A stretch of 64,000 bases of DNA. It comes from Palleronia salina (GTDB lineage Bacteria; Pseudomonadota; Alphaproteobacteria; Rhodobacterales; Rhodobacteraceae). A model generated the notes under the pieces. The model had not been told where the DNA came from. It did not search any database and saw nothing but the letters and a program-made list of their open reading frames with translations. A program made the position numbers and the translations under genes. The stretch's first letter is position 1. Each line of letters starts with the position of its first letter. Below are positions 1 to 64,000 of the stretch, piece by piece. Location: contig NZ_FQZA01000009.1 in the NCBI RefSeq assembly GCF_900141995.1, positions 62,001 through 126,000 of the forward strand. Reading direction: 5' to 3'.

Positions 1-715
1 GAACGGCGGCCGGGTGATGAAGAACGTCACCGGCTACGACCTGGTCAAGCTGCTCGCGGGCAGCCACGGCACGCTGGGCGTGCTGAGCGAGGTCAGCTTC
101 AAGGTGCTGCCGGGGGTCGAGGCGACGACGACGCTGACGCTGGAGGGACTGGACGTCGCCACCGCCACCAAGGCCATGGCCGCCGCGATGGGATCGCCCT
201 TCGAGGTTTCGGCCGCCGCGCACCTGCCGGGCGACACGCCGAAGACCCACCTGCGCGTGGAAGGTTTCGCGGCCTCGGTCGCCTATCGCGCCGGACGCCT
301 GCGCGATCTGCTGACGCCCTATGGCGACATCGTTATGGACGAGGGCCCCGGCCCCTGGGCCGACATCCGCGACGCGCGCGCGCTGGCCGACGCGCCGGGC
401 GATGTCTGGCGCGTGTCGGTCAAGCCGTCCGACGGCGCGCGGGTCGCCGCCGCGCTGCCCGACGCGCGACTGGTCCTGGACTGGGCCGGCGGCCTGGTCT
501 GGGCCGCCGTCAAGCCGGGCACCGACCTGCGCGCGGCGCTGGAGGACATTCCCGGCCACGCGACCCTTCTGCGCGCGGCGCTCGAGACCCACGCCCGGCT
601 GGGCCGTTTCGCACCCGAACCCGCGCCGCTGGCTGCCATCGCCGACGGGTTGCGCGCCAAGTTCGACCCGCGCGGGATCCTCAATCCCGGCCTCATGACC
701 CAATCGACGAGCTGA
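1..715 (+). CDS. glcE: Glycolate oxidase FAD-binding subunit GlcE (3' part)
   Basis: GlcE is the second FAD-containing subunit of the membrane-associated glycolate oxidase GlcDEF, which oxidises glycolate to glyoxylate. The frame is open to the left edge (first full codon at position 2), so the front of the FAD-binding domain lies outside the window; about 237 codons remain. The segment GGRVMKNVTGYDLVKL and the following SHGTLGVLSEVSFKVLP are typical of the end of the PCMH-type FAD domain in GlcE. The C-terminus FDPRGILNPG is the usual ending of this oxidase family. The stop lies one base before the glcF start, so the two are co-transcribed. Confidence 0.93.
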   Translation, partial: NGGRVMKNVTGYDLVKLLAGSHGTLGVLSEVSFKVLPGVEATTTLTLEGLDVATATKAMAAAMGSPFEVSAAAHLPGDTPKTHLRVEGFAASVAYRAGRLRDLLTPYGDIVMDEGPGPWADIRDARALADAPGDVWRVSVKPSDGARVAAALPDARLVLDWAGGLVWAAVKPGTDLRAALEDIPGHATLLRAALETHARLGRFAPEPAPLAAIADGLRAKFDPRGILNPGLMTQSTS

Positions 716-716
716 A

Positions 717-2129
<1,413 letters not shown>

Positions 2130-2209
2130 AACGGGTGCGGTTCAACCATAATGGCGCCGCCGCGGCGGCCTAGCTTCGGGCTGGTATGACCCCAGCCGGA
2201 GCCGCCCCC

Positions 2210-3055
2210 ATGCGCCGCCTTCTGAAATCCGCCCTTGCCGCCGCCGCGATCTGCCTTGCCGGGCAGGGGGCCCTGGCGCTGGACGATGACGCGCTGCGCG
2301 AGCTGGCCAGCCGCGACGATGCCGGGGCCTTCGCCGCCATCGGTCGGCTTGAGCTGGGCAACGGCAAGTTCTGCACCGCCACGCTGGTGACGCCGCAGAT
2401 CGTGCTGACGGCGGGACATTGTCTTTACGACGTCCATACGGGGGCCCGCCACGACATCGCCGACATCGTGTTCCAGGCCGGCCTGCGCGACGGTCGGCCC
2501 GAGGCGCATCGCCGCGCGCGTCGGGCGGTCGTGCATCCCAAGTATGCCTACGGTGAAACATCCCTTGTTGATCTGGCCCACGACCTGGCCCTGGTCGAGC
2601 TGGATCACGCCGTTTCGCCTGAGGTCGTGGTCCCGCTGCCCTTTGGGCAGGACCCGCGCATGGGCGGACGTATCGGGGTGGTGAGCTACCAGTTCGACCG
2701 CTCGGAACGGCCCAGCCTGCAAGAGGTCTGCCACGTGCTGAACCGGCAGGACGGGGCGCTCATCACCAGCTGCAACGTGGATTTCGGCGCCTCCGGCGCG
2801 CCGATCCTGACCTTCGACGACCAGGCGCGGCCCGCGCTTGTCTCGGTCGTCAGCGCCAAGGCCGAGCTGGGCGAGCAGAAGGTCTCGATCGGCACCGACC
2901 TGGCCCAGCCCTTCCGCGTCATGCGGGCCGAGCTCGAACGCGGCGACGGCGTGTTTCACAAGCCCGCGCCGAAGGTGCTGCGCATGGGCGCGGCCGAGGC
3001 GCGGTCGATGGGCTCGGCCAAGTTCCTCAAGCCCGGATCGGGCCTGTCGAACTAG
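2210..3055 (+). CDS. Secreted trypsin-like serine protease (S1 family)
   Basis: 281-residue protein with an N-terminal signal peptide (MRRLLKSALAAAAICLAG, cut probably after ALA). The start at 2210 is preferred over the in-frame ATG at 2186 because it puts the charged n-region directly before the hydrophobic core. The S1 triad can be read as H70 in LTAGHCLYD, D125 in LAHDLALVE and S195 in FGASGAPIL; the usual GDSGGP is altered to GASGAP, but the serine is kept. C55/C71 and C174/C188 are candidate disulfide partners. It is predicted to act in the periplasm or outside; the substrate is unknown. It stands alone, 80 bases after glcF. Confidence 0.82.
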   Translation: MRRLLKSALAAAAICLAGQGALALDDDALRELASRDDAGAFAAIGRLELGNGKFCTATLVTPQIVLTAGHCLYDVHTGARHDIADIVFQAGLRDGRPEAHRRARRAVVHPKYAYGETSLVDLAHDLALVELDHAVSPEVVVPLPFGQDPRMGGRIGVVSYQFDRSERPSLQEVCHVLNRQDGALITSCNVDFGASGAPILTFDDQARPALVSVVSAKAELGEQKVSIGTDLAQPFRVMRAELERGDGVFHKPAPKVLRMGAAEARSMGSAKFLKPGSGLSN

Positions 3056-3078
3056 CGCGTCCTCGCGCATCGAAAGGT

Positions 3079-3109
3079 CTTGAACGGGCCGAATCCGCTT
3101 CCCAAATAT
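3079..3109 (+). promoter_or_regulatory. Candidate sigma-32 (RpoH) promoter of the hsp20 gene
   Basis: CTTGAAC at 3079-3085 and CCCAAATAT at 3101-3109 are separated by 15 bases, close to the RpoH pattern (CTTGAAA, 13-15 bases, CCCCATnT). The position before a small heat-shock gene fits. Because the -10 element covers the in-frame ATG at 3108, that ATG cannot be the start of an mRNA made from here, which supports a start near 3207. Confidence 0.6.
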
Positions 3110-3206
3110 GCAGTACCGGATGCCGAAAACGGGTCCGGATCTTCCGCCAGTCCCGCCGCAATGGGATGGCATTCGATTGTTATCGCTTGAGAAAAGGATG
3201 ACCCAG

Positions 3207-3671
3207 ATGCGTAACTTCGATCTTGCCCCGCTGCACCGCGCCACCGTCGGTTTCGACCAGATGGCCGACCTGATGAACCGTGTCATGTCCGACACCAGCG
3301 GCCCGCAGACCTACCCGCCCTACAACATCGAGAAGACCGCCGACGACGCCTGGCAGATCCAGATCGCCGTGGCCGGGTTCACCGATGCCGAACTGTCGGT
3401 CGAGCAACGTGAGAACGCCCTGATCGTGTCAGCCAAGAAGGCCCAGGAAGATGCTGGCCGCACCTACCTGCACCGTGGCATCGCCACCCGTGCGTTCGAG
3501 CGTCGCTTCGCCCTGGCCGACCACGTCCGCGTCACCGGCGCGACCCACGTGAACGGCATGCTGCATATCGACCTGGTGCGCGAAGTACCCGAGGCGCTGA
3601 AGCCCCGCCAGATCGAGATCTCGCGCGGCGACACCGTGAACGGCCGCGCGGTCGAGACCACCGAGGTCTGA
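3207..3671 (+). CDS. Small heat shock protein, Hsp20/IbpA type
   Basis: ATP-independent holdase chaperone of about 154 residues with an alpha-crystallin domain. The start MRNFDLAPLHRATVGFDQM is typical of alphaproteobacterial IbpA/HspA proteins. The central strand pattern (YNIEK, WQIQIAVAGF, LSVEQRENALIVSAKK) and the late GMLHIDLVREVPE, with the I-x-V/L-like dimer motif, are seen. ATG 3207 is preached by AAAAGG at 3192-3197 about nine bases upstream; ATG 3198 is the alternative. It sits behind a sigma-32-type promoter and ahead of a hairpin terminator, so it is a single-gene heat-shock unit. RpoH itself is encoded at 43.6 kb. Confidence 0.9.
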   Translation: MRNFDLAPLHRATVGFDQMADLMNRVMSDTSGPQTYPPYNIEKTADDAWQIQIAVAGFTDAELSVEQRENALIVSAKKAQEDAGRTYLHRGIATRAFERRFALADHVRVTGATHVNGMLHIDLVREVPEALKPRQIEISRGDTVNGRAVETTEV

Positions 3672-3695
3672 TCGCGGCAATATCGCCCGAGACCG

Positions 3696-3723
3696 AAGGC
3701 CGCCCCACCCGGGCGGCCTTTTC
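3696..3723 (+). terminator. Rho-independent terminator after hsp20
   Basis: AAGGCCGCCC and GGGCGGCCTT form a perfect hairpin with a short loop, followed by TTC. It lies 24 bases after the hsp20 stop and before the next gene on the same strand. Confidence 0.75.
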
Positions 3724-3782
3724 GCATTGGCAAATGACACATGTGCGCGCAGGGTGGGTCGAACCATCCCAGCGGAGCGCGC

Positions 3783-4586
3783 ATGACCAACGACGATGCC
3801 TACGACAACAGCGGTCACATCCCGGACGCCGAGGCCTATCCCCCACGCTGGGCGGCCGAGGCCGAGGCGTTCCGCCTTGCGCTGGGTGCCCGGGCCTTGG
3901 TCAATTTTTCGTACGGGGACAACACGCGTCAGGTCTTCGACCTGTTCATGCCCGAGGATCCGCCCAAGGGCTGCATCGTGTTCGTGCACGGGGGTTACTG
4001 GCGCCGCTTCGATCCGCGGACCTGGTCTGCCTTCGCCTCGGGCGGGCTGGACGCGGGCTGGGCGGTTGCGATGCCCGGCTACACCCTGGCGCCCGAGGCA
4101 CGGATTTCGCAGATCACGCGCGAGATCGCCCAGGCGTTGGGCGTGATTGGCGACGCGGTGCCCGGACCCCTGCGGCTGGTGGGCCACTCGGCGGGGGGGC
4201 ACCTGGTGTCGCGGATGCTGTGCGGCGACGCCATGCTGCCCAGCGCCATCGCGGATCGGATCGAGGGCTGTGTGCCGATCTCGCCCGTGTCGGACCTGCG
4301 GCCGCTGATCGACACCACCATGAACGACGATCTCGGCCTGACCGAGCGGGAGGCGCATGGCGAAAGCCCGGCCCTGCTGTCGCGGGGGCTGGACGTGCCG
4401 ATGACCGTCTGGGTCGGCGGCGACGAACGCCCGGCCTTCCTCGACCAGGCGCGGTGGCTGGCCGCGGCCTGGGGCGTCGGGCTGCATGTCGACGAGGGGC
4501 GGCACCATTTCGACGTGATCGACGGGCTGCGCGACGCCGAAAGCCCGCTCATGCGGGCCGTCTTGGGCGACACGCCGGCCGGGTGA
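3783..4586 (+). CDS. Alpha/beta hydrolase, kynurenine formamidase/esterase-like
   Basis: 267-residue cytoplasmic alpha/beta hydrolase. Visible are the oxyanion motif VHGGYW (residues 68-73), the nucleophile elbow GHSAGGH with S136, a likely acid in WVGGDERP and the histidine in GRHHFDVIDG. HGGxW with GHSAGxH is the layout of the AFMID/BD-FAE branch, so kynurenine formamidase or a carboxylesterase of that branch is the best guess; no other tryptophan catabolism gene is nearby to decide. ATG 3783 is chosen over 3741 because related proteins begin shortly before the aromatic-rich segment. It converges with the next minus-strand gene. Confidence 0.75.
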   Translation: MTNDDAYDNSGHIPDAEAYPPRWAAEAEAFRLALGARALVNFSYGDNTRQVFDLFMPEDPPKGCIVFVHGGYWRRFDPRTWSAFASGGLDAGWAVAMPGYTLAPEARISQITREIAQALGVIGDAVPGPLRLVGHSAGGHLVSRMLCGDAMLPSAIADRIEGCVPISPVSDLRPLIDTTMNDDLGLTEREAHGESPALLSRGLDVPMTVWVGGDERPAFLDQARWLAAAWGVGLHVDEGRHHFDVIDGLRDAESPLMRAVLGDTPAG

Positions 4587-4615
4587 CCGCGGCGGGGATC
4601 AACCCGCCGCGCGCG

Positions 4616-6418
4616 TCATTTCCAGCAGCCCACCAGCACCGTCATGTCGGTCGCGCGCCGTTCGAGCTGGCCGCGGGGCAGGGTGGCCGTGGACGTTGCG
4701 GATGTCGGCGTGACATCCGTGCTCTCGAGGAAGGCCAGGATCGTGTCCACGTCGGCGGCCAGGGCCACGTCATCGGGCAGCGACCGGTCCTCGGCGCCGG
4801 CACTGGCGCGCAGCAGGCCCAGTACCGCGCCGCTTTCGTCCATGACCGGGCCGCCCGCGTCGCCGGGCCGGTTGGGCAGGCGGAAGCGCTTCACGTCCTC
4901 TTCGCCGTTCAGGCCGCGCATATCGGCCAGCTCGCCGTAGCTGATCGAGGGCGCGCCGAGGGCGCCGTCGAAGCTGTAGCCGGCAAGCACGGCGCGCGAT
5001 TTCAGCCGCGGGACCGAGGATTGAAGCGCGGCGTGGGCGCGGGGGGCGAGGGGCTGCGACGGCTCAAGTAGCGCCAGGCCCAGGTCCTCGTCCACGGCCA
5101 CGGGCGTGGCGCCCACGTCGTTGTTCAGCGTGATCTCGCTACAGCCCTGCGCCACGTCCGACGTGGTCAGGACCTCGCCGCGGCGGCTGACGTAGAAGCC
5201 CGAGCGCACGATCTCGGGGCGGCGGATTTCCAGGCCGGCCAGCAGGTCGACGCTCTGGTTCTCGCCCGGCTCGCCCACGATGTCGTCCATCACCACGGCG
5301 GCGTCGGTCTCGAAGCTGTCGATCATCTCGTCCAGCACGCGGCGGCGGCGTTCCTCGTCGCCGGTGGGCCAGATCAGGGTGAAGCCCTTCACGTTGCCGT
5401 TCTCCAGCCGCGCCTCGGTCTGCGAGATGAAATCGTTGCCCTCGCCGGTCAGGCTGAAGCCGCGATCGCGCTTCTCGCGGGGGCCGTCGGTGGGCACGAT
5501 CTCGAGCGTCTGCATGATGTCGAACAGGCCGTGCAACTCGGCGCGGTCGCCGCGCTGGCTGATCAGCAGGACCTTGTGGGTGCCGTCCGGATCCGTCGGG
5601 CCGTAATGGGCGAAGGGCGGTTCGTAGCTGTCGAACTCCACCAGCGCGGTCGGCATCTTCACGGTGATCCCGGCGGTGCCATCGGTCACCGCGCGGAAGT
5701 CGAGCCCGTCCAGCACGGCGTTGTATTCGGCGATCAGCTCGGCGCGCTGGCGCGTGGTCAGCACGCCCGTGTCGGGATAGCCGCGCGCCGCCTGCCACTC
5801 GGCCATGGCGCTGCGGGTGCCGCGCCCGAAGGCGCCGTCGATGCCCGCGTCGTAGAACCCGGCCCATTGCAGGGCGATTTGCAGGTCACGCCGGGCCTGG
5901 CCGTCCAGATCACGCTCGGATTGCAGGGCCTCTGCCCGCGTCTCGTCCGGCTCGGGCGGGGCGGTGATCTCGAGGCTCTCGGGCTCGGCCCGGGGGTCCG
6001 GGACAGCTTCGGGCGCGGCGGCGAGATCTTCGGTCGTGACGGGCTCGGGGAAGGCGGGCTCGGGCGTGCCGGTCCCGGCCTCGGCGTCGGGCGGCCAGTA
6101 TTGCGCCCGGAAGGCGGCGCCGTCGGTCACGAAACTGTCGGCGGGGATGGCGCGGGCGGCCCGCAGTTCCCGCCGCAGACTGTCTGCCCGCTGCTCGGAG
6201 AAGGGGCCCAGCACGATGGCGTACCAGTTGGTCGCGCCCAGCCGGTATCCCGCGACCTGGTCCAGCTCCTGCGCGTATCCCGCCGCGGCGCGTTCGGCGG
6301 CGGTGGGGCCCGACTGCGCCTCGATCTGGATCCAGGCGTCCTGGGCCTGGGCGGCGGTTCCATGGGTCAGGATGATGGACAGGGCGGCGGCCCAGCTGGC
6401 ACGGGTCAAGAACGTCAT
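4616..6418 (-). CDS. SPOR-like / peptidoglycan-binding protein with degenerate trypsin-like domain
   Basis: 600-residue exported protein. Residues 1-26 form a signal peptide (AAQAQ cut). Residues 28-90 look like a SPOR-type repeat (WYAIVLGPFSEQRADSLRREL). A Pro/Glu-rich linker follows, then a PG_binding_1 domain at about 175-235 (LQIALQWAGFYDAGIDGAFG). The middle region (245-370) is unrecognised. Residues 395-575 are a trypsin/HtrA-like fold, but the active-site positions are changed: D421 where VLTxxH is expected, G447 where DLALL is expected, and A521 in GDAGGP where serine is expected. It is therefore predicted to bind the cell wall without proteolysis. It is transcribed divergently from glyQ. 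Confidence 0.72.
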   Translation of the reverse strand: MTFLTRASWAAALSIILTHGTAAQAQDAWIQIEAQSGPTAAERAAAGYAQELDQVAGYRLGATNWYAIVLGPFSEQRADSLRRELRAARAIPADSFVTDGAAFRAQYWPPDAEAGTGTPEPAFPEPVTTEDLAAAPEAVPDPRAEPESLEITAPPEPDETRAEALQSERDLDGQARRDLQIALQWAGFYDAGIDGAFGRGTRSAMAEWQAARGYPDTGVLTTRQRAELIAEYNAVLDGLDFRAVTDGTAGITVKMPTALVEFDSYEPPFAHYGPTDPDGTHKVLLISQRGDRAELHGLFDIMQTLEIVPTDGPREKRDRGFSLTGEGNDFISQTEARLENGNVKGFTLIWPTGDEERRRRVLDEMIDSFETDAAVVMDDIVGEPGENQSVDLLAGLEIRRPEIVRSGFYVSRRGEVLTTSDVAQGCSEITLNNDVGATPVAVDEDLGLALLEPSQPLAPRAHAALQSSVPRLKSRAVLAGYSFDGALGAPSISYGELADMRGLNGEEDVKRFRLPNRPGDAGGPVMDESGAVLGLLRASAGAEDRSLPDDVALAADVDTILAFLESTDVTPTSATSTATLPRGQLERRATDMTVLVGCWK

Positions 6419-6525
6419 CGGTCTTCCAAATTTCTGGTCTGGCCCCGCGGCCGGGGACGGTTGTTGATAGCAATTGCGATTGCGTGCGGAAGGTCAAGAA
6501 AACGGAGACGCGTCAAGGGGCGTGA

Positions 6526-6554
6526 TTGACCCTTGTTGCCCATCTGCCTATGCA
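6526..6554 (+). promoter_or_regulatory. Candidate sigma-70 promoter of the glyQ operon
   Basis: TTGACC at 6526-6531 and TATGCA at 6549-6554 are separated by 17 bases. The ATG of glyQ follows 40 bases later. The -35 is near consensus and the -10 is moderate; no experimental support. Confidence 0.45.
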
Positions 6555-6593
6555 AGGCGCGCTTTCCGACCCCATCCGCGAAGGACCGCGAAG

Positions 6594-7511
6594 ATGAGCC
6601 AGCCGCGCTGCTTTCAGGACATCATCCTGGCCCTGCAATCCTACTGGGCCGAGGCCGGCTGTGCCGTGCTTCAGCCTTACGACATGGAGGTCGGCGCGGG
6701 CACCTTCCACCCGGCGACCACCCTGCGCGCGCTGGGGCCGACGCGGTGGTCGGCGGCCTACGTGCAGCCGTCGCGCCGTCCCACCGACGGACGCTATGGC
6801 GACAGCCCCAACCGCTGGCAGCACTATTATCAATTCCAAGTGATCATCAAACCGTCGCCCCCCGACCTGCAGGAATTGTACCTCGGTTCGCTGAAGGCCA
6901 TCGGCATCGACACCGACCTGCACGACATCCGTTTCGTCGAGGATGACTGGGAAAGCCCGACCCTGGGCGCCTGGGGCCTGGGCTGGGAGGTCTGGTGCGA
7001 CGGCATGGAAGTCAGCCAGTTCACCTATTTCCAGCAGGTGGGCGGCCACGACTGCCACCCCGTTTCTGGCGAGCTGACTTACGGGCTTGAGCGTCTGGCG
7101 ATGTACGTGCTGGGCTATGACGACGGCAACGCCATGCCGTTCAACCCGCCCGACAGCCCGATCCCGCTGACCTATGGCGACGTCTTCCGCGAGGCCGAGG
7201 CGCAATACGCCCGCTGGAACTTCGACGTGGCCGACACCGAGACGCTGTTGCAGCATTTCAAGGATGCCGAGGCCGAGTGCGCCCGCATCCTGGCCGCGCC
7301 CGCCGATGACCCCAAGACGGGCCGGCACATCGTCATGGCGCAGCCCGCCTACGACCAGGCGATCAAGGCCAGCCACGTCTTCAACCTGCTGGACGCGCGC
7401 GGCGTGATCTCGGTCACCGAGCGGCAGGCCTATATCGGCCGGGTGCGCGCGCTGACCAAGATGTGCGCCGATGCCTTCCTTCAGACGGCGGCGGGTGGTC
7501 ACGCGGCATGA
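6594..7511 (+). CDS. glyQ: Glycyl-tRNA synthetase alpha subunit
   Basis: 305-residue catalytic subunit of the alpha2-beta2 bacterial glycyl-tRNA synthetase (class IIc). The opening [18 protein letters not shown] and the segments [18 protein letters not shown] and [13 protein letters not shown]-type (here [15 protein letters not shown]) are nearly invariant in GlyQ. Length matches the family. The start MSQPRC at 6594 is chosen because homologs begin here. It overlaps the next gene by four bases (ATGA at 7508-7511), so a small membrane protein gene sits between glyQ and glyS in the same operon. Confidence 0.97.
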
Positions 7512-8029
7512 TCGGAAAGATCCTGACCGTGGCGATCGTGCTGACCGGCATCGTGGTGGCCGCGTCGGTCTATTACCTGCAGGTCTATCATTTCTACGAC
7601 GAAATCGACCTGCCCGCGTCGCAGATCGCGCTGGTCCCCCAGGGCGGCGACAGCGCCGAGCCGATCCCGGCCGACGGAATCCAGGCCATCGACGCCAATT
7701 CCTCGCCCATCCGTTTCCGCGCGTGCTTCGATACCACCCTGTCGGTGGACGAGGCGCGCGCCCGGTTCGAACGCGTGGACGCCCCGCCGCTGAACGCGCC
7801 CGGCTGGTTCGATTGCTTCGACGCCGACGCCATCGGCGCGGCGCTGGCCGACGGGCAGGGCGACACGTTCCTGGCGCAGAAGAACATCGCCTACGGCGCC
7901 GACCGGGTGGTGGCGATCCTGCCGGACGGGCGCGGCTTCGTCTGGCACCAGCTGAACAATTGCGGCGAAAAGGCCTATGACGGCACGGTGATCGGCGAGG
8001 AATGCCCGCCGCTGGAGCAGTTCCAGTGA
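7508..8029 (+). CDS. Small membrane-anchored protein between glyQ and glyS (DUF6446-like)
   Basis: 173 residues. One N-terminal membrane segment (residues 5-26, [18 protein letters not shown]) is followed by a soluble, probably periplasmic domain with cysteines in [26 protein letters not shown] and GEECPP; four cysteines in an exported domain suggest two disulfides. It resembles the Rhodobacteraceae-specific DUF6446 family, which from memory occupies this same place between glyQ and glyS. Function unknown. It overlaps glyQ by four bases, while a 139-base gap with a hairpin separates it from glyS. Confidence 0.7.
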
Positions 8030-8082
8030 TGGACGCAGCCGTCCAACCCTCACTTGCGCCGCGTCCGGGCCGCGCCCGACCC

Positions 8083-8103
8083 GCCGCCCTCGGGGCGGCC
8101 GTT
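8083..8103 (+). terminator. Hairpin between the DUF6446-like gene and glyS
   Basis: GCCGCCC (8083-8089), loop TCG, GGGCGGC (8093-8099), then CGTTT. The stem is perfect but the U-run is short, so it may only attenuate read-through into glyS. Confidence 0.4.
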
Positions 8104-8168
8104 TCGCACCTTTCCCGCCGGGCCCGACGCACGCCCCGGCCGATCCAAACTTGCAAGCAAGAGTCCCC

Positions 8169-10220
8169 ATGCCCGACCTTCTGATCGAACTCTTCTCCGA
8201 GGAGATCCCCGCCCGGATGCAGGCCCGTGCGGCCCAGGATCTGCGCCAGCGTGTCACCGACGGGCTGGTCGAGGCGGGGCTGACCTATGCCCATGCGGGC
8301 GCCTTCGCGACGCCGCGCCGCCTGACCCTGGCACTGGAAGGCGTGCTGGACCGCTCGCCCGACACCCGCGAGGAGCGGAAGGGCCCGAAGGTGGGCGCGC
8401 CCGACAAGGCGATCGAGGGCTTCCTGCGCGGCGCGGGGGTGGCGCGCGAGGATCTGGAAGTGCGCGACGACAAGAAGGGGCAGGTCTATTTCGCCGTGAT
8501 CGACCGGCCGGGCCGCCCGGCGGCCGAGATCGTGGCCGAGGTGCTGGAAGACACGATCCGCAACTTCCCCTGGCCCAAGTCCATGCGCTGGGGCGCGGGG
8601 ACCTTGCGCTGGGTGCGGCCGCTGCACCGGATCCTGTGCATCCTGTCGCGCGAGGACGGGGCCGAGGTTGTCCCGCTGACCGTCGACGGCATCACCGCCG
8701 GCGACGTGACCGAGGGCCACCGCTTCATGGCGCCGGGCGAGATCCGCGTCACCGGGTTCGAGGACTACGCCGCCAAGCTGAAGCGCGCCAAGGTCGTGCT
8801 GGACCCGGAAGAGCGCGCGGACGCGATCTGGAACGACGCCACCAACATGGCCTTCGCCGCCGGGCTCGAGGTGGTCGAGGACCGGGGCCTTCTGTCCGAG
8901 GTCGCGGGGCTGGTGGAATGGCCCGTCGTGCTCATGGGCAAGATCGACGAGGCCTACCTGGACCTGCCGCCCGAGGTGCTCCAGACCTCGATGCGCGAGC
9001 ACCAGAAGTTCTTCTCGGTCCGCGATCCGAAGACCGGGCAGATCACCCGGTTCATCACCGTGGCCAACCGCGAGACCGCCGATGACGGCGCGACGATCCT
9101 GTCGGGCAACCGCCGGGTGCTGTCCGCGCGGCTCGCCGACGGGGCGTTCTTCTGGCAGAACGACCTGCGCGTGGCGCGCGATGCGAGGATGCAGCCCTGG
9201 ATCGACGCGCTGGCCGACGTGACCTTCCACGCGAAGCTGGGGACCGAGGCCGACCGCGTGGCGCGCATCGCCGCGCTGGCGCGCGAACTGGCGCCCAGCG
9301 TCGGTGCCGATCCGGAGGCGGCCGAGCAGGCGGCGCGGATCGCCAAGGCCGACCTCGTGTCCGAAATGGTCTATGAATTCCCCGAATTGCAGGGCGTGAT
9401 GGGCCGCTACTACGCGCTCGAGGCGGGGTTCGACGCCGCCATCGCCGATGCGGTGGCCGAGCACTATGCCCCCCTTGGCCCGTCCGACACCGTGCCCACT
9501 GCGCCCGTGTCGGTCGCCGTGTCGCTGGCCGAGAAGATCGACAAGCTGACAGGCTTCTGGGCCATCGACGAGAAGCCCACCGGGTCAAAGGACCCCTTCG
9601 CCCTGCGCCGCGCCGCGCTGGGGTTGATCCGCTTGGTGCTGAGCAATGATCTTCGGTTGCCGCTGTCACGATATTTTGCCGAAACCGCGGAAGCGTCCGA
9701 CCTCCTCGCCTTCTTCCACGACCGTCTGAAGGTCCACCTGCGCGACGAGGGGATCCGCCACGACGTTATCGACGCGTGCCTCGCCATGGACGGCGCCGAC
9801 GATCTGACCCTGCTGGTCAAGCGGGCCCGGGCGCTGGCGGACTTCCTGAAGACCGACGACGGCGAGAACCTGCTGCAGGGGTTCAAGCGGGCCAACAACA
9901 TCCTGACCCAGGCCGAGGAGAAGGATGGCGTCGAGTACAGCTTCGGCGCGGACGTTAAATTCGCCGAGACCGACGAGGAGCGCGCGCTGTTCGCCGCTCT
10001 GGACGCGGAAGGCCCGCGGATCGAGGCGGCGATGCAGGCCGAGGATTTCGGCGCGGCCATGGGGGCGCTGGCCCAGCTGCGCGCGCCCATCGACGCTTTT
10101 TTCGAGGCGGTGCAGGTCAATGCCGACGCGCAGGTGGTTCGACGCAACCGGCTGAACCTGCTCAGCCGGATCCGGCGCCTCTGCCTCGACGTGGCCGACC
10201 TGACCCGGATCGAGGGATAG
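8169..10220 (+). CDS. glyS: Glycyl-tRNA synthetase beta subunit
   Basis: 683-residue beta subunit, partner of GlyQ, carrying the tRNA-binding HD-like and anticodon-binding regions. The start MPDLLIELFSEEIPARMQ is the canonical GlyS N-terminus; an in-frame ATG at 8151 would add six residues not seen in the family. AGTLRWVRPLHRI, FMAPGEIRV, SMREHQKFFSV and KPTGSKDPFALRRAALG are family-specific segments. Length is normal. It is the third gene of the glyQ operon, and the next gene begins 113 bases later on the same strand. Confidence 0.97.
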   Translation: MPDLLIELFSEEIPARMQARAAQDLRQRVTDGLVEAGLTYAHAGAFATPRRLTLALEGVLDRSPDTREERKGPKVGAPDKAIEGFLRGAGVAREDLEVRDDKKGQVYFAVIDRPGRPAAEIVAEVLEDTIRNFPWPKSMRWGAGTLRWVRPLHRILCILSREDGAEVVPLTVDGITAGDVTEGHRFMAPGEIRVTGFEDYAAKLKRAKVVLDPEERADAIWNDATNMAFAAGLEVVEDRGLLSEVAGLVEWPVVLMGKIDEAYLDLPPEVLQTSMREHQKFFSVRDPKTGQITRFITVANRETADDGATILSGNRRVLSARLADGAFFWQNDLRVARDARMQPWIDALADVTFHAKLGTEADRVARIAALARELAPSVGADPEAAEQAARIAKADLVSEMVYEFPELQGVMGRYYALEAGFDAAIADAVAEHYAPLGPSDTVPTAPVSVAVSLAEKIDKLTGFWAIDEKPTGSKDPFALRRAALGLIRLVLSNDLRLPLSRYFAETAEASDLLAFFHDRLKVHLRDEGIRHDVIDACLAMDGADDLTLLVKRARALADFLKTDDGENLLQGFKRANNILTQAEEKDGVEYSFGADVKFAETDEERALFAALDAEGPRIEAAMQAEDFGAAMGALAQLRAPIDAFFEAVQVNADAQVVRRNRLNLLSRIRRLCLDVADLTRIEG

Positions 10221-10333
10221 GCGGCACCGTCGCGCCTGGCCGACAGGCACTGTCCAAAAACTGTTACAGTCGTGATCGGCGGCTTGATCGGGTGCGGGCA
10301 CCGGCCTAGGTTCAGGCGTCAAGGAGTGCCGCA

Positions 10334-12892
10334 GTGCAGCAAGATCACCGCTTCCCGGGCGTGACCGAGATCACGCCCACCGCGAATATTCGCGTGAATG
10401 CCCACGGGGGGCGGGCCAAATGCTTGCAGCGCCTGGTGCGGCTGGGCCTGCCGGTGCCGCGGACCGAGGCCATCGACTTTCGCAGCGTGTCGGCCCTGAA
10501 ATCCGGCCAAACCCTCGATTTCGATGCGATTTTCGGCCGGATGGACCCGGACTTGCCGCTGGTGTCCGTGCGGCCCTCGACAGCGCAGCCCGATTGGGGC
10601 GGACCCAGTACCGTCCTGAATATCGGGATGACCGACCGGGTTCACGCAATGCTGCGCGGCAGCATCGGCGCGGCGGGGGCGGACGCGGTCTACGCCCGGT
10701 TCATCCAGTCCTACGCGCTGCACGTGGCCCGGCTCGACCCCGGTATCTTCACCGGGCGGGCCAGCGTCGCGGACCTGCTGCGCGCGTACGAAGACGCCAT
10801 GGACGAGCCGTTCCCGCAGGATCCGGGCACCCAGCTGCGCGCAGTGCTGGGCGCCATGGCCCTGGCGTGGGACGGGGCGACCGCGCGGCTTCTGCGCGAG
10901 GCGCGGGGCGCGCCCGCCGACGCGGGGCTGGGCCTTGTCGTGCAGCAGATGGTGCTGGGCGTGGGCGATCGCGAGCGGGGCGAGTCCGGCTCGGGCGTGA
11001 TCCAGTTCGTCAGCTCGTCCGAGGGCCAGCCGCAGGTCACCGGCCGCTATCTGAACCAGAGCCAGGGGCGCGAGGCGCTGCTGGACAAGGTGCCCGCGCT
11101 TTACTTGACCCGCGATCCGCGCGGCCCGTCGCTGGAAGATCGCGCGCCGGAAATCTTCGCCGCCCTGCAGGACCACGGGGCGCTCTGCCGCGCCCGCCTG
11201 CGCGAGGAGATGCAGATCGAGTTCACGGTGTCCCACGGACGTCTGAACATCCTCGACGCGGTGCGGGTGAAACGCAGCGCGCGGGCCGCCGTGCGCATCG
11301 CCGTGGCGCTGGCCACCGACGGCATCATCCCCGAACCCGAGGCCGTGCTGCGCGTGACGCCGCGCAGCCTGCTGGACGTGCTGCACCGGCAGATCGATCC
11401 CGAGGCACGGGTCACGCCCGTCACGACCGCGATCGCCGCGTCCCCCGGCGCGGCCACCGGGCGGCTGGTCTTCACCGCGGCCGCCGCGCAGGCCGCCGCC
11501 GCGCGGGACGAGCCCTGTATCCTCGTGCGGCGCGAGACGACGCCGGGCGATGTGCTTGGCATGCATGCCTCGGTCGGCATCCTGACCAAGCGGGGCGGGG
11601 TCACCAGCCACGCCGCCGTCATCGCGCGCGGACTGGGGCTGCCCTGCGTCGTCGGGGCCAGCGACCTCGTCATGGACCGCAAGGCCGGCACCCTGACCGC
11701 GCCGAGCGGCGTGGTCCTGCGCGAAGGCGAGGAGGTGACGCTCGACGGCTCGACCGGGCAGCTGATCGCGGGCGCCGTTCCGCTGTTGCAGCCATCGATG
11801 GATCCGGCGCTGGGTACGCTGCTGGCCTGGGCGGACGAGCGGCGGGATATCGGCATCCGCGCGAATTGCGACACGCCCGCCGAGGCGCGGCTGGCCGACC
11901 GGTTCGAAGCCGAGGGCATCGGTTTGTGCCGGACCGAGCACATGTTCTTCGAGGACGACCGCCTGACCCTCATGCGCGAGATGATCTTCGCCGAGCGCGA
12001 GCAGGACAGGCGGGCGGCGCTGGACCGGTTGCTGCCGGTGCAGCGGGGCGATTTCCGCGAGATCTTCCAGATCATGGCGGGCCGCCCGGTCTGCATCCGC
12101 CTGCTGGACCCGCCGCTGCACGAATTCCTGCCGACCGACAGGGCGGGCATGGCACAGCTGGCCACCGCGCTGGACCTGCCGCTGAGCGACGTTCAGGACC
12201 GCATCCAGTCGCTGAGCGAGGTGAACCCCATGCTGGGCATGCGTGGCGTGCGGCTGGGGCTGTCGGTGCCCGAAATCTACGAGATGCAGGCCCGCGCCAT
12301 TTTCGAGGCCGCGCTGGCGACCGAACCGCGCGTGACGCCCGAGATCATGATTCCGCTGGTCTCGGCCCGGCGTGAAGTCGAACTGGTCCGTGCCCGAATC
12401 GCCGCGGTCGCCGACGCGGTGCAGGCCGAAACGGGCGAGACGCTGGAATACCGGTTGGGCGTCATGGTCGAGACCCCGCGCGCCGCCCTGCGCGCGCACG
12501 AGATCGGGGAACATGCGAGCTTTCTCAGCTTCGGGACGAACGACCTGACGCAGATGACCTACGGGCTCAGCCGCGACGACGCGGGGCGGTTCATGTCGAC
12601 CTACGTGTCGCAAGGCGTGTTCGAGGAGGACCCGTTCCTGCAGCTCGACACCACGGGGGTCGGCGAACTTCTTGAAATCGGGGCAGAACGCGGGCGCACG
12701 GCCTCACCCGACATGGTGCTGTCGCTGTGTGGCGAGCATGGCGGCGACCCCGAATCGATCGCCTTCTGCCGCAAGCTGGGCTTCAGCTACGTCTCGTGCT
12801 CGCCCTTCCGCGTGCCCGTCGCGCGCATGGCCGCGGCGCATCTGGCGATCCGGGAAAGCAGCGATCTGGGGGCCTCTCCGCTGCTGCGATAG
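10334..12892 (+). CDS. Pyruvate phosphate dikinase-like protein with altered ATP-site residues
   Basis: 852 residues. The phospho-histidine swivel domain (GGVTSHAAVIARG, H426) and the C-terminal PEP/pyruvate barrel (RTEHMFF, FGTNDLTQMTYG, SLCGEHGGDP with the acid-base cysteine) are intact. The N-terminal ATP-grasp half is divergent: the RSGAR-type loop reads RPSTAQP, and where PPDK has LQTR the protein has LDAV (D308, V310), though the preceding glutamate (E296 in QIEFT) is kept. It may be a true dikinase with an unusual nucleotide site or a PEP-binding paralog. GTG start with AAGGAG seven bases upstream. It follows glyS in the same orientation. Confidence 0.8.
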   Translation: MQQDHRFPGVTEITPTANIRVNAHGGRAKCLQRLVRLGLPVPRTEAIDFRSVSALKSGQTLDFDAIFGRMDPDLPLVSVRPSTAQPDWGGPSTVLNIGMTDRVHAMLRGSIGAAGADAVYARFIQSYALHVARLDPGIFTGRASVADLLRAYEDAMDEPFPQDPGTQLRAVLGAMALAWDGATARLLREARGAPADAGLGLVVQQMVLGVGDRERGESGSGVIQFVSSSEGQPQVTGRYLNQSQGREALLDKVPALYLTRDPRGPSLEDRAPEIFAALQDHGALCRARLREEMQIEFTVSHGRLNILDAVRVKRSARAAVRIAVALATDGIIPEPEAVLRVTPRSLLDVLHRQIDPEARVTPVTTAIAASPGAATGRLVFTAAAAQAAAARDEPCILVRRETTPGDVLGMHASVGILTKRGGVTSHAAVIARGLGLPCVVGASDLVMDRKAGTLTAPSGVVLREGEEVTLDGSTGQLIAGAVPLLQPSMDPALGTLLAWADERRDIGIRANCDTPAEARLADRFEAEGIGLCRTEHMFFEDDRLTLMREMIFAEREQDRRAALDRLLPVQRGDFREIFQIMAGRPVCIRLLDPPLHEFLPTDRAGMAQLATALDLPLSDVQDRIQSLSEVNPMLGMRGVRLGLSVPEIYEMQARAIFEAALATEPRVTPEIMIPLVSARREVELVRARIAAVADAVQAETGETLEYRLGVMVETPRAALRAHEIGEHASFLSFGTNDLTQMTYGLSRDDAGRFMSTYVSQGVFEEDPFLQLDTTGVGELLEIGAERGRTASPDMVLSLCGEHGGDPESIAFCRKLGFSYVSCSPFRVPVARMAAAHLAIRESSDLGASPLLR

Positions 12893-13071
12893 CCGGCGCG
12901 AGTGCGACCGGCATTAATCATGACTTAACATAATCGGCAGGTTTCCGCTGCGACAGGATGACGGGTGTTGCCGCGTCGCGGCATTTTGTTAGGAACCCCG
13001 CGAACCAAGGGATAGCACCGCGGGCCGAGTGGGGACTCGGATGGCGCGCGGTCGCAACAAGGGGTTACGAC

Positions 13072-13740
13072 ATGACTATCAAGACCTTCGGGGCGCTGGC
13101 CATCGCGGCCGCCGCCACCTTCTTTTCCGCGCCGACCGCCGAGGCCGAGATCACGCTGTCGTCCAAAAGCGAGGCTCCGGCCGACCTGGGCCAGAACCTG
13201 AACACCCTCCTGGGCACCGATGCGCCGCAGGTGACCACCGCGCGGGCGGCGACATTGAATGGACTGTTCATCAAACGCAGGCCCGCGGCTGCGGTTCCAT
13301 CCCTGGAATACACCGAGGCGTTCCTGGCCGAACTGCCCGCCGTCAAGGGTGACGCGCAGTGGCAATGCCTGACCGAGGCGCTGTATTTCGAAGCCCGGGG
13401 CGAATCGGTGCGCGGTCTTTTCGCGGTGGCCGAGGTGATCCTGAACCGCGTCGACAGCTCGGCCTTCCCGGGCACGGTCTGCGGTGTCGTGAACCAGGGC
13501 ACGGGCCGCAAGTACCAGTGCCAGTTCACCTACACCTGCGACGGGCTGAGCGAGGTCGTTCACGAGCCGCGGGCCTAAGAGCGCGTGGGCAAGGTCGCCC
13601 GGTTGATGCTGGACGGGGCCGAGCGGGCGCTGACCAACGGGGCCGAGTTCTACCACACCAAGGCCGTCAGCCCGCGCTGGTCGCGGATCTTCGACCGCAC
13701 CACCACCATCGGCGCGCACCACTTCTACGCCCAGGGCTGA
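13072..13740 (+). pseudogene. SleB-type cell wall hydrolase interrupted by an in-frame TAA
   Basis: The frame starts with a signal peptide (MTIKTFGALAIAAAATFF, cut near AEA) and runs into a SleB/Hydrolase_2 domain (CLTEALYFEARGESVRG, AEVILNRVDS, CGVVNQG). A TAA at 13576-13578 stops translation after 168 codons. The same frame then continues without a shift for 53 sense codons to TGA at 13738-13740 and encodes the missing end of the domain (ERVGKVARLML, FYHTKAVSPRWSR, TTTIGAHHFYAQG). A single change from TAC or TAT would restore the gene. Either a recent nonsense mutation or a sequence error. The catalytic Glu in LYFEARGE lies before the stop. Confidence 0.85.
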
Positions 13741-13838
13741 GCCGGGTTGCCGGTCGCGGGCGGGGGTTTCCCCCGCATCGCGAAACCGCTATCGCGAAAT
13801 CGGAACAGCCCCGCCGGGGCGCAGCGGTGTTGCGGACC

Positions 13839-14738
13839 ATGACCAGCGACCTGAGACTGGCTTTCGAGCATCCCGAGGCCCGCGCGGCGGCCACCGGACC
13901 GGACCGGCCCCACGATCGCATCTCGCTGCGCGACCACGTGGTCGAGGTCGAGATCGGTGCCTTCCAGCCCGAACGCGGCACCACCCAGCGGCTGTGTTTC
14001 AACGTGGTGGTCGAGGTGCGGCCCCACGCGGCCGACCTGGGCGATGACGTGGACCGGATCCTGTCCTACGACCGCATCACCGAGGCTATCGCGTCCGAGC
14101 TGGATGCCGAACGCCTGAACCTCCTGGAAACCCTGGCCGAGCGGGTGGCCGAGCGTATCCTGACCGAGCCGCTGGCGCTGCGCTGCTTCGTGCGGATCGA
14201 GAAGCTCGATCGCGGCCCGGGCGCGCTGGGTGTCGAGATCGTCCGCTCTTCCGAGGGCGTGCCGCGCCTGGCCGAGGAGTCGTCGGCCCCGCGCCCGCTG
14301 GTCGTGCACCTGTCCAATACGGCGCTCGGGGCGCCGGACCTCACCGCCTGGATCGACCGTATCGCCGCCCGGGGGCCTGCGGTCCTGACCGTGGGGCTGC
14401 CGGATGAGCGGCCGATCCAGGCGGCGAACCCCGCCGTGCAGCGCCGCATCGACCTTCTGTCCATCGAGCAGAACGCCTGGGCGCTGGCCGGTCGCGATCC
14501 GCGCTGCGTGGTGGTGGACACGCGGACCGAGCTGGACTGGGCCATGCGGCACGACCAGCTTACGGTCTGGGCGCCCTCCAAGCTGGTGCTCGACGCCACA
14601 CACCCGCCCACGGCGCCGCTGACGGACGGTGCGGCGCTCAGCCGCTGGTTCGCCGAGCTCATGCGCGCGCGGCAGGTGCTGGAGCTTGGAACCGAACGGC
14701 CCAGCGCGGTGGGGCTGGACGCGGACGACCTGCCATGA
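13839..14738 (+). CDS. folB: Dihydroneopterin aldolase FolB with long C-terminal extension
   Basis: 299 residues. Residues about 27-137 are a FolB domain: ISLRDHVVEVEIGAFQPE at the start, the conserved tyrosine in LSYDRITEAI (Y78), NLLETLAERVAERIL, and the lysine in VRIEKLD (K122). FolB converts dihydroneopterin to 6-hydroxymethyl-dihydropterin in folate synthesis. The remaining ~150 residues form a second region (HLSNTALGAPDLTAWIDRI, VWAPSKLVLDATHPP) that I do not recognise; typical FolB is only about 120 residues. The stop overlaps the folP start (ATGA at 14735), so folB, folP and glmM form one coupled operon. Confidence 0.88.
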   Translation: MTSDLRLAFEHPEARAAATGPDRPHDRISLRDHVVEVEIGAFQPERGTTQRLCFNVVVEVRPHAADLGDDVDRILSYDRITEAIASELDAERLNLLETLAERVAERILTEPLALRCFVRIEKLDRGPGALGVEIVRSSEGVPRLAEESSAPRPLVVHLSNTALGAPDLTAWIDRIAARGPAVLTVGLPDERPIQAANPAVQRRIDLLSIEQNAWALAGRDPRCVVVDTRTELDWAMRHDQLTVWAPSKLVLDATHPPTAPLTDGAALSRWFAELMRARQVLELGTERPSAVGLDADDLP

Positions 14739-15742
14739 ACTACCTGCGGCCCTTGGCGCAGACGGGGCCGGTACGCCCGGCCGAGGCGCTGCAACTGGCC
14801 GGTGGCTGGGCCTGGTTCACCCATGTCGAACGCCTGTCACGCGGGGCCGCGCCCGAGATCGTGCCGGTCACCGCACTGTCCGACGACGAGCGCGCCCCCC
14901 TGACCGCACCGCGCGCGGCCGTCGCGGGCCTGTCGATGGATGCGCCGCGCATCATGGCGATCCTGAACGTGACGCCCGACAGCTTTTCGGACGGTGGTCT
15001 CCACGCCACCGGGGACGCCGCGCGGGAAGGGGCGGCGCGTCTGATCGCGGCGGGCGCCGATATCCTGGACGTGGGCGGCGAAAGCACCCGGCCCGGCGCC
15101 GCCGAGGTGCCCGTCGACGACGAGATCGAGCGGGTCGCGCCCGCCATCCGCGCCGCGCGTGCCGCGTGGGACGGCGCGATTTCCATCGACACCCGCAAGG
15201 CCCCCGTGGCGCGGGCGGCCATCGACGCTGGCGCGACCATGCTGAACGACGTGTCGGCGATGGATTTCGACCCGGCCATGGCACCGCTCGCCGCCGAAAC
15301 CGGCCTGCCCATCTGCCTGATGCACGCCCAGGGTGGGCCCGAGACCATGCAGGCCGACCCGCGTTACGATGACGTGCTGCTGGATGTCTACGACACGCTC
15401 GCGGCCCGGCGCGACGCGGCCATCGCCGCCGGCATCGCGCCGGATCGCATCGTACTGGATCCCGGAATCGGCTTCGGCAAGACGCTGGAACACAACCTTG
15501 CGCTGCTGAACGGGCTGTCGCTGTTCCACGGCCTGGGCTGCCCGATCCTGCTGGGCGCATCGCGCAAGCGCTTCATCGGCACCCTCTCGGGCGAGGATGA
15601 CGCGGCGGCGCGCGTGCCGGGCTCCCTGGCCGTGGCCCTTGCAGCCGTGGCGCAGGGCGTGCAGATCTTGCGCGTGCATGACATGGCCGAGACGCGGCAG
15701 GCGCTGACCCTCTGGCAGGCCATCGAGAAAGGAACCCCATGA
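14735..15742 (+). CDS. folP: Dihydropteroate synthase
   Basis: 335 residues; joins 6-hydroxymethyl-dihydropterin diphosphate with p-aminobenzoate, and is the sulfonamide target. Family motifs in order: [16 protein letters not shown] (from residue 72), [70 protein letters not shown] and [10 protein letters not shown]. The ~70-residue N-terminal extension before the barrel has no motif I recognise. It overlaps both neighbours by four bases (ATGA at 14735 and 15739), which indicates coupled translation with folB and glmM. Confidence 0.97.
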
Positions 15743-17082
15743 CCCGATCCCTGTTTGGCACCGACGGCGTGCGCGGCACCGCCAACACGCCCCCGATGAC
15801 GGCCGAGATGGCCATGCGGCTGGGCGCGGCGGCAGGCCGGTATTTCCGCCGCGAGGGGCGTGGCGTGCAGCGCGTGGTGATCGGCAAGGACACCCGGCTG
15901 TCGGGCTACATGTTCGAGACCGCCATGACCGCGGGCTTCACCAGCGTCGGCATGAACGTCCTGCTGCTGGGCCCGGTGCCGACGCCCGCCGTGGGCATGC
16001 TGACGCCGTCCATGCGCGCCGACGCGGGCGTGATGATCTCGGCCAGCCACAATGGCCACCAGGACAACGGGATCAAGTTCTTCGGCCCCGACGGCTTCAA
16101 GCTGAGCGACACGGCCGAGGCCGAGATCGAGGCGCTGGTCGCCAGCGGCGTCGAACTGGCGCGTCCGGCCCATATCGGCCGGGCCAAGCGGATCGACGAC
16201 GGGCGGTTCCGTTACGCCGAACGGGTGAAGGCCAGCCTGACGGCGGGCACCACGCTGGACGGGCTGAAGGTCGTGATCGACTGCGCCAACGGCGCCGCGC
16301 ACCGGGTCGCGCCCGAGGTGCTGTGGGAACTGGGGGCCGAGGTCGTGGCCATGGGCAACCAGCCCGACGGCCGCAACATCAACGAAGGCTGCGGTTCGAC
16401 CAAGCCCCGGGCCGCCGCCGCCCGCGTCATCGAGGAGGGCGCGGATCTGGGCATCTGTCTCGACGGGGATGCCGACCGCGTCGTCATCATCGACGAGAAC
16501 GGCCAGATCGCGGATGGCGATCAGCTCATGGCGCTTTTCGCCACGCGCTGGGCCGCCGAGGACCGGCTGACCGGGGGGACGCTGGTCGCCACGGTCATGA
16601 GCAACCTGGGGCTGGAGCGCTATCTTGCCGCCGGTGGACTCAAGCTGCACAGAACCTCGGTCGGCGATCGCTACGTGGTCGAGGCCATGCGCAAGGGTGG
16701 CTTTAACCTGGGCGGCGAACAGTCCGGCCACATCGTCATGTCCGACCACGCCACGACCGGCGACGGCCTGCTGGCGGGCTTGCAGTTCCTGTCGGCCATG
16801 GCCGCCACGGGCAAGCGCGCGTCGCAGCTGACCCGCCAGTTCGAGCCGGTGCCGCAGAAGCTGGAGAACGTGCGTTACACCGACGGCTCGGACCCGTTGG
16901 GGCAGGAGGCGGTCAAGTCCGAGATCGCGGCGGCCGAGAAGCGCATGGGCGACAGCGGGCGCGTGCTGATCCGCAAATCGGGGACCGAGCCGCTGATCCG
17001 CGTCATGGCCGAATGCGAGGACGAGGGCCTGCTGGACGAGGTCGTGGACAGCATCGCCGCGCGCATCCGCGCCGAGGCCTGA
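15739..17082 (+). CDS. glmM: Phosphoglucosamine mutase
   Basis: 447 residues; converts glucosamine-6-phosphate to glucosamine-1-phosphate for UDP-GlcNAc, peptidoglycan and LPS. Visible: [12 protein letters not shown] at the start, the phosphoserine loop [18 protein letters not shown] (serine near residue 102), the metal loop [13 protein letters not shown], and the phosphate-binding loop [14 protein letters not shown] near the end. Length is normal. It is the last gene of the folB-folP-glmM chain, an arrangement I recall from other Rhodobacteraceae. Confidence 0.97.
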
Positions 17083-17092
17083 CGCCCGAAGC

Positions 17093-17992
17093 TCAGGCCC
17101 GGAGCAACGCGCCCACCTGCCGGACCTGGCTGATCGCCAGCCCCAGCAGGATAAGCGCCAGCGCCGCGAAGAACCGCAGCGGAAGCTCCTCGCCCAGCAG
17201 GGCGGCGCCGAAGACCATGGACCAGACCGGCACCTGGTAATTCACCAGCGTCATGAAGACCGATCCGGCCGTCTGCACCACGCGCACGCGGATCAGCGCG
17301 GCCAGCGCCGTGGGGATCAGGCCCAGGAAGATGATCGACAGGTCCGGCAGCCCGCCCACCGGGCGGGGAAGGCCCTCGAAGATCAGCATCAGCGGCACCA
17401 GGATCACCGCCCCGACGCCCAGTGTGATGGTGGCCAGCGTGATGGCATTCACCGGCGGGCAGCGGCGGGTCAGGATCGATCCCGTGGCGTAGGAGAACGC
17501 GGCCAGCACGCAGGCGATCTGTCCCAGCGCCTCGAACCGGTCCTCGGCGATCTGGAGCACGCCCGGCCCGATCAGCACCAGCGCGCCAATGAAACCCAGC
17601 GTGACACCCAGCGCCTTGCGCGCCGACAGCGGCTCGTCCGAGAAGAGATGCGCCAGCGGCAGCACGAACAGCGGCAGCGCGGCCATCGAGATGCCGGCGA
17701 AGGCCGATGGCACGTATTGCTGGCCCCAGCTCAGCAGGAAGAAGGGCAGGGCGGACGTGGTGATCCCCGTCAGCACGCCATAGACCCACACCATCCGGTC
17801 GCGCGGCCAGCGGCGGCGCAGCAGCAGCATCAGCGACAGCATGGCGAGCGCGCCCAGCCCGGTCCGCGCGGCGGCCACCGTGACGGGCCCGTATCCCCGC
17901 AGCGCGACGCTGACCACCATGAACGTGCCGCCCCAGATGAACCCCAGCGCGAGGATCGACATCCAGTTCTCAAGCGTGGGCCGGGCGGTCAT
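17093..17992 (-). CDS. DMT-superfamily transporter (EamA/RhaT type)
   Basis: 299 residues with ten predicted membrane helices in two EamA repeats. The N-terminus NWMSILALGFIWGGTFM and the second-half LVNYQVPVWSMVFGAALLGEE are typical of the EamA family of metabolite exporters. The substrate cannot be read from sequence. It converges with glmM (ten bases between stops). AAGGA precedes the start. ilvC lies upstream in the same direction, but a strong terminator separates them. Confidence 0.88.
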   Translation of the reverse strand: MTARPTLENWMSILALGFIWGGTFMVVSVALRGYGPVTVAAARTGLGALAMLSLMLLLRRRWPRDRMVWVYGVLTGITTSALPFFLLSWGQQYVPSAFAGISMAALPLFVLPLAHLFSDEPLSARKALGVTLGFIGALVLIGPGVLQIAEDRFEALGQIACVLAAFSYATGSILTRRCPPVNAITLATITLGVGAVILVPLMLIFEGLPRPVGGLPDLSIIFLGLIPTALAALIRVRVVQTAGSVFMTLVNYQVPVWSMVFGAALLGEELPLRFFAALALILLGLAISQVRQVGALLRA

Positions 17993-18014
17993 GGCGGTCC
18001 TTCATCGTTGACGG

Positions 18015-18041
18015 AAAAAGGCCCCGGCGGTCACCGGGGCC
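18015..18041 (-). terminator. Rho-independent terminator of ilvC
   Basis: GGCCCCGG (18020-18027), loop CGGTCA, CCGGGGCC (18034-18041). Read on the minus strand the stem is followed by TTTTT. It lies 24 bases past the ilvC stop, before the EamA gene start. Confidence 0.8.
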
Positions 18042-18064
18042 TTCTTTGCAAGCCCGTATATGGC

Positions 18065-19225
<1,161 letters not shown>

Positions 19226-19227
19226 TC

Positions 19228-19683
19228 ATGCTCGACGATACCGACCGGCGGCTTCTGCGGCAGTTGCAGAACGACCCCACGGCGTCGACCGCCGCGCTGG
19301 CCGCGCGGTCGGGGGTCAGCGCGCAACTTGCCACGCGGCGGCTGGACCGGCTGCGCCGCGACGGCGTGCTGCGCGGCCAGCGCGCGCGGATCGACTGGCG
19401 TGCGCTGGGCTACAGCGTCGAGGTCAGCCTGCGGTTCACCCTGGACAAGGCCGCCCCCCGCGCCTTCGACGAGTTCATCGCCGCCGCGCGCGAGGTGCCC
19501 GAGGTGATCGAGATCCAGACCTTCCTGGGCCGCGTGGACGTGCGCCTGTCCGTCATCGCGCGGGATCTCGAGCATTATCATCGCCTGTACCGCCAGCGGA
19601 TCGTGACGCTGCCGCATATCTCGGATGTCGAGGCGCTGATGCAGATCGCCACGCTGAAGACCGACGAACGGCTGCCCCTGTGA
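19228..19683 (+). CDS. Lrp/AsnC family transcriptional regulator (first of a pair)
   Basis: 151 residues. An AsnC-type winged helix occupies residues 1-62 (LDDTDRRLLRQLQNDPTASTAALAARSG begins it; given here only as LDDTDRRLLRQLQND), and a RAM/Lrp ligand-binding domain follows (VEVSLRFTLDK, VPEVIEIQTFLGRVDVRLSV). The C-terminal LPHISDVEALMQIATLK is the usual RAM end. It diverges from ilvC and overlaps the second regulator by four bases (GTGA), so the two are co-expressed and may form mixed oligomers. Ligand unknown; a branched-chain or related amino acid is likely from context. Confidence 0.9.
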   Translation: MLDDTDRRLLRQLQNDPTASTAALAARSGVSAQLATRRLDRLRRDGVLRGQRARIDWRALGYSVEVSLRFTLDKAAPRAFDEFIAAAREVPEVIEIQTFLGRVDVRLSVIARDLEHYHRLYRQRIVTLPHISDVEALMQIATLKTDERLPL

Positions 19684-20135
19684 CCGAGATCGACGACACC
19701 GACCGGGCCCTGCTGCGCGCGATGCAGGAGGATGCCACCCGAAGTTCGGCCGCGCTGGCCGCGCTGGTGGGGCTGAGCCAGCCGGTGGCGTGGCGGCGCA
19801 TCCGGCGGCTGGAAGACGCCGGCGTCATCGCCGGGCGGCGGCTGGACCTGGATCTCGACGCGCTGGGCTTCGGCGTCACGGTGTTTCTGGGCGTGAAGCT
19901 CGCCACCAAGGGCCGGGTGGCGCTGCCCGATTTCGAACGCGCGCTGGGCGCAATCCCCGAGATCCAGACGGTCGAGCATGTCCTGGGCCTGTACGACTAC
20001 CGCCTGCGCGTGGTCGCCCGCGACCTGGCCGATTTCGAGCGCCTGCTGCGCCGCCGGATCATGACCCTGCCCGGCGTGGGCGAGGTCGAGGCCAACGTCC
20101 TGCTGAGCGAGGAGCGTCGGCCCGGCCCGCTGTGA
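19680..20135 (+). CDS. Lrp/AsnC family transcriptional regulator (second of a pair)
   Basis: 151 residues, GTG start at 19680 overlapping the stop of the preceding gene. The N-terminal winged helix begins TEIDDTDRALLRAMQED and contains AALAALVGLSQPVAWRRI; the RAM domain has IPEIQTVEHVLGLYDYRLRV and MTLPGVGEVEANVLLSE. It has the same architecture and exact length as its partner but is clearly diverged, so the duplication is old. ligand and targets are not readable; adjacency to ilvC and to a class V aminotransferase suggests amino-acid metabolism. Confidence 0.88.
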   Translation: MTEIDDTDRALLRAMQEDATRSSAALAALVGLSQPVAWRRIRRLEDAGVIAGRRLDLDLDALGFGVTVFLGVKLATKGRVALPDFERALGAIPEIQTVEHVLGLYDYRLRVVARDLADFERLLRRRIMTLPGVGEVEANVLLSEERRPGPL

Positions 20136-20218
20136 CACCGTGGCCCCGGCGCCGGTCCAGTTAGGCTTTGCGTGGCCTGCGCGCGGCGCTTACCAAGGAC
20201 AAAACGAAAGGACATCCC

Positions 20219-21346
20219 ATGCCCGCGCTGCTGCCCGATATCGATCCCGATGGCCTGATGGAATACTCGGTGGTCTTCACCGACCGGTCCCTGAACTCCA
20301 TGTCCGGCGCGTTCCAGCAGGTGATGCGCGACCTCTCGGAGATGCTGAAGGGCGTCTACAATGCCGATGCGGTGGCGCTGGTCCCCGGCGGCGGCACCTT
20401 CGGGATGGAGGCGGTGGCCCGCCAGCTGGCCAAGGACGAGACCGTGATGGTCATCCGCAACGGCTGGTTCTCGTATCGCTGGACGCAGATCTTCGAGATG
20501 GGCCGCCTGCCTTCGGACGAGATCGTGATGACCGCGCGGCGGCAGGGCAACAGTCCGCAATCGCCCTTCGCGCCGCCGCCCATCGACGAGGTCGAGGCAC
20601 GGATCGCCGAGGCGCGGCCGTCGGTTGTGTTCGCGCCCCACGTGGAGACCAGCGCGGGCATGATCCTGCCCGACGACTACATCGCCCGCCTGGCCAAGGC
20701 CGTGCACGACGTGGGCGGGCTGATGGTGCTGGACTGCATCGCGTCGGGCTGCGTCTGGGTCGACATGAAGGCCACCGGCGTCGACGTGCTGATCTCGGCG
20801 CCGCAAAAGGGGTGGTCGGCCTCGCCCGCCGCGGGCTGCGTGATGATGTCGGACCACGCGGTGCAGGTCGTGAAGGCGCGCCAGTCCGACAGTTTCGCCG
20901 TGGACCTGGGCAAGTGGTTGCAGATCATGGAGGCCTACGAGGGTGGCGGCCACGCCTACCACGCCACCATGCCCACCGATGCGCTGAAGGGGTTCCGCGA
21001 CACCATGCGCGAAACAGAAAGCCTTGGCTTCGAGCAGGTGAAGGCGGCGCAGTGGGACCTGGGCCGGAAGGTGCGCCGCACCTTGTCTGATCGCGGCATC
21101 CCGTCCGTCGCCGCGGCCGAGTTCGGCGCGCCGGGTGTGGTGGTCAGCTATACCGACCGCGACGACGTGAAATCCGGCAAGGCCTTCGCCGAGCAGGGGA
21201 TGCAGATCGCCGCCGGCGTGCCGCTGATGGTGGGCGAAGGCGACGATTACAAGGCGTTCCGCATCGGGCTTTTCGGTCTCGACAAGCTGGCCGACCCCGA
21301 CGCCGCCGTGGCGCGGCTGGACCAGGTGCTCGACCGCGTCTTCTAG
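20219..21346 (+). CDS. Class V PLP-dependent aminotransferase
   Basis: 375 residues, fold type I. The PLP-binding lysine lies in ISAPQKGWSASP, the aspartate in LMVLDCIASG, and the substrate/phosphate loop in VPGGGTFGMEAVARQL. The family includes alanine-glyoxylate and serine-glyoxylate aminotransferases; motif spacing does not identify the substrate, though glcEF elsewhere in the window makes glyoxylate use plausible. ATG 20219 follows AAAGGA at a good distance; an in-frame ATG at 20168 lacks one. The stop shares CTAG with the stop of the convergent UbiH-type gene. Confidence 0.83.
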   Translation: MPALLPDIDPDGLMEYSVVFTDRSLNSMSGAFQQVMRDLSEMLKGVYNADAVALVPGGGTFGMEAVARQLAKDETVMVIRNGWFSYRWTQIFEMGRLPSDEIVMTARRQGNSPQSPFAPPPIDEVEARIAEARPSVVFAPHVETSAGMILPDDYIARLAKAVHDVGGLMVLDCIASGCVWVDMKATGVDVLISAPQKGWSASPAAGCVMMSDHAVQVVKARQSDSFAVDLGKWLQIMEAYEGGGHAYHATMPTDALKGFRDTMRETESLGFEQVKAAQWDLGRKVRRTLSDRGIPSVAAAEFGAPGVVVSYTDRDDVKSGKAFAEQGMQIAAGVPLMVGEGDDYKAFRIGLFGLDKLADPDAAVARLDQVLDRVF

Positions 21347-22533
21347 GCCGCGCCGCCCATGCCGGCCATCATGATGCGCTGGCGCAGCGGGGCGATGTCG
21401 TGCACGGCCGCCAGACCCGCGCGGCGGGTGGCCTGCACGGCCGGGTGGCCCGACTGGCAGACCCGGTTGAAGAGGTCGATCGCCCCAGCGCGCAGCCGCA
21501 TGTCCCGCAGACGGCCCCGCGCGTAACGGTCGAGCGTCGCCGCGTCGCCGGGATCGTCGCCCAGCACCTCGCTCAGCGCGGCGATATCGGCGATCGAGGT
21601 GTTCAGCCCCTGCGCGCCGATGGGCGGCAGCACGTGGGCGGCCTCGGCCAGGATCACCGTGCGCCGGGCGGTCACGCGGTGTGCGGTCTGGGTGATGATC
21701 GGCCAGCTGCGGATGGGCGAGACCGGGCTCATCCGGCCGAGGATGCCCAGCGAGCGTTCGTTCAGGACCTGCGCGAAGTCCTCGGCCGGTGCGGCCGCCA
21801 GCGCGCGCGACCGCTCGGCCGCGTTCATCCACACGATGGCCGAGGCCGGCTGCCCCTCGTGATCCACCAGCGGCACGGTCGTGAAGGCGCCGCCGGAATT
21901 GTAGATCTCGGTCGAGACGTCGTCATGCGGCAGATCATGCGTCACGGCGAAGGCGAAGGCCTTCTGGCCATAGCGTCGCGTGGTCACGTCGATCCCCGCC
22001 GCCGCGCGGACGGGCGAATTGCGGCCGTCGGCCCCGATGACCAGCCGGGCCCGCAGCCGGGTGCCGTCGGTCAGGGTCACGAAGGCCGCGTCGTCGCGCG
22101 TCACCAGGTCCGAAAACCCCACGCCCAGCCGCAGGTCCACGTTTTCGCGGGCCTTCAGCACGTCCATCAGCGACAGGTGCGCGCGCCAGTTGGGAATGTT
22201 GCGCCCGAAGGTGTCGAGCCCCAGGTCACCGGGCTGGAACGTCCGCCGCGCGCGCTCGGTGGGGGGCCAGCCGTCGCTGTCGATGACCTGCAACGCGGCG
22301 AGGGGGGTGGCATGGGGCGCCAGCGCGTCCCAGACGCCCGCCTCTTCCAGCACGCGGCAGGACGGCTCGAGATAGGCGGTCGAGCGCAGGTCGGAGCCTT
22401 CGACCGTCGCGCCATCGGGCGGAGTCGACGGGTCGCAGACGATCACGCTGAACCCCCGCGCCGACAGCCGCGCGGCCAGCATCATGCCGGCCAGCCCGGC
22501 GCCCGAGATGAAGATGTCGGTGTCGAAGGTCAT
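21343..22533 (-). CDS. UbiH/UbiF/COQ6-family FAD monooxygenase (ubiquinone hydroxylase)
   Basis: 396 residues. GAGLAGMMLAARLSARGFSV is the N-terminal FAD dinucleotide loop, VIGADGRNSPVR the mid-protein DG motif, and the last FAD motif reads LAEAAHVLPPIGAQGLN, where the usual GDAAH is AEAAH. It is predicted to hydroxylate a ring position during ubiquinone synthesis; which position cannot be told because alphaproteobacterial UbiH/UbiF/UbiL enzymes vary in specificity. It shares orientation with the HAD gene upstream, 30 bases away. Confidence 0.87.
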   Translation of the reverse strand: MTFDTDIFISGAGLAGMMLAARLSARGFSVIVCDPSTPPDGATVEGSDLRSTAYLEPSCRVLEEAGVWDALAPHATPLAALQVIDSDGWPPTERARRTFQPGDLGLDTFGRNIPNWRAHLSLMDVLKARENVDLRLGVGFSDLVTRDDAAFVTLTDGTRLRARLVIGADGRNSPVRAAAGIDVTTRRYGQKAFAFAVTHDLPHDDVSTEIYNSGGAFTTVPLVDHEGQPASAIVWMNAAERSRALAAAPAEDFAQVLNERSLGILGRMSPVSPIRSWPIITQTAHRVTARRTVILAEAAHVLPPIGAQGLNTSIADIAALSEVLGDDPGDAATLDRYARGRLRDMRLRAGAIDLFNRVCQSGHPAVQATRRAGLAAVHDIAPLRQRIMMAGMGGAA

Positions 22534-22563
22534 GGATGTGGATCTAGCCGCACGGAGGTGAAA

Positions 22564-23205
22564 TCACACCAGCCGCGACAGAAAAGCCGCAAGGTCGTCG
22601 GTATGGTGGTGGATATGCGGCGCGGGCTCGGGCGTGGGCGCCACGTGGACCGTGCGCATGCCCATGGCGTGGGGCGCTTCGAGGTTGCGGGCCATGTCCT
22701 CGAACATGGCGGCTGTGGTCGCGTCGCTGCCGTCTCGGGCCAGCACCGCGGTGAAGGCGGCGGGTTCGGGCTTGGGCCGGAAATCCGCGTGTTCGACCCC
22801 GTACACCGCGTCGAACAGCCCGTCGCTCAGCCCGCGCGCGGCCAGGACACGTTCGGCATAGGGCCCGGATCCGTTGGTGAAGACGATCTTGCGCCCCGGC
22901 AGCGCCGTGATGGCGGCGGCAAGGGGCGCATCAGGGACAAGGTGGTCGAGCGAGATGTCGTGCACCTCGTGCAGGTAGGGGCCGGGATCGACCCCGTGCT
23001 CGTCCATGAGCCCCGCCAGCGTGGTGCCGTGGCTTTGCCAGTACTGGTGGCGCAGGGCATCGGCGCGCGCGCGGTCGAGTTTCAGCGCGGTCATCACCCA
23101 ATCGGTCATCCGCGTCTCGATCTGCGCGAACAGGTTCGCCTCGGGCGGATAGAGGGTGTTGTCGAGATCGAAGATCCAGGTACGGACGTGGCTGAAATCC
23201 TGCAT
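22564..23205 (-). CDS. HAD-superfamily pyrimidine 5'-nucleotidase
   Basis: 213 residues. FDLDNTLYPPEANLF is HAD motif I with both aspartates, VFTNGSGPYA motif II, and FRPKPEPAAFTAVLAR motif III. DLDNTLYP with this length is the signature of the SDT1-like pyrimidine 5'-nucleotidase group, which removes phosphate from UMP or CMP and may clear toxic analogs. It lies just upstream of the UbiH-type gene on the same strand and diverges from the GntR gene. Confidence 0.87.
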   Translation of the reverse strand: MQDFSHVRTWIFDLDNTLYPPEANLFAQIETRMTDWVMTALKLDRARADALRHQYWQSHGTTLAGLMDEHGVDPGPYLHEVHDISLDHLVPDAPLAAAITALPGRKIVFTNGSGPYAERVLAARGLSDGLFDAVYGVEHADFRPKPEPAAFTAVLARDGSDATTAAMFEDMARNLEAPHAMGMRTVHVAPTPEPAPHIHHHTDDLAAFLSRLV

Positions 23206-23294
23206 GACCCTGCGCTACCCCGACGCAGACGCGTCCGCAATCGTTTACACGGCCCGGCACGCGTGCGCAGAATGAAACGGGGCGGGAGGACGCG

Positions 23295-23960
23295 ATGAAG
23301 GACATGAAGCTCAAGGACATGAAACTGAGCCAGAGGGACGCCTACGGCATGATCCTCGAGGCGATCGACACCGGCCAGTACAAGCCCGGCGACCGGCTTG
23401 TGGAGAACGAGCTGGCCGAGCGCTTCGGCGTGTCGCGCACGCCCATCCGCGAGGCGTTGCAGCGGTTGGAGACCCAGTCGCTCCTGACCCGCGACGGGCG
23501 CAGCCTGATCGTGGCGTCGCTGGATCACAACCAGCTGGCCGAGCTTTACATCGTGCGCGCCGAGCTCGAGGGGCTGGCCGCGCGGCTCGCGGCCAAGCAC
23601 GCCACCGACGAAGAGGTGCGCGTGCTGCGCCAGATGGTCGAGGAGGATCGCGCGCTGATCGGGGACCCCGACGCGCTGGCGCGGGCGAACCGGCGGTTTC
23701 ACAAGCAGATCCACCTGGCGTCGCATAACCGCTACCTCGTGCAGCAGCTGGACCTTGTGCACCGGTCCATGGCGTTGCTGGCGACCACGTCGCTGGCCGT
23801 GGACGGGCGCGGCCAGGATGCGCTGGCCGAGCATGCGCGCATCGTCGAAGCCATCGCGGCGGGCGATGGTGGTGCAGCCTACGAGGCGTTGCGGGCCCAT
23901 ATCTCGAAGGCGTTCGAGACGCGGCTCAAGCACGACTCGGGTCGTGAAGCTCGCCAGTGA
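23295..23960 (+). CDS. GntR-family transcriptional regulator (FadR/FCD subfamily)
   Basis: 221 residues. The N-terminal winged helix contains PGDRLVENELAERFGVSRT and REALQRLETQSLL. The all-helical FCD domain (from ~residue 78, LAELYIVRAELEGLAARLAA) has candidate metal/ligand residues in the RRFH and EHARIVEAI segments. The N-terminus contains a short duplication (MKD-MKL-KD-MKL), so ATG 23304 or 23319 could also serve; AGGA precedes 23295. FCD regulators sense small carboxylic acids. It overlaps the end of the convergent glycosyltransferase by 35 bases, and no obvious target operon is adjacent. Confidence 0.88.
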   Translation: MKDMKLKDMKLSQRDAYGMILEAIDTGQYKPGDRLVENELAERFGVSRTPIREALQRLETQSLLTRDGRSLIVASLDHNQLAELYIVRAELEGLAARLAAKHATDEEVRVLRQMVEEDRALIGDPDALARANRRFHKQIHLASHNRYLVQQLDLVHRSMALLATTSLAVDGRGQDALAEHARIVEAIAAGDGGAAYEALRAHISKAFETRLKHDSGREARQ

Positions 23961-25836
23961 CCGTCGTGCCGGGCGGGCTGATCCCGTGCTCGGTCTTGTC
24001 CCAGAAGAAGGGCCGGGCCGCGACCTCGTAGAGCGCCTTCGCGATCGAAACGGTCGACAGGGCGGCGTAGACAGGCATCAACGGGATGGATGCCCGAAGC
24101 CGGTGTCGCCCGGTGATCTCAAGCGCGACCCAGTGGCCCAGCGCCTGGATCGCCACGCCCCAGAACAACAGGCCGGACACGGCGTATTGCGCGGCGCCGG
24201 TCAGCTGACCCGACAACGGATGCGGCAGCCCGAGCCAAAGTAGCCCGAACGACCACAGGACCGGCGCCATCACGGCCCCGCCAAGCGCACCGAGCAGCAG
24301 AACCTGCGCCCCGAAGAACCGCCAGGCGCCGAGGTCGCGCCAGAGCCTGCGGGGCGCGCGCATGTGAACGGCCCAGGTCAGCGCATAGCCCTTTTGCCAG
24401 CGCGAGCGTTGACAGATCCAGGCGCGGGGGCGGAACGGCGCCTCTTCCAGCGTGGTCGACCTCAAAAGCTCGACCCGGTATCCGAAGCGCGCCAGCCGCA
24501 GGCCCAGGTCGGCATCCTCGGTCACGTTATGCGCATCCCACGCGCCCACCCGGTCCAGCACGTCGCGGCGGAAGAAGACCGACGTCCCCCCGAGCGGGAT
24601 CGGCCATCCCAGCTTCCGCAGGGCCGGAAGGACCAGCGCGAACCAGGTGGCGTAATCGACGCAGAAACAGCGTGACAGCCACGAGGCCCGCGGGTTGTAG
24701 AAGTTCAACCGCGCCTGCAGGCAGCCCACGTCGGGCGGACAGGCGGCGAACCTTTCGACGACCCGGTGCAACTGGTCGGCGGGGGGCGCATCCTCGGCAT
24801 CGTAGATTCCGATCACGTCCCCGTTGCAGAAGGGCAGGGCGAAGTTCATCGCGCGTGGCTTGGTCTTCACGGTGCCGTCGGGCACCACGACGACCCGCAT
24901 GTGATCGGGCAGCACCGTCTGCGCCAGCGCCGCGGCGGTGACGCTGTCGCTGGCCTCGGTCACCAGGCAGATCTCGAGCAGCTCGGACGGGTAATCCAGC
25001 AGCGACAGCCGCCGCACCAGCGTGTCGGCGATCCGGCATTCATGGAAGAGCGGGACCAGCAACGACACCCGCGGAAGCCGCGCAAGGGTCGGCCCCGTCC
25101 CGGAGCTGGGGGTCGGCCGGAGGGCACCGGCCAGTCCGGCGACCAGCAGCGCGGTGTTCAGCGTCAGCAGCACCATCGCGATCAGTGACAGCGCGGCGAA
25201 AACGGCGACCGGATAAGCAACGCCGAGCGCGGCGATGCCAGCGATCGCGGCGACCACGGTTGTCAGCAGCGACCGGCGACGCAAAGGCGAGGTGCCGAAG
25301 CTGCGACAGGACATCTCGGCCGGCGGCACCGACTCGGCGGCGCGCACGAGCGCGTTGGCCCGCGTCTCCAGCAAGGCGTTATCCAGCTGGGTGCGGCTGG
25401 CGATGACCATTGCGACCGAGCCGAGCGTCGGTGCCACCCTGGCGCGCCAGGAGGCGAAGGCCTGCGGGTTGCAGGTCGCGATCGGCGTGATCGCCCCCGC
25501 GGGTGCCAGGGGCAGGCAGCCATCGCGCGCGCACGCGGCGGCGCCCAGTCGGTCGATCAGGTCGGGCGCGGCAGGCGCCGACGCCGGGTCCCAGCGCGGC
25601 AAGTCAGCCTGCCGGGCCAGCGCATCGTAGACATCGTTTTCCGTGACGAGACCGCGGCGGATCAGCAAGTCGCCCAGCCGGCACAGGCCCCGGCGCTGAT
25701 CGGCCAGCGCCGCGTCGAGCGCGTCGGGCGTGATGACCCCGTCTTCCACCAGGAGGGTCCCCAAACGCGACCGTTCACCGGCGGCAACCGCGACCGGTCG
25801 GAACAGGCCTGGCCTTGGCATGGCGGTTTGGTTCAA
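23926..25836 (-). CDS. Family 2 glycosyltransferase with N-terminal MshEN (c-di-GMP-type) domain
   Basis: 636 residues. Two tandem 24-residue motifs match the MshEN c-di-GMP pattern RLGxxLxxxGxxxxxxLxxxLxxQ: residues 24-47 and 53-76. Two membrane helices lie at about 188-236, then a GT-2 domain with D346/D349 (YDAEDAPP), acid E440/D441 (VTEDADLG) and QRSRW (476-480), the processive-synthase acceptor motif. More helices follow from ~495. Predicted to polymerise and perhaps export a polysaccharide when c-di-GMP rises. M6 (25821) is an alternative start. It stands alone, without a partner BcsB or export gene. Confidence 0.85.
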   Translation of the reverse strand: MNQTAMPRPGLFRPVAVAAGERSRLGTLLVEDGVITPDALDAALADQRRGLCRLGDLLIRRGLVTENDVYDALARQADLPRWDPASAPAAPDLIDRLGAAACARDGCLPLAPAGAITPIATCNPQAFASWRARVAPTLGSVAMVIASRTQLDNALLETRANALVRAAESVPPAEMSCRSFGTSPLRRRSLLTTVVAAIAGIAALGVAYPVAVFAALSLIAMVLLTLNTALLVAGLAGALRPTPSSGTGPTLARLPRVSLLVPLFHECRIADTLVRRLSLLDYPSELLEICLVTEASDSVTAAALAQTVLPDHMRVVVVPDGTVKTKPRAMNFALPFCNGDVIGIYDAEDAPPADQLHRVVERFAACPPDVGCLQARLNFYNPRASWLSRCFCVDYATWFALVLPALRKLGWPIPLGGTSVFFRRDVLDRVGAWDAHNVTEDADLGLRLARFGYRVELLRSTTLEEAPFRPRAWICQRSRWQKGYALTWAVHMRAPRRLWRDLGAWRFFGAQVLLLGALGGAVMAPVLWSFGLLWLGLPHPLSGQLTGAAQYAVSGLLFWGVAIQALGHWVALEITGRHRLRASIPLMPVYAALSTVSIAKALYEVAARPFFWDKTEHGISPPGTTVTGELHDPSRA

Positions 25837-25844
25837 AGGCGTCC

Positions 25845-25866
25845 GACCCCCTGCATCGAGGGGGTC
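25845..25866 (-). promoter_or_regulatory. Inverted repeat upstream of the MshEN glycosyltransferase
   Basis: GACCCCCT (25845-25852), loop GCATCG, AGGGGGTC (25859-25866): a perfect 8-bp stem nine bases before the glycosyltransferase start and 52 bases past the carA stop. No U-run follows on the minus strand, so it could be a carA terminator of poor quality, an operator, or a leader hairpin hiding the start site. Confidence 0.4.
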
Positions 25867-25918
25867 AGCCTAAGCCCATGAAGGTTAATCGAAAGTTAAG
25901 ACCGGACCGTGGCCCGGG

Positions 25919-27079
25919 TCAGGCCGGGGCGGCGGCGCGGTCCTTCATGGCCTGGGCGAAGCGCTCGAACAGGTAGAAGCTGTCTTGCGGGCCGGGGCTG
26001 GCCTCGGGGTGCTGCTGCACGGAATAGACCGGGCGGTCCTTCAGCCGGATGCCGCAATTGGACCCGTCGAACAGCGAGGTATGCGTCTCGACCACGCCCT
26101 CGGGCAAGGTCTGGCTGTCGACCGTGAAGCCGTGGTTCATGGACGTGATCTCGACCTTTCCGGTCTCGTGGTCCTTCACCGGGTGGTTCGCGCCGTGGTG
26201 GCCGTGGTTCATCTTGACCGTGCGCCCGCCCAGGGCCAGCGCCAGCAGCTGGTGGCCCAGGCAGATGCCGAACACCGGAATGTCGGTGGTCTTCAGGACC
26301 TCTTGGATCATCGGCACGGCGTAGATGCCGGTGGCCGCCGGGTCGCCGGGACCGTTGGACAGGAACAGCCCCTCGGGATTGTGGGCCAGGACCTCCTCCG
26401 CGGTGGCCGACGCGGGCAGGACGGTCACGTCGCAGCCGGCGCTGGCCAGGCAGCGCAGGATGTTGCGCTTGGCGCCGTAGTCGATCGCCACGACCTTGTG
26501 GCCCGGCCCCTCGCGCTTGGTATAGCCGTCCGGCCAGGCCCAGCGCATTTCGTCCCAACGGTAGGATTGCGCGCAGGTCACGTCGCGCGCCAGGTCCAGG
26601 CCCTCGAGCCCCTTGAAGCCACGGGCCTTGGCGACCAGCGCCTCGATGTCGAACTTACCCTCGGGGTCATGGGCCAGCGCCACGTGGGGGGCGCCCTGCT
26701 GCCGGATCGCCCGGGTCAGCCGCCGCGTGTCGATACCGCCGATCCCGATGCGTCCCATCCGCCGGAGCCAGTCCTGCAGCGTGCCGGTCGCGCGCCAGTT
26801 GCTGGGTTCGGTCGGGTCCCACTTCACCACCATGCCCGCCGCGTGGGGCTGCATGGCCTCGTCATCCTCGGGCGTGGTGCCGGTGTTGCCGATATGGGGG
26901 AAGGTGAAGGTCACGATCTGCCCGGCGTAGGACGGGTCGGTCATGATCTCCTGGTAGCCGGTCATGGCGGTGTTGAAGCACAGCTCGGCCGTGGTGTCGC
27001 CGGTGGCACCGAAGCCGTGCCCGTAGAACAACGTGCCGTCGGCCAGGGCGAGGCAGGCGGTGGGCTTGGGGCGGGGCAT
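25919..27079 (-). CDS. carA: Carbamoyl-phosphate synthase small (glutaminase) subunit
   Basis: 386 residues; releases ammonia from glutamine for the large subunit CarB, feeding arginine and pyrimidine synthesis. N-terminal LADGTLFYGHGFG and CFNTAMTGYQEIMTDPSYAGQ are CarA-specific; the class I amidotransferase domain has the nucleophile in FGICLGHQLLALA and the pair HxE-type segment near MNHGHHGANHPV and YSVQQHPEASPGP. The start at 27079 follows AGGAG at eight bases; an upstream in-frame ATG at 27109 lacks one and lies near the promoter. carB is not in the window. Confidence 0.97.
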   Translation of the reverse strand: MPRPKPTACLALADGTLFYGHGFGATGDTTAELCFNTAMTGYQEIMTDPSYAGQIVTFTFPHIGNTGTTPEDDEAMQPHAAGMVVKWDPTEPSNWRATGTLQDWLRRMGRIGIGGIDTRRLTRAIRQQGAPHVALAHDPEGKFDIEALVAKARGFKGLEGLDLARDVTCAQSYRWDEMRWAWPDGYTKREGPGHKVVAIDYGAKRNILRCLASAGCDVTVLPASATAEEVLAHNPEGLFLSNGPGDPAATGIYAVPMIQEVLKTTDIPVFGICLGHQLLALALGGRTVKMNHGHHGANHPVKDHETGKVEITSMNHGFTVDSQTLPEGVVETHTSLFDGSNCGIRLKDRPVYSVQQHPEASPGPQDSFYLFERFAQAMKDRAAAPA

Positions 27080-27118
27080 GGGCGGTCTCCTGGGACGGGC
27101 TGCGGCCAAATCTGCGGC

Positions 27119-27147
27119 AAATTATGGATTCGGCCCCGAAGGGTCAA
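27119..27147 (-). promoter_or_regulatory. Candidate sigma-70 promoter of carA
   Basis: On the minus strand TTGACC (27147-27142) and TAATTT (27124-27119) are 17 bases apart. The carA start follows about 40 bases later. Both boxes are close to consensus and the region is unusually A+T-rich for this window. Confidence 0.55.
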
Positions 27148-27273
27148 GGCAGCGCGGGTACAAATTAAAACGTATATATTACAATGACATGCAGCTCCAC
27201 GGGTGCTGTTGCTGCGCCCGTTGGCATAAGATAGGTGTGACCGGGTCAATCAACACCACTTCAAGGGGTGCCC

Positions 27274-27735
27274 ATGGACATTCGATCCCGGCTGAACACC
27301 GCGCTCAAGACCGCCATGAAGGAACGGCAGTCCGACCGGCTGAGCACGCTGCGGCTGATCAACGCCGCCATCAAGGACCGCGATATCGCCGCGCGCGGCA
27401 GCGACGACGCCCCCGGCGAGATGTCCGAGGCCGACCTGCTCCAGATCCTCGGGCGCATGGTGAAACAGCGCCAGGAAAGCGTCCGCGCCTACGAGGAGGG
27501 CGGGCGGCTGGAACTGGCCGATGCCGAGCGCGAGGAAATCGCGGTGATCGAGGAATTCCTGCCCCGCCAGCTGAGCGACGACGAGGTCGACCGCGCCGTC
27601 GACGAGGCCATCGCCGAGACCAATGCCAGCTCGATCCGCGACATGGGCAAGGTGATCGGCCTGCTGAAGTCGCGCTATACCGGCCAGATGGATTTCGGGA
27701 AGGTCGGCCCGCGCGTGAAGACGCGCCTGAGCTGA
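27274..27735 (+). CDS. GatB/YqeY-domain protein
   Basis: 153 residues, all-helical. The opening IRSRLNTALKTAMKERQ, the segment EEIAVIEEFLPRQLSDDEV and the end DMGKVIGLLKSRYTGQMDF are typical of YqeY, a free-standing relative of the GatB tail domain that binds tRNA in the transamidosome. Its own role is not settled. AAGGGG sits just before the ATG at 27274; GTG 27268 is possible. It diverges from carA, an arrangement I recall from other alphaproteobacteria. Confidence 0.88.
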   Translation: MDIRSRLNTALKTAMKERQSDRLSTLRLINAAIKDRDIAARGSDDAPGEMSEADLLQILGRMVKQRQESVRAYEEGGRLELADAEREEIAVIEEFLPRQLSDDEVDRAVDEAIAETNASSIRDMGKVIGLLKSRYTGQMDFGKVGPRVKTRLS

Positions 27736-27787
27736 TCCCGCGAGCGGCGGGGGGCTCTTCGCCCTATCAGTTTCACAAATGGCTAGC

Positions 27788-27807
27788 CGCGCCTTAGCCT
27801 AGGCGCG
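27788..27807. terminator. Hairpin between convergent yqeY-like and DUF2244 genes
   Basis: CGCGCCT (27788-27794), loop TAGCCT, AGGCGCG (27801-27807), a perfect 7-bp stem between two convergent genes. There is no U-run on either side, so termination would have to be weak or Rho-assisted. The remaining 27736-27884 shows no other gene. Confidence 0.3.
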
Positions 27808-27884
27808 ACTGTCCGCGAGATATTCGCGAGTTGGTGGCGTTGCTTTGATGGCAGCCGCATGGCGGCGCGATGGGGCGTACCGCC

Positions 27885-28412
27885 TCAGACCTGCTTCAGC
27901 ACCCGAGACAGGTCGTCGTAGAGCGACTGCCGCTCTTCGGCCGACAGGAAGGCGCCGACTTCCACCTCGCGGCCCGCGCCAGACAGGGTCAGGTAGAACG
28001 GCACCGGGCCGGCCCGCTCGATCAGGTTCACTTTCACCCAGAACGGGTTCGCCTCCCACAGGCGGGGCGGGCGATTGCGATCCTCGCGCCGCAGCGCCAG
28101 GTGGTCGGACCAGAGGCACAGTTCTTCGGTCGTCTCGCCGTCGCGGTAGTTGCGCTGGATCGCGGCGTAGATCCCCCACAGCGCCAGCATCATGAAGGGC
28201 AGGAGCCCCCACAGGACCGGCGTGCCGAGCACCCCGAGCAGGGGCAGCAGGATCATCACGTAGGTGAATCCGATGAAAGCGACGAAGCCGCTTCGGGGCA
28301 GGGACCGGTTGGGCCAGAGCCGGACCCGGGCCAGCGGCTGGTCACCCGCCGCATGCGAGAAGGCCCCGGACGATGCCGGGGCCTTTTCGGATTTCGTCCA
28401 AACCACCGGCAT
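27885..28412 (-). CDS. DUF2244 membrane protein, downstream of ctaD
   Basis: 175 residues with two membrane helices (about residues 42-82, FVAFIGFTYVMILLPLLG and VLWGLLPFMMLALWGIYA) and a soluble C-terminal part. LWPNRSLPRSGF before the helices and the late SxEERxxLYDDLSRVL are typical of DUF2244, which from family knowledge is an integral membrane protein often near cytochrome oxidase genes. The start lies two bases after the ctaD stop, so translation is coupled. A terminator-like hairpin falls inside codons 10-17 of this gene. Role unknown, possibly oxidase assembly. Confidence 0.82.
   Translation of the reverse strand: MPVVWTKSEKAPASSGAFSHAAGDQPLARVRLWPNRSLPRSGFVAFIGFTYVMILLPLLGVLGTPVLWGLLPFMMLALWGIYAAIQRNYRDGETTEELCLWSDHLALRREDRNRPPRLWEANPFWVKVNLIERAGPVPFYLTLSGAGREVEVGAFLSAEERQSLYDDLSRVLKQV
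28362..28387 (-). terminator. Terminator-like hairpin inside the start of the DUF2244 gene
   Basis: GGCCCCGG (28362-28369), loop ACGATG, CCGGGGCC (28376-28383), with AAAA before and TTCTC after on the minus strand. It begins about 30 bases past the ctaD stop, where the oxidase message would end, yet is also coding sequence of the next gene; ribosomes entering DUF2244 could disrupt it. Confidence 0.5.
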
Positions 28413-28414
28413 GG

Positions 28415-30088
28415 TCAGTGCGCGGCGCCCTTATCCCACTCTTCCTGCTTGGGCAGGATCTCGAACGTGTGCTCGGGCGGGGGCGAGGGCAGGGTCCACT
28501 CCAGCGTGTCCGCATGCTCGTTCCAGGGGTTGGCACCGGCGGTCTTCGGCACCTTGATCAGCACCCAGAAGATGGCGCCGATGAAGAACAGGAACGACGC
28601 GAAGCTCAGGAACGCGCCCCAGGACGACACCGAGTGCCACAGCGCGAACGCGTCGGGGTAGTCGATGTAGCGGCGCGGCATGCCCTGGCGGCCCAGGAAG
28701 TGCTGGGGGAAAAACGTCAGGTTCGAGCCGATGAACATCGCCCAGAAGTGCGTGTGGCCGATCCACTCGGGGATCATCTTGCCGGTGAATTTCGGGAAGT
28801 AGAAATAGATCCCGGCAAAGATGGCGAAGACGGCCCCGAGGCTCATCACGTAGTGGAAGTGCGCCACGACGTAGTAGGTGTCGTGATAGACGCGGTCCAC
28901 GGCGGCCTGGCTCAGCACGATGCCGGTAACGCCACCGGCGGTGAACAACACCAGGAAACCGAAGGCCCAGAGCATCGGGGTCTTCAGCTGGACCGATCCG
29001 CCCCACATGGTCGCGATCCACGAGAAGATCTTGATGCCCGTGGGCACCGCGATGACCATGGTCGCCAGCATGAAGTAGCTTTGCTGGGTCAGCGACATGC
29101 CGACGGTGTACATGTGGTGCGCCCAGACGACGAAGCCCAGCACGCCGATGGCAATCAGCGCCCAGACCATCGGCAGGTAGCCGAAGATCGGCTTGCGCGA
29201 GAAGGTGCTGATCACGTGGCTGATGATGCCGAAGCCCGGCAGGATCACGATGTAGACCTCGGGGTGTCCGAAGAACCACAGGATGTGCTGGTAAAGAACC
29301 GGGTCACCGCCGCCTGCCGGATCGAAGAACGTCGTGCCGAAGTTCCGGTCGGTCAGCAGCATGGTGATGGCGCCCGCCAGAACCGGCAGCGACAGCAGGA
29401 TGAGCCACGCGGTCACGAAGATCGACCACGAGAACAGCGGCACCTTGAACAGGCTCATGCCCGGGGCCCGCATGTTCAGGAAGGTGGTGATGATGTTGAT
29501 CGCGCCCAGGATCGACGAGGCGCCCGAGACGTGCACCGCGAAGATCGCGAGGTCGGTCGAATAGCCGCCTTCGGTCGTCGAAAGCGGTGGGTAAAGCACC
29601 CAGCCGATGCCCGATCCGTCCTGGCCATTCCCGCCCGGTGCAAAGACCGAGCAGACCGCAAGGGTCGAACCGGCGACGAACAGCCAGTAGCTGAGGTTGT
29701 TCAGACGCGGGAACGCCATGTCGGGCGCGCCGATCTGCAACGGCATCAGGTAGTTGCCGAAACCGCCGAACAGGGCCGGGATAACCACGAAGAACATCAT
29801 CAGGATGCCGTGGGCCGTGATCATCACGTTCCACAAGTGGCCGTTGGGCGTACAATTCTCGACGGCGGCGGGCAGCAGGCGCGCGCCTTCCATGCACATG
29901 TACTGCACGCCGGGGCTCATCAGCTCCATGCGCATGTACACGGTGAAGGCCACCGAGATGAAACCGGTCAGGCCGGCCGTGAACAGGTACAGAATACCGA
30001 TGTCTTTGTGATTGGTGGACATGAACCAGCGGGTGAAGAACCCCCGCTCGTCGTGCCCGTCGTGGCCGTGAACGGCTGCGTCAGCCAT
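28415..30088 (-). CDS. ctaD: Cytochrome c oxidase subunit I (aa3-type)
   Basis: 557 residues, twelve membrane helices; heme a, heme a3 and CuB subunit of the proton-pumping oxidase. Seen are the D-channel/heme a region [36 protein letters not shown], the E and H-Y cross-link segment [17 protein letters not shown], the CuB histidine pair [12 protein letters not shown], and the heme histidines in [17 protein letters not shown] 30088 has GAGGAGG just upstream and is preferred over 30103. The sequence closely follows Paracoccus CtaD from memory. Other oxidase subunits are not in the window. Confidence 0.98.
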
Positions 30089-30241
30089 GTCGTGCCTCCT
30101 CAAGGTTCCCGTTAGCTTCGCGCCGGGCGGCGGCCGACACGTTTACGCGCTCGTGTTTACTGGCGCGCGCCCAAGGGGGCAATGACGCAAAAGGCCTGCA
30201 TTCGGGAAAAAGTGACGCGGGCAGGGATGCTTGTCGGGCCC

Positions 30242-30258
30242 CGGATTCCCGGAATCCG
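30242..30258. promoter_or_regulatory. 17-base palindrome upstream of the DegT-type aminotransferase
   Basis: CGGATTCC and GGAATCCG flank one C, a perfect dyad between the divergent ctaD and DegT-type genes, about 100 bases before the latter. It looks like a dimeric regulator site. Nothing else in the 272-base gap (30089-30360) was recognised except a GTTTAC direct repeat near 30141. Confidence 0.4.
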
Positions 30259-30360
30259 CTGCGTTTCGTCGCGTTCCGGTCGAAACCGGCGTTATCAATT
30301 CAAATTTTCGCATATGTGGTCGCCCTTGTGCGGGCCCGAGCCGCGCCGCAATGTCGCGGC

Positions 30361-31572
30361 ATGGAAGAACGCTTCACCGGCAACTTCACGCAGCAGGAAC
30401 CGATCTCCGAGGCGGGAATCGCGGCGGTGTGCGACATCCTGCGGTCGGGGCGCCTGCATCGCTACAATCTCGCCGGGGGCGAGCGGGGGGCCGTGGCGGC
30501 CTTGGAAGAGGAATACGCCGCCTGGCAGGGCGCGCGCCATTGTCTCGCCGTGACGTCGGGCGGGCAGGGGATGCAGATCGCCCTGCGCGCGGCGGGCGTG
30601 CAGCCCGGCGACCCGGTGCTGACCAACGCCTTCACGCTGGCCCCGGTGCCGGGCGCCATCGCGGCCATCGGGGCGCGGCCGGTCCTGGTCGAGGTGGACG
30701 ACACGCTGTGCATCGACCTGGAGGACCTGCGGCGGAAGTGGGAAATCTGCAAGGCATCCTGCCTTCTGCTGTCCCATATGCGGGGCCATTTGTGCGATAT
30801 GAACAAGCTGGTGGACCTGGCATCCACGCTCGGGCTGACCGTGATCGAGGATTGCGCCCACACGATGGGGGCGGAATGGAACGGGGTGAAGTCCGGCAAT
30901 TTCGGCCACGCGGCCTGCTTCTCGACCCAGACCTATAAGCATATGAACTCGGGCGAGGGCGGGCTGGTGACCTCGGACGACGCCGGGTTCATGGCGCGGG
31001 CGATCATCCTGTCGGGCAGCTACATGAACCACGCCACCCATGGCACGCGGCCCGACGATCCCGATTTCGCCGACGCCCGGCTGGACATGCCCAATTGCAG
31101 CGCGCGGATGGACATGATGCGCGCGGCCCTGCTGCGCACGCAGTTGCCGGACCTGCCGCGGAATATCGACCGCTGGGCCCGGCGATTCGAGGCCGCTGCG
31201 GCCCCGCTGGCCGCCAATCCGGCGGTTTCGCTGCCCGCGATGCGGCCCGAGATGCGGCGCGTGGGCTCGTCGATCCAGTTCCGGGTGCCGTCGCTCGACC
31301 CCGGCGGCTGTGACGCCCTCGTGCAGGGCTGTGCCGCGCGGGGCGTCGTGCTGAAATGGTTCGGCCGCGACGTGCCCGAGGGGTTTACCTCGGCCCATCC
31401 CAGCTGGCGCTACGTCGACCGGCAGGATCTGCCGCAGACCGACCGGATCCTCGCGACGCTGTTCGACATGCGCCTGCCGCTGACCTTCCCGGTCGAGGAT
31501 TGCGACCTGATCGGCCGCATCATCGCGCAGGAGGTGGCGAAGCTGGCCCCGGCGCAGGGCGCATACCTCTGA
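30361..31572 (+). CDS. DegT/DnrJ/EryC1-family PLP aminotransferase
   Basis: 403 residues. The cofactor lysine lies in [13 protein letters not shown], the conserved aspartate in [13 protein letters not shown], and the N-terminal substrate region in [14 protein letters not shown]. This family moves an amino group onto keto-sugars or related rings for surface sugars and antibiotics; some members act on other small ketones. No nucleotide-sugar gene is adjacent, so the substrate is open. The start at 30361 is chosen as the first ATG giving a normal family N-terminus. nadD follows 58 bases later. Confidence 0.83.
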
Positions 31573-31630
31573 TTGCAAAGCGGCGGCCCGGGCGGTAGCT
31601 CAACCCGGCGTAGCAGCGAAAGGACGCGCG

Positions 31631-32248
31631 ATGGGATGGGGCCCCGGTTGGCCAATGGCCCGGCCCGGCATGGCCGTGGGGCTTCTGGGCGGATCGTTTG
31701 ATCCGGCCCACGCGGGCCACGCGCACCTGTCCCGCGCGGCGCTCGCGCGCTTCGGGCTGGATGCCGTGTGGTGGCTGGTCAGCCCCGGCAATCCGCTGAA
31801 ATCCAGCGGTCCCGCCCCCATGGCGCAGCGGATGGAACGGGCGCGCGCGGTCATGGACCATCCGCGGGTCGTGATCACCGACCTCGAAGCGCATATGGGC
31901 GTGCGGCACACGGCGCGCACGCTCAGGGCTCTGGTGGCCTGCTATCCCGGGGTGCGGTTCGTGTGGCTCATGGGCGCGGACAACATGGCGACCTTGCACA
32001 GGTGGGAGGACTGGCAGGAGATCCTGCACACCATGCCCGTGGGGGTGGTGGCGCGGCCCGGTGACCGGCTGGCGGCGCTGACCTCGCCCGCGGCGCGGGC
32101 TTTTCACGCGGCCCGTGTTGGATCCGACACCACGCGCGGGCTTGCCCACCGGCCGACCCCCGCCTGGGCCTTCGTGAACCTTCCGTTGCGGCCCGAAAGC
32201 TCGACAGCCTTGCGCGAAAGCGGCGCGTGGCCGCAAAACGATCCGTGA
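31631..32248 (+). CDS. nadD: Nicotinate-nucleotide adenylyltransferase
   Basis: 205 residues; makes deamido-NAD from nicotinate mononucleotide and ATP. The nucleotidyl-transferase core [18 protein letters not shown] with the H-x-G-H motif, [12 protein letters not shown] and the later [16 protein letters not shown] are NadD hallmarks. The usual ISSTxIR near the end is partly replaced here by [18 protein letters not shown] precedes the ATG by six bases. The usual Rhodobacteraceae neighbours (rsfS, rlmH, proA) are not seen; a carboxypeptidase follows instead. Confidence 0.93.
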
Positions 32249-32321
32249 GCGACGCGATTTTGCCGTTGATCCGTCTCACCCCCTGACCATATCGAGGCAT
32301 GGCTGTAACAGGAGCGCCGAT

Positions 32322-33785
32322 TTGCGGCTGACACGACGTACGATTCTGACCGGTCTGCTGGCCAGCGCTGCGGGCGGGGCATTGGCCGAGGCGCCGGCCA
32401 CGTCGCTGCGGCCGCGGGCGCGCGCCGTCGATTTCTTCAAGCGCGCCCTTCCCACCGGCGACGACCTGGTGGCCCGCGCGGGCCTCGGTGCGGGCAAGGT
32501 CGCCTACGTGGTGGCCGACGCGACCACCGGCGAAGTTCTTGAATCGCGCGCGCCGCTGTTGCCGCAACCGCCCGCCAGCACCGCAAAGGCCCTGACCGCG
32601 CTGTACCACCTGGACCGGCTGGGGCCCGATCACCGGTTCTCGACCCGGCTGCTGGCCACCGGCCCGGTCGTGAACGGCCGCATCGACGGCGACCTGATCC
32701 TCGCGGGCGGGGGGGATCCCACGCTCGACACCGACGGTCTGGCGAGGCTGGCGTCGCAACTGAAGGATGCGGGCGTGCGCGAGGTCGCAGGCAACCTGCG
32801 GATCTGGACGGGCGCGCTGCCGAACCTGCACGAGATCGACGTCGAGCAACCCGACCACGTGGGCTACAACCCGGCGGTGGGCGGGCTGAACCTGAACTTC
32901 AACCGGGTGCATTTCGGATGGGAGCGCAAGGGCGGCGACTACCAGGTCAGCATGGATGCCCGCTCGGCCACGCGGATCCCCGGCGTCGCCATGGCGCGGA
33001 TGCAGGTCGTCGACCGAAGCGGGCCCGTCTATACATACGCCCGCGGCGAGGCGCGCGATGACTGGACCGTGGCGCGCGGCGCGCTGGGCAGCAACGGGTC
33101 GCGCTGGCTGCCGGTCCGGTTTCCCGGCCTCTACGCGGGCGAGGTGTTCCAGACGCTCGCACGGTCGAACGGCCTGATGATCGGCGGCCCGGTCCTGCGC
33201 GCCGACGCGCCCGAGGGCGATGAACTGGCCCAAGTCGACAGCGCCGAAAGCCGCGTGATCCTCGAGGACATGCTGGAATATTCCACCAATCTCACCGCCG
33301 AGATCATGGGCCTCTCGGCCAGCAAGTCCGACGGCGATGTCGAGACGCTGGCCGGCTCGGCCGCGCGGATGAACGAATGGCTGAAATCGGAGATGGGGCT
33401 GCGGTCGGTGGCGCTCGAGGATCATTCGGGCCTGGGTGACGACAGCCGCATCACCGCGTCGGACATGTGCCGCGCCATGGTCGCATCGGGACCCGATGGC
33501 GCGTTGCGGCCGCTGATGAAGCCCTTCCGCACCGATGATACGACCATCCAGGTGGCCGCGAAGACCGGCACGCTCAATTTCGTGTCGGCGCTGACCGGTT
33601 TCATCGGAAGCGATGATGGTAGGCGGCCGCTGGCTTTCGCCGTCTTCTGCTCGGATATCGACCGGCGCGACGCGCTGAGCATGGCGGAACGCGAACGCCC
33701 CGCCGGCGGCAGGGCCTGGGCGGGGCGCGCGAGAACGCTCCAGCGCGCGCTCATCGCGCACTGGAACACGTGGTATCGGACCTGA
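32322..33785 (+). CDS. dacB: D-alanyl-D-alanine carboxypeptidase/endopeptidase (PBP4, DacB type)
   Basis: 487 residues, class C penicillin-binding protein that trims peptidoglycan side chains and crosslinks in the periplasm. A possible twin-arginine signal (LTRRTILTGLLASAAGGALA) starts the protein. The active-site sets are S86-x-x-K89 (PASTAKAL), YSTNL (SxN) and AAKTGTL (KTG). The large domain inserted between SxxK and SxN fits the S13 family. The start is TTG at 32322 with AGGAG seven bases upstream; no ATG would retain the signal peptide. Confidence 0.92.
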   Translation: MRLTRRTILTGLLASAAGGALAEAPATSLRPRARAVDFFKRALPTGDDLVARAGLGAGKVAYVVADATTGEVLESRAPLLPQPPASTAKALTALYHLDRLGPDHRFSTRLLATGPVVNGRIDGDLILAGGGDPTLDTDGLARLASQLKDAGVREVAGNLRIWTGALPNLHEIDVEQPDHVGYNPAVGGLNLNFNRVHFGWERKGGDYQVSMDARSATRIPGVAMARMQVVDRSGPVYTYARGEARDDWTVARGALGSNGSRWLPVRFPGLYAGEVFQTLARSNGLMIGGPVLRADAPEGDELAQVDSAESRVILEDMLEYSTNLTAEIMGLSASKSDGDVETLAGSAARMNEWLKSEMGLRSVALEDHSGLGDDSRITASDMCRAMVASGPDGALRPLMKPFRTDDTTIQVAAKTGTLNFVSALTGFIGSDDGRRPLAFAVFCSDIDRRDALSMAERERPAGGRAWAGRARTLQRALIAHWNTWYRT

Positions 33786-33788
33786 GCG

Positions 33789-33974
33789 TCAGACCCGGGC
33801 GGTGCCGCCCCGCGGACCGGCGATCAGCCAGGCGATGAAGCCCAGGACCGGCAGGATCAGGACCACGAGGCACCAGATGATCTTGCCCAGGGTCGAGGCG
33901 CCGCTGGTGATGATGTTGTAAAGCGCGTAGATGTCGGCGATCAGGACGATGAGTCCCAGAATTCCATATTCCAT
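33789..33974 (-). CDS. PLDc_N-type two-helix membrane protein
   Basis: 61 residues with two membrane helices (residues 4-22 and 30-52) and a basic tail. IIWCLVVLILPVLGFIAWLIAGPR is the phospholipase-D nuclease N-terminal (PLDc_N) family, in which small free-standing members are common envelope proteins of unknown role (key residues: tryptophan-cysteine, PxxG and the terminal GPR). ATG 33974 is preceded by AAAGG. It converges with dacB, stops three bases apart. Confidence 0.8.
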   Translation of the reverse strand: MEYGILGLIVLIADIYALYNIITSGASTLGKIIWCLVVLILPVLGFIAWLIAGPRGGTARV

Positions 33975-34039
33975 TGGTCTGCCTTTCGTTTTGCAGGATG
34001 CGGACAAAACGCCGCAGCCCCGCCCGAAAGTTCCCTGAT

Positions 34040-34480
34040 CTACGAGTCTTCGTTACCGACCAGCGAAATATGGCGCGCCCGGGCGGCCAGCTCGATCGCG
34101 GCGGCCGCCAGGCGGGTGACCTTCAGCTCGAACCGGATTTCCTCGAGCAGGCGGATCTCGGTATCGGCCAGCGATCCATCCGCCACCGCCACGTCGCAGG
34201 CCAGCGCATAGGCGGTTTCGTGGAACCGCTCGGGCAGGTTGTCGCGCAGCAGGCCGAAAAGCGCATCCAGCCCGTCCTCCTCGGAGAAGAGGTCGAACAC
34301 CGTTTCGGCCATCGTGCGGATGCGGTCCTGGTCGTAATCGGCGAACACCGGCAGGTGGTTCACGATCCGCTCGATCGTGATCAGCTCGCTCGTGCGCAGG
34401 TTCTCGTCCGATGCGGACACGGCGATCATCACCGCCACAAGGCAATCGGGCACCGTCATGGAATGGCTGATGTCGTTCAT
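34040..34480 (-). CDS. TerB-like helical protein
   Basis: 146 residues, all helical. VPDCLVAVMIAVSASDENL and YALACDVAVADGSLADTEIRLL contain the paired acidic helix starts of the TerB/DjlA-type fold, with two candidate metal-binding sites (SDE and ADGSLxxxE). Tellurite-resistance TerB proteins share the fold, but this single copy, without other ter genes, need not act on tellurite. GGGA lies just before ATG 34480. It diverges from lysS. Confidence 0.75.
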   Translation of the reverse strand: MNDISHSMTVPDCLVAVMIAVSASDENLRTSELITIERIVNHLPVFADYDQDRIRTMAETVFDLFSEEDGLDALFGLLRDNLPERFHETAYALACDVAVADGSLADTEIRLLEEIRFELKVTRLAAAAIELAARARHISLVGNEDS

Positions 34481-34574
34481 TTTTCCCACTCTCTCCGCAG
34501 CCAAGGTTTATTGACCTCGGCGGTGTGCGGCAATAGCTACCGCGCCTGATCAGCAGCCCAAGGAGGCACCACCG

Positions 34575-36155
34575 ATGACCGACCTACGCGACACCGCGCT
34601 CAACTCGAAGGCCTGGCCCTTTGAAGAGGCCCGTCGCCTGGTCAAACGGTTCCAGAAGGCGCCGCCCGAGAAGGGCTATGTGCTGTTCGAAACGGGCTAT
34701 GGCCCGTCGGGGCTGCCGCATATCGGGACCTTCGGCGAAGTGGCGCGCACCACCATGGTGCGCCGCGCGTTCGAGACGATCAGCGACATCCCCACCAAGC
34801 TGATCTGTTTCTCCGACGATATGGACGGCCTGCGCAAGGTGCCGGGCAACGTGCCCAACCAGGACCAGATGCGCGAGGATCTGCACCTGCCGCTGTCGCG
34901 CGTGCGCGACCCGTTCGGCACGCATGACAGCTTCGGCGCGCACAACAACGCGCGTCTGAACGCGTTTCTCGACAGCTTCGGCTTCGAATACGAGTTCGCG
35001 TCCTCGACCGAGTACTACACCAGCGGCAAGTTCGACACCGCGCTGCTGCGGATGCTCGAGCAGTTCGACAAGATCATGGAGATCATGCTGCCCACCCTGG
35101 GCGAGGAGCGGCGCGCGACATACTCGCCCTTCCTGCCCGTCAGCCCCAAGACCGGCCACGTGCTGCAGGTGCCGACGCTGGAGCGCAACGTCGAGAAGGG
35201 CACCATCGTCTATGCCGAGCCCGACGGCGAACGGGTCGAGGTCCCGGTGACCGGCGGCAACGTGAAGGTGCAGTGGAAGCCCGACTGGGCCATGCGCTGG
35301 TACGCGCTGGGCGTGGATTACGAGATGTCGGGCAAGGACCTGATCGATTCGGTGACCCAGGCCAGCAAGATCTGCCGCGCGCTGGGTCGCGCCGCGCCCG
35401 AGACGCTGACCTACGAGCTGTTCAACGACGAGCTGGGACAGAAGATCAGCAAGTCGAAGGGAAACGGCCTCAGCATGGAGGAATGGCTGCGCTACGCCGC
35501 GCCGGAATCGCTCGGCTATTTCATGTTCCAGAAGCCCAAGACGGCCAAGCGGCTGTATTTCGACGTGATCCCCAAGGCGGTGGACGAATACCACCAGCAG
35601 CTGCGCGCCTATCCCGACCAGGACGCGACGCAGCGGCTGGCGAACCCGGTGTTCCACATCCACGGCGGCGACGTGCCCGAAAGCCGCATGGTCGTGCCGT
35701 TTTCCATGCTGCTGAACCTGGCATCGGTCGCCGGTGCCGAGGATGCCGAGACCCTGTGGGGCTTCATCCGCCGCTACGCGCCCGAGGCGGGCCCCGAGAC
35801 GCATCCCGACCTGGACGCGGCGGCGGGATACGCCGTGCGCTATTACAACGACTTCGTGAAGCCCGAGAAGACGTATCGCGCTCCCGACGACCGCGAACGG
35901 GCCGCGCTGATCGACCTGCGCGACCGTCTCGCCGCGTGGGACGGCCCGCTCGATGCCGAGGCCCTGCAATCCGAGGTCTTCGCCGTCGGCAAGGGCCACG
36001 GGTTCGAGCCGCTGCGCGACTGGTTCAAGGCGCTTTACGAGGTGCTGCTGGGGGCGAGCCAGGGGCCGCGCTTCGGCGGGTTCATCGCGCTCTACGGCGT
36101 GGACGAAACCCGCGCGCTGATCGACCAGGCGCTCGCCGGCAAGCTGGCCGCCTGA
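34575..36155 (+). CDS. lysS: Lysyl-tRNA synthetase, class I
   Basis: 526 residues; charges tRNA-Lys. This is the class I, archaeal-type enzyme, not the common class II LysS: it has HIGH as [10 protein letters not shown] (from residue 49) and KMSKS as [26 protein letters not shown] and [13 protein letters not shown] are further class I LysRS segments. Class I LysRS is known to be usual in many alphaproteobacteria. AAGGAGG precedes the start. It forms a single-gene unit followed by an intergenic repeat. Confidence 0.95.
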
Positions 36156-36185
36156 GCCGGTCCACCCCTCGCGCGCCGCCCCCGG

Positions 36186-36246
36186 CTTCATCTTTCCCGA
36201 AATACCTCGGGGGAGGCGCGCAAGCGCCGGGGGCAGCGCCCCCCGG
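36186..36246. repeat. Intergenic repeat after lysS
   Basis: CTTCATCTTTCCCGAAATAC is followed by CTCGGGGG and a G+C-rich fold (CCGGGGGC at 36217 with GCCCCCCGG ending at 36246). From memory, elements with a CATCTTTCC.AAATACTC core and a C/G-rich hairpin are widespread between Rhodobacteraceae genes. It is related in its AAATAC-CTC half to the repeat near 49.6 and 52.4 kb. It could also end lysS transcription. Confidence 0.6.
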
Positions 36247-36329
36247 GACGCACCGGCACCCCGCGCGCCCACTGGTCTTTTCGGCGCACGGGGTCTATCT
36301 GGCAGCCCGAACCCCAAGGGATACCCGCG

Positions 36330-37436
36330 ATGTCCGACACCGCCCATTACCACGACGCGATCTCGCCCATCGAGGAGATCATCGAGGACGCCCGCAACGG
36401 GCGCATGTTCATCCTCGTCGACCACGAGGATCGCGAGAACGAGGGCGACCTGGTCATCCCCGCGCAGATGGCGACGCCGGATGCGATCAACTTCATGGCG
36501 ACCCACGGGCGCGGCCTGATCTGCCTGACCCTGACCGGCAAGCGCTGCGACGCCCTGGGTCTGCAACTCATGGCGTCCCAGAACTCGTCGCGGCACGAGA
36601 CGAACTTCACCATCTCGATCGAGGCGCGCGAGGGCGTGTCGACCGGCATCTCGGCCCATGATCGCGCCCGCACGGTGGCGGTGGCCATCGACGGCGACAG
36701 CACGCCGGCCGATATCGCGACGCCGGGCCATGTCTTTCCGCTGCGCGCGCGCGAGGGCGGCGTGCTGGTGCGCGCGGGCCATACCGAGGCGGGCGTCGAC
36801 ATCGCCCGGCTGGCGGGGCTGAACCCCTCCAGCGTCATCTGCGAGATCATGAACGACGACGGCACCATGGCGCGGCTGCCCGACCTCGTGGCCTTCGCCC
36901 AGCGCCACGGGCTGAAGATCGGCACCATCAGCGACCTGATCGGGTACCGCCGCCGCAACGACAACCTCGTCCGCAAGAGCCAGGAGCGGACGATCACGTC
37001 CGAGTTCGGCGGCGAATGGCAGATGCGCATATACACGGACGAGACCCAGGGCTCCGAGCATATCGTGCTCATCAAGGGCGACATCGCCACCGACGAGCCG
37101 GTGCTGGTGCGGATGCATGCCATGGATCCGATGCTGGACGTGGTGGGCACCGGCGGGGCCGGGCGCGCCCGCGAGTTTGGCGACGCCATGGAGCAGATCG
37201 CCGCCGAAGGCCGCGGCGTGCTGGTCCTGCTGCGCGACCTGACCATGAAGGTCGCCGACCATGACGACGTGTCGCCCCAGACCCTGAGGCAATACGGGCT
37301 GGGCGCTCAGATCCTCAGCTCGCTCGGTCTGCACAAGCTGGTGCTGCTCACCAATTCGCCCAAACCCAAGGTGGTCGGGCTCGAGGCCTACGGGCTCGAG
37401 ATCACCGACACCCGCAAGATATCGGAGATCGGCTGA
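36330..37436 (+). CDS. ribB: 3,4-dihydroxy-2-butanone 4-phosphate synthase with inactive GTP cyclohydrolase II-like domain (RibBX type)
   Basis: 368 residues. The N-terminal ~205 residues are a RibB domain: ILVDHEDRENEGDLVIPA with acidic metal site, NFMATHGRGLICLTL, HETNFTISIEA, RAGHTEAGVDIARLAG. The C-terminal half has the fold of RibA (RQYGLGAQIL is seen) but the zinc-binding HSECLTGD...RCDCG stretch is replaced by MHAMDPMLDVVGTGGAG with no cysteines. This matches RibBX proteins known from other proteobacteria, so it makes the four-carbon riboflavin precursor but should not open GTP. It overlaps ribH by one base (TGATG). Confidence 0.93.
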   Translation: MSDTAHYHDAISPIEEIIEDARNGRMFILVDHEDRENEGDLVIPAQMATPDAINFMATHGRGLICLTLTGKRCDALGLQLMASQNSSRHETNFTISIEAREGVSTGISAHDRARTVAVAIDGDSTPADIATPGHVFPLRAREGGVLVRAGHTEAGVDIARLAGLNPSSVICEIMNDDGTMARLPDLVAFAQRHGLKIGTISDLIGYRRRNDNLVRKSQERTITSEFGGEWQMRIYTDETQGSEHIVLIKGDIATDEPVLVRMHAMDPMLDVVGTGGAGRAREFGDAMEQIAAEGRGVLVLLRDLTMKVADHDDVSPQTLRQYGLGAQILSSLGLHKLVLLTNSPKPKVVGLEAYGLEITDTRKISEIG

Positions 37437-37951
37437 TGGCCGGACAGTCCCACTACACCCCGCCGATGCCGGAATTCGACGCGCCGGTGAAGCTGCTGAT
37501 CGTGGTGGCGCCCTATTACAAGGACATCGCCGACGACCTGGTTGCCGGCGCGAGGGCGCAGGCCGAGGCCGCCGGCGCGACCTGCGACCTGGTCGAGGTG
37601 CCCGGCGCGCTGGAGATCCCAACCGCGATCCGCCTGGCGCAGCGCACCGCCGATTACGACGGCTACGTCGCCCTGGGCTGCGTGATCCGGGGGGAAACGA
37701 CCCACTACGAGACGGTCTGCAACGACAGCAGCCGCGCGCTGACGCTGCTGGGGCTGGATGGTTGCTGCATCGGCAACGGCATCCTGACCGTCGAGACCCA
37801 CGAACAGGCCGCCGTGCGCGCGGGCGAGCAGAACAAGGGCGGCGGCGCTGCGGCCGCCGCGCTGCATTTGGTGGCGCTGTCGCGCAAGTGGCGCGGCCAG
37901 GGCAAGGGCATCGGTTTCAAACCGCGGGGCGAGGACACGTTGCTGGCATGA
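37436..37951 (+). CDS. ribH: 6,7-dimethyl-8-ribityllumazine synthase
   Basis: 171 residues; condenses the RibB product with the ribityl-pyrimidine to give lumazine. VVAPYYKDIADDLVAGA, the ligand loop VPGALEIPTAIRLA, GCVIRGETTHYETV with the catalytic histidine, and NGILTVETHEQA are all typical, as are AGEQNKGG near the end. It overlaps ribB by one base and nusB by four, the classic rib-nusB operon. Confidence 0.96.
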   Translation: MAGQSHYTPPMPEFDAPVKLLIVVAPYYKDIADDLVAGARAQAEAAGATCDLVEVPGALEIPTAIRLAQRTADYDGYVALGCVIRGETTHYETVCNDSSRALTLLGLDGCCIGNGILTVETHEQAAVRAGEQNKGGGAAAAALHLVALSRKWRGQGKGIGFKPRGEDTLLA

Positions 37952-38409
37952 GCACCGACAAGCGACAGATGAAATCCGCCGCGCGGCTTTACGCGGTGCA
38001 GGCCCTGTTCCAGATGGAGCATTCCGACCTGAGCCTCGACCGCGTGCGCGTGGAGTTCGAGGATCACCGCTTCGGCGCCGTCTACGACGAGGGCGAGATG
38101 GCCGAGGGCAATATCGACCTGTTCCGCGCCATCCTGGAAGGCGTGGTCGAACGGCAGGGCCGCATCGACAAGATGACCGACCGCGCGCTGGTCGCGAAAT
38201 GGCCCATCGACCGGATCGACCCGACCTTGCGCGCGCTGTTCCGCGCCGCGGGGGCCGAGCTGACGGCCGAGCAGACGCCGCCCAAGGTGGTCATCGTCGA
38301 ATACGTGGACGTGGCCAAGGCGTTCTTTCCCGAGGGCCGCGAGCCGAAATTTGTGAACGCCGTTCTGGACCACATGGCGCGGGAGGCGCGGCCCGAGGCC
38401 TTCGCGTGA
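37948..38409 (+). CDS. nusB: Transcription antitermination factor NusB
   Basis: 153 residues, all helical; binds boxA with NusE in rRNA antitermination. KRQMKSAARLYAVQALFQME is the usual first helix, DPTLRALFRAAGAEL and VIVEYVDVAKAFFPEGREPKFVN (key residues: YxxxAKxF and FVNAVLD) the usual end. Starts within the ribH stop (ATGA at 37948) and is overlapped at its own stop by the next small gene (GTGA). Confidence 0.95.
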   Translation: MSTDKRQMKSAARLYAVQALFQMEHSDLSLDRVRVEFEDHRFGAVYDEGEMAEGNIDLFRAILEGVVERQGRIDKMTDRALVAKWPIDRIDPTLRALFRAAGAELTAEQTPPKVVIVEYVDVAKAFFPEGREPKFVNAVLDHMAREARPEAFA

Positions 38410-38645
38410 CCCGGCGCGCCCGCCAGCGCGACCCATTGGCCAGCTTCAACGAGCGGGTGAAGATCCTCGCGCAGTTCCTGAACGCCATCGCGCTGGGCGC
38501 CATCGGCTTCGCCGTGCTGCGGCCATTGACCGAATCGCTGTCCAACTGGGACTTCAACGCCTTCTGGTGGTTGATCGTCGGACTCGCAATTCACGGCGTG
38601 GCGCATTATGTTCTGAGGTACATGCACAAGGAGGACGGATCATGA
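38406..38645 (+). CDS. Small two-helix membrane protein downstream of nusB
   Basis: 79 residues from GTG 38406, which overlaps the nusB stop. Two membrane helices are seen (about residues 18-40, ILAQFLNAIALGAIGFAVL, and 51-70, WWLIVGLAIHGVAHYVL), with a charged N-terminal stretch. I do not recognise a family. Tight overlaps on both sides argue that it is a real coupled gene and that the GTG start is right. Confidence 0.68.
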   Translation: MTRRARQRDPLASFNERVKILAQFLNAIALGAIGFAVLRPLTESLSNWDFNAFWWLIVGLAIHGVAHYVLRYMHKEDGS

Positions 38646-38773
38646 CCTTCTATGAATTCACTGCGCCGCTGGTCCTTCTGGCCATCGCGATGGGCGGTGT
38701 GGTCTATATCCACTTCGCCGAGAAACGCCTTGTCAGGAAGCTGCGTGAGCAGCGAAGCCACCCCGCCGAGTAA
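38642..38773 (+). CDS. Tiny single-helix membrane protein
   Basis: 43 residues. ATG 38642 overlaps the previous stop (ATGA) and GGAGG lies about eleven bases upstream. One membrane helix (residues 8-24, APLVLLAIAMGGVVYI) is followed by a basic cytoplasmic tail rich in Arg/Lys. No family recognised. The chain of three 4-base overlaps from ribH to this gene suggests one mRNA. Confidence 0.6.
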   Translation: MTFYEFTAPLVLLAIAMGGVVYIHFAEKRLVRKLREQRSHPAE

Positions 38774-38774
38774 G

Positions 38775-39545
38775 TCAGGCGGCGTCCTCGTCGGTCTCGA
38801 CGATCATCCCGTATTCGCGCAGCTCCTCGGGCAGAAGGATGTAGATCTCGCCCGGCGGCGTCACCAGCGCGTGCTGCATGATCCGCGGATCGATCCCCAT
38901 TTCCACCAGGTAGCCCATCACCTGCCCCTGGCCGCGCTGGATGTCCTCGACGGCCATGAAGGCGGGCTGCACGCTGTTCTGTCCGAAATAGTGCTGGTGC
39001 ACGCCCACCGACCCGTCATCGTCGATCTCGCGCGTCTCGCCGCCCGCCAGAAGGTAGGGGCAGGCCGACAGGCACACGTCTCCGGCGGCGATCATCGTCG
39101 TGACCCCCTCGGCGCGCAGGAAGCGGCCCAGCACCAGCGCGTCCGAAACCGAACCGCCGGGCGAGTGCAGGAAGACCCGCCTCGGGGCGCCGTCCTCCCA
39201 GCGGGTCGCCAGGATGTCGGTCAGCCGGTCCGCGTCGCCCGCCGCGATGCGCCCCATGAGCCGCAACGCCGCCGCGCCATCCACTTCGACGGACGAGACG
39301 GTCAGCCGCGCGGGCATGTCGCCCACCGGCGGGAACGGCGCGGCGGGGGCGGGGCGCGGCAGGTCGGCGGGGCGATAGCGGCGGGTCTGATCCCCGGGGG
39401 CCACCGGTTGGTCCAGCGCGGGGGCATCGGGGGCGAAGCGCAGCCCCTGCATTCCCGGCGCCATGTCGCCCAGCACCAGGAGCCCGCCGATCACCAGCTG
39501 AAGGCCAAGGATCCCCTTCAGCATCCCCGCGACGCCGACCCTCAT
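38775..39545 (-). CDS. Exported ClpP/crotonase-fold protein (COG3904-like)
   Basis: 256 residues. An N-terminal membrane segment or signal (residues 7-26, MLKGILGLQLVIGGLLVLG) is followed by a Pro/Ala-rich linker and a ClpP-like fold: FLHSPGGSVSDALVLGRFLRAEG gives the glycine-rich oxyanion loop (SPGGSV), CLSACPYLLAGG the nucleophile serine, and GVHQHYFG a histidine. This is the pattern of COG3904 predicted periplasmic proteins. The start overlaps the stop of the upstream coiled-coil membrane protein by four bases, so the two probably work together. Substrate unknown. Confidence 0.78.
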   Translation of the reverse strand: MRVGVAGMLKGILGLQLVIGGLLVLGDMAPGMQGLRFAPDAPALDQPVAPGDQTRRYRPADLPRPAPAAPFPPVGDMPARLTVSSVEVDGAAALRLMGRIAAGDADRLTDILATRWEDGAPRRVFLHSPGGSVSDALVLGRFLRAEGVTTMIAAGDVCLSACPYLLAGGETREIDDDGSVGVHQHYFGQNSVQPAFMAVEDIQRGQGQVMGYLVEMGIDPRIMQHALVTPPGEIYILLPEELREYGMIVETDEDAA

Positions 39546-40792
39546 TCCGCGGGCTCGCGCAGGGGGGTGGGCGCCGACAGCTTCGGCTCGGGCGGCATGT
39601 CGTCCTCGACCCGGCGGATGGCCGAAACGGCGGCGCGCAGCTCGGCCAGGGCAATCCTGTCCTCGATGGGGGTGCGTTCGCGCCCCGCGCGGATCGCGCC
39701 CTGCGTGACCATCAGGATGAAGACCAGCACCGCGGGCAACAGGTCGATGGCGATGGCGCCGGCCCAGCTGGGCACGAAGTTGCGGCCATAGCGGATGACC
39801 GCGTCGGCGGCGGAAATCGGGGTATAGCTGACCTCGGGCGGGGGCGTCATGCCCTCGACCGCGCGGGCGGCCACGGCCAGCGTTTCGGCCCGCTGACCCA
39901 GCACTTCCAGCACCGAGGTGATGGTGGCCTGCTGCCCGGCGGCGGTATCGGCCTCGTCGCTCAGCGTGGGCAGCACGACCGAAGCCGACAGGTCCTGCGC
40001 GGCGCGCGTCACCAGCGGTGCCACCGACAATTGCCGCAGTTGCGTGATGAGCCCGGCAAGGCGCACGGCCTCTTCGCTGAACTCGACGCTGCGCGCCTCG
40101 ACCGGGCCGGGCTCGACCGTCAGCGCGCGCATGCGGCTGAGGATCGCGTTGCCCTCGGCAAAGGCCTGCTCGACCGCCGGGGTCACCGTGCCGATCTGGT
40201 TTTCAAGCCCCTGCAATTCCTCGGCCTTCTGCCGCAGCACGCGGAACACCGCACCACGCCCCGCGATGCCCGACAGGTTGCCGGTGGCTTCCTGTTCGCT
40301 CAGGTCCTGGAACGACTGTCGCACCCGGCTCACGTCGCGCTCCAGCCCCAGTGACGCGACGGCGATGGTGTGCGACCGCTCCAGCGAGGTCTGGTAGTCC
40401 TGCACCGTCCGGGCGAGATGCTGCTCGACCGCCGCGGAGCCAGCCAGCGCGGCGGCGTTCAGCCAGGACGACATGGCGATGATGGCCACCGACCCCAGCG
40501 CCATGGCCCCCATCAGCCCCAGTCGCGCCCGCGCCGTGCGCATGGCCGGCAGAAGCCGCATGAGATACGTCCAGAACACGAAGATCCCGACGCTGACGGC
40601 GATGGAGTAGGCCAGCGCGGCGAACACCGACAGCGCGCCATCGCTGTCCAGCAGCGACCGGACACCCAGGTAGGTGTAGATCCCCGACGCGGCCGAAAGC
40701 ACCCCCAGAGCGGTGCCCGACAGGGTGTCGAGTACGCCAAGGTGATCCTCGAGCTCGCGGACATGGCGCGGATTGGATTGGCTGTCTGACAT
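39542..40792 (-). CDS. Membrane protein with large periplasmic coiled-coil region
   Basis: 416 residues, no family recognised. Three helices near the N-terminus (about 24-44, 55-77, 92-112), then about 230 residues rich in Ala, Leu, Glu, Gln and Arg with heptad-like spacing (SFQDLSEQEAT, LRQKAEELQGLENQI, LITQLRQL), and a last helix at about 346-367 followed by a charged 45-residue tail. Such a layout resembles sensor or scaffold proteins. It is translationally coupled to the ClpP-fold gene. It faces the 359-base gap with the candidate RNA. Confidence 0.72.
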   Translation of the reverse strand: MSDSQSNPRHVRELEDHLGVLDTLSGTALGVLSAASGIYTYLGVRSLLDSDGALSVFAALAYSIAVSVGIFVFWTYLMRLLPAMRTARARLGLMGAMALGSVAIIAMSSWLNAAALAGSAAVEQHLARTVQDYQTSLERSHTIAVASLGLERDVSRVRQSFQDLSEQEATGNLSGIAGRGAVFRVLRQKAEELQGLENQIGTVTPAVEQAFAEGNAILSRMRALTVEPGPVEARSVEFSEEAVRLAGLITQLRQLSVAPLVTRAAQDLSASVVLPTLSDEADTAAGQQATITSVLEVLGQRAETLAVAARAVEGMTPPPEVSYTPISAADAVIRYGRNFVPSWAGAIAIDLLPAVLVFILMVTQGAIRAGRERTPIEDRIALAELRAAVSAIRRVEDDMPPEPKLSAPTPLREPAE

Positions 40793-41151
40793 GGGCCCCC
40801 CGGGCGTTTGCGTCGCGACAGTATGACGACGTGCGGCCGGTAAGCCAATTCACCGACATGTCAGACGATTTAGAGGGTGGGATCGGCGGGACCACCACGA
40901 CCGTCAGGGTACGTAAATTCCCGAGGACCTGTATTTACAGGTGGGCGCCGGGTAACCAGACCACGGCCCGGTCAGAGCCAGCTCCCTCGGAATTGCTTAA
41001 GGCCACTGGAATTGGACCCCGGCACGGGAAGGGCAGTGCCCGCCTGACCCACATCTAGGCCCGCCCCGATTTTCCGGCAAGGGGGTGCGTCGGTCATTTC
41101 GCCGCGCGTGGGGGGCTTGAAATGCGTTTACCTTTTGTTCACACTTTGCGG
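40793..41151. other. 359-base gap without a gene; see candidate structured RNA inside
   Basis: No open frame here has coding character. The left part (40793-40880) holds the upstream region of the minus-strand pair. The middle (40885-41050) can fold extensively (separate entry). The right part (41051-41151) should hold the mmcB promoter; TTTTGTTCACACTTTGCGG at 41132-41150 has one exact half (GTTC) of the alphaproteobacterial LexA box GTTC-N7-GTTC but not the second. Confidence 0.6.
40885..41050 (+). ncRNA. Candidate structured RNA of unknown class
   Basis: Nested complementary segments suggest a branched fold: GTCAGG (40903-40908) with CCTGAC (41043-41048), or alternatively GGCGGG (40885-40890) with CCCGCC (41039-41044); AATTCC-C-GAGG (40916-40926) with CCTC-GGAATT (40985-40994); an ACCTGTA/TACAGGT hairpin (40927-40942); CCGGG (40948-40952) with CCCGG (40967-40971); and GGGCA/TGCCC near 41031-41041. 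It does not show tmRNA, 4.5S, RNase P or cobalamin-switch motifs that I know. It could be a free RNA or the mmcB leader. Strand is not certain. Confidence 0.35.
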
Positions 41152-41610
41152 ATGGCCGACGATGCGACCCTCAACACCCTGATGCCCGGACAATTGCTGG
41201 GCCGCGGCGTGTGCCGTCACCTCGCCAGCCACGGCTTCGCCTGCGTCGAGGAACTGGTGCCGACCCGGGGCCTGCGCGTGGACGTCATGGCGCTGGGGCC
41301 CAAGGACGAGGTGTGGATCGTCGAGTGCAAGTCCAGCCGCGCCGATTTCATGTCGGACGGCAAGTGGCAGGGCTACCTGGAATGGTGCGACCGCTATTTC
41401 TGGGCGGTGGATGCCGAGTTTCCGACCGACCTGCTGCCCGAGGGCACGGGGCTGATCATCGCCGATGCCTATGACGCCGAGATCCTGACCATGGGGCCCG
41501 AAACAAGGCTGGCCCCCGCGCGGCGCAAGGTGATGATGCGCAAGTTCGCCTTCCACGCCGCGCGCCGGTTGCAGACGCTGCGGGATCCCGGCGCGGCGCT
41601 GTCGTTCTAG
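41152..41610 (+). CDS. mmcB: MmcB-family DNA repair protein
   Basis: 152 residues with a PD-(D/E)xK nuclease-like core: RVDVMALGPKDEVWIVECKSSRADF supplies D, E and the ECK lysine (only key residues noted), then WQGYLEWCDRYFWAV. MmcB in Caulobacter is SOS-induced and supports mitomycin C resistance. Start 41152 (MADDATL) is preferred over 41122 because relatives begin about a dozen residues before PGQLLGRGVCRHL and because an imperfect LexA-like element would overlap the longer N-terminus. It converges with the next small gene; the stops share CTAG. Confidence 0.83.
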   Translation: MADDATLNTLMPGQLLGRGVCRHLASHGFACVEELVPTRGLRVDVMALGPKDEVWIVECKSSRADFMSDGKWQGYLEWCDRYFWAVDAEFPTDLLPEGTGLIIADAYDAEILTMGPETRLAPARRKVMMRKFAFHAARRLQTLRDPGAALSF

Positions 41611-41810
41611 CGCTTCTTCTTGCGGCTGGCGCTGCGGGCGGCCGAAGCGGCGGCCCGGATCTCTTCGGCGATCTCCTCGGCCTCTTCCGGATCGAAATCC
41701 ATGGGCACTTCGATCCCGCCATCGGCGGACACGTAAAGCCGCACCATGCCCGCGTCGGTGGGCCCGATCTGCAGGTTCGCGCTGGTGTCCGAGGGGTCGT
41801 TGATGCCCAT
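41607..41810 (-). CDS. Small acidic protein (DUF6324-like)
   Basis: 67 residues. An N-terminal half with short strands (ANLQIGPTDAGMVRLYVS) is followed by an acidic helix (FDPEEAEEIAEEIRAAA) and a very basic tail (SRKKKR). It resembles the Rhodobacteraceae DUF6324 family from memory. GGAGG precedes ATG 41810; an in-frame ATG at 41864 would add an uncharacteristic Arg-rich leader. Cytoplasmic, function unknown. Confidence 0.68.
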   Translation of the reverse strand: MGINDPSDTSANLQIGPTDAGMVRLYVSADGGIEVPMDFDPEEAEEIAEEIRAAASAARSASRKKKR

Positions 41811-41887
41811 GCTGGCCTCCGTCTTTGATCCCCGTCGCCTAGCGCCTGACGGGCGAACCCGCAAGCGCCAAGCGGCCCGGTTTGGGG

Positions 41888-41916
41888 TTGCAGAGCCCGC
41901 GCCGCATGGCTATTTG
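41888..41916 (+). promoter_or_regulatory. Candidate promoter of tRNA-His
   Basis: TTGCAG (41888-41893) and TATTTG (41911-41916) are exactly 17 bases apart. The mature tRNA begins ten bases after the -10, as expected for a tRNA gene with a short 5' leader. Confidence 0.6.
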
Positions 41917-41926
41917 GACGTCGAGT

Positions 41927-42003
41927 GCCGCCTTAGCTCAGTTGGTTAGAGCGCCTGATTGTGGATCAGGAGGTCCCCCGTTCGAGCCGGGGAGGTGGTA
42001 CCA
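41927..42003 (+). tRNA. tRNA-His (GUG), CCA encoded
   Basis: A full cloverleaf: acceptor GCCGCCT/AGGTGGT, D arm TTAGCTCAGTTGGTTAGAGC, anticodon stem CCTGA/TCAGG with loop TTGTGGA (anticodon GTG at 41961-41963), and T arm CCCCG-TTCGAGC-CGGGG. The discriminator is A (42000) and CCA is encoded. The base before position 1 is T, so the G-1 that marks tRNA-His in most bacteria is absent; this loss is known for alphaproteobacteria, whose HisRS has adapted. Confidence 0.96.
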
Positions 42004-42079
42004 CTCTCCACCTAACTTCTCATACCCCGGCACGGCAGCTGATGTCCGCCTGCGCCCGTCTTTGGACAGGTGCGATCCC

Positions 42080-42388
42080 TCAGGGCTGATCGATGCGAAT
42101 GCGCTGGCGCAGGGTTTCCCCGTCGGGCGAGAAGATCAGGATCTCGTTGTCCCCCGTGACCACGGCCAGCCAGCCCGACCCGCGGGTGAAGGCGGTCGCG
42201 CGCGCGCCGTCGGGCAGGGCGATCTGATCGGGCAGGGCGGGTCCGGGCGCCGGGAAGCGGGTGAAGAACAGCCACACCAGCGCCATCATCCCCACCAGCA
42301 TGGTTGCGGTCAGGGCGATCACCAGCCATTTGAGCACCGTCAACGCCCCGTCGCGGGGTTCGGGAGCCTGTTCCATGTCGTCTGTCAT
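42080..42388 (-). CDS. Small membrane-anchored protein divergent from the RluA-type gene (DUF6476-like)
   Basis: 102 residues with one membrane helix (about residues 20-42, LKWLVIALTATMLVGMMALVW) and a short extracytoplasmic beta-type domain (GSGWLAVVTGDNEILIFS). It resembles the Rhodobacteraceae DUF6476 family, which from memory stands beside the same pseudouridine synthase. ATG 42388 gives a 14-base overlap with the divergent gene; ATG 42376 would nearly remove it. Function unknown. Confidence 0.68.
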   Translation of the reverse strand: MTDDMEQAPEPRDGALTVLKWLVIALTATMLVGMMALVWLFFTRFPAPGPALPDQIALPDGARATAFTRGSGWLAVVTGDNEILIFSPDGETLRQRIRIDQP

Positions 42389-43403
42389 CTGGACCGTGAT
42401 CCTCGGGGAAGCGCCGCCGCCGCGCCTTGATAAGGCGCTGGCGCGTGACGTGCCAGAGGAAGCGCATCTCAGCCGCTCGCGGCTGGCCCGGCTGATCGCG
42501 GATGGCGCGGTCAGCCGCGATGGCGTGGTTCTGACCAGCCCGAAGGCAGCGGTCTTCGAGGGCGACGAGATCACCGTGACCGTCCCGCAGGAGGCCGAAA
42601 GCCACATGGCGCCCGAGCCCATGGACCTGGCGATCGTATACGAGGATGATGACCTGGCCGTGGTCGACAAGCCCGCCGGGCTGGTGGTGCATCCCGCCCC
42701 GGGCACGCCCACGGGAACGCTGGTCAACGGTCTGCTGCACCATTTCGGCGATGCCCTGTCCGGCGTCGGGGGCGAGAAGCGGCCGGGCATCGTGCACCGC
42801 ATCGACAAGGACACCAGCGGCCTTCTGGTGGTGGCGAAATCGGACCGTGCCCATCACGGGCTGTCGGCGCAATTCGCCGCCCACAGCGTCGACCGGCGAT
42901 ATCTCGCGGTTTGCCACGGCGTGCCCGACCCCGCCGACGCGCGGCTTCTGGGCCTGCCGGGCATCAGCGCCGAGGGTGCGGTCCTGAAGATCACCACGGG
43001 TCTTGCGCGCCACCCCCACGACCGGCAGCGCCAGGCGGTGACCTTCAGCGGCGGGCGTCACGCTGTCACGCGCGTCTCGGTCGAGCGGGCGCTGGGACCC
43101 TCGGCCGCGCTGGTGTCGTGCCGGCTGGAGACGGGGCGCACCCACCAGATCCGGGTGCACATGCGCCACGCCGGCCACGCGCTGATCGGCGATCCGGTTT
43201 ATGGCGGGACCCGCAAGGTTTCGCCCAAGCTGCCCGGCGCAGCCGAGGCGGCGGCGTTTCCGCGGCAGGCGCTGCACGCCGAGAGATTGGGGTTCGAGCA
43301 TCCGGGGACGGGTGAAGAAATGTTTTTTACCAGCGCCTTGCCGGACGATCTTGAAGCGTTGATCGAAGCTTTGGCGGGCACACGGGACGACACAACCGCG
43401 TGA
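42375..43403 (+). CDS. RluA-family rRNA pseudouridine synthase
   Basis: 342 residues. An S4 RNA-binding domain (HLSRSRLARLIADGAVSRDG, about residues 30-75) precedes the synthase domain with the catalytic aspartate in HRIDKDTSGLLVVAKS and the later ETGRTHQIRVHMRHAGHALIGDPVYGG (here noted for key residues RTHQIR and GDPVYG). RluD-type modification of 23S rRNA helix 69 is the likely role, but RluC cannot be excluded. Start 42375 gives an N-terminus leading directly into the S4 domain. rpoH follows after 158 bases. Confidence 0.9.
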   Translation: MSSVIWTVILGEAPPPRLDKALARDVPEEAHLSRSRLARLIADGAVSRDGVVLTSPKAAVFEGDEITVTVPQEAESHMAPEPMDLAIVYEDDDLAVVDKPAGLVVHPAPGTPTGTLVNGLLHHFGDALSGVGGEKRPGIVHRIDKDTSGLLVVAKSDRAHHGLSAQFAAHSVDRRYLAVCHGVPDPADARLLGLPGISAEGAVLKITTGLARHPHDRQRQAVTFSGGRHAVTRVSVERALGPSAALVSCRLETGRTHQIRVHMRHAGHALIGDPVYGGTRKVSPKLPGAAEAAAFPRQALHAERLGFEHPGTGEEMFFTSALPDDLEALIEALAGTRDDTTA

Positions 43404-43492
43404 GTGCGACGACACGTTGCGGCGCCTTGCTGGACCTTTCGTCTTCGCAGTTTCTTAATCTTCGTGAGCAATACGAAAACGGCTCTTGGCAT

Positions 43493-43521
43493 CTTGAACT
43501 GAACCGATCGGTTCACCATTT
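43493..43521 (+). promoter_or_regulatory. Candidate sigma-32-type promoter of rpoH
   Basis: CTTGAAC (43493-43499) and CACCATTT (43514-43521) are 14 bases apart, matching the RpoH pattern and sharing the exact CTTGAAC seen before hsp20. A start point near 43528 would leave a ~35-base leader. This suggests autoregulation of the heat-shock sigma factor. Confidence 0.5.
43501..43514. promoter_or_regulatory. Perfect 14-base palindrome in the rpoH promoter spacer
   Basis: GAACCGATCGGTTC is a perfect dyad placed exactly between the -35 and -10 of the candidate rpoH promoter. ACCGATCGGT cores are common in TetR-family operators, so a repressor binding here would block the promoter. The regulator is not in the window. 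Confidence 0.45.
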
Positions 43522-43561
43522 CGGATGCAAGGGCGTCCACGCCCAAAGATAGGGAGTGACC

Positions 43562-44458
43562 ATGGCAAGCTACGCGAACCTACCGGCCCCGTCGCCGGAA
43601 CAGGGACTGAACCGTTACCTTCAGGAAATCCGCCGGTTCCCCATGCTGGAGCCGGAAGAGGAATTCATGCTGGCGAAGCGGTGGGTCGATCACGGCGATA
43701 CCGAGGCCGCGCACAAAATGGTGACGTCGCACCTGCGTCTCGCCGCGAAGATCGCCATGGGCTACCGCGGCTACGGCCTGCCCCAGGCCGAGGTGATTTC
43801 CGAGGCGAATGTGGGCCTGATGCAGGCGGTCAAGCGCTTCGATCCCGACAAGGGCTTCCGCCTCGCGACCTACGCCATGTGGTGGATCCGCGCGTCGATC
43901 CAGGAATACATCCTGCGGTCGTGGTCGCTGGTGAAGCTGGGCACCACCAGCGCGCAGAAGAAGCTGTTCTTCAACCTGCGCAAGGCGAAGAACCGCATCG
44001 GTGCCCTGGAAGACGGCGACCTTCGGCCCGAGAACGTGAAGCAGATCGCAAACGATCTCGGCGTGACCGAGGACGAGGTGATCTCGATGAACCGGCGCAT
44101 GTCGGGTGGCGACGCCTCGTTGAACGCGACGATCAGCGCCGATGGCGAGGGCACGGCCCAGTGGCAGGACTGGCTCGAGGATGAGGATGCCGACCAGGCC
44201 ACCGAGTACGAGGAGCGTGACGAGCTTGAGTCGCGTCGGGCGCTGCTGGCCCAGGCGATGGATGTGCTGAACGATCGCGAGAAGGACATTCTCACCCAGC
44301 GGCGGCTTCAGGACCAGCCGATCACGCTGGAAGACCTGAGCGGGCAATACGATGTCAGCCGCGAGCGCATCCGCCAGATCGAGGTGCGCGCCTTCGAAAA
44401 GCTGCAAAAGCGCATGACCGAGCTTGCGGCCGAGAAGGGCATGACCGCGGACGCCTGA
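43562..44458 (+). CDS. rpoH: RNA polymerase sigma-32 factor RpoH
   Basis: 298 residues. Region 2 (GLMQAVKRFDPDKGFRLATYAMWW) and region 4 (LEDLSGQYDVSRERIRQIEVRA) are complete; the RpoH box QKKLFFNLRKAKNR between them separates heat-shock sigmas from RpoD and RpoS. AGGGAG lies six bases before ATG 43562. The candidate sigma-32 promoter upstream and a strong terminator downstream make it a monocistronic unit. Its regulon here probably includes hsp20 at 3.2 kb. Confidence 0.97.
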   Translation: MASYANLPAPSPEQGLNRYLQEIRRFPMLEPEEEFMLAKRWVDHGDTEAAHKMVTSHLRLAAKIAMGYRGYGLPQAEVISEANVGLMQAVKRFDPDKGFRLATYAMWWIRASIQEYILRSWSLVKLGTTSAQKKLFFNLRKAKNRIGALEDGDLRPENVKQIANDLGVTEDEVISMNRRMSGGDASLNATISADGEGTAQWQDWLEDEDADQATEYEERDELESRRALLAQAMDVLNDREKDILTQRRLQDQPITLEDLSGQYDVSRERIRQIEVRAFEKLQKRMTELAAEKGMTADA

Positions 44459-44481
44459 TTGCGGCACAACTGACACGGTGA

Positions 44482-44525
44482 AAGGGCCGGGGCCGCTTGA
44501 TCAGCGGCTCCGGCCCTTCGCGTTT
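44482..44525 (+). terminator. Rho-independent terminator of rpoH
   Basis: A 16-bp stem with one G-T pair (44482-44497 with 44503-44518, arms starting AAGGGCCGG and ending CCGGCCCTT) around the loop TGATC, followed by CGCGTTT. It lies 24 bases after the stop. Confidence 0.8.
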
Positions 44526-44587
44526 GCCGCTGACACTGCCGGCGATGCCCCCTAGGGTCGGCGCGAAACAGGATAGGGGGACCGACC

Positions 44588-45565
44588 ATGAAAACGGTAA
44601 ACTTCGGGATTCTCGGCGCGTCGAGCTTCGCGCTGTCGCAAATGGCACCGGCCATCCACGCGGCGCGGGGCGCGCGGCTGGCGGGGCTGGCCACGCGCTC
44701 GGCCGACAAGGCCGCGCCGTTCCAGGGGATCGAGCCCGATCTTGACGTGTTCGACAGCTACGACGCGCTGCTGGCCTCGGACAAAATCGACGCGGTCTAC
44801 ATCCCGCTGCCCAACCACCTGCATGTGGAATGGTCGCTGAAGGCGCTGGCGGCGGGCAAGCACGTGCTGTGCGAAAAGCCCATGGCGATGACCGCCGATC
44901 AGTACGACGACCTGATCGCCGCGCGCGACGAGTCGGGGCTGATGGCGACCGAGGCCTACATGATCGCCCACCACCCGCAGTGGAAGATGGTGCGCGAGTT
45001 GCTCGCGGACGGCTCCATCGGCGATCTGCGCCACGTGAACGCGGTGTTCTGCTACAACAACGCCGACAAGCCCGAGAACGTGCGCAACCAGCCCGGGATG
45101 GGCGGCGGCGGCATCCGCGACATCGGCGTCTACGCCATGGGCTGCGCGCGCCTGGCCACGGGGCAGGAGCCGTCCGAGCTGAGCGCGCACCTGACCATGG
45201 AATCCGATTTCGATACCGTGGCCCGGATCGACGCGCGCTTCCCCGGGTTCGGCTTCCAGTCGATGGTTTCGATGCGCATGGCGCGCTACCAGCACGTGAG
45301 TTTCCATGGCACCACCGGCACGATCACCATGAAGGCCCCCTTCAACGCCGGCGCCTACGACCAGGCCGAGATTTGCATCGAGCCGTCGGGCACCGAACGC
45401 CGGACCATCCGCTTTCCGGAGGTGAACCAGTACGTCCTGCAGGTCGAAGCCTATTGCCGCACCCTGCGCGAGGGTGCGCCCTACGCGTGGACGCTGGAGG
45501 ATGCGCGCGGCACGCAGGCGATGCTCGATGCCGCGCTGGCCGGCAAGGTGGATCAGGGCGCCTGA
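44588..45565 (+). CDS. Gfo/Idh/MocA-family oxidoreductase
   Basis: 325 residues, NAD(P)-dependent. The N-terminal Rossmann start is FGILGASSFALSQMAPAI (GxxG-type, with serine in place of a usual glycine), followed by VYIPLPNHLHVEWSLKALAAGKHVLCEKPMA with the EKP lysine (key motif: CEKPMA). The C-terminal sheet contains GGGGIRDIGVYAMGCAR, with the usual D/GxY pattern. Family members reduce or oxidise sugars, inositols or related cyclic substrates; the substrate is not readable. GGGGGA precedes the start. The end overlaps the convergent RTX gene by 13 bases. Confidence 0.88.
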   Translation: MKTVNFGILGASSFALSQMAPAIHAARGARLAGLATRSADKAAPFQGIEPDLDVFDSYDALLASDKIDAVYIPLPNHLHVEWSLKALAAGKHVLCEKPMAMTADQYDDLIAARDESGLMATEAYMIAHHPQWKMVRELLADGSIGDLRHVNAVFCYNNADKPENVRNQPGMGGGGIRDIGVYAMGCARLATGQEPSELSAHLTMESDFDTVARIDARFPGFGFQSMVSMRMARYQHVSFHGTTGTITMKAPFNAGAYDQAEICIEPSGTERRTIRFPEVNQYVLQVEAYCRTLREGAPYAWTLEDARGTQAMLDAALAGKVDQGA

Positions 45566-46533
45566 ACCAGGCGGATCTGGGCGGGCGTCAGGACGGCGTC
45601 GCCTTCGACGAAGGCGACCGTCACGCCGTCCACGATGATGGCCGACCCCGATCCGTCGCCCCGCGACTGGACCACGACGCTGTCGGGTTCGGTGCGGCCC
45701 TCGTACTCGACCTCGACCAGGTCCAGCCCGGCGGTGAAGTCGCGGATCACCGTCGGGTCGGCCGCGCCGCCCGGTGCGGCGTCGAGGATGGCCGCGTCGA
45801 TGAGGAACGTATCGGACCCGTCGCCGCCGCTGCCGAAATCGCCGGCGCCAAGGCGCAGGATGTCGTCGCCCGCGCCGCCTTCGAGCGTATCGGACAGGTC
45901 CTCGGCCACCGTCTGCGACAGCGTGCTGGTCCCGTAGGTTCCGTTCAGCGAATCGTCGCCGTCACCGCCCACCAGCAGGTCGGCGCCTTCGCCGCCTTCG
46001 AGCGTGTCGTTGCCGGCGTCGCCCTGAAGGCTGTCGCTGTCCTTGCCGCCCCTGAGCACGTCATCGCCTGCGCCACCCACGAGCGTATCGTCGCCCGATT
46101 CGCCCGAAAGCGTGTCGCTGCCATCCTCGACAGCATCACCGCCGACGATCAGGTCGTCGCCGAACCCGCCCTCGGCCACGTCCGCCCCGGCGCCCATGTC
46201 GATTTCGTCGTCGCCCAACCGGCCCAGGACGCTGTCGTCGCCATCGCCGGCGCGGATCGTGTCGTCACCGATATTTGCATCCACGGTGTCGTTGCCGTCG
46301 CCCATGTCGTACTCCCGCGCTGCGGGCGCGGTTTCCTCGACCAGGTCATCACCCGAGGTGCCCATGACCACCGACAGCGGGCTTTCGCACGTGCCGGTGT
46401 CGGACGCGTCGTCGGGCACGGTCGCGCCATCATCGTCATCGGCGCCGAACAGTTCGTCGAGATCGAGGAAGCTCGCTCCGAAAATGCCGGCGAACAGGGC
46501 GGCATTACCTAGGAGCATGGGGTCGAACAGCAT
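45553..46533 (-). CDS. RTX-type calcium-binding repeat protein
   Basis: 326 residues, strongly acidic. After a hydrophobic N-terminus (MLFDPMLLGNAALFAGIFG) come about a dozen hemolysin-type nonapeptides of the form GGxGxDxLx, for example GDGNDTVDA, GGAGDDVLRGG and GGEGADLLVGG, over residues ~70-225, then a C-terminal beta region (TVIRDFTAGLDLVEVEYEG). Such repeats bind calcium and usually mark type I secreted proteins. No HlyB/HlyD pair is adjacent. ATG 46533 is used; 46518 is an alternative. The N-terminus is not a standard signal peptide. Confidence 0.82.
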   Translation of the reverse strand: MLFDPMLLGNAALFAGIFGASFLDLDELFGADDDDGATVPDDASDTGTCESPLSVVMGTSGDDLVEETAPAAREYDMGDGNDTVDANIGDDTIRAGDGDDSVLGRLGDDEIDMGAGADVAEGGFGDDLIVGGDAVEDGSDTLSGESGDDTLVGGAGDDVLRGGKDSDSLQGDAGNDTLEGGEGADLLVGGDGDDSLNGTYGTSTLSQTVAEDLSDTLEGGAGDDILRLGAGDFGSGGDGSDTFLIDAAILDAAPGGAADPTVIRDFTAGLDLVEVEYEGRTEPDSVVVQSRGDGSGSAIIVDGVTVAFVEGDAVLTPAQIRLVQAP

Positions 46534-46613
46534 GGCGGGCCTTGCGCGGGAAAACTCGGGTCTGGGCCGGGTTTGCCCGCGCAAGATGGCGCCATTTGGA
46601 CACGATCGCGGCG

Positions 46614-48434
46614 TTAGTCGTCGATCGTTTCCAGCTCGTCGATCATCTCTTCGATCATCGACAGGCCCTTTTGCCAGAAGGCCGGGTCGGACGCGTCCAG
46701 TCCGAAGGGCGCCAGAAGCTCCTTGTGGTGCTTCGATCCGCCGGCCTTCAGCATCTCGAAATACTTGTCCTGGAAGCCTTCGGGCGCGTCCTCGTAGGCG
46801 GCATACAGCGCGTTCACCAGCCCGTCGCCGAACGCGTAGGCGTAGACGTAGAAGGGCGAGTGGACGAAGTGCGGGATGTAGGCCCAGTAGACCTGGTAGT
46901 CGTCCATGAACTCGAACGCGGGCCCCAGGCTTTCGGCCTGCACGCTCATCCACAGGGCGTTGATGGCATCGGGCGTCAGCTCGCCGCCCTTGCGGGCCTC
47001 GTGCAGCTTGCACTCGAAATCGTAGAACGCGATCTGCCGGACGACGGTGTTGATCATGTCCTCGACCTTGCCGGCCAGCAGGACCTTGCGCTCGGCCTTG
47101 TCCTTGGCGCCCGCCAGCAGCTTGCGGAAGGTCAGCATCTCGCCGAAGACGCTGGCCGTCTCGGCAAGCGTCAGCGGCGTGGAGGCCAGCATTTCGCCCT
47201 GCGCGGCGGCAAGGCGCTGGTGCACGCCGTGCCCCAGCTCATGGGCGAGCGTCATCACGTCACGCGGTTTTCCCAGGTAGTTCAGCATCACGTAGGGATG
47301 CGCGTCGGTGACCGTGGGGTGGGCGAAGGCGCCGGGCGCCTTGCCGGGCTTCACCGCGGCATCGATCCAGCCGCGGTCGAAGAACGGCTCGGCCAGCTCG
47401 GCCAGCTTGGGCGAGAAATCGGCGTAGGCGTCCATCACCATGCCGCGCGCGGCCGGCCAGTCGACGACCCGGTCCGATTCCATCGGCAGGGGTGCGTTGC
47501 GGTCCCAGACCTGCAGGGTGTCGAGCCCCAGCCACTTGCGCTTCAGCTCGTAGTAGCGGTGCGACAGACGCGGGTAGGCATCGACCACTGCGTCGCGCAG
47601 CGCCTCGACCACCTCGGGCTCCACGTGGTTGGCCAGGTGACGGCCGGTCTGCGGCGTGGGCATCTTGCGCCAGCGATCCTCGACCTCCTTCTCCTTCACC
47701 AGCGTGTTGTGCACGCGCGCGAAGGTTTTCACGTTGGCCGAAAAGACACGCCCCAGCTCGCGCGCGGCGGCCTCGCGCTTGGCGCGGTCGCGGTCGGTCA
47801 GAAGGTTCAGCGTCGACTCGATGCCCAGCACCTCGCCCTGCACGTCGAATTCGAGGCCCGAGATGGTCTCGTCGAACAGCTTGTTCCAGGCGGTGGCGCC
47901 CACGACGGACTGGTCGTGCAGGAACTGCTCGAGCTCGTCGCTCAGCTGGTGGGGGCGCATGGCACGCAGGCGCTCGAACACCGGCTTGTAGCGGGCGACC
48001 TCGGCATCCGCCTCGAATACGGCGTCCAGCGTCTCGTCCGGGATGCGGTTCACCTCGAGGCTGAAGAACACCAGCGGCGTGGTATAGCCGGTGATCTTGT
48101 CCTGGCAGTCCGACAGGAACGCGGCGCGTCCGGCGTCGGTGGTCTGCTGGTAATAGCGCAGGCCCGCGTAGGACATGATGCGCCCGCCGACCATGTCGAT
48201 CCGCTCGTACCGGGCAATGCAGTCGCGCCAGCCGGCGGCGTCGAGATCGGCCAGCTTGCCCTGGTAATCCGACGCGAAATCCGCGCAGGCCTTTTCCAGC
48301 CAGTCCATGTCGCGCTTCAGCTCGGGCGCGTCCGGCGCGGCGTAGAGATCGCTCAGGTCCCATTCGGGCAGATCGCCCAGGTCGCGGCCCCCGGCCGAGG
48401 CGTTGGCGTCGAAAAGCGGTGTGGCGGTGGGCAT
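46614..48434 (-). CDS. pepF: Oligoendopeptidase F (M3 family)
   Basis: 606 residues, cytoplasmic zinc peptidase that cleaves short peptides. The zinc motif HELGH lies in LAHELGHGVHQRLA, with the downstream glutamate in ASVFGEMLTF; the N-terminal helical region contains the PepF-type WDLSDLYAAPDAPEL. FVHSPFYVYAYAFGDGLVNALY near the end is family-specific. AGGAG precedes the ATG. The start region faces the amidohydrolase gene on the same strand, 69 bases upstream. Confidence 0.95.
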   Translation of the reverse strand: MPTATPLFDANASAGGRDLGDLPEWDLSDLYAAPDAPELKRDMDWLEKACADFASDYQGKLADLDAAGWRDCIARYERIDMVGGRIMSYAGLRYYQQTTDAGRAAFLSDCQDKITGYTTPLVFFSLEVNRIPDETLDAVFEADAEVARYKPVFERLRAMRPHQLSDELEQFLHDQSVVGATAWNKLFDETISGLEFDVQGEVLGIESTLNLLTDRDRAKREAAARELGRVFSANVKTFARVHNTLVKEKEVEDRWRKMPTPQTGRHLANHVEPEVVEALRDAVVDAYPRLSHRYYELKRKWLGLDTLQVWDRNAPLPMESDRVVDWPAARGMVMDAYADFSPKLAELAEPFFDRGWIDAAVKPGKAPGAFAHPTVTDAHPYVMLNYLGKPRDVMTLAHELGHGVHQRLAAAQGEMLASTPLTLAETASVFGEMLTFRKLLAGAKDKAERKVLLAGKVEDMINTVVRQIAFYDFECKLHEARKGGELTPDAINALWMSVQAESLGPAFEFMDDYQVYWAYIPHFVHSPFYVYAYAFGDGLVNALYAAYEDAPEGFQDKYFEMLKAGGSKHHKELLAPFGLDASDPAFWQKGLSMIEEMIDELETIDD

Positions 48435-48503
48435 GGCGGCTCCTGTTGGGATGTCTCTTGCCCCTCGACATAGGGGCCGCGACGCCCGGGTGGAAGGCCC
48501 CGG

Positions 48504-49430
48504 CTAGAAGCCGAACAGCCGTGCGGGGGTGTCCACCAGCGTCTTCTGCCGCGCGTCGCTGTCGGTGACGGCGCGGAAGAAGGCGTCGAGCAGCATGCCG
48601 GCATCGGGCATGGGGGCGCCGTTCAGCATGATATGCGGCCAGTCCGAGCCCCACAGGATCCCGTCCGGGTTCGCCTGCACCAGCCGATCGACGAGCGGGT
48701 CGGCCGCGTGCCAGGGCGCGTCGCTGAACCGGTAGATGCCGCTGAGCTTGGTCACCGCGCGGCCGTCGCCCACGAGCCTCTCCAGCGTGTCGAGGCCGCG
48801 GTCGTTGCCCAGTTCGGGCCAGGCCAGGTGGTCGAGCACGACCGGGCAGGGCAGCGCGGCGATGCCGTCGGCCAGGTCGTCCAGGTGCTGGTGCGCGTGC
48901 AGCAGCATCTGCACGTGCATCCCGCGTTCGGCCAGCATCGGCGCCAGGCGCTGCACGCCGGCCCACGAGATCACGCCGCCATGCACGTGGTTCAACCGGA
49001 TGGCCCGCACGCCCGCGTCGGCGAGGCGGTCGAGCTCGGCCGCCGTCGCGTCGTCGCTCACCAGGCCCACGCCGCGCGCGCGGTCGCCCAACCGCTTCAG
49101 CGCGGCCAGCGTCACGGCATTGTCGGTGCCGTAGAGGATCGAGTGCACCAGCACGACGCGGTCGATCTCGAGCGTGCTGAGATGCGCGTTCAGCAGGTCC
49201 AGCCAGTCGTCCAGCCCGCGCCCCGGCGGCGGATCCTCGCTCCGGCCTTCCCATAGCTCGAACTCGTCGCGGCCCGAGAGGATATGCACATGCGCGTCGC
49301 AGGCACCGCGCGGGGGCAGGGTGCCGGGCACCTTCGGGCGGGGCACCGGCGCGGCGCCGGCCGGCTTCTCGCCGATCGTGTCGTAGTCCCGGTCGGGCGT
49401 GGCGTGGGGCAGGTCGCTGTCGTCGTCCAT
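48504..49430 (-). CDS. Amidohydrolase-family protein (2-pyrone-4,6-dicarboxylate lactonase-like)
   Basis: 308 residues, TIM-barrel amidohydrolase-2 family. The first metal motif is CDAHVHIL (residues 43-50), later histidines are in RLNHVHGG and LLHAHQHLDD, and the final aspartate lies in LWGSDWPHIMLNG; the end TPARLFGF is typical. The closest known enzymes are LigI-like lactonases and related hydrolases of dicarboxylic lactones, but no aromatic degradation gene is nearby. AGGA precedes the start. The 282 bases upstream hold three repeat copies and no gene. Confidence 0.83.
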   Translation of the reverse strand: MDDDSDLPHATPDRDYDTIGEKPAGAAPVPRPKVPGTLPPRGACDAHVHILSGRDEFELWEGRSEDPPPGRGLDDWLDLLNAHLSTLEIDRVVLVHSILYGTDNAVTLAALKRLGDRARGVGLVSDDATAAELDRLADAGVRAIRLNHVHGGVISWAGVQRLAPMLAERGMHVQMLLHAHQHLDDLADGIAALPCPVVLDHLAWPELGNDRGLDTLERLVGDGRAVTKLSGIYRFSDAPWHAADPLVDRLVQANPDGILWGSDWPHIMLNGAPMPDAGMLLDAFFRAVTDSDARQKTLVDTPARLFGF

Positions 49431-49530
49431 GGGGTGTCCTTCGGGGTCCGGTGTTGCGGTCCCAACACGCGGGCGGCGGGGGCAGGTTCCGAACGGCCGA
49501 CCGCGCGTGGCCGGCGAAATTGCGCAAAGG

Positions 49531-49549
49531 TACTCGGGGACCAGTGATG
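49531..49549 (+). repeat. Intergenic repeat, partial copy
   Basis: Carries the conserved right half GGACCAGTGATG after TACTCGG; the left half differs from the fuller copies at 49583, 49650 and 52449. It lies in the gap 49431-49712, which holds three copies and no gene. Confidence 0.5.
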
Positions 49550-49582
49550 ACAGGGCCGCGCTTCGGCGGAAAGCGTCGGATC

Positions 49583-49604
49583 GAGTATTTCCGGACCAGT
49601 GATG
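49583..49604 (+). repeat. Intergenic repeat copy (direct)
   Basis: GAGTATTTCC followed by GGACCAGTGATG. Matches the copy at 52449 except for one base over the 22 shared positions. Confidence 0.65.
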
Positions 49605-49649
49605 CGGGGCAGGGGCGCGATGGGCGGTTCAGCCCCCGCACGCGGCCTG

Positions 49650-49673
49650 CATCACTGGTCGGGAAATACTCAT
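49650..49673 (-). repeat. Intergenic repeat copy (inverted) beside the DNA ligase gene
   Basis: Read on the minus strand it is ATGAGTATTTCC followed by CGACCAGTGATG, differing from the copy at 52449 at two of 24 positions. It lies 40 bases past the ligase stop; with the 52449 copy it brackets the ligase/exonuclease pair as a long-range inverted repeat. Confidence 0.7.
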
Positions 49674-49712
49674 GTCGCGACGCTCCGCACGCGCGAAGCG
49701 GCCCGGGCGGCG

Positions 49713-51308
49713 TCAGCCATATGCCGCCAGCATGTCCTTCAGATCGGCCAGGGTGTTGGCCTCGGACAGGGGCTTGTCGTGGCGCCAGCGGCTCATGCGT
49801 GGAAAGCGCAGCGCGACGCCCGACTTGTGGCGCGGGCTTTCCTGTATCCCTTCGAAGGCGATCTCGAACACGTGCTGCGGCGTCACCTGGCGCACGGGGC
49901 CGTAGCGTTCGAGCGTATTCTTGCGCACCCAGGCGGTGATAATGCGGAACTCGGCATCCGTCAGGCCGGAATAGGCCTTGGTGAAGGGCACCAGCTGATC
50001 TTCGTCCCAGACCGCGAAGGTGAAATCGGTGAACAGGTTGGCGCGGCGGCCGTGGCCCTGCTGGGCATAGATCATCACCGCGTCGATGGTCAGCGGATCC
50101 ACCTTCCACTTCCACCAGTCGCCGCGCTTGCGCCCGTCGCGATAGGGGCTGTCGCGGCGTTTCAGCATGATCCCCTCGCTCATGTGCTCGCGCGAGCCGT
50201 CGCGGATCGCGGCGAGCCGGTCCCAGTCGTCGAAGCTCACCAGCGGCGACAGGCGAAGCGGCATGTCGTCCGGCACCCCGGACGCCACGTCTTCGAGCAG
50301 CGCGCGCCTGTCGTCGAAGGGCCGCGCGCGGATGTCCTGCCCGTCCCATTCCAGCAGGTCGTAGGCATACAGGATCACCGGCGCGTCGCGCAGAAGCGCC
50401 TTGGGGACCGTCTTGCGGCCGATGCGCTTTTGCAGCGCGTTGAAGGGCAGGGGCGCGCCGTCCTTCCACGCCAGGACTTCGCCGTCCAGCACCGTGCCTG
50501 GGGGAACGTGGTCGATGAGGCGGGCGAGCTCGGGGAAGCGGTCGGTCATCAGCTCCTCGCCGCGCGACCACAGGTAGTGGTTACCGCCGCGCAGGATCAG
50601 CTGGCCGCGGATGCCGTCCCACTTGCGCTCAGCCGCCCAATTGCCGGGCGGGGCGTCCAGCGTCGCGGGGCCGCCGTCGAGCTGGTAGGCCAGGTAGAAG
50701 GGATAAGGCTTCGACAGGTCCGCCTCGGGGTCGTGGGTCAGGATCAGCGACTCGAAGCTGGTGCTGTCGGGTTGCCAGTCGCCCATCAGGCGGTGGGCGA
50801 GGTCCGGCTCGTCGATGCCGGTGGCGCGGCTGAGCGCGCGGGTCATCAGCTTTTGGCTCACGCCCATGCGGAAGCCCCCGGTGATGAGCTTGTTGAACAC
50901 GAAGCGTTCGATCTTGGGCAGCTGGTCCCAGGCGTCGAGGATGCGGGCGCGTTTCTCGGGGTCGTCCAGCCTGGCCAGCGCGCGGATCTCGCCGATCCAG
51001 TGCGTCAGGCTGCGGTCGCTGTCGCGGGTGGCGTCGGGCAGGATCAGCGCCATGGTCTCGGCCAGGTCGCCCACGATGGGATAGCATTCCTCGAACAGCC
51101 ACAGCGGCAGGCCCGCACGGTCGGCCGCCCATTCGCGCAGGCGCGTGGCGACGACGGTGCGCTTGGGGCGCCGTCCGGAAAGCAGCGCGATGGTCCAGAG
51201 CTTGTCGTCCTCGGGCGCCGCGGTGAAATAGGCCGCGAGCGCGTCGACCTTGGCGTTGGTCTTCGTCGTCTGGTCGAGCGCGGTGAAAAGGGCTGCGAAG
51301 CGTTTCAC
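49713..51308 (-). CDS. ATP-dependent DNA ligase (ligase-associated DNA damage response type)
   Basis: 531 residues. The ligase adenylation motif is K229-W-D-G in AERKWDGIRGQLI; GTVLDGEVLAW and ILYAYDLLEWDGQDIR are motif III-like segments, and EGIMLKRRDSPYRDGRKRGDWWKWK holds motifs IV-V (key residues EGIMLK and WWKWK). An N-terminal helical domain (1-200) and a C-terminal OB fold complete it. This size and its position 40 bases after an MBL exonuclease match the ligase of the ligase-associated DNA-damage cluster. The cluster helicase and phosphoesterase are not here. Its role is repair, not replication. Confidence 0.9.
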   Translation of the reverse strand: MKRFAALFTALDQTTKTNAKVDALAAYFTAAPEDDKLWTIALLSGRRPKRTVVATRLREWAADRAGLPLWLFEECYPIVGDLAETMALILPDATRDSDRSLTHWIGEIRALARLDDPEKRARILDAWDQLPKIERFVFNKLITGGFRMGVSQKLMTRALSRATGIDEPDLAHRLMGDWQPDSTSFESLILTHDPEADLSKPYPFYLAYQLDGGPATLDAPPGNWAAERKWDGIRGQLILRGGNHYLWSRGEELMTDRFPELARLIDHVPPGTVLDGEVLAWKDGAPLPFNALQKRIGRKTVPKALLRDAPVILYAYDLLEWDGQDIRARPFDDRRALLEDVASGVPDDMPLRLSPLVSFDDWDRLAAIRDGSREHMSEGIMLKRRDSPYRDGRKRGDWWKWKVDPLTIDAVMIYAQQGHGRRANLFTDFTFAVWDEDQLVPFTKAYSGLTDAEFRIITAWVRKNTLERYGPVRQVTPQHVFEIAFEGIQESPRHKSGVALRFPRMSRWRHDKPLSEANTLADLKDMLAAYG

Positions 51309-51348
51309 CGCGCGGCCCCGGTCTTGCTGCGGAAGGTCGGCCAGCCGC

Positions 51349-52368
51349 TCATGCCGCGTCCTCGGGCTCGGCGGCGTCCAGGCTTTCGCCCTCGTACTCG
51401 GTCTCGACGATGGCGGCGTCGTAGCCCTGGCTTTCCAGCCAGCGCCGGAAGATCGAGGTGTATCCGTGGGTGACGAAGATGCGCTCGGCCCCCGTCTCGG
51501 CGATGGCCGCGTTCAGACCCGGCCAATCGGCGTGATCCGAGATGACGAAGCCCCGGTCGGCCGCCCGCCGCCGCCGCACGCCGCGCATGGCCATCCAGCC
51601 GCTGGCGAAGGCGGTGGAGCTTGGCCCGAACCGCCGTGCCCATGGCGTGCCGAGCGCCGAGGGCGGCGCGACGACCAGCGCGCCCTTCTGCGCCTTCGGG
51701 TCCATGTCCGGCGTCACGCGCAGCGTGTCGGGCAGGGCGATCCCCTGGTGGCGCATGACGGCATTGGTATTCTCGACCGCGCCGTGGGTCAGGATCGGGC
51801 CGATCCCGGGGTCCACGCTGGTCAGCAGGCGTTGCGCCTTGCCCAGCGCGTAGGCCCCGATGATCGAGGTCTTGCCATCGGCCGCGTTCCGCCGCCACCA
51901 GTCGTTCAACTCGGCGCGCACGTCGTCCTCGGGCGCCCATTTGAACACCGGCAGGCCGAAGGTGCATTCGGATATGAAGGCATGGCAGCGCACCGGCTCG
52001 AACGGCTCGGACAGGCCGTCGGGCGTGGTCTTGTAGTCGCCCGAGACGACCCAGACCTCGCCGCGATGCTCGACCCGGATCTGGGCCGAGCCGGGGACAT
52101 GGCCGGCCGGGTGGAAGGACACGGTGACATCGTTGATCTGCCGCCGTTCGCCGAATGCGATGGTGTCGATGGCGATATCGCCCAGGCGGTGACGCATCAC
52201 CGGCGCGGCGGCATCGGTCGCGAGGTATCGGCCCATGCCCGGGCGCGAGTGGTCCGCGTGCCCGTGGGTGATGAGCGCGCGGTCCACCGGCCGCCACGGG
52301 TCGATGAAGAAATCGCCCGCGGCGCAATAGATCCCGCGATCGGTGAAGCTCAGAAGCGACTCGGCCAT
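51349..52368 (-). CDS. Ligase-associated metallo-beta-lactamase-fold exonuclease
   Basis: 339 residues. The metal motif HxHxDH is seen as THGHADHSRPG (about residue 35), with further ligands in FHPAGHVPGSAQI, WVVSGDYKTT and ISDHADWPGL, and the C-terminal histidine in IFVTHGYTSIF. This is the beta-CASP-like, SNM1-related exonuclease that accompanies the DNA ligase downstream. ATG 52368 (MAESLLSFTDRGIYC) fits the family N-terminus; a longer frame to 52599 runs through the repeat and is not credible. It is co-directional with the ligase. Confidence 0.88.
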   Translation of the reverse strand: MAESLLSFTDRGIYCAAGDFFIDPWRPVDRALITHGHADHSRPGMGRYLATDAAAPVMRHRLGDIAIDTIAFGERRQINDVTVSFHPAGHVPGSAQIRVEHRGEVWVVSGDYKTTPDGLSEPFEPVRCHAFISECTFGLPVFKWAPEDDVRAELNDWWRRNAADGKTSIIGAYALGKAQRLLTSVDPGIGPILTHGAVENTNAVMRHQGIALPDTLRVTPDMDPKAQKGALVVAPPSALGTPWARRFGPSSTAFASGWMAMRGVRRRRAADRGFVISDHADWPGLNAAIAETGAERIFVTHGYTSIFRRWLESQGYDAAIVETEYEGESLDAAEPEDAA

Positions 52369-52448
52369 GGGGGTTGGTGTAGGGCGGGACGGGAGGCTGC
52401 CAAGTGAGCGCGCGGCTTCGGCGTCGCCGCACGCGGCGCTGTCGTCCC

Positions 52449-52472
52449 ATGAGTATTTTCGGACCAGTGATG
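52449..52472 (+). repeat. Intergenic repeat copy upstream of the exonuclease gene
   Basis: ATGAGTATTTTC followed by GGACCAGTGATG. It is 80 bases before the exonuclease start and is the outer right copy around the ligase/exonuclease pair. Confidence 0.7.
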
Positions 52473-52624
52473 GGCCTGGGTGACGTTCGAAGGTCTTCGG
52501 TGATGGGGCGCCTGCGTCGGTCGGGCCGACGCTTGATGGGGCGCGGACCGACCTCGGGTCGGGCGCCGCGAGGTGCCCAAAAAAGGGGCAGGTGTCCACC
52601 GGGCGAGCGCTTTCCCGGCCGATT

Positions 52625-52648
52625 GGTTGCGCTTGCAGACGCGCAACC
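52625..52648. promoter_or_regulatory. Perfect dyad over the predicted Anbu-cluster promoter
   Basis: GGTTGCGC (52625-52632) and GCGCAACC (52641-52648) form a perfect 8-bp inverted repeat with an 8-base spacer. It covers the candidate -35 and runs up to the -10 of the following promoter, so a bound regulator would exclude RNA polymerase. Confidence 0.5.
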
Positions 52649-52654
52649 TAGGAT
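52627..52654 (+). promoter_or_regulatory. Candidate promoter of the Anbu cluster
   Basis: TTGCGC (52627-52632) and TAGGAT (52649-52654) are 16 bases apart. The first ATG of the cluster follows 26 bases later. Both boxes are only moderate matches. Confidence 0.4.
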
Positions 52655-52680
52655 GTCGTTAACAAATGCCCGGGGGACCG

Positions 52681-54096
52681 ATGGCCGACAGCTTTAACGA
52701 AATGTACGAAAACGGCGCCGTGCGGGCGCCCTATGCCGGGCTCGAGGCCTGGGCGCGCGACATGCCCGACGACCTGCGCGGCATGAAGCAATCCGAGGCG
52801 GAGGCGCTGTTTCGGCGTATCGGCATCACCTTCGCCGTCTACGGCGAGGGGGGCAGCCCCGACCGGCTGATCCCGTTCGACATGTTCCCGCGCGTCTTCT
52901 CGGCGGCCGAGTGGGACGTGCTGGACCGCGGCATCAAGCAGCGGGCGCGGGCGCTGAATGCCTTCCTCGGCGACATGTACAACCGCGGCGAAATGGTGCG
53001 GGCCGGACGCATCCCGGGGCACCTGGTCTACCAGAACGATGCCTACGAGGTCGCGGTCGCGGGCTTCACCCCGCCCGCCGGCGTGTTCAGCCACATCGTG
53101 GGCATCGACCTGGTGCGCACCGGCCCGGACGAGTTCTTCGTGCTGGAGGACAATTGCCGCACGCCGTCGGGCGTCAGCTACATGCTGGAAAACCGCGAGA
53201 TCATGATGCGGATGTTCCCCACGCTGTTCCAGGAGAACCGCATCGCCCCGGTCGAGACCTACCCGGCGCAGCTGAAGCGGACCCTGCGCTCGGTCGCGCC
53301 GAAAAAATGCGAGGGCGATCCCTGCGTGGTGATCCTGACCCCCGGCAGTTTCAACTCGGCCTATTACGAGCACAGCTTCCTGGCCGACATGATGGGGGTC
53401 GAGCTGGTCGAGGGGCAGGACCTGTTCGTCGAGGGCGAATTCGTCTGGATGCGCACCACCGAGGGCCCCAAGCGCGTGGACGTGATCTATCGCCGCCTGG
53501 ACGACGCCTTCATCGACCCGCTGTGTTTCCGGCCCGACAGCATGCTGGGCATCCCGGGCCTGATGAACGTCTATCGCTCGGGCGGTGTCAGTATCTGCAG
53601 CGCACCGGGCGCGGGCGTGGCGGACGACAAGGCCGTCTATACCTACGTGCCGGACATGGTCCGCTTTTACCTGGGCGAGGAGCCGATCCTCAAGAACGTG
53701 CCGACGTGGCAATGCGCCAAGGCGGATGACTGCAAGTACGTGCTGGAAAACCTCGACGACCTGGTGGTGAAGGAGGTCCATGGCTCGGGCGGCTACGGAA
53801 TGCTGGTGGGGCCGAAATCCACCAAGTCCGAGATCGAGCTTTTCGCCACCAAGATCCGCGAGAACCCCGACAACTACATCGCCCAGCCGACGCTGAGCCT
53901 GTCGGCCTGTCCCACCTTCGTGGACGAGGGCGTCGCGCCGCGCCACGTGGACCTGAGGCCCTACTGCCTTGTCGGGCAGGAGGTGAACCTTGTGCCGGGC
54001 GGCCTGACGCGGGTCGCGTTGAAGGAAGGCTCGCTGGTGGTGAACTCGTCGCAGGGCGGCGGGGTCAAGGACACCTGGGTCATCGCGGGGAACTGA
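52681..54096 (+). CDS. Circularly permuted ATP-grasp protein of the Anbu cluster
   Basis: 471 residues. Family segments include FFVLEDNCRTPSGVSYMLENR, VILTPGSFNSAYYEHSFLA, RRLDDAFIDPLCFRPDSMLG and VVKEVHGSGGYGMLVGP (key residues: EDN, DDxxxDPL, KExxGxGGYGM), as in the DUF404/DUF407 permuted ATP-grasp proteins, thought to be peptide-forming ligases. It opens a four-gene set with alpha-E, transglutaminase and Anbu peptidase. ATG 52681 follows GGGGG; an ATG at 52666 is also in frame. The alpha-E gene starts four bases after the stop. Confidence 0.9.
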   Translation: MADSFNEMYENGAVRAPYAGLEAWARDMPDDLRGMKQSEAEALFRRIGITFAVYGEGGSPDRLIPFDMFPRVFSAAEWDVLDRGIKQRARALNAFLGDMYNRGEMVRAGRIPGHLVYQNDAYEVAVAGFTPPAGVFSHIVGIDLVRTGPDEFFVLEDNCRTPSGVSYMLENREIMMRMFPTLFQENRIAPVETYPAQLKRTLRSVAPKKCEGDPCVVILTPGSFNSAYYEHSFLADMMGVELVEGQDLFVEGEFVWMRTTEGPKRVDVIYRRLDDAFIDPLCFRPDSMLGIPGLMNVYRSGGVSICSAPGAGVADDKAVYTYVPDMVRFYLGEEPILKNVPTWQCAKADDCKYVLENLDDLVVKEVHGSGGYGMLVGPKSTKSEIELFATKIRENPDNYIAQPTLSLSACPTFVDEGVAPRHVDLRPYCLVGQEVNLVPGGLTRVALKEGSLVVNSSQGGGVKDTWVIAGN

Positions 54097-54100
54097 GATC

Positions 54101-55054
54101 ATGCTGAGCAGAACCGCGAACAACCTCTACTGGATCGCCCGCTATATCGAGCGGGCCGAAACCAACGCCCGACTGCTGGAAGTCGGCGCGCGCAACGCCA
54201 TGCTGCCCGACACCGCCGGGGGCAACCGAAACGAGTGGGAGTCGGTGCTTCTCGCCTCGGGCACCAAGGAAGCCTTCGATGCGAAATACGGCCAGGCGGT
54301 CGAGCGCAACGTCGAAACCCACCTGTTCTTCGACCGCGAGAACGCCTCATCGGTGGCCAGCTGCCTGTCGGCGGCGCGCGAGAACGGGCGCATCGTGCGC
54401 ACCGCGCTGACCACGCAGGTCTGGGAAGCGCTGAATGCTGCCCATGCCGAGCTGGGCGAAATGGCCCGGACCGAAAGATCGAACCTGTCGACCACCGACC
54501 TGATCGACTGGACCCTGCGCGCCTGTTCGCTGATCCGTGGCGCGGGCCTGGCCACGCAATTGCGCAACGACGGCTACGACTTCACCAATATCGGGCACCA
54601 TCTGGAGCGGGCTGACAGCACCGCGCGTATACTGGACGTGAAATACTACGTCCTGCTGCCCGATATCGGCTTCGTCGGCTCGGGGCTGGACAACTACCAG
54701 TGGCGCACGGTGCTGCGCGCCATGAACGCCACGCGCGCCTTCCACTGGGTCTATGGCGGCGACGTGACGGCCGGCAAGATCGTGGATTTCCTGGTGCTGA
54801 ACCGCCAGGCGCCCCGGTCGCTGATCAACGCGGCTGACGGGGTTCGCGTGCACCTGGACCGCCTGGCCCGCGCCTATGGGCGCGAGACCGATGCCCAGGC
54901 CCGGGCACGCGACCTGGTCGCCAGGCTCGAGGCCACCGACACCGAGGATATTTTCGACCGCGGCCTGCACCAGTTCCTGCGCGGCATCATCGCCGACGTG
55001 AACCGGCTGGGCGCCACGGTCCATGACGCCTACCTGAGCGGGGATGCACGATGA
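54101..55054 (+). CDS. Alpha-E domain protein
   Basis: 317 residues, all helical. The N-terminus MLSRTANNLYWIARYIERAE and the later FTNIGHHLERADSTARILDVKYY and RAFHWVYGGDV are the signature of the alpha-E (DUF403) domain (key residues: NLYWxARYxERAE and ERADxTARxLD). Alpha-E proteins occur almost only next to permuted ATP-grasp, transglutaminase and Anbu genes, and may help that ligase. It overlaps the transglutaminase start by four bases (ATGA). Confidence 0.92.
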   Translation: MLSRTANNLYWIARYIERAETNARLLEVGARNAMLPDTAGGNRNEWESVLLASGTKEAFDAKYGQAVERNVETHLFFDRENASSVASCLSAARENGRIVRTALTTQVWEALNAAHAELGEMARTERSNLSTTDLIDWTLRACSLIRGAGLATQLRNDGYDFTNIGHHLERADSTARILDVKYYVLLPDIGFVGSGLDNYQWRTVLRAMNATRAFHWVYGGDVTAGKIVDFLVLNRQAPRSLINAADGVRVHLDRLARAYGRETDAQARARDLVARLEATDTEDIFDRGLHQFLRGIIADVNRLGATVHDAYLSGDAR

Positions 55055-55875
55055 GACTCGAGATCAGCCACCGCACCCGGTATCGCTTCGACGCGCCGAA
55101 AGTCTCGCTGACGCAAAGCCTGCGCCTGTGGCCCACCGACTTCGAGGGCCAGACTGTCGAGGCCTGGTCCGTCGATATCGAGGGCCACACCGCGCAGCGC
55201 GGCGCGGCCTTCCGCGACGGCGCCGGCGACTGGATCGAGACGGTGTCCATGCGCCACGTCAGCGATGTGACCATCGCGGTCAGCGGCACGGTCGAGACCC
55301 GCGACCTGACCGGCTTCGTCAAAGGGCTGCGTGAGAAGGTGCCGCCGCTGGCCTATTTGCGGGCCTCGCCCATGACGCGGCTGAACGAGGACCTGCGCGA
55401 CCTGTCGGCCGGCGCGGTCGACGGGATCAGTAACGCGCTGGACCGGGCACATGCGCTGGCCCACGCGATCAGCGACGCGATCCCCTACACGCCCGGCGCG
55501 ACCCGTTCCGAGACGACGGCCGCCGAGGCGCTGGAGCTGGGGCAGGGTGTCTGCCAGGACCAGACTCACGCCCTGATCGCCGTGGCCCGCGCCGCCGGGA
55601 TGCCCGGGCGCTATGTCACCGGCTACCTTCACGCGTCGAGCGACGGCGCGGCCCACGAAGCGAGCCATGCCTGGGCCGAGATCTGGGTGGACGATATCGG
55701 CTGGGTCGGATTCGACGCGGCCAACCGGTGCTGCCCGGACGAGAAATACGTCCGAGTCGGCTCGGGGCTCGACTCGGTCGCTGCGGCACCCATCCGTGGC
55801 ATGGCCCTGGGCGGCGGGGACGAGCATCTGGACGTGGATGTGAAGGTGCAGGAGGCCGCGCAGCAACAGCAATGA
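55051..55875 (+). CDS. Transglutaminase-fold cysteine protease of the Anbu cluster
   Basis: 274 residues. An N-terminal beta domain (RLEISHRTRYRFD onward) precedes a papain-like transglutaminase core with C in GQGVCQDQTHALIA, H in EASHAWAEIWV and D in GFDAANRCC, the full catalytic triad. In this cluster the enzyme is proposed to cleave amide or peptide bonds made by the ATP-grasp ligase. No signal peptide is seen, so it acts in the cytoplasm. It overlaps the alpha-E gene; a 147-base gap precedes the Anbu gene. Confidence 0.92.
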   Translation: MRLEISHRTRYRFDAPKVSLTQSLRLWPTDFEGQTVEAWSVDIEGHTAQRGAAFRDGAGDWIETVSMRHVSDVTIAVSGTVETRDLTGFVKGLREKVPPLAYLRASPMTRLNEDLRDLSAGAVDGISNALDRAHALAHAISDAIPYTPGATRSETTAAEALELGQGVCQDQTHALIAVARAAGMPGRYVTGYLHASSDGAAHEASHAWAEIWVDDIGWVGFDAANRCCPDEKYVRVGSGLDSVAAAPIRGMALGGGDEHLDVDVKVQEAAQQQQ

Positions 55876-56022
55876 TGCGCGTTTGCGTCACTTGTCCGCA
55901 TTTCGCGTGGACCCGAGGGGCGTAACGCTGCGTTGCTGCTCGCACCGCGTCGCGTGACGGCGTATACACTTGCCACGCGGCCCCTCTGGGCGGGCCGCAA
56001 GCCGAAAACGAGCTTATTTACC

Positions 56023-56778
56023 ATGACATATTGCGTCGGCCTGCTTCTGAACGAAGGCATGGTCCTTCTGTCCGACACACGCACCAACGCGGGGATCGAC
56101 AACATCTCGACCTACCGCAAGATGTTCACTTTCGAGGAACCGGGCGAACGGGTCATCACCATCATGACCGCCGGGTCGCTGTCGACCACTCAGACCACGA
56201 TCGCGCGTCTGCAAGAGGCGATCGACGATCCCGATGCGACCTCGATCATGACGGCCGGCACGATGTTGCAGGTGGCTGAACTGGTGGGCGACACCTTGTC
56301 GACCGTCAGCGCGAATGTGGCCCACAAGCTGGGCGAGCGGGCGCAATCGGCCCGCGCGTCGATGATCGTGGCGGGACAACGCCGCGGGGGCGAGCCGCGC
56401 ATGTTCCTGATCTATGCTGAGGGCAACTTCATCGAGGCGACGGCCGACACCCCGTTCCTGCAGATCGGTGAGCACAAGTACGGGAAGCCGATTCTCGACC
56501 GGGTCGTGACGCCCGAGACGAGCCTGGGCGACGCGCAGAAGGCGGCCCTGCTGTCGATGGATTCCACCCTGCGGTCGAACCTGTCGGTGGGGATGCCCCT
56601 GGACCTGGTGGTGATCGAAACCGACAGCTGCCGCGTGAGCCGCCAGCGCCGGATCGAGGCCGACGACGAAGTTTACCAGAAGATGTCGGCGGACTGGTCC
56701 GTGGCGCTGCGTCACTCCTTCGCCAATATCGAGGTCGAAAGCAGCGGCGACGAGATCCCGGGATACTCGGCGGCCTGA
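56023..56778 (+). CDS. Anbu peptidase (proteasome-like ancestral beta subunit)
   Basis: 251 residues. After removal of Met the protein begins with Thr (TYCVGLLLNEG), the nucleophile of the Ntn-hydrolase fold; D17 (LLSDTRTNAG) and K32 (STYRKMF) complete the usual T1/D17/K32 set. VITIMTAGSLSTTQT and PFLQIGEHKYGKPILDR are typical of Anbu. The start is fixed by that Thr rule, which excludes the upstream in-frame ATG at 55933. Anbu proteins form proteasome-like rings or helices; their substrates remain unknown. No ATPase partner is adjacent. Confidence 0.94.
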   Translation: MTYCVGLLLNEGMVLLSDTRTNAGIDNISTYRKMFTFEEPGERVITIMTAGSLSTTQTTIARLQEAIDDPDATSIMTAGTMLQVAELVGDTLSTVSANVAHKLGERAQSARASMIVAGQRRGGEPRMFLIYAEGNFIEATADTPFLQIGEHKYGKPILDRVVTPETSLGDAQKAALLSMDSTLRSNLSVGMPLDLVVIETDSCRVSRQRRIEADDEVYQKMSADWSVALRHSFANIEVESSGDEIPGYSAA

Positions 56779-56803
56779 GCGCCGCGGGTCCGGCGCCGAC
56801 AGC

Positions 56804-57262
56804 TCAGCGCCGGAACAGTAGTCTCGACAAGAGGGATTCGCCTTTCGATGGCCGATGGCGGCCTGCCGCGTCGGCGAGGTAGCCGGCGGCCTTTGCGCGT
56901 CCGGCCTCGGCTGCCTGGGCCTCGCCCAGCCAGCTCCCGCCGCCGGTTTCGATCATTTGCCAGCCCGTCCGATCCTTGAGCAGCACGGCCGCGCCCGTGG
57001 CATCGCCGCGGGTGACTATCGTGAATGACGCGACCGGGCCCTCGGGCTCCAGGGCGATCTCGAAGGAAAAGCCGTCGCCGTCGAGGGTGCCCAAGCCGGG
57101 ATCGCGCCAGTCCGCGTCAGGGAAGATTTCCGAGATGACACGCCGCACGTCGGCGGCGGTGCCGATCACGGTCGGCTCGAAATCGTCCGGCAGGTGCGCG
57201 GCGCCCGATGGCCCGGTCGTCGTGGACGTATCGGCGGCGAATACGATGAGATCCCAGCTCAT
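56804..57262 (-). CDS. Uncharacterised 152-residue protein
   Basis: Starts MSWDLIVFAAD and contains strands with a central segment (FPDADWRDPGLGTLDGDGFSFEIAL) in which aromatic and acidic residues alternate, then TIVTRGDATGAAVLLKDRTGWQM (key: GWQMIET) and a basic tail. I do not recognise a family with certainty; similar short proteins starting MSWDLxV occur widely with unknown role. No signal or membrane helix. It converges with the Anbu gene and lies downstream of the hydrolase gene on the same strand. Confidence 0.6.
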   Translation of the reverse strand: MSWDLIVFAADTSTTTGPSGAAHLPDDFEPTVIGTAADVRRVISEIFPDADWRDPGLGTLDGDGFSFEIALEPEGPVASFTIVTRGDATGAAVLLKDRTGWQMIETGGGSWLGEAQAAEAGRAKAAGYLADAAGRHRPSKGESLLSRLLFRR

Positions 57263-57367
57263 GGCGGTGCAATCCTGGCTTTGGGCGTCCGGGCGCCCAT
57301 GAGCCGATCCTTCCTGCACGCGACACGTTTGTGCAATGACGCAGAAGGCCACGACGGGGCGGGGACC

Positions 57368-58303
57368 TCAGCGCTCCGCCGTGAAATGCGCCCTCAGCGC
57401 GTCGAACACCGCGTCGCGACGCTCGGGCGTTTCCATCATGCATTCGTGGCGTCCGCCCTCGACCATCATCAGCCGTCCGCTCGGCCAGCGATCCATGCGG
57501 CTGCGGATGCGCGCGGGATCGACGATCATCTCTTCCGAGCCAAGGACCGTCAGGCACGGGATGTCGGGCGAGGCCAGCGCGGCCAAGGCCCGGCATTCCA
57601 CCAGAGCCTCGTTCAGCCAGCGCAGCGACGGGCCGCCCAGCCCGAGCTCGGGGTGTTTTTCCACCTGCCGCGCCATCCAGTCGTACTGGTCGCGGTCGCA
57701 GGTCAGCATGTTGCCGTCGAAGGGCGTGGCATTGGGGTAGGACGCGCCCGAGGTGCCCGGCGCATAGGTGTGATCCATCCGCACGCGCCGCGCCACCCAG
57801 CTGAGCCCCCAGGCCATGGGGCGCAGCGACGCCGACATCTGGATCCCCCACATGGGGCTGGAGAACGCGGCACGCGCCACCGGCGCGCCACGGTTGAGCG
57901 CGCGCAGTCCGATGGCGCCACCCATGGAGTGGCCTAGCAGGTACCAGGGCTTCGGCAGGTCGTGATCGGCCGCCGCCTGCAGCATCACGTCGAAATCCTG
58001 CTGGAAATCGGCGAAATGCATCACGTGGCCGCCCATGGGGTCGTCCAGCATGCGGTCCGACAGGCCCTGTCCGCGCCAGTCGATTGCGATCATGGCCAGG
58101 TCGGCCTTGGCGAACTCGGTAGCCGTAGGCCCGTATTTCTCGACATACTCGGTCCGGCCCGGCAGCATCAGGACCGTGCCGCGCGCGTCCTCGGGGCGCC
58201 AGTGGGCCAGCCGCAGGCGTTGCCCGTCCGCGGCCTGCCGCCACTCGGCCATGCCCCCGGCGGGGGCGTCGGCCACGTCGTCGAAAAGGGGGGCGGGCTC
58301 CAT
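57368..58303 (-). CDS. Alpha/beta hydrolase (lysophospholipase/monoacylglycerol lipase type)
   Basis: 311 residues. The nucleophile elbow is LLGHSMGGAIGLRAL (serine near residue 120); VLMLPGRTEYVEKYGPTATE carries the oxyanion region, IDWRGQGLSDR the family motif before the elbow, and the acid and histidine lie in TVLGSEEMIVDP and VEGGRHECMME. This is the PldB/Hydrolase_4 branch acting on lysophospholipids or monoglycerides. It is seven bases upstream-adjacent to the SCP2 gene in the same direction, which fits lipid turnover. Confidence 0.85.
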   Translation of the reverse strand: MEPAPLFDDVADAPAGGMAEWRQAADGQRLRLAHWRPEDARGTVLMLPGRTEYVEKYGPTATEFAKADLAMIAIDWRGQGLSDRMLDDPMGGHVMHFADFQQDFDVMLQAAADHDLPKPWYLLGHSMGGAIGLRALNRGAPVARAAFSSPMWGIQMSASLRPMAWGLSWVARRVRMDHTYAPGTSGASYPNATPFDGNMLTCDRDQYDWMARQVEKHPELGLGGPSLRWLNEALVECRALAALASPDIPCLTVLGSEEMIVDPARIRSRMDRWPSGRLMMVEGGRHECMMETPERRDAVFDALRAHFTAER

Positions 58304-58309
58304 CGGGCC

Positions 58310-58594
58310 TTACAGGACCTGTGCCAGCTTCATCGCCTGGCCCATGTCGCCGTCGATGGTCAGCCGGCCGGTCATGAAGGCCTGGGTGGGGTCCAGCTCG
58401 CCATCCATGATCTCCTTGAAGGTGTCGGCGTCGGCGGTCATCGTCACTTCGGCATCCTCGTCGGCGGCCCGGGCGCCCGCATCGTCGAGCATGATCGAAC
58501 CCTCGTCCTCGATCACGAACTTGGCCGACCCGTCATAGGATCCGCCGACCTTGGCGTTCAGTTGCTCGACCGCGGCGTTGATGACGTCGCTCAT
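58310..58594 (-). CDS. SCP2 sterol-binding-domain lipid carrier
   Basis: 94 residues, a free-standing SCP2 domain. GSAKFVIEDEGSIMLDD and the end FMTGRLTIDGDMGQAMKLAQ are the family hallmarks (fold with hydrophobic tunnel for fatty acyl or other lipids). AGGGAGA precedes ATG 58594. It is transcribed just ahead of the lysophospholipase-like gene with a six-base gap, suggesting a lipid-handling pair. Confidence 0.9.
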   Translation of the reverse strand: MSDVINAAVEQLNAKVGGSYDGSAKFVIEDEGSIMLDDAGARAADEDAEVTMTADADTFKEIMDGELDPTQAFMTGRLTIDGDMGQAMKLAQVL

Positions 58595-58684
58595 GGTGGA
58601 ATCTCCCTTGGTTGTGAGCCATCGCACCCGTGCATTCGGCGCGCGATGCGCTAGAGTTTTCAATGACGAGATATGGAGGTTGCC

Positions 58685-59224
58685 GTGCAAAGACTCAAAT
58701 CTGCCGTTGCGGCATTCATGATTTCGCTGGCGCTGCCCGCGGCCGCGCAGGACGGGGTCGATGATCTTTTCACCGCGCTTGCAACTGCCGAGGGCACGGA
58801 TGCCGAGCGGATCGCCGACAAGATCCTGACCGAGTGGTCGCAATCCGGCTCGCCCGCCATGGACGTGCTGCTGACGCGCGGCCGCGACGCGATGGAAGAG
58901 GGCAACCTGAAAGCCGCCGTGATGCATCTGAGCGCGCTGGTGGACCACGCCCCCGACTTCGCCGAAGGCTACCACGCGCGGGCCACCGCGTATTTCCAGC
59001 AGCGGCGCCTGGGCCTCGCCATGTCCGATCTCGAGGCCACGCTGTCGCTGAACCCGCGCCATTTCGGGGCGCTGTCGGGGTTGGGCATCATTTTGGCTGA
59101 TCTCGACCAGCCGGACCTTGCGCTGCGGGCCTGGCGCGAGGTGGTCGAACTCTATCCCGGCAACACCGACGCGCAGGCCGCAATCGACCGGCTCGAATTG
59201 CTTGCCGAGGGGCAGACGCTCTGA
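58685..59224 (+). CDS. Exported TPR-repeat protein
   Basis: 179 residues. The N-terminal signal (QRLKSAVAAFMISLALPAAAQ) is followed by three tetratricopeptide-like repeats from about residue 60 (LLTRGRDAMEEGNLKAAVMHL, and so on; key pattern W/L-G-Y-A-F-A-P spacing). Such small periplasmic TPR proteins act as binding platforms. GTG 58685 is favoured because GGAGG lies five bases upstream; an in-frame ATG at 58673 overlaps that ribosome site. Function unknown. Confidence 0.78.
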   Translation: MQRLKSAVAAFMISLALPAAAQDGVDDLFTALATAEGTDAERIADKILTEWSQSGSPAMDVLLTRGRDAMEEGNLKAAVMHLSALVDHAPDFAEGYHARATAYFQQRRLGLAMSDLEATLSLNPRHFGALSGLGIILADLDQPDLALRAWREVVELYPGNTDAQAAIDRLELLAEGQTL

Positions 59225-59298
59225 CCGGCTGACGGGTCGCGTTTGGATTGGCGGAAATTCGCTTCCAAGGATTTGCGCAAGACTTGGAAAAACTGTAC

Positions 59299-59326
59299 AA
59301 GGATCGCCAAAGAATAAACGATCCTT
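59299..59326 (+). promoter_or_regulatory. Inverted repeat in the leader of the beta-barrel gene
   Basis: AAGGATCG (59299-59306) and CGATCCTT (59319-59326) are perfectly complementary with a 12-base A-rich loop. The repeat ends 14 bases before the ATG, next to the ribosome site AGGGA. It may be an operator or an RNA hairpin affecting translation. Confidence 0.4.
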
Positions 59327-59340
59327 GAGCAGGGAAAATA

Positions 59341-60075
59341 ATGAAACCGTGCAAGATTTGCGCCTTGGCGTGCGCGTTGGCGATCGCCGCCCCCGCAACC
59401 CATGCCGTGGAATTCCACGGTGGCGACGTTTCGCTGTCGTTCTCGCGGTTCGAGGATGACCTGATCGGACCCAGCAGCAGTACCAGCTTCGGCAAGACCG
59501 CGGTCCAAGGCAGCTTCCAGTTCGACCTCACGCCGGATTTCGGCGTCCAGGTCGATGCCTCCTATTTCGAGTTCAACCGCGTCGACCAGTCCGAGGTCTC
59601 GCTGGGCCTGCACGGGATCTACTACCTCGACTGGGCCACGGCGGTCGGGGTCTATTACACCCACGAAGAGCTGCTGTCGTCGAACGTGGACGAGCTGGGC
59701 GTCGAGGGCAGCCGCAGCTTCGCCCTGTTCGATATCGAGGCGAACCTGGGCTGGGCCGAGTATCGCGGAGACCACGCTACGGTCCTTGGACTGCAGGCCG
59801 ATTACGAGTTGCAGCCGCAGCTCTTCATGGGGCTCGGGCTCGATCACGCGGATTTCGATGGCGCCACCGAGCTGACCCGCGTCGGCGTCGGGATCGACTA
59901 TGCCGTGACCGACTCGCTGCGGCTGTCGGGCGAGCTGGGCGTCACCGATGCCACCGTGATGGGGTCGAGCGCCGACGACATCTTCATCGAGATCGGCGCA
60001 AGCTATGCCTTCGGCACCTCCGAGGGCGCACGTTTCTCGCGGCGCGGGCTGCTGGACCGGCTGCCGGGCCTTTAA
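59341..60075 (+). CDS. Probable small outer-membrane beta-barrel protein
   Basis: 244 residues. A signal peptide (KPCKICALACALAIAAPATHA) leads into alternating hydrophobic/polar strands ending in aromatic residues (VDASYFEFNRV, VSLGLHGIYYL, GVYYTHEEL, RVGVGIDYAV, DIFIEIGASYAF), the pattern of a porin-like or OmpA-like barrel; about ten strands can be counted. The C-terminal residue is Leu after a short tail, not Phe, so export by BAM is plausible but not proven. Family not recognised. A leader inverted repeat suggests regulation. Confidence 0.65.
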   Translation: MKPCKICALACALAIAAPATHAVEFHGGDVSLSFSRFEDDLIGPSSSTSFGKTAVQGSFQFDLTPDFGVQVDASYFEFNRVDQSEVSLGLHGIYYLDWATAVGVYYTHEELLSSNVDELGVEGSRSFALFDIEANLGWAEYRGDHATVLGLQADYELQPQLFMGLGLDHADFDGATELTRVGVGIDYAVTDSLRLSGELGVTDATVMGSSADDIFIEIGASYAFGTSEGARFSRRGLLDRLPGL

Positions 60076-60175
60076 GGTGCGGGCTTGGTCCCGGACAATC
60101 CTGCCGGTGGGTTGATCCCGCGCGCCGCGCACGCCAAGTAGGGGGCAGGCAGGCGGCCACCGCGAAAGGCGCGCG

Positions 60176-63139
<2,964 letters not shown>

Positions 63140-63140
63140 C

Positions 63141-63512
63141 TTGGAGCCGCGCCCGACGATCCGGCTGGACAAGTGGCTGTTCTTCGCGCGGTTCTTCAAG
63201 ACGCGCGGGCTGTCGGCCAAGCTGGTGACGGCGGGCGGCGTGCGGGTGAACGGCGTGCGCGTTTCGAAACCCTCGGCCTCGGTGGGGGTGGGCGACACGC
63301 TGACCTTCGCCCAGGGGCGCGCGATCCGGGTGATCGAGGTGCGCGATCTCGGGACGCGACGCGGTCCCGCGCCCGAGGCGCAGGCCCTTTACGCGGACCA
63401 CTCGCCGCCCGTGCCGCCCCGTCCCGAAGCGGCCCCGCGGCCGGGGGCGCGGCCCACCAAGAAGGACCGGCGCGACATGAACGCACAAGGTTTGGGGCGC
63501 ACGCTTGAATGA
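63141..63512 (+). CDS. S4-domain RNA-binding protein (Hsp15/HslR-like)
   Basis: 123 residues. IRLDKWLFFARFFKTRGLSA and GGVRVNGVRVSKPSASVGVG form an S4 domain (residues 6-68); the C-terminal part is Pro/Arg-rich and probably flexible. Hsp15 relatives bind stalled 50S-tRNA complexes. The start is TTG at 63141, one base after the helicase stop; no ATG could give a full S4 domain. It is co-transcribed with the helicase. Confidence 0.88.
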   Translation: MEPRPTIRLDKWLFFARFFKTRGLSAKLVTAGGVRVNGVRVSKPSASVGVGDTLTFAQGRAIRVIEVRDLGTRRGPAPEAQALYADHSPPVPPRPEAAPRPGARPTKKDRRDMNAQGLGRTLE

Positions 63513-63560
63513 TCCCGACCGGGCGGCTAGACCACCCGCGACCAGCCGTGAGAGACGCCC

Positions 63561-63896
63561 ATGACATATATCGTCAACGACAATTGCATCGCCTGCAAAT
63601 ACACCGACTGCGTCGAAGTCTGCCCCGTGGATTGCTTCTACGAGGGGGAGAACATGCTGGTGATCCACCCCGATGAATGCATCGATTGCGGCGTCTGCGA
63701 ACCGGAATGCCCCGCCGACGCGATCCTGCCGGATACCGAGCCCGACGCCGAGAAATGGGTCGAGTTCAACCGCAAGTATTCCGAGATCTGGCCGGTCATC
63801 ATCACCAAGAAGGACCCTCTGCCCACCGCCGAGGAGATGGACGGCAAGGACGGCAAGATGGAGCTGTTCTCGCCCAACCCGGGCGAAGGCGGCTGA
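63561..63896 (+). CDS. fdxA: 7Fe-type ferredoxin FdxA
   Basis: 111 residues. Two cluster motifs are seen: [17 protein letters not shown] (3Fe-4S type with one ligand of the second cluster) and [12 protein letters not shown] (4Fe-4S). Low-potential electron carrier; length and ending (NPGEGG) fit FdxA of alphaproteobacteria. It lies 48 bases after the S4 gene and may share its mRNA. A CarD-type regulator usually follows in relatives and would lie beyond the right edge. Confidence 0.96.
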
Positions 63897-64000
63897 TCCC
63901 AGCCCGGCCGGCACGGTCCCTGTGCCGTGAATCGTCAATGCTGCCCTGCGGCACGCGCACTTTCGCAGGGTGCGATTTTATGCTATGCTTCGATCAATGC
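63897..64000. other. Right edge: non-coding DNA after fdxA
   Basis: A 6-bp hairpin (CGGCAC 63909-63914 with GTGCCG 63922-63927) lies just after fdxA, followed by T-rich DNA (TTTTATGCTATGCTTCG at 63976-63992) that may be the promoter of the next gene beyond the window. No coding region seen. Confidence 0.5.

Follow-up and report, generated by a model that had tools for sequence, protein, structure and literature searches.

An ordinary Anbu-1 operon in Palleronia salina and a probably coincidental palindrome at its predicted promoter

Four adjacent genes in the window (the whole 64,000-nucleotide stretch of DNA that was analyzed, whose positions are used throughout) very likely represent an ordinary Rhodobacteraceae Anbu-1 operon, with a perfect dyad over the predicted promoter that is a coincidence confined to two sister genomes.

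The gene cluster and its products

The cluster is read from the forward strand and is a new example of a known operon, its members identified by Pfam and PDB matches. It opens with a circularly permuted ATP-grasp ligase (52681..54096, 471 aa; PF14403, CP_ATPgrasp_2, 1.9e-161), for which an alternative ATG at 52666 on the same strand gives 476 aa. Next come an alpha-E protein (54101..55054, 317 aa; PF04168, Alpha-E, 8.5e-87) and a transglutaminase-like protein (55051..55875, 274 aa; PF01841, Transglut_core, 4.5e-24, and PF08379, Bact_transglu_N, 1.7e-15). These three genes form a tight unit, being 4 nt apart or overlapping (the start of the transglutaminase-like gene and the stop of alpha-E share an ATGA). 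A gap of 147 nt (55876..56022, forward strand), variable in length among relatives, then precedes the Anbu-1 peptidase (56023..56778, 251 aa, with a mature N-terminal Thr1; PF00227, Proteasome, 1e-7). The adjacent genes thus follow the published Anbu-operon order, ATP-grasp, alpha-E, transglutaminase-like and Anbu, and the Pfam matches and ORF coordinates bear out both the identity of the cluster and the gene order given in a first-pass annotation of this DNA. There is no AAA+ unfoldase within the cluster, as the four ORFs leave no space for another gene.

That annotation had also described the catalytic residues of the last two proteins as intact, and the alignments agree. Anbu begins (M)TYCVGLLLNEGMVLLSDTRTNAGIDNISTYRK, so that removal of the Met would expose the predicted catalytic set T1/D17/K32 without a propeptide, and it aligns with the solved Anbu chains (5loy, E=7.6e-82; also 5nyj, 5nyf, 5nyw and 5lox). 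The putative Cys/His/Asp triad of the transglutaminase-like protein is present in GVCQDQ, SHAWAE and FDAANR, and all three residues align to 3isr (2.7e-11), which along with 6g49 is a solved relative. The ATP-grasp protein matches 3n6x, by its annotated name a putative glutathionylspermidine synthase, over nearly its full length (E=1.4e-195). Alpha-E is the sole component of the cluster for which a sequence search found no solved relative. Its AlphaFold2 model, built from a 34-row alignment, is all-helical (pLDDT 88, pTM 0.88); because this model has no PDB match at E<=0.001, the fold gives no clue to function.

Compared with the Anbu operon described for Yersinia bercovieri (PMC6376114) and in PMC5666114, nothing substantial differs in what those sources report: the same four genes, the same order, the same Thr1/Asp17/Lys32 and no AAA+ partner, with only the 147-nt gap and the coincidental dyad to be added here. 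The predicted S1 pocket, numbered from Thr1, consists of T20, Y30, T48, L52 and T55. It matches three of the five residues given for Pseudomonas aeruginosa Anbu-1 (T20, F30, T48, L52 and S55; PMC5666114), and the other two are similar (Y for F at 30, T for S at 55); it is unlike the basic Anbu-2 set from the same source. The ligase, alpha-E and transglutaminase-like families are also common to a Burkholderia cenocepacia cluster (PMC5491218), which in addition encodes a large transglutaminase-like protein. Control is described there as NtrC/sigma54, in contrast to the sigma70-like promoter predicted here, and the words Anbu, proteasome and peptidase are absent from the excerpted text of that paper. 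The rlo operon of P. aeruginosa, reported to contain an ATP-grasp, an inactive transglutaminase and aspartic proteases (PMC12239564), looks like a different system, and the inactive transglutaminase of PMC12096838 is unrelated. A literature search pairing Palleronia with Anbu found nothing.

A perfect dyad over the predicted promoter

The dyad GGTTGCGC-TTGCAGAC-GCGCAACC at 52625..52648 is a letter-perfect 8-8-8 palindrome, exactly as the first-pass annotation had it. Its left arm overlaps a probable -35 box, TTGCGC (52627..52632, forward strand), and its right arm falls in the spacer before a probable -10 box, TAGGAT (52649..52654, forward strand), which lies 16 nt from the -35 box. From this symmetry the annotation had proposed tight control of the cluster by a dimeric regulator. 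We examined how often such dyads arise by chance, whether this one recurs in the genome, and whether it is kept upstream of related operons.

As a class, such dyads are no commoner than chance. The window contains 66 perfect dyads with 8-bp arms and spacers of 0-20 nt, where ten shuffled versions average 67.5, and 4 whose spacer is exactly 8, where 40 shuffled versions average 2.5. When the 291-nt intergenic region was shuffled, 16% of the results held a dyad of this kind; for the 59-nt promoter stretch the figure was 1.6%, making it locally uncommon. A dyad of that local rarity is likely to turn up at one or another of the many promoters in the 64-kb window. The exact dyad is present in a single copy in the 3.57-Mb genome, where a search for any further site with at most one mismatch found none. 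Six sites carry 2 mismatches, and a mechanical test placed five of them inside long ORFs and one outside. Near-matches in the genome numbered 83, compared with 247 for a reversed-pattern control. A regulon sharing the dyad was rejected on the lack of any one-mismatch site and on the location of five of the six two-mismatch sites within long ORFs.

For conservation, we took the best 80 of 580 ATP-grasp relatives, chosen by ligase similarity, and examined, at each locus, the full 140 nt upstream of where the match starts. The left arm, GGTTGCGC, is found upstream in L005, L007 and L011 and the right arm, GCGCAACC, in L005 and L084, leaving L005 (Palleronia pelagia DSM 26893, whose ATP-grasp protein is identical to the one here) as the only one of the 80 with both. 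Of 14 Palleronia genomes, two carry the exact dyad, the source genome and a close sister, and these differ by 0.7-3.9% over the genes compared. The sister (G155) appears to be the genome of P. pelagia DSM 26893, since its dyad has the contig position calculated for L005. Perfect dyads of any sequence stand upstream at 5 of the 80 loci, approximately the shuffled rate of 5%, and the four others differ in sequence and place.

The promoter boxes, by contrast, persist where the symmetry does not. TTGCGC-16-TAGGAT is retained in L005, L007, L011 and L016 (4/80 upstreams, versus 0 in 100 shuffled sets), and in these four the right-arm positions read GCGCAACC, AACGCCCC, TCCCGGTC and GATCCGCT, respectively, so that the last three keep the boxes and have lost the right arm. 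A looser pattern, TTGnnn-16-TA(A/G)nnT, is found in 10 of the 80 upstreams versus a shuffle mean of 0.53. These shuffles ignore relatedness among the loci; the contrast between boxes and spacer is drawn within the same sequences and is independent of them. On the strength of its conservation in relatives, TTGCGC-16-TAGGAT is probably the promoter, even though a strict consensus scan of 52390-57000 returned 0 promoter-like sites and the two boxes fail it. When a promoter motif shared across the family was sought with a two-block Gibbs sampler, the result was CCCTTTC + TGcTTAACT, with a spacer of 16 in 42 of the 80 upstreams, a motif that fits the Gemmobacter and Pseudotabrizicola side. Because it chose another place in L005, the direct test of the boxes was preferred.

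Together, these data do not support the proposed dimeric regulator, as the arms are not co-conserved upstream of orthologues, and a dyad-bound repressor was rejected on that lack of conservation. It is very improbable that the dyad is a lineage-specific operator, at which a dimeric repressor seated between the -35 and -10 boxes would silence the trio until a signal arrives: the perfect symmetry over the predicted promoter, its local rarity, the one two-mismatch site outside long ORFs and the lack of any substitution between the two sister genomes speak for such a site (though 24 nt is too short for this to mean much), but the other 12 Palleronia genomes lack the exact dyad, 79 of the 80 related upstreams lack the pair of arms, the genome offers no second good site, and perfect dyads in the 80 upstreams are about as frequent as in shuffled sequence, the four others differing from this one in sequence and place. 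On the preferred reading, that of a coincidence, the trio would probably be transcribed from TTGCGC-16-TAGGAT as a housekeeping-type promoter, the left half of the dyad belonging to the conserved -35 region and the right half to unconstrained spacer. Setting the dyad-bound regulator aside as a false lead spares a pull-down on a chance palindrome.

Anbu and the ligase across related genomes

The ATP-grasp, alpha-E and transglutaminase-like genes are all present at each of the 80 loci, which were selected on the ATP-grasp. Anbu follows this trio, directly or past an inserted stretch, at 69 of the 80 within the sequence examined; the 11 loci from which it is missing include L067, a short contig ending just after the third gene. 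Opposite-strand ORFs lie between the trio and Anbu in L008, and one such ORF occupies the gap in L035. Among the family genomes, Anbu is unlinked in 2 of 105 (G061 and G127), where it is found elsewhere in the genome from the trio. In G061, itself a Palleronia, Anbu has the abhydrolase, SCP2, TPR and helicase neighbors seen downstream here, and the ligase is on another contig. G074 was discarded as a further case, its Anbu standing beside a transglutaminase-like gene at a contig end and its ligase near the other end, an arrangement taken here as a contig break. The trio is intact in G127, G043 and G076; in G026 it is cut off within alpha-E by the end of the contig.

Given these arrangements, transcription of Anbu without the trio promoter is possible in some relatives. 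The idea that one promoter serves all four genes is weakened by the opposite-strand ORFs of L008, by the separations in G061 and G127 and by the 147-nt gap.

L048 and L064 have an additional ORF, 221-254 aa long, that separates the transglutaminase-like gene from Anbu, and a comparable gap exists in L049, L072 and L082. We rejected this ORF as a fifth operon gene: it is not tied to Anbu, since its relatives occur in only 6 of 150 family genomes and adjoin Anbu, by contig position, in G122 alone.

Co-occurrence was scored at E<=0.001 in 150 family genomes and 289 class genomes, and totals refer to 436 genomes, with G000, G050 and G069, present in both sets, counted once. In the family, Anbu was found in 105 genomes and the ligase in 110, all 105 falling within the 110; in the class, the 93 genomes with Anbu all fall within the 124 with the ligase. 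A ligase match thus accompanies Anbu in 196 of 196 genomes, of which 169 are firm and 27 distant or doubtful. The firm number excludes 18 weak Anbu matches and 9 genomes in which the best ligase lies away from Anbu and reaches no more than 54% identity. The weak matches are 18 of the 93 in the class, which show just 33-38% identity or cover a 96-residue piece; since the best ligase match is never nearby, these could be proteasome homologues of another kind. For the strong class matches, the ligase lies within 15 kb in 63 of 75 genomes. The remaining 12 comprise the 9 just mentioned (G381, at 31%, is of a long fused type) and 3 in which a ligase at least 61% identical is on another contig. In the family, Anbu is within 6 kb of the ligase in 102 of 105 genomes, including G013, where the nearby ligase is just 31% identical.

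The dependence runs one way. Thirty-six of the 232 ligase genomes are without Anbu, and 16 of these (13/31 in the class, 3/5 in the family) carry a ligase that shares 58% identity or more with the one here. Fisher values for the co-occurrence are 2.8e-31 (family) and 4.5e-49 (class), figures that overstate independence because the genomes are related. This pattern, though correlative, is consistent with a place for Anbu downstream of the ligase and favors the trio product as its target. Since every Anbu genome found has a ligase match, including G061 and G127 with their widely separated loci, and since 36 ligase genomes do without Anbu, 16 of them despite a ligase above that identity threshold, Anbu could be an obligate downstream partner that hydrolyzes only the product of the trio, with that product useful even without Anbu; we hold this reading tentatively, at somewhat less than an even chance.

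Possible functions of the cluster

Judging from the protein families and the literature, the ATP-grasp enzyme would most likely form an amide bond on a peptide or protein, assisted by alpha-E and by the transglutaminase-like protein, which may transfer or trim, and Anbu would hydrolyze the product of the trio or its carrier. The first-pass annotation's statement that the substrate is not known agrees with PMC6376114, PMC5666114 and PMC8665760, the last of which describes the function of Anbu as not known. No Anbu substrate is named in the excerpts of those three sources or of PMC8407117, PMC12239564 and PMC5491218, nor did one appear among the matches listed in a search of the literature on Anbu, on ATP-grasp/alpha-E/transglutaminase and on DUF403/404/407, as far as those excerpts go.

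The trio may assemble a peptide tag, or a small peptide, for Anbu to remove or degrade, a logic already published as a hypothesis by Iyer 2009, as represented in the papers citing it. We consider it a real possibility, if short of an even bet. It is consistent with the conserved gene order, the one-way dependence of Anbu on the ligase, the 3n6x-like ligase and the reported release of phosphate from ATP by the Y. bercovieri ATP-grasp homologue (PMC6376114). However, neither substrate nor product is known, PMC5666114 judges such a function less likely, and the operon proteins are reported to have formed no detected complex or specific interaction (PMC6376114).

It is less probable, and on the whole rather unlikely, that the four genes instead serve general degradation and nitrogen salvage, with Anbu breaking down proteins under nitrogen limitation and no tag to remove. 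PMC5666114 reports inhibitor binding, favors a degradative role and refers to the induction of Anbu in Pseudomonas putida under nitrogen limitation, and the DUF404/DUF407, DUF403 and transglutaminase-like genes of B. cenocepacia (I35_5080-83) are described as NtrC/sigma54-dependent (PMC5491218). Against this, the Y. bercovieri Anbu is reported to be inactive on the standard proteasome substrates tested (PMC6376114), and the constant ligase in Anbu genomes would be unexpected for a stand-alone protease.

That Anbu depends on the ligase in one direction directs the search to a product that needs the ligase and builds up when Anbu is absent, and the relatives in which Anbu and the ligase already occupy separate loci are also suited to that search.

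Promoter-like motifs upstream of the ligase gene

We searched the upstream regions of 80 related ligase loci, the best 80 of 580 relatives, for shared motifs. An extended -10-like TGnTTAA motif was present upstream in 23 of the 80 loci, compared to a mean of 1.55 in shuffled sequences. CTTTC or CTTCC followed at promoter spacing by TGnTTA was found in 19/80 upstream regions, while the shuffles yielded none. Separately, the Gemmobacter tilapiae locus carries, 5' of the ligase, a perfect inverted repeat of 35 nt in which 16-nt arms flank a loop of 3 nt. This repeat begins 121 nt and ends 87 nt before the ligase match, and is possibly the terminator of the preceding gene.

A dispersed repeat and local divergence

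The dispersed element GAGTATTTTCGGACCAGTGATG occurs at 49583-49604 (+), 49650-49671 (-) and 52451-52472 (+); these are its three copies in the window at ≤3 mismatches, compared to zero in shuffles. Its 17-nt core has 32 matches genome-wide at ≤2 mismatches (control, 0), and some copies of the element form inverted pairs. Shortly 3' of one copy lies a hot spot of divergence between the two sister genomes (52482-52513): of the 11 substitutions in the 291-nt intergenic region preceding the ligase gene, 10 fall here, as does that region's sole gap. The stretch past Anbu, at 56779-57367, differs from the sister genome by ~12%; within it lies a minus-strand ORF (56804-57262) that had no match in a Pfam search and is matched in only one of the 80 loci, that of Palleronia pelagia DSM 26893.

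Alpha-E and an inserted ORF

Alpha-E (54101-55054) has a confidently predicted, all-helical fold, for which neither sequence search nor Foldseek of the predicted fold returned a solved relative at E≤0.001. In two of the related loci, an ORF without a Pfam match lies between the transglutaminase-like gene and Anbu (L048, 8281-8946; L064, 8239-9003). Relatives of this inserted ORF occur in 6 of 150 Rhodobacteraceae genomes and, judged from contig position, just one adjoins Anbu.
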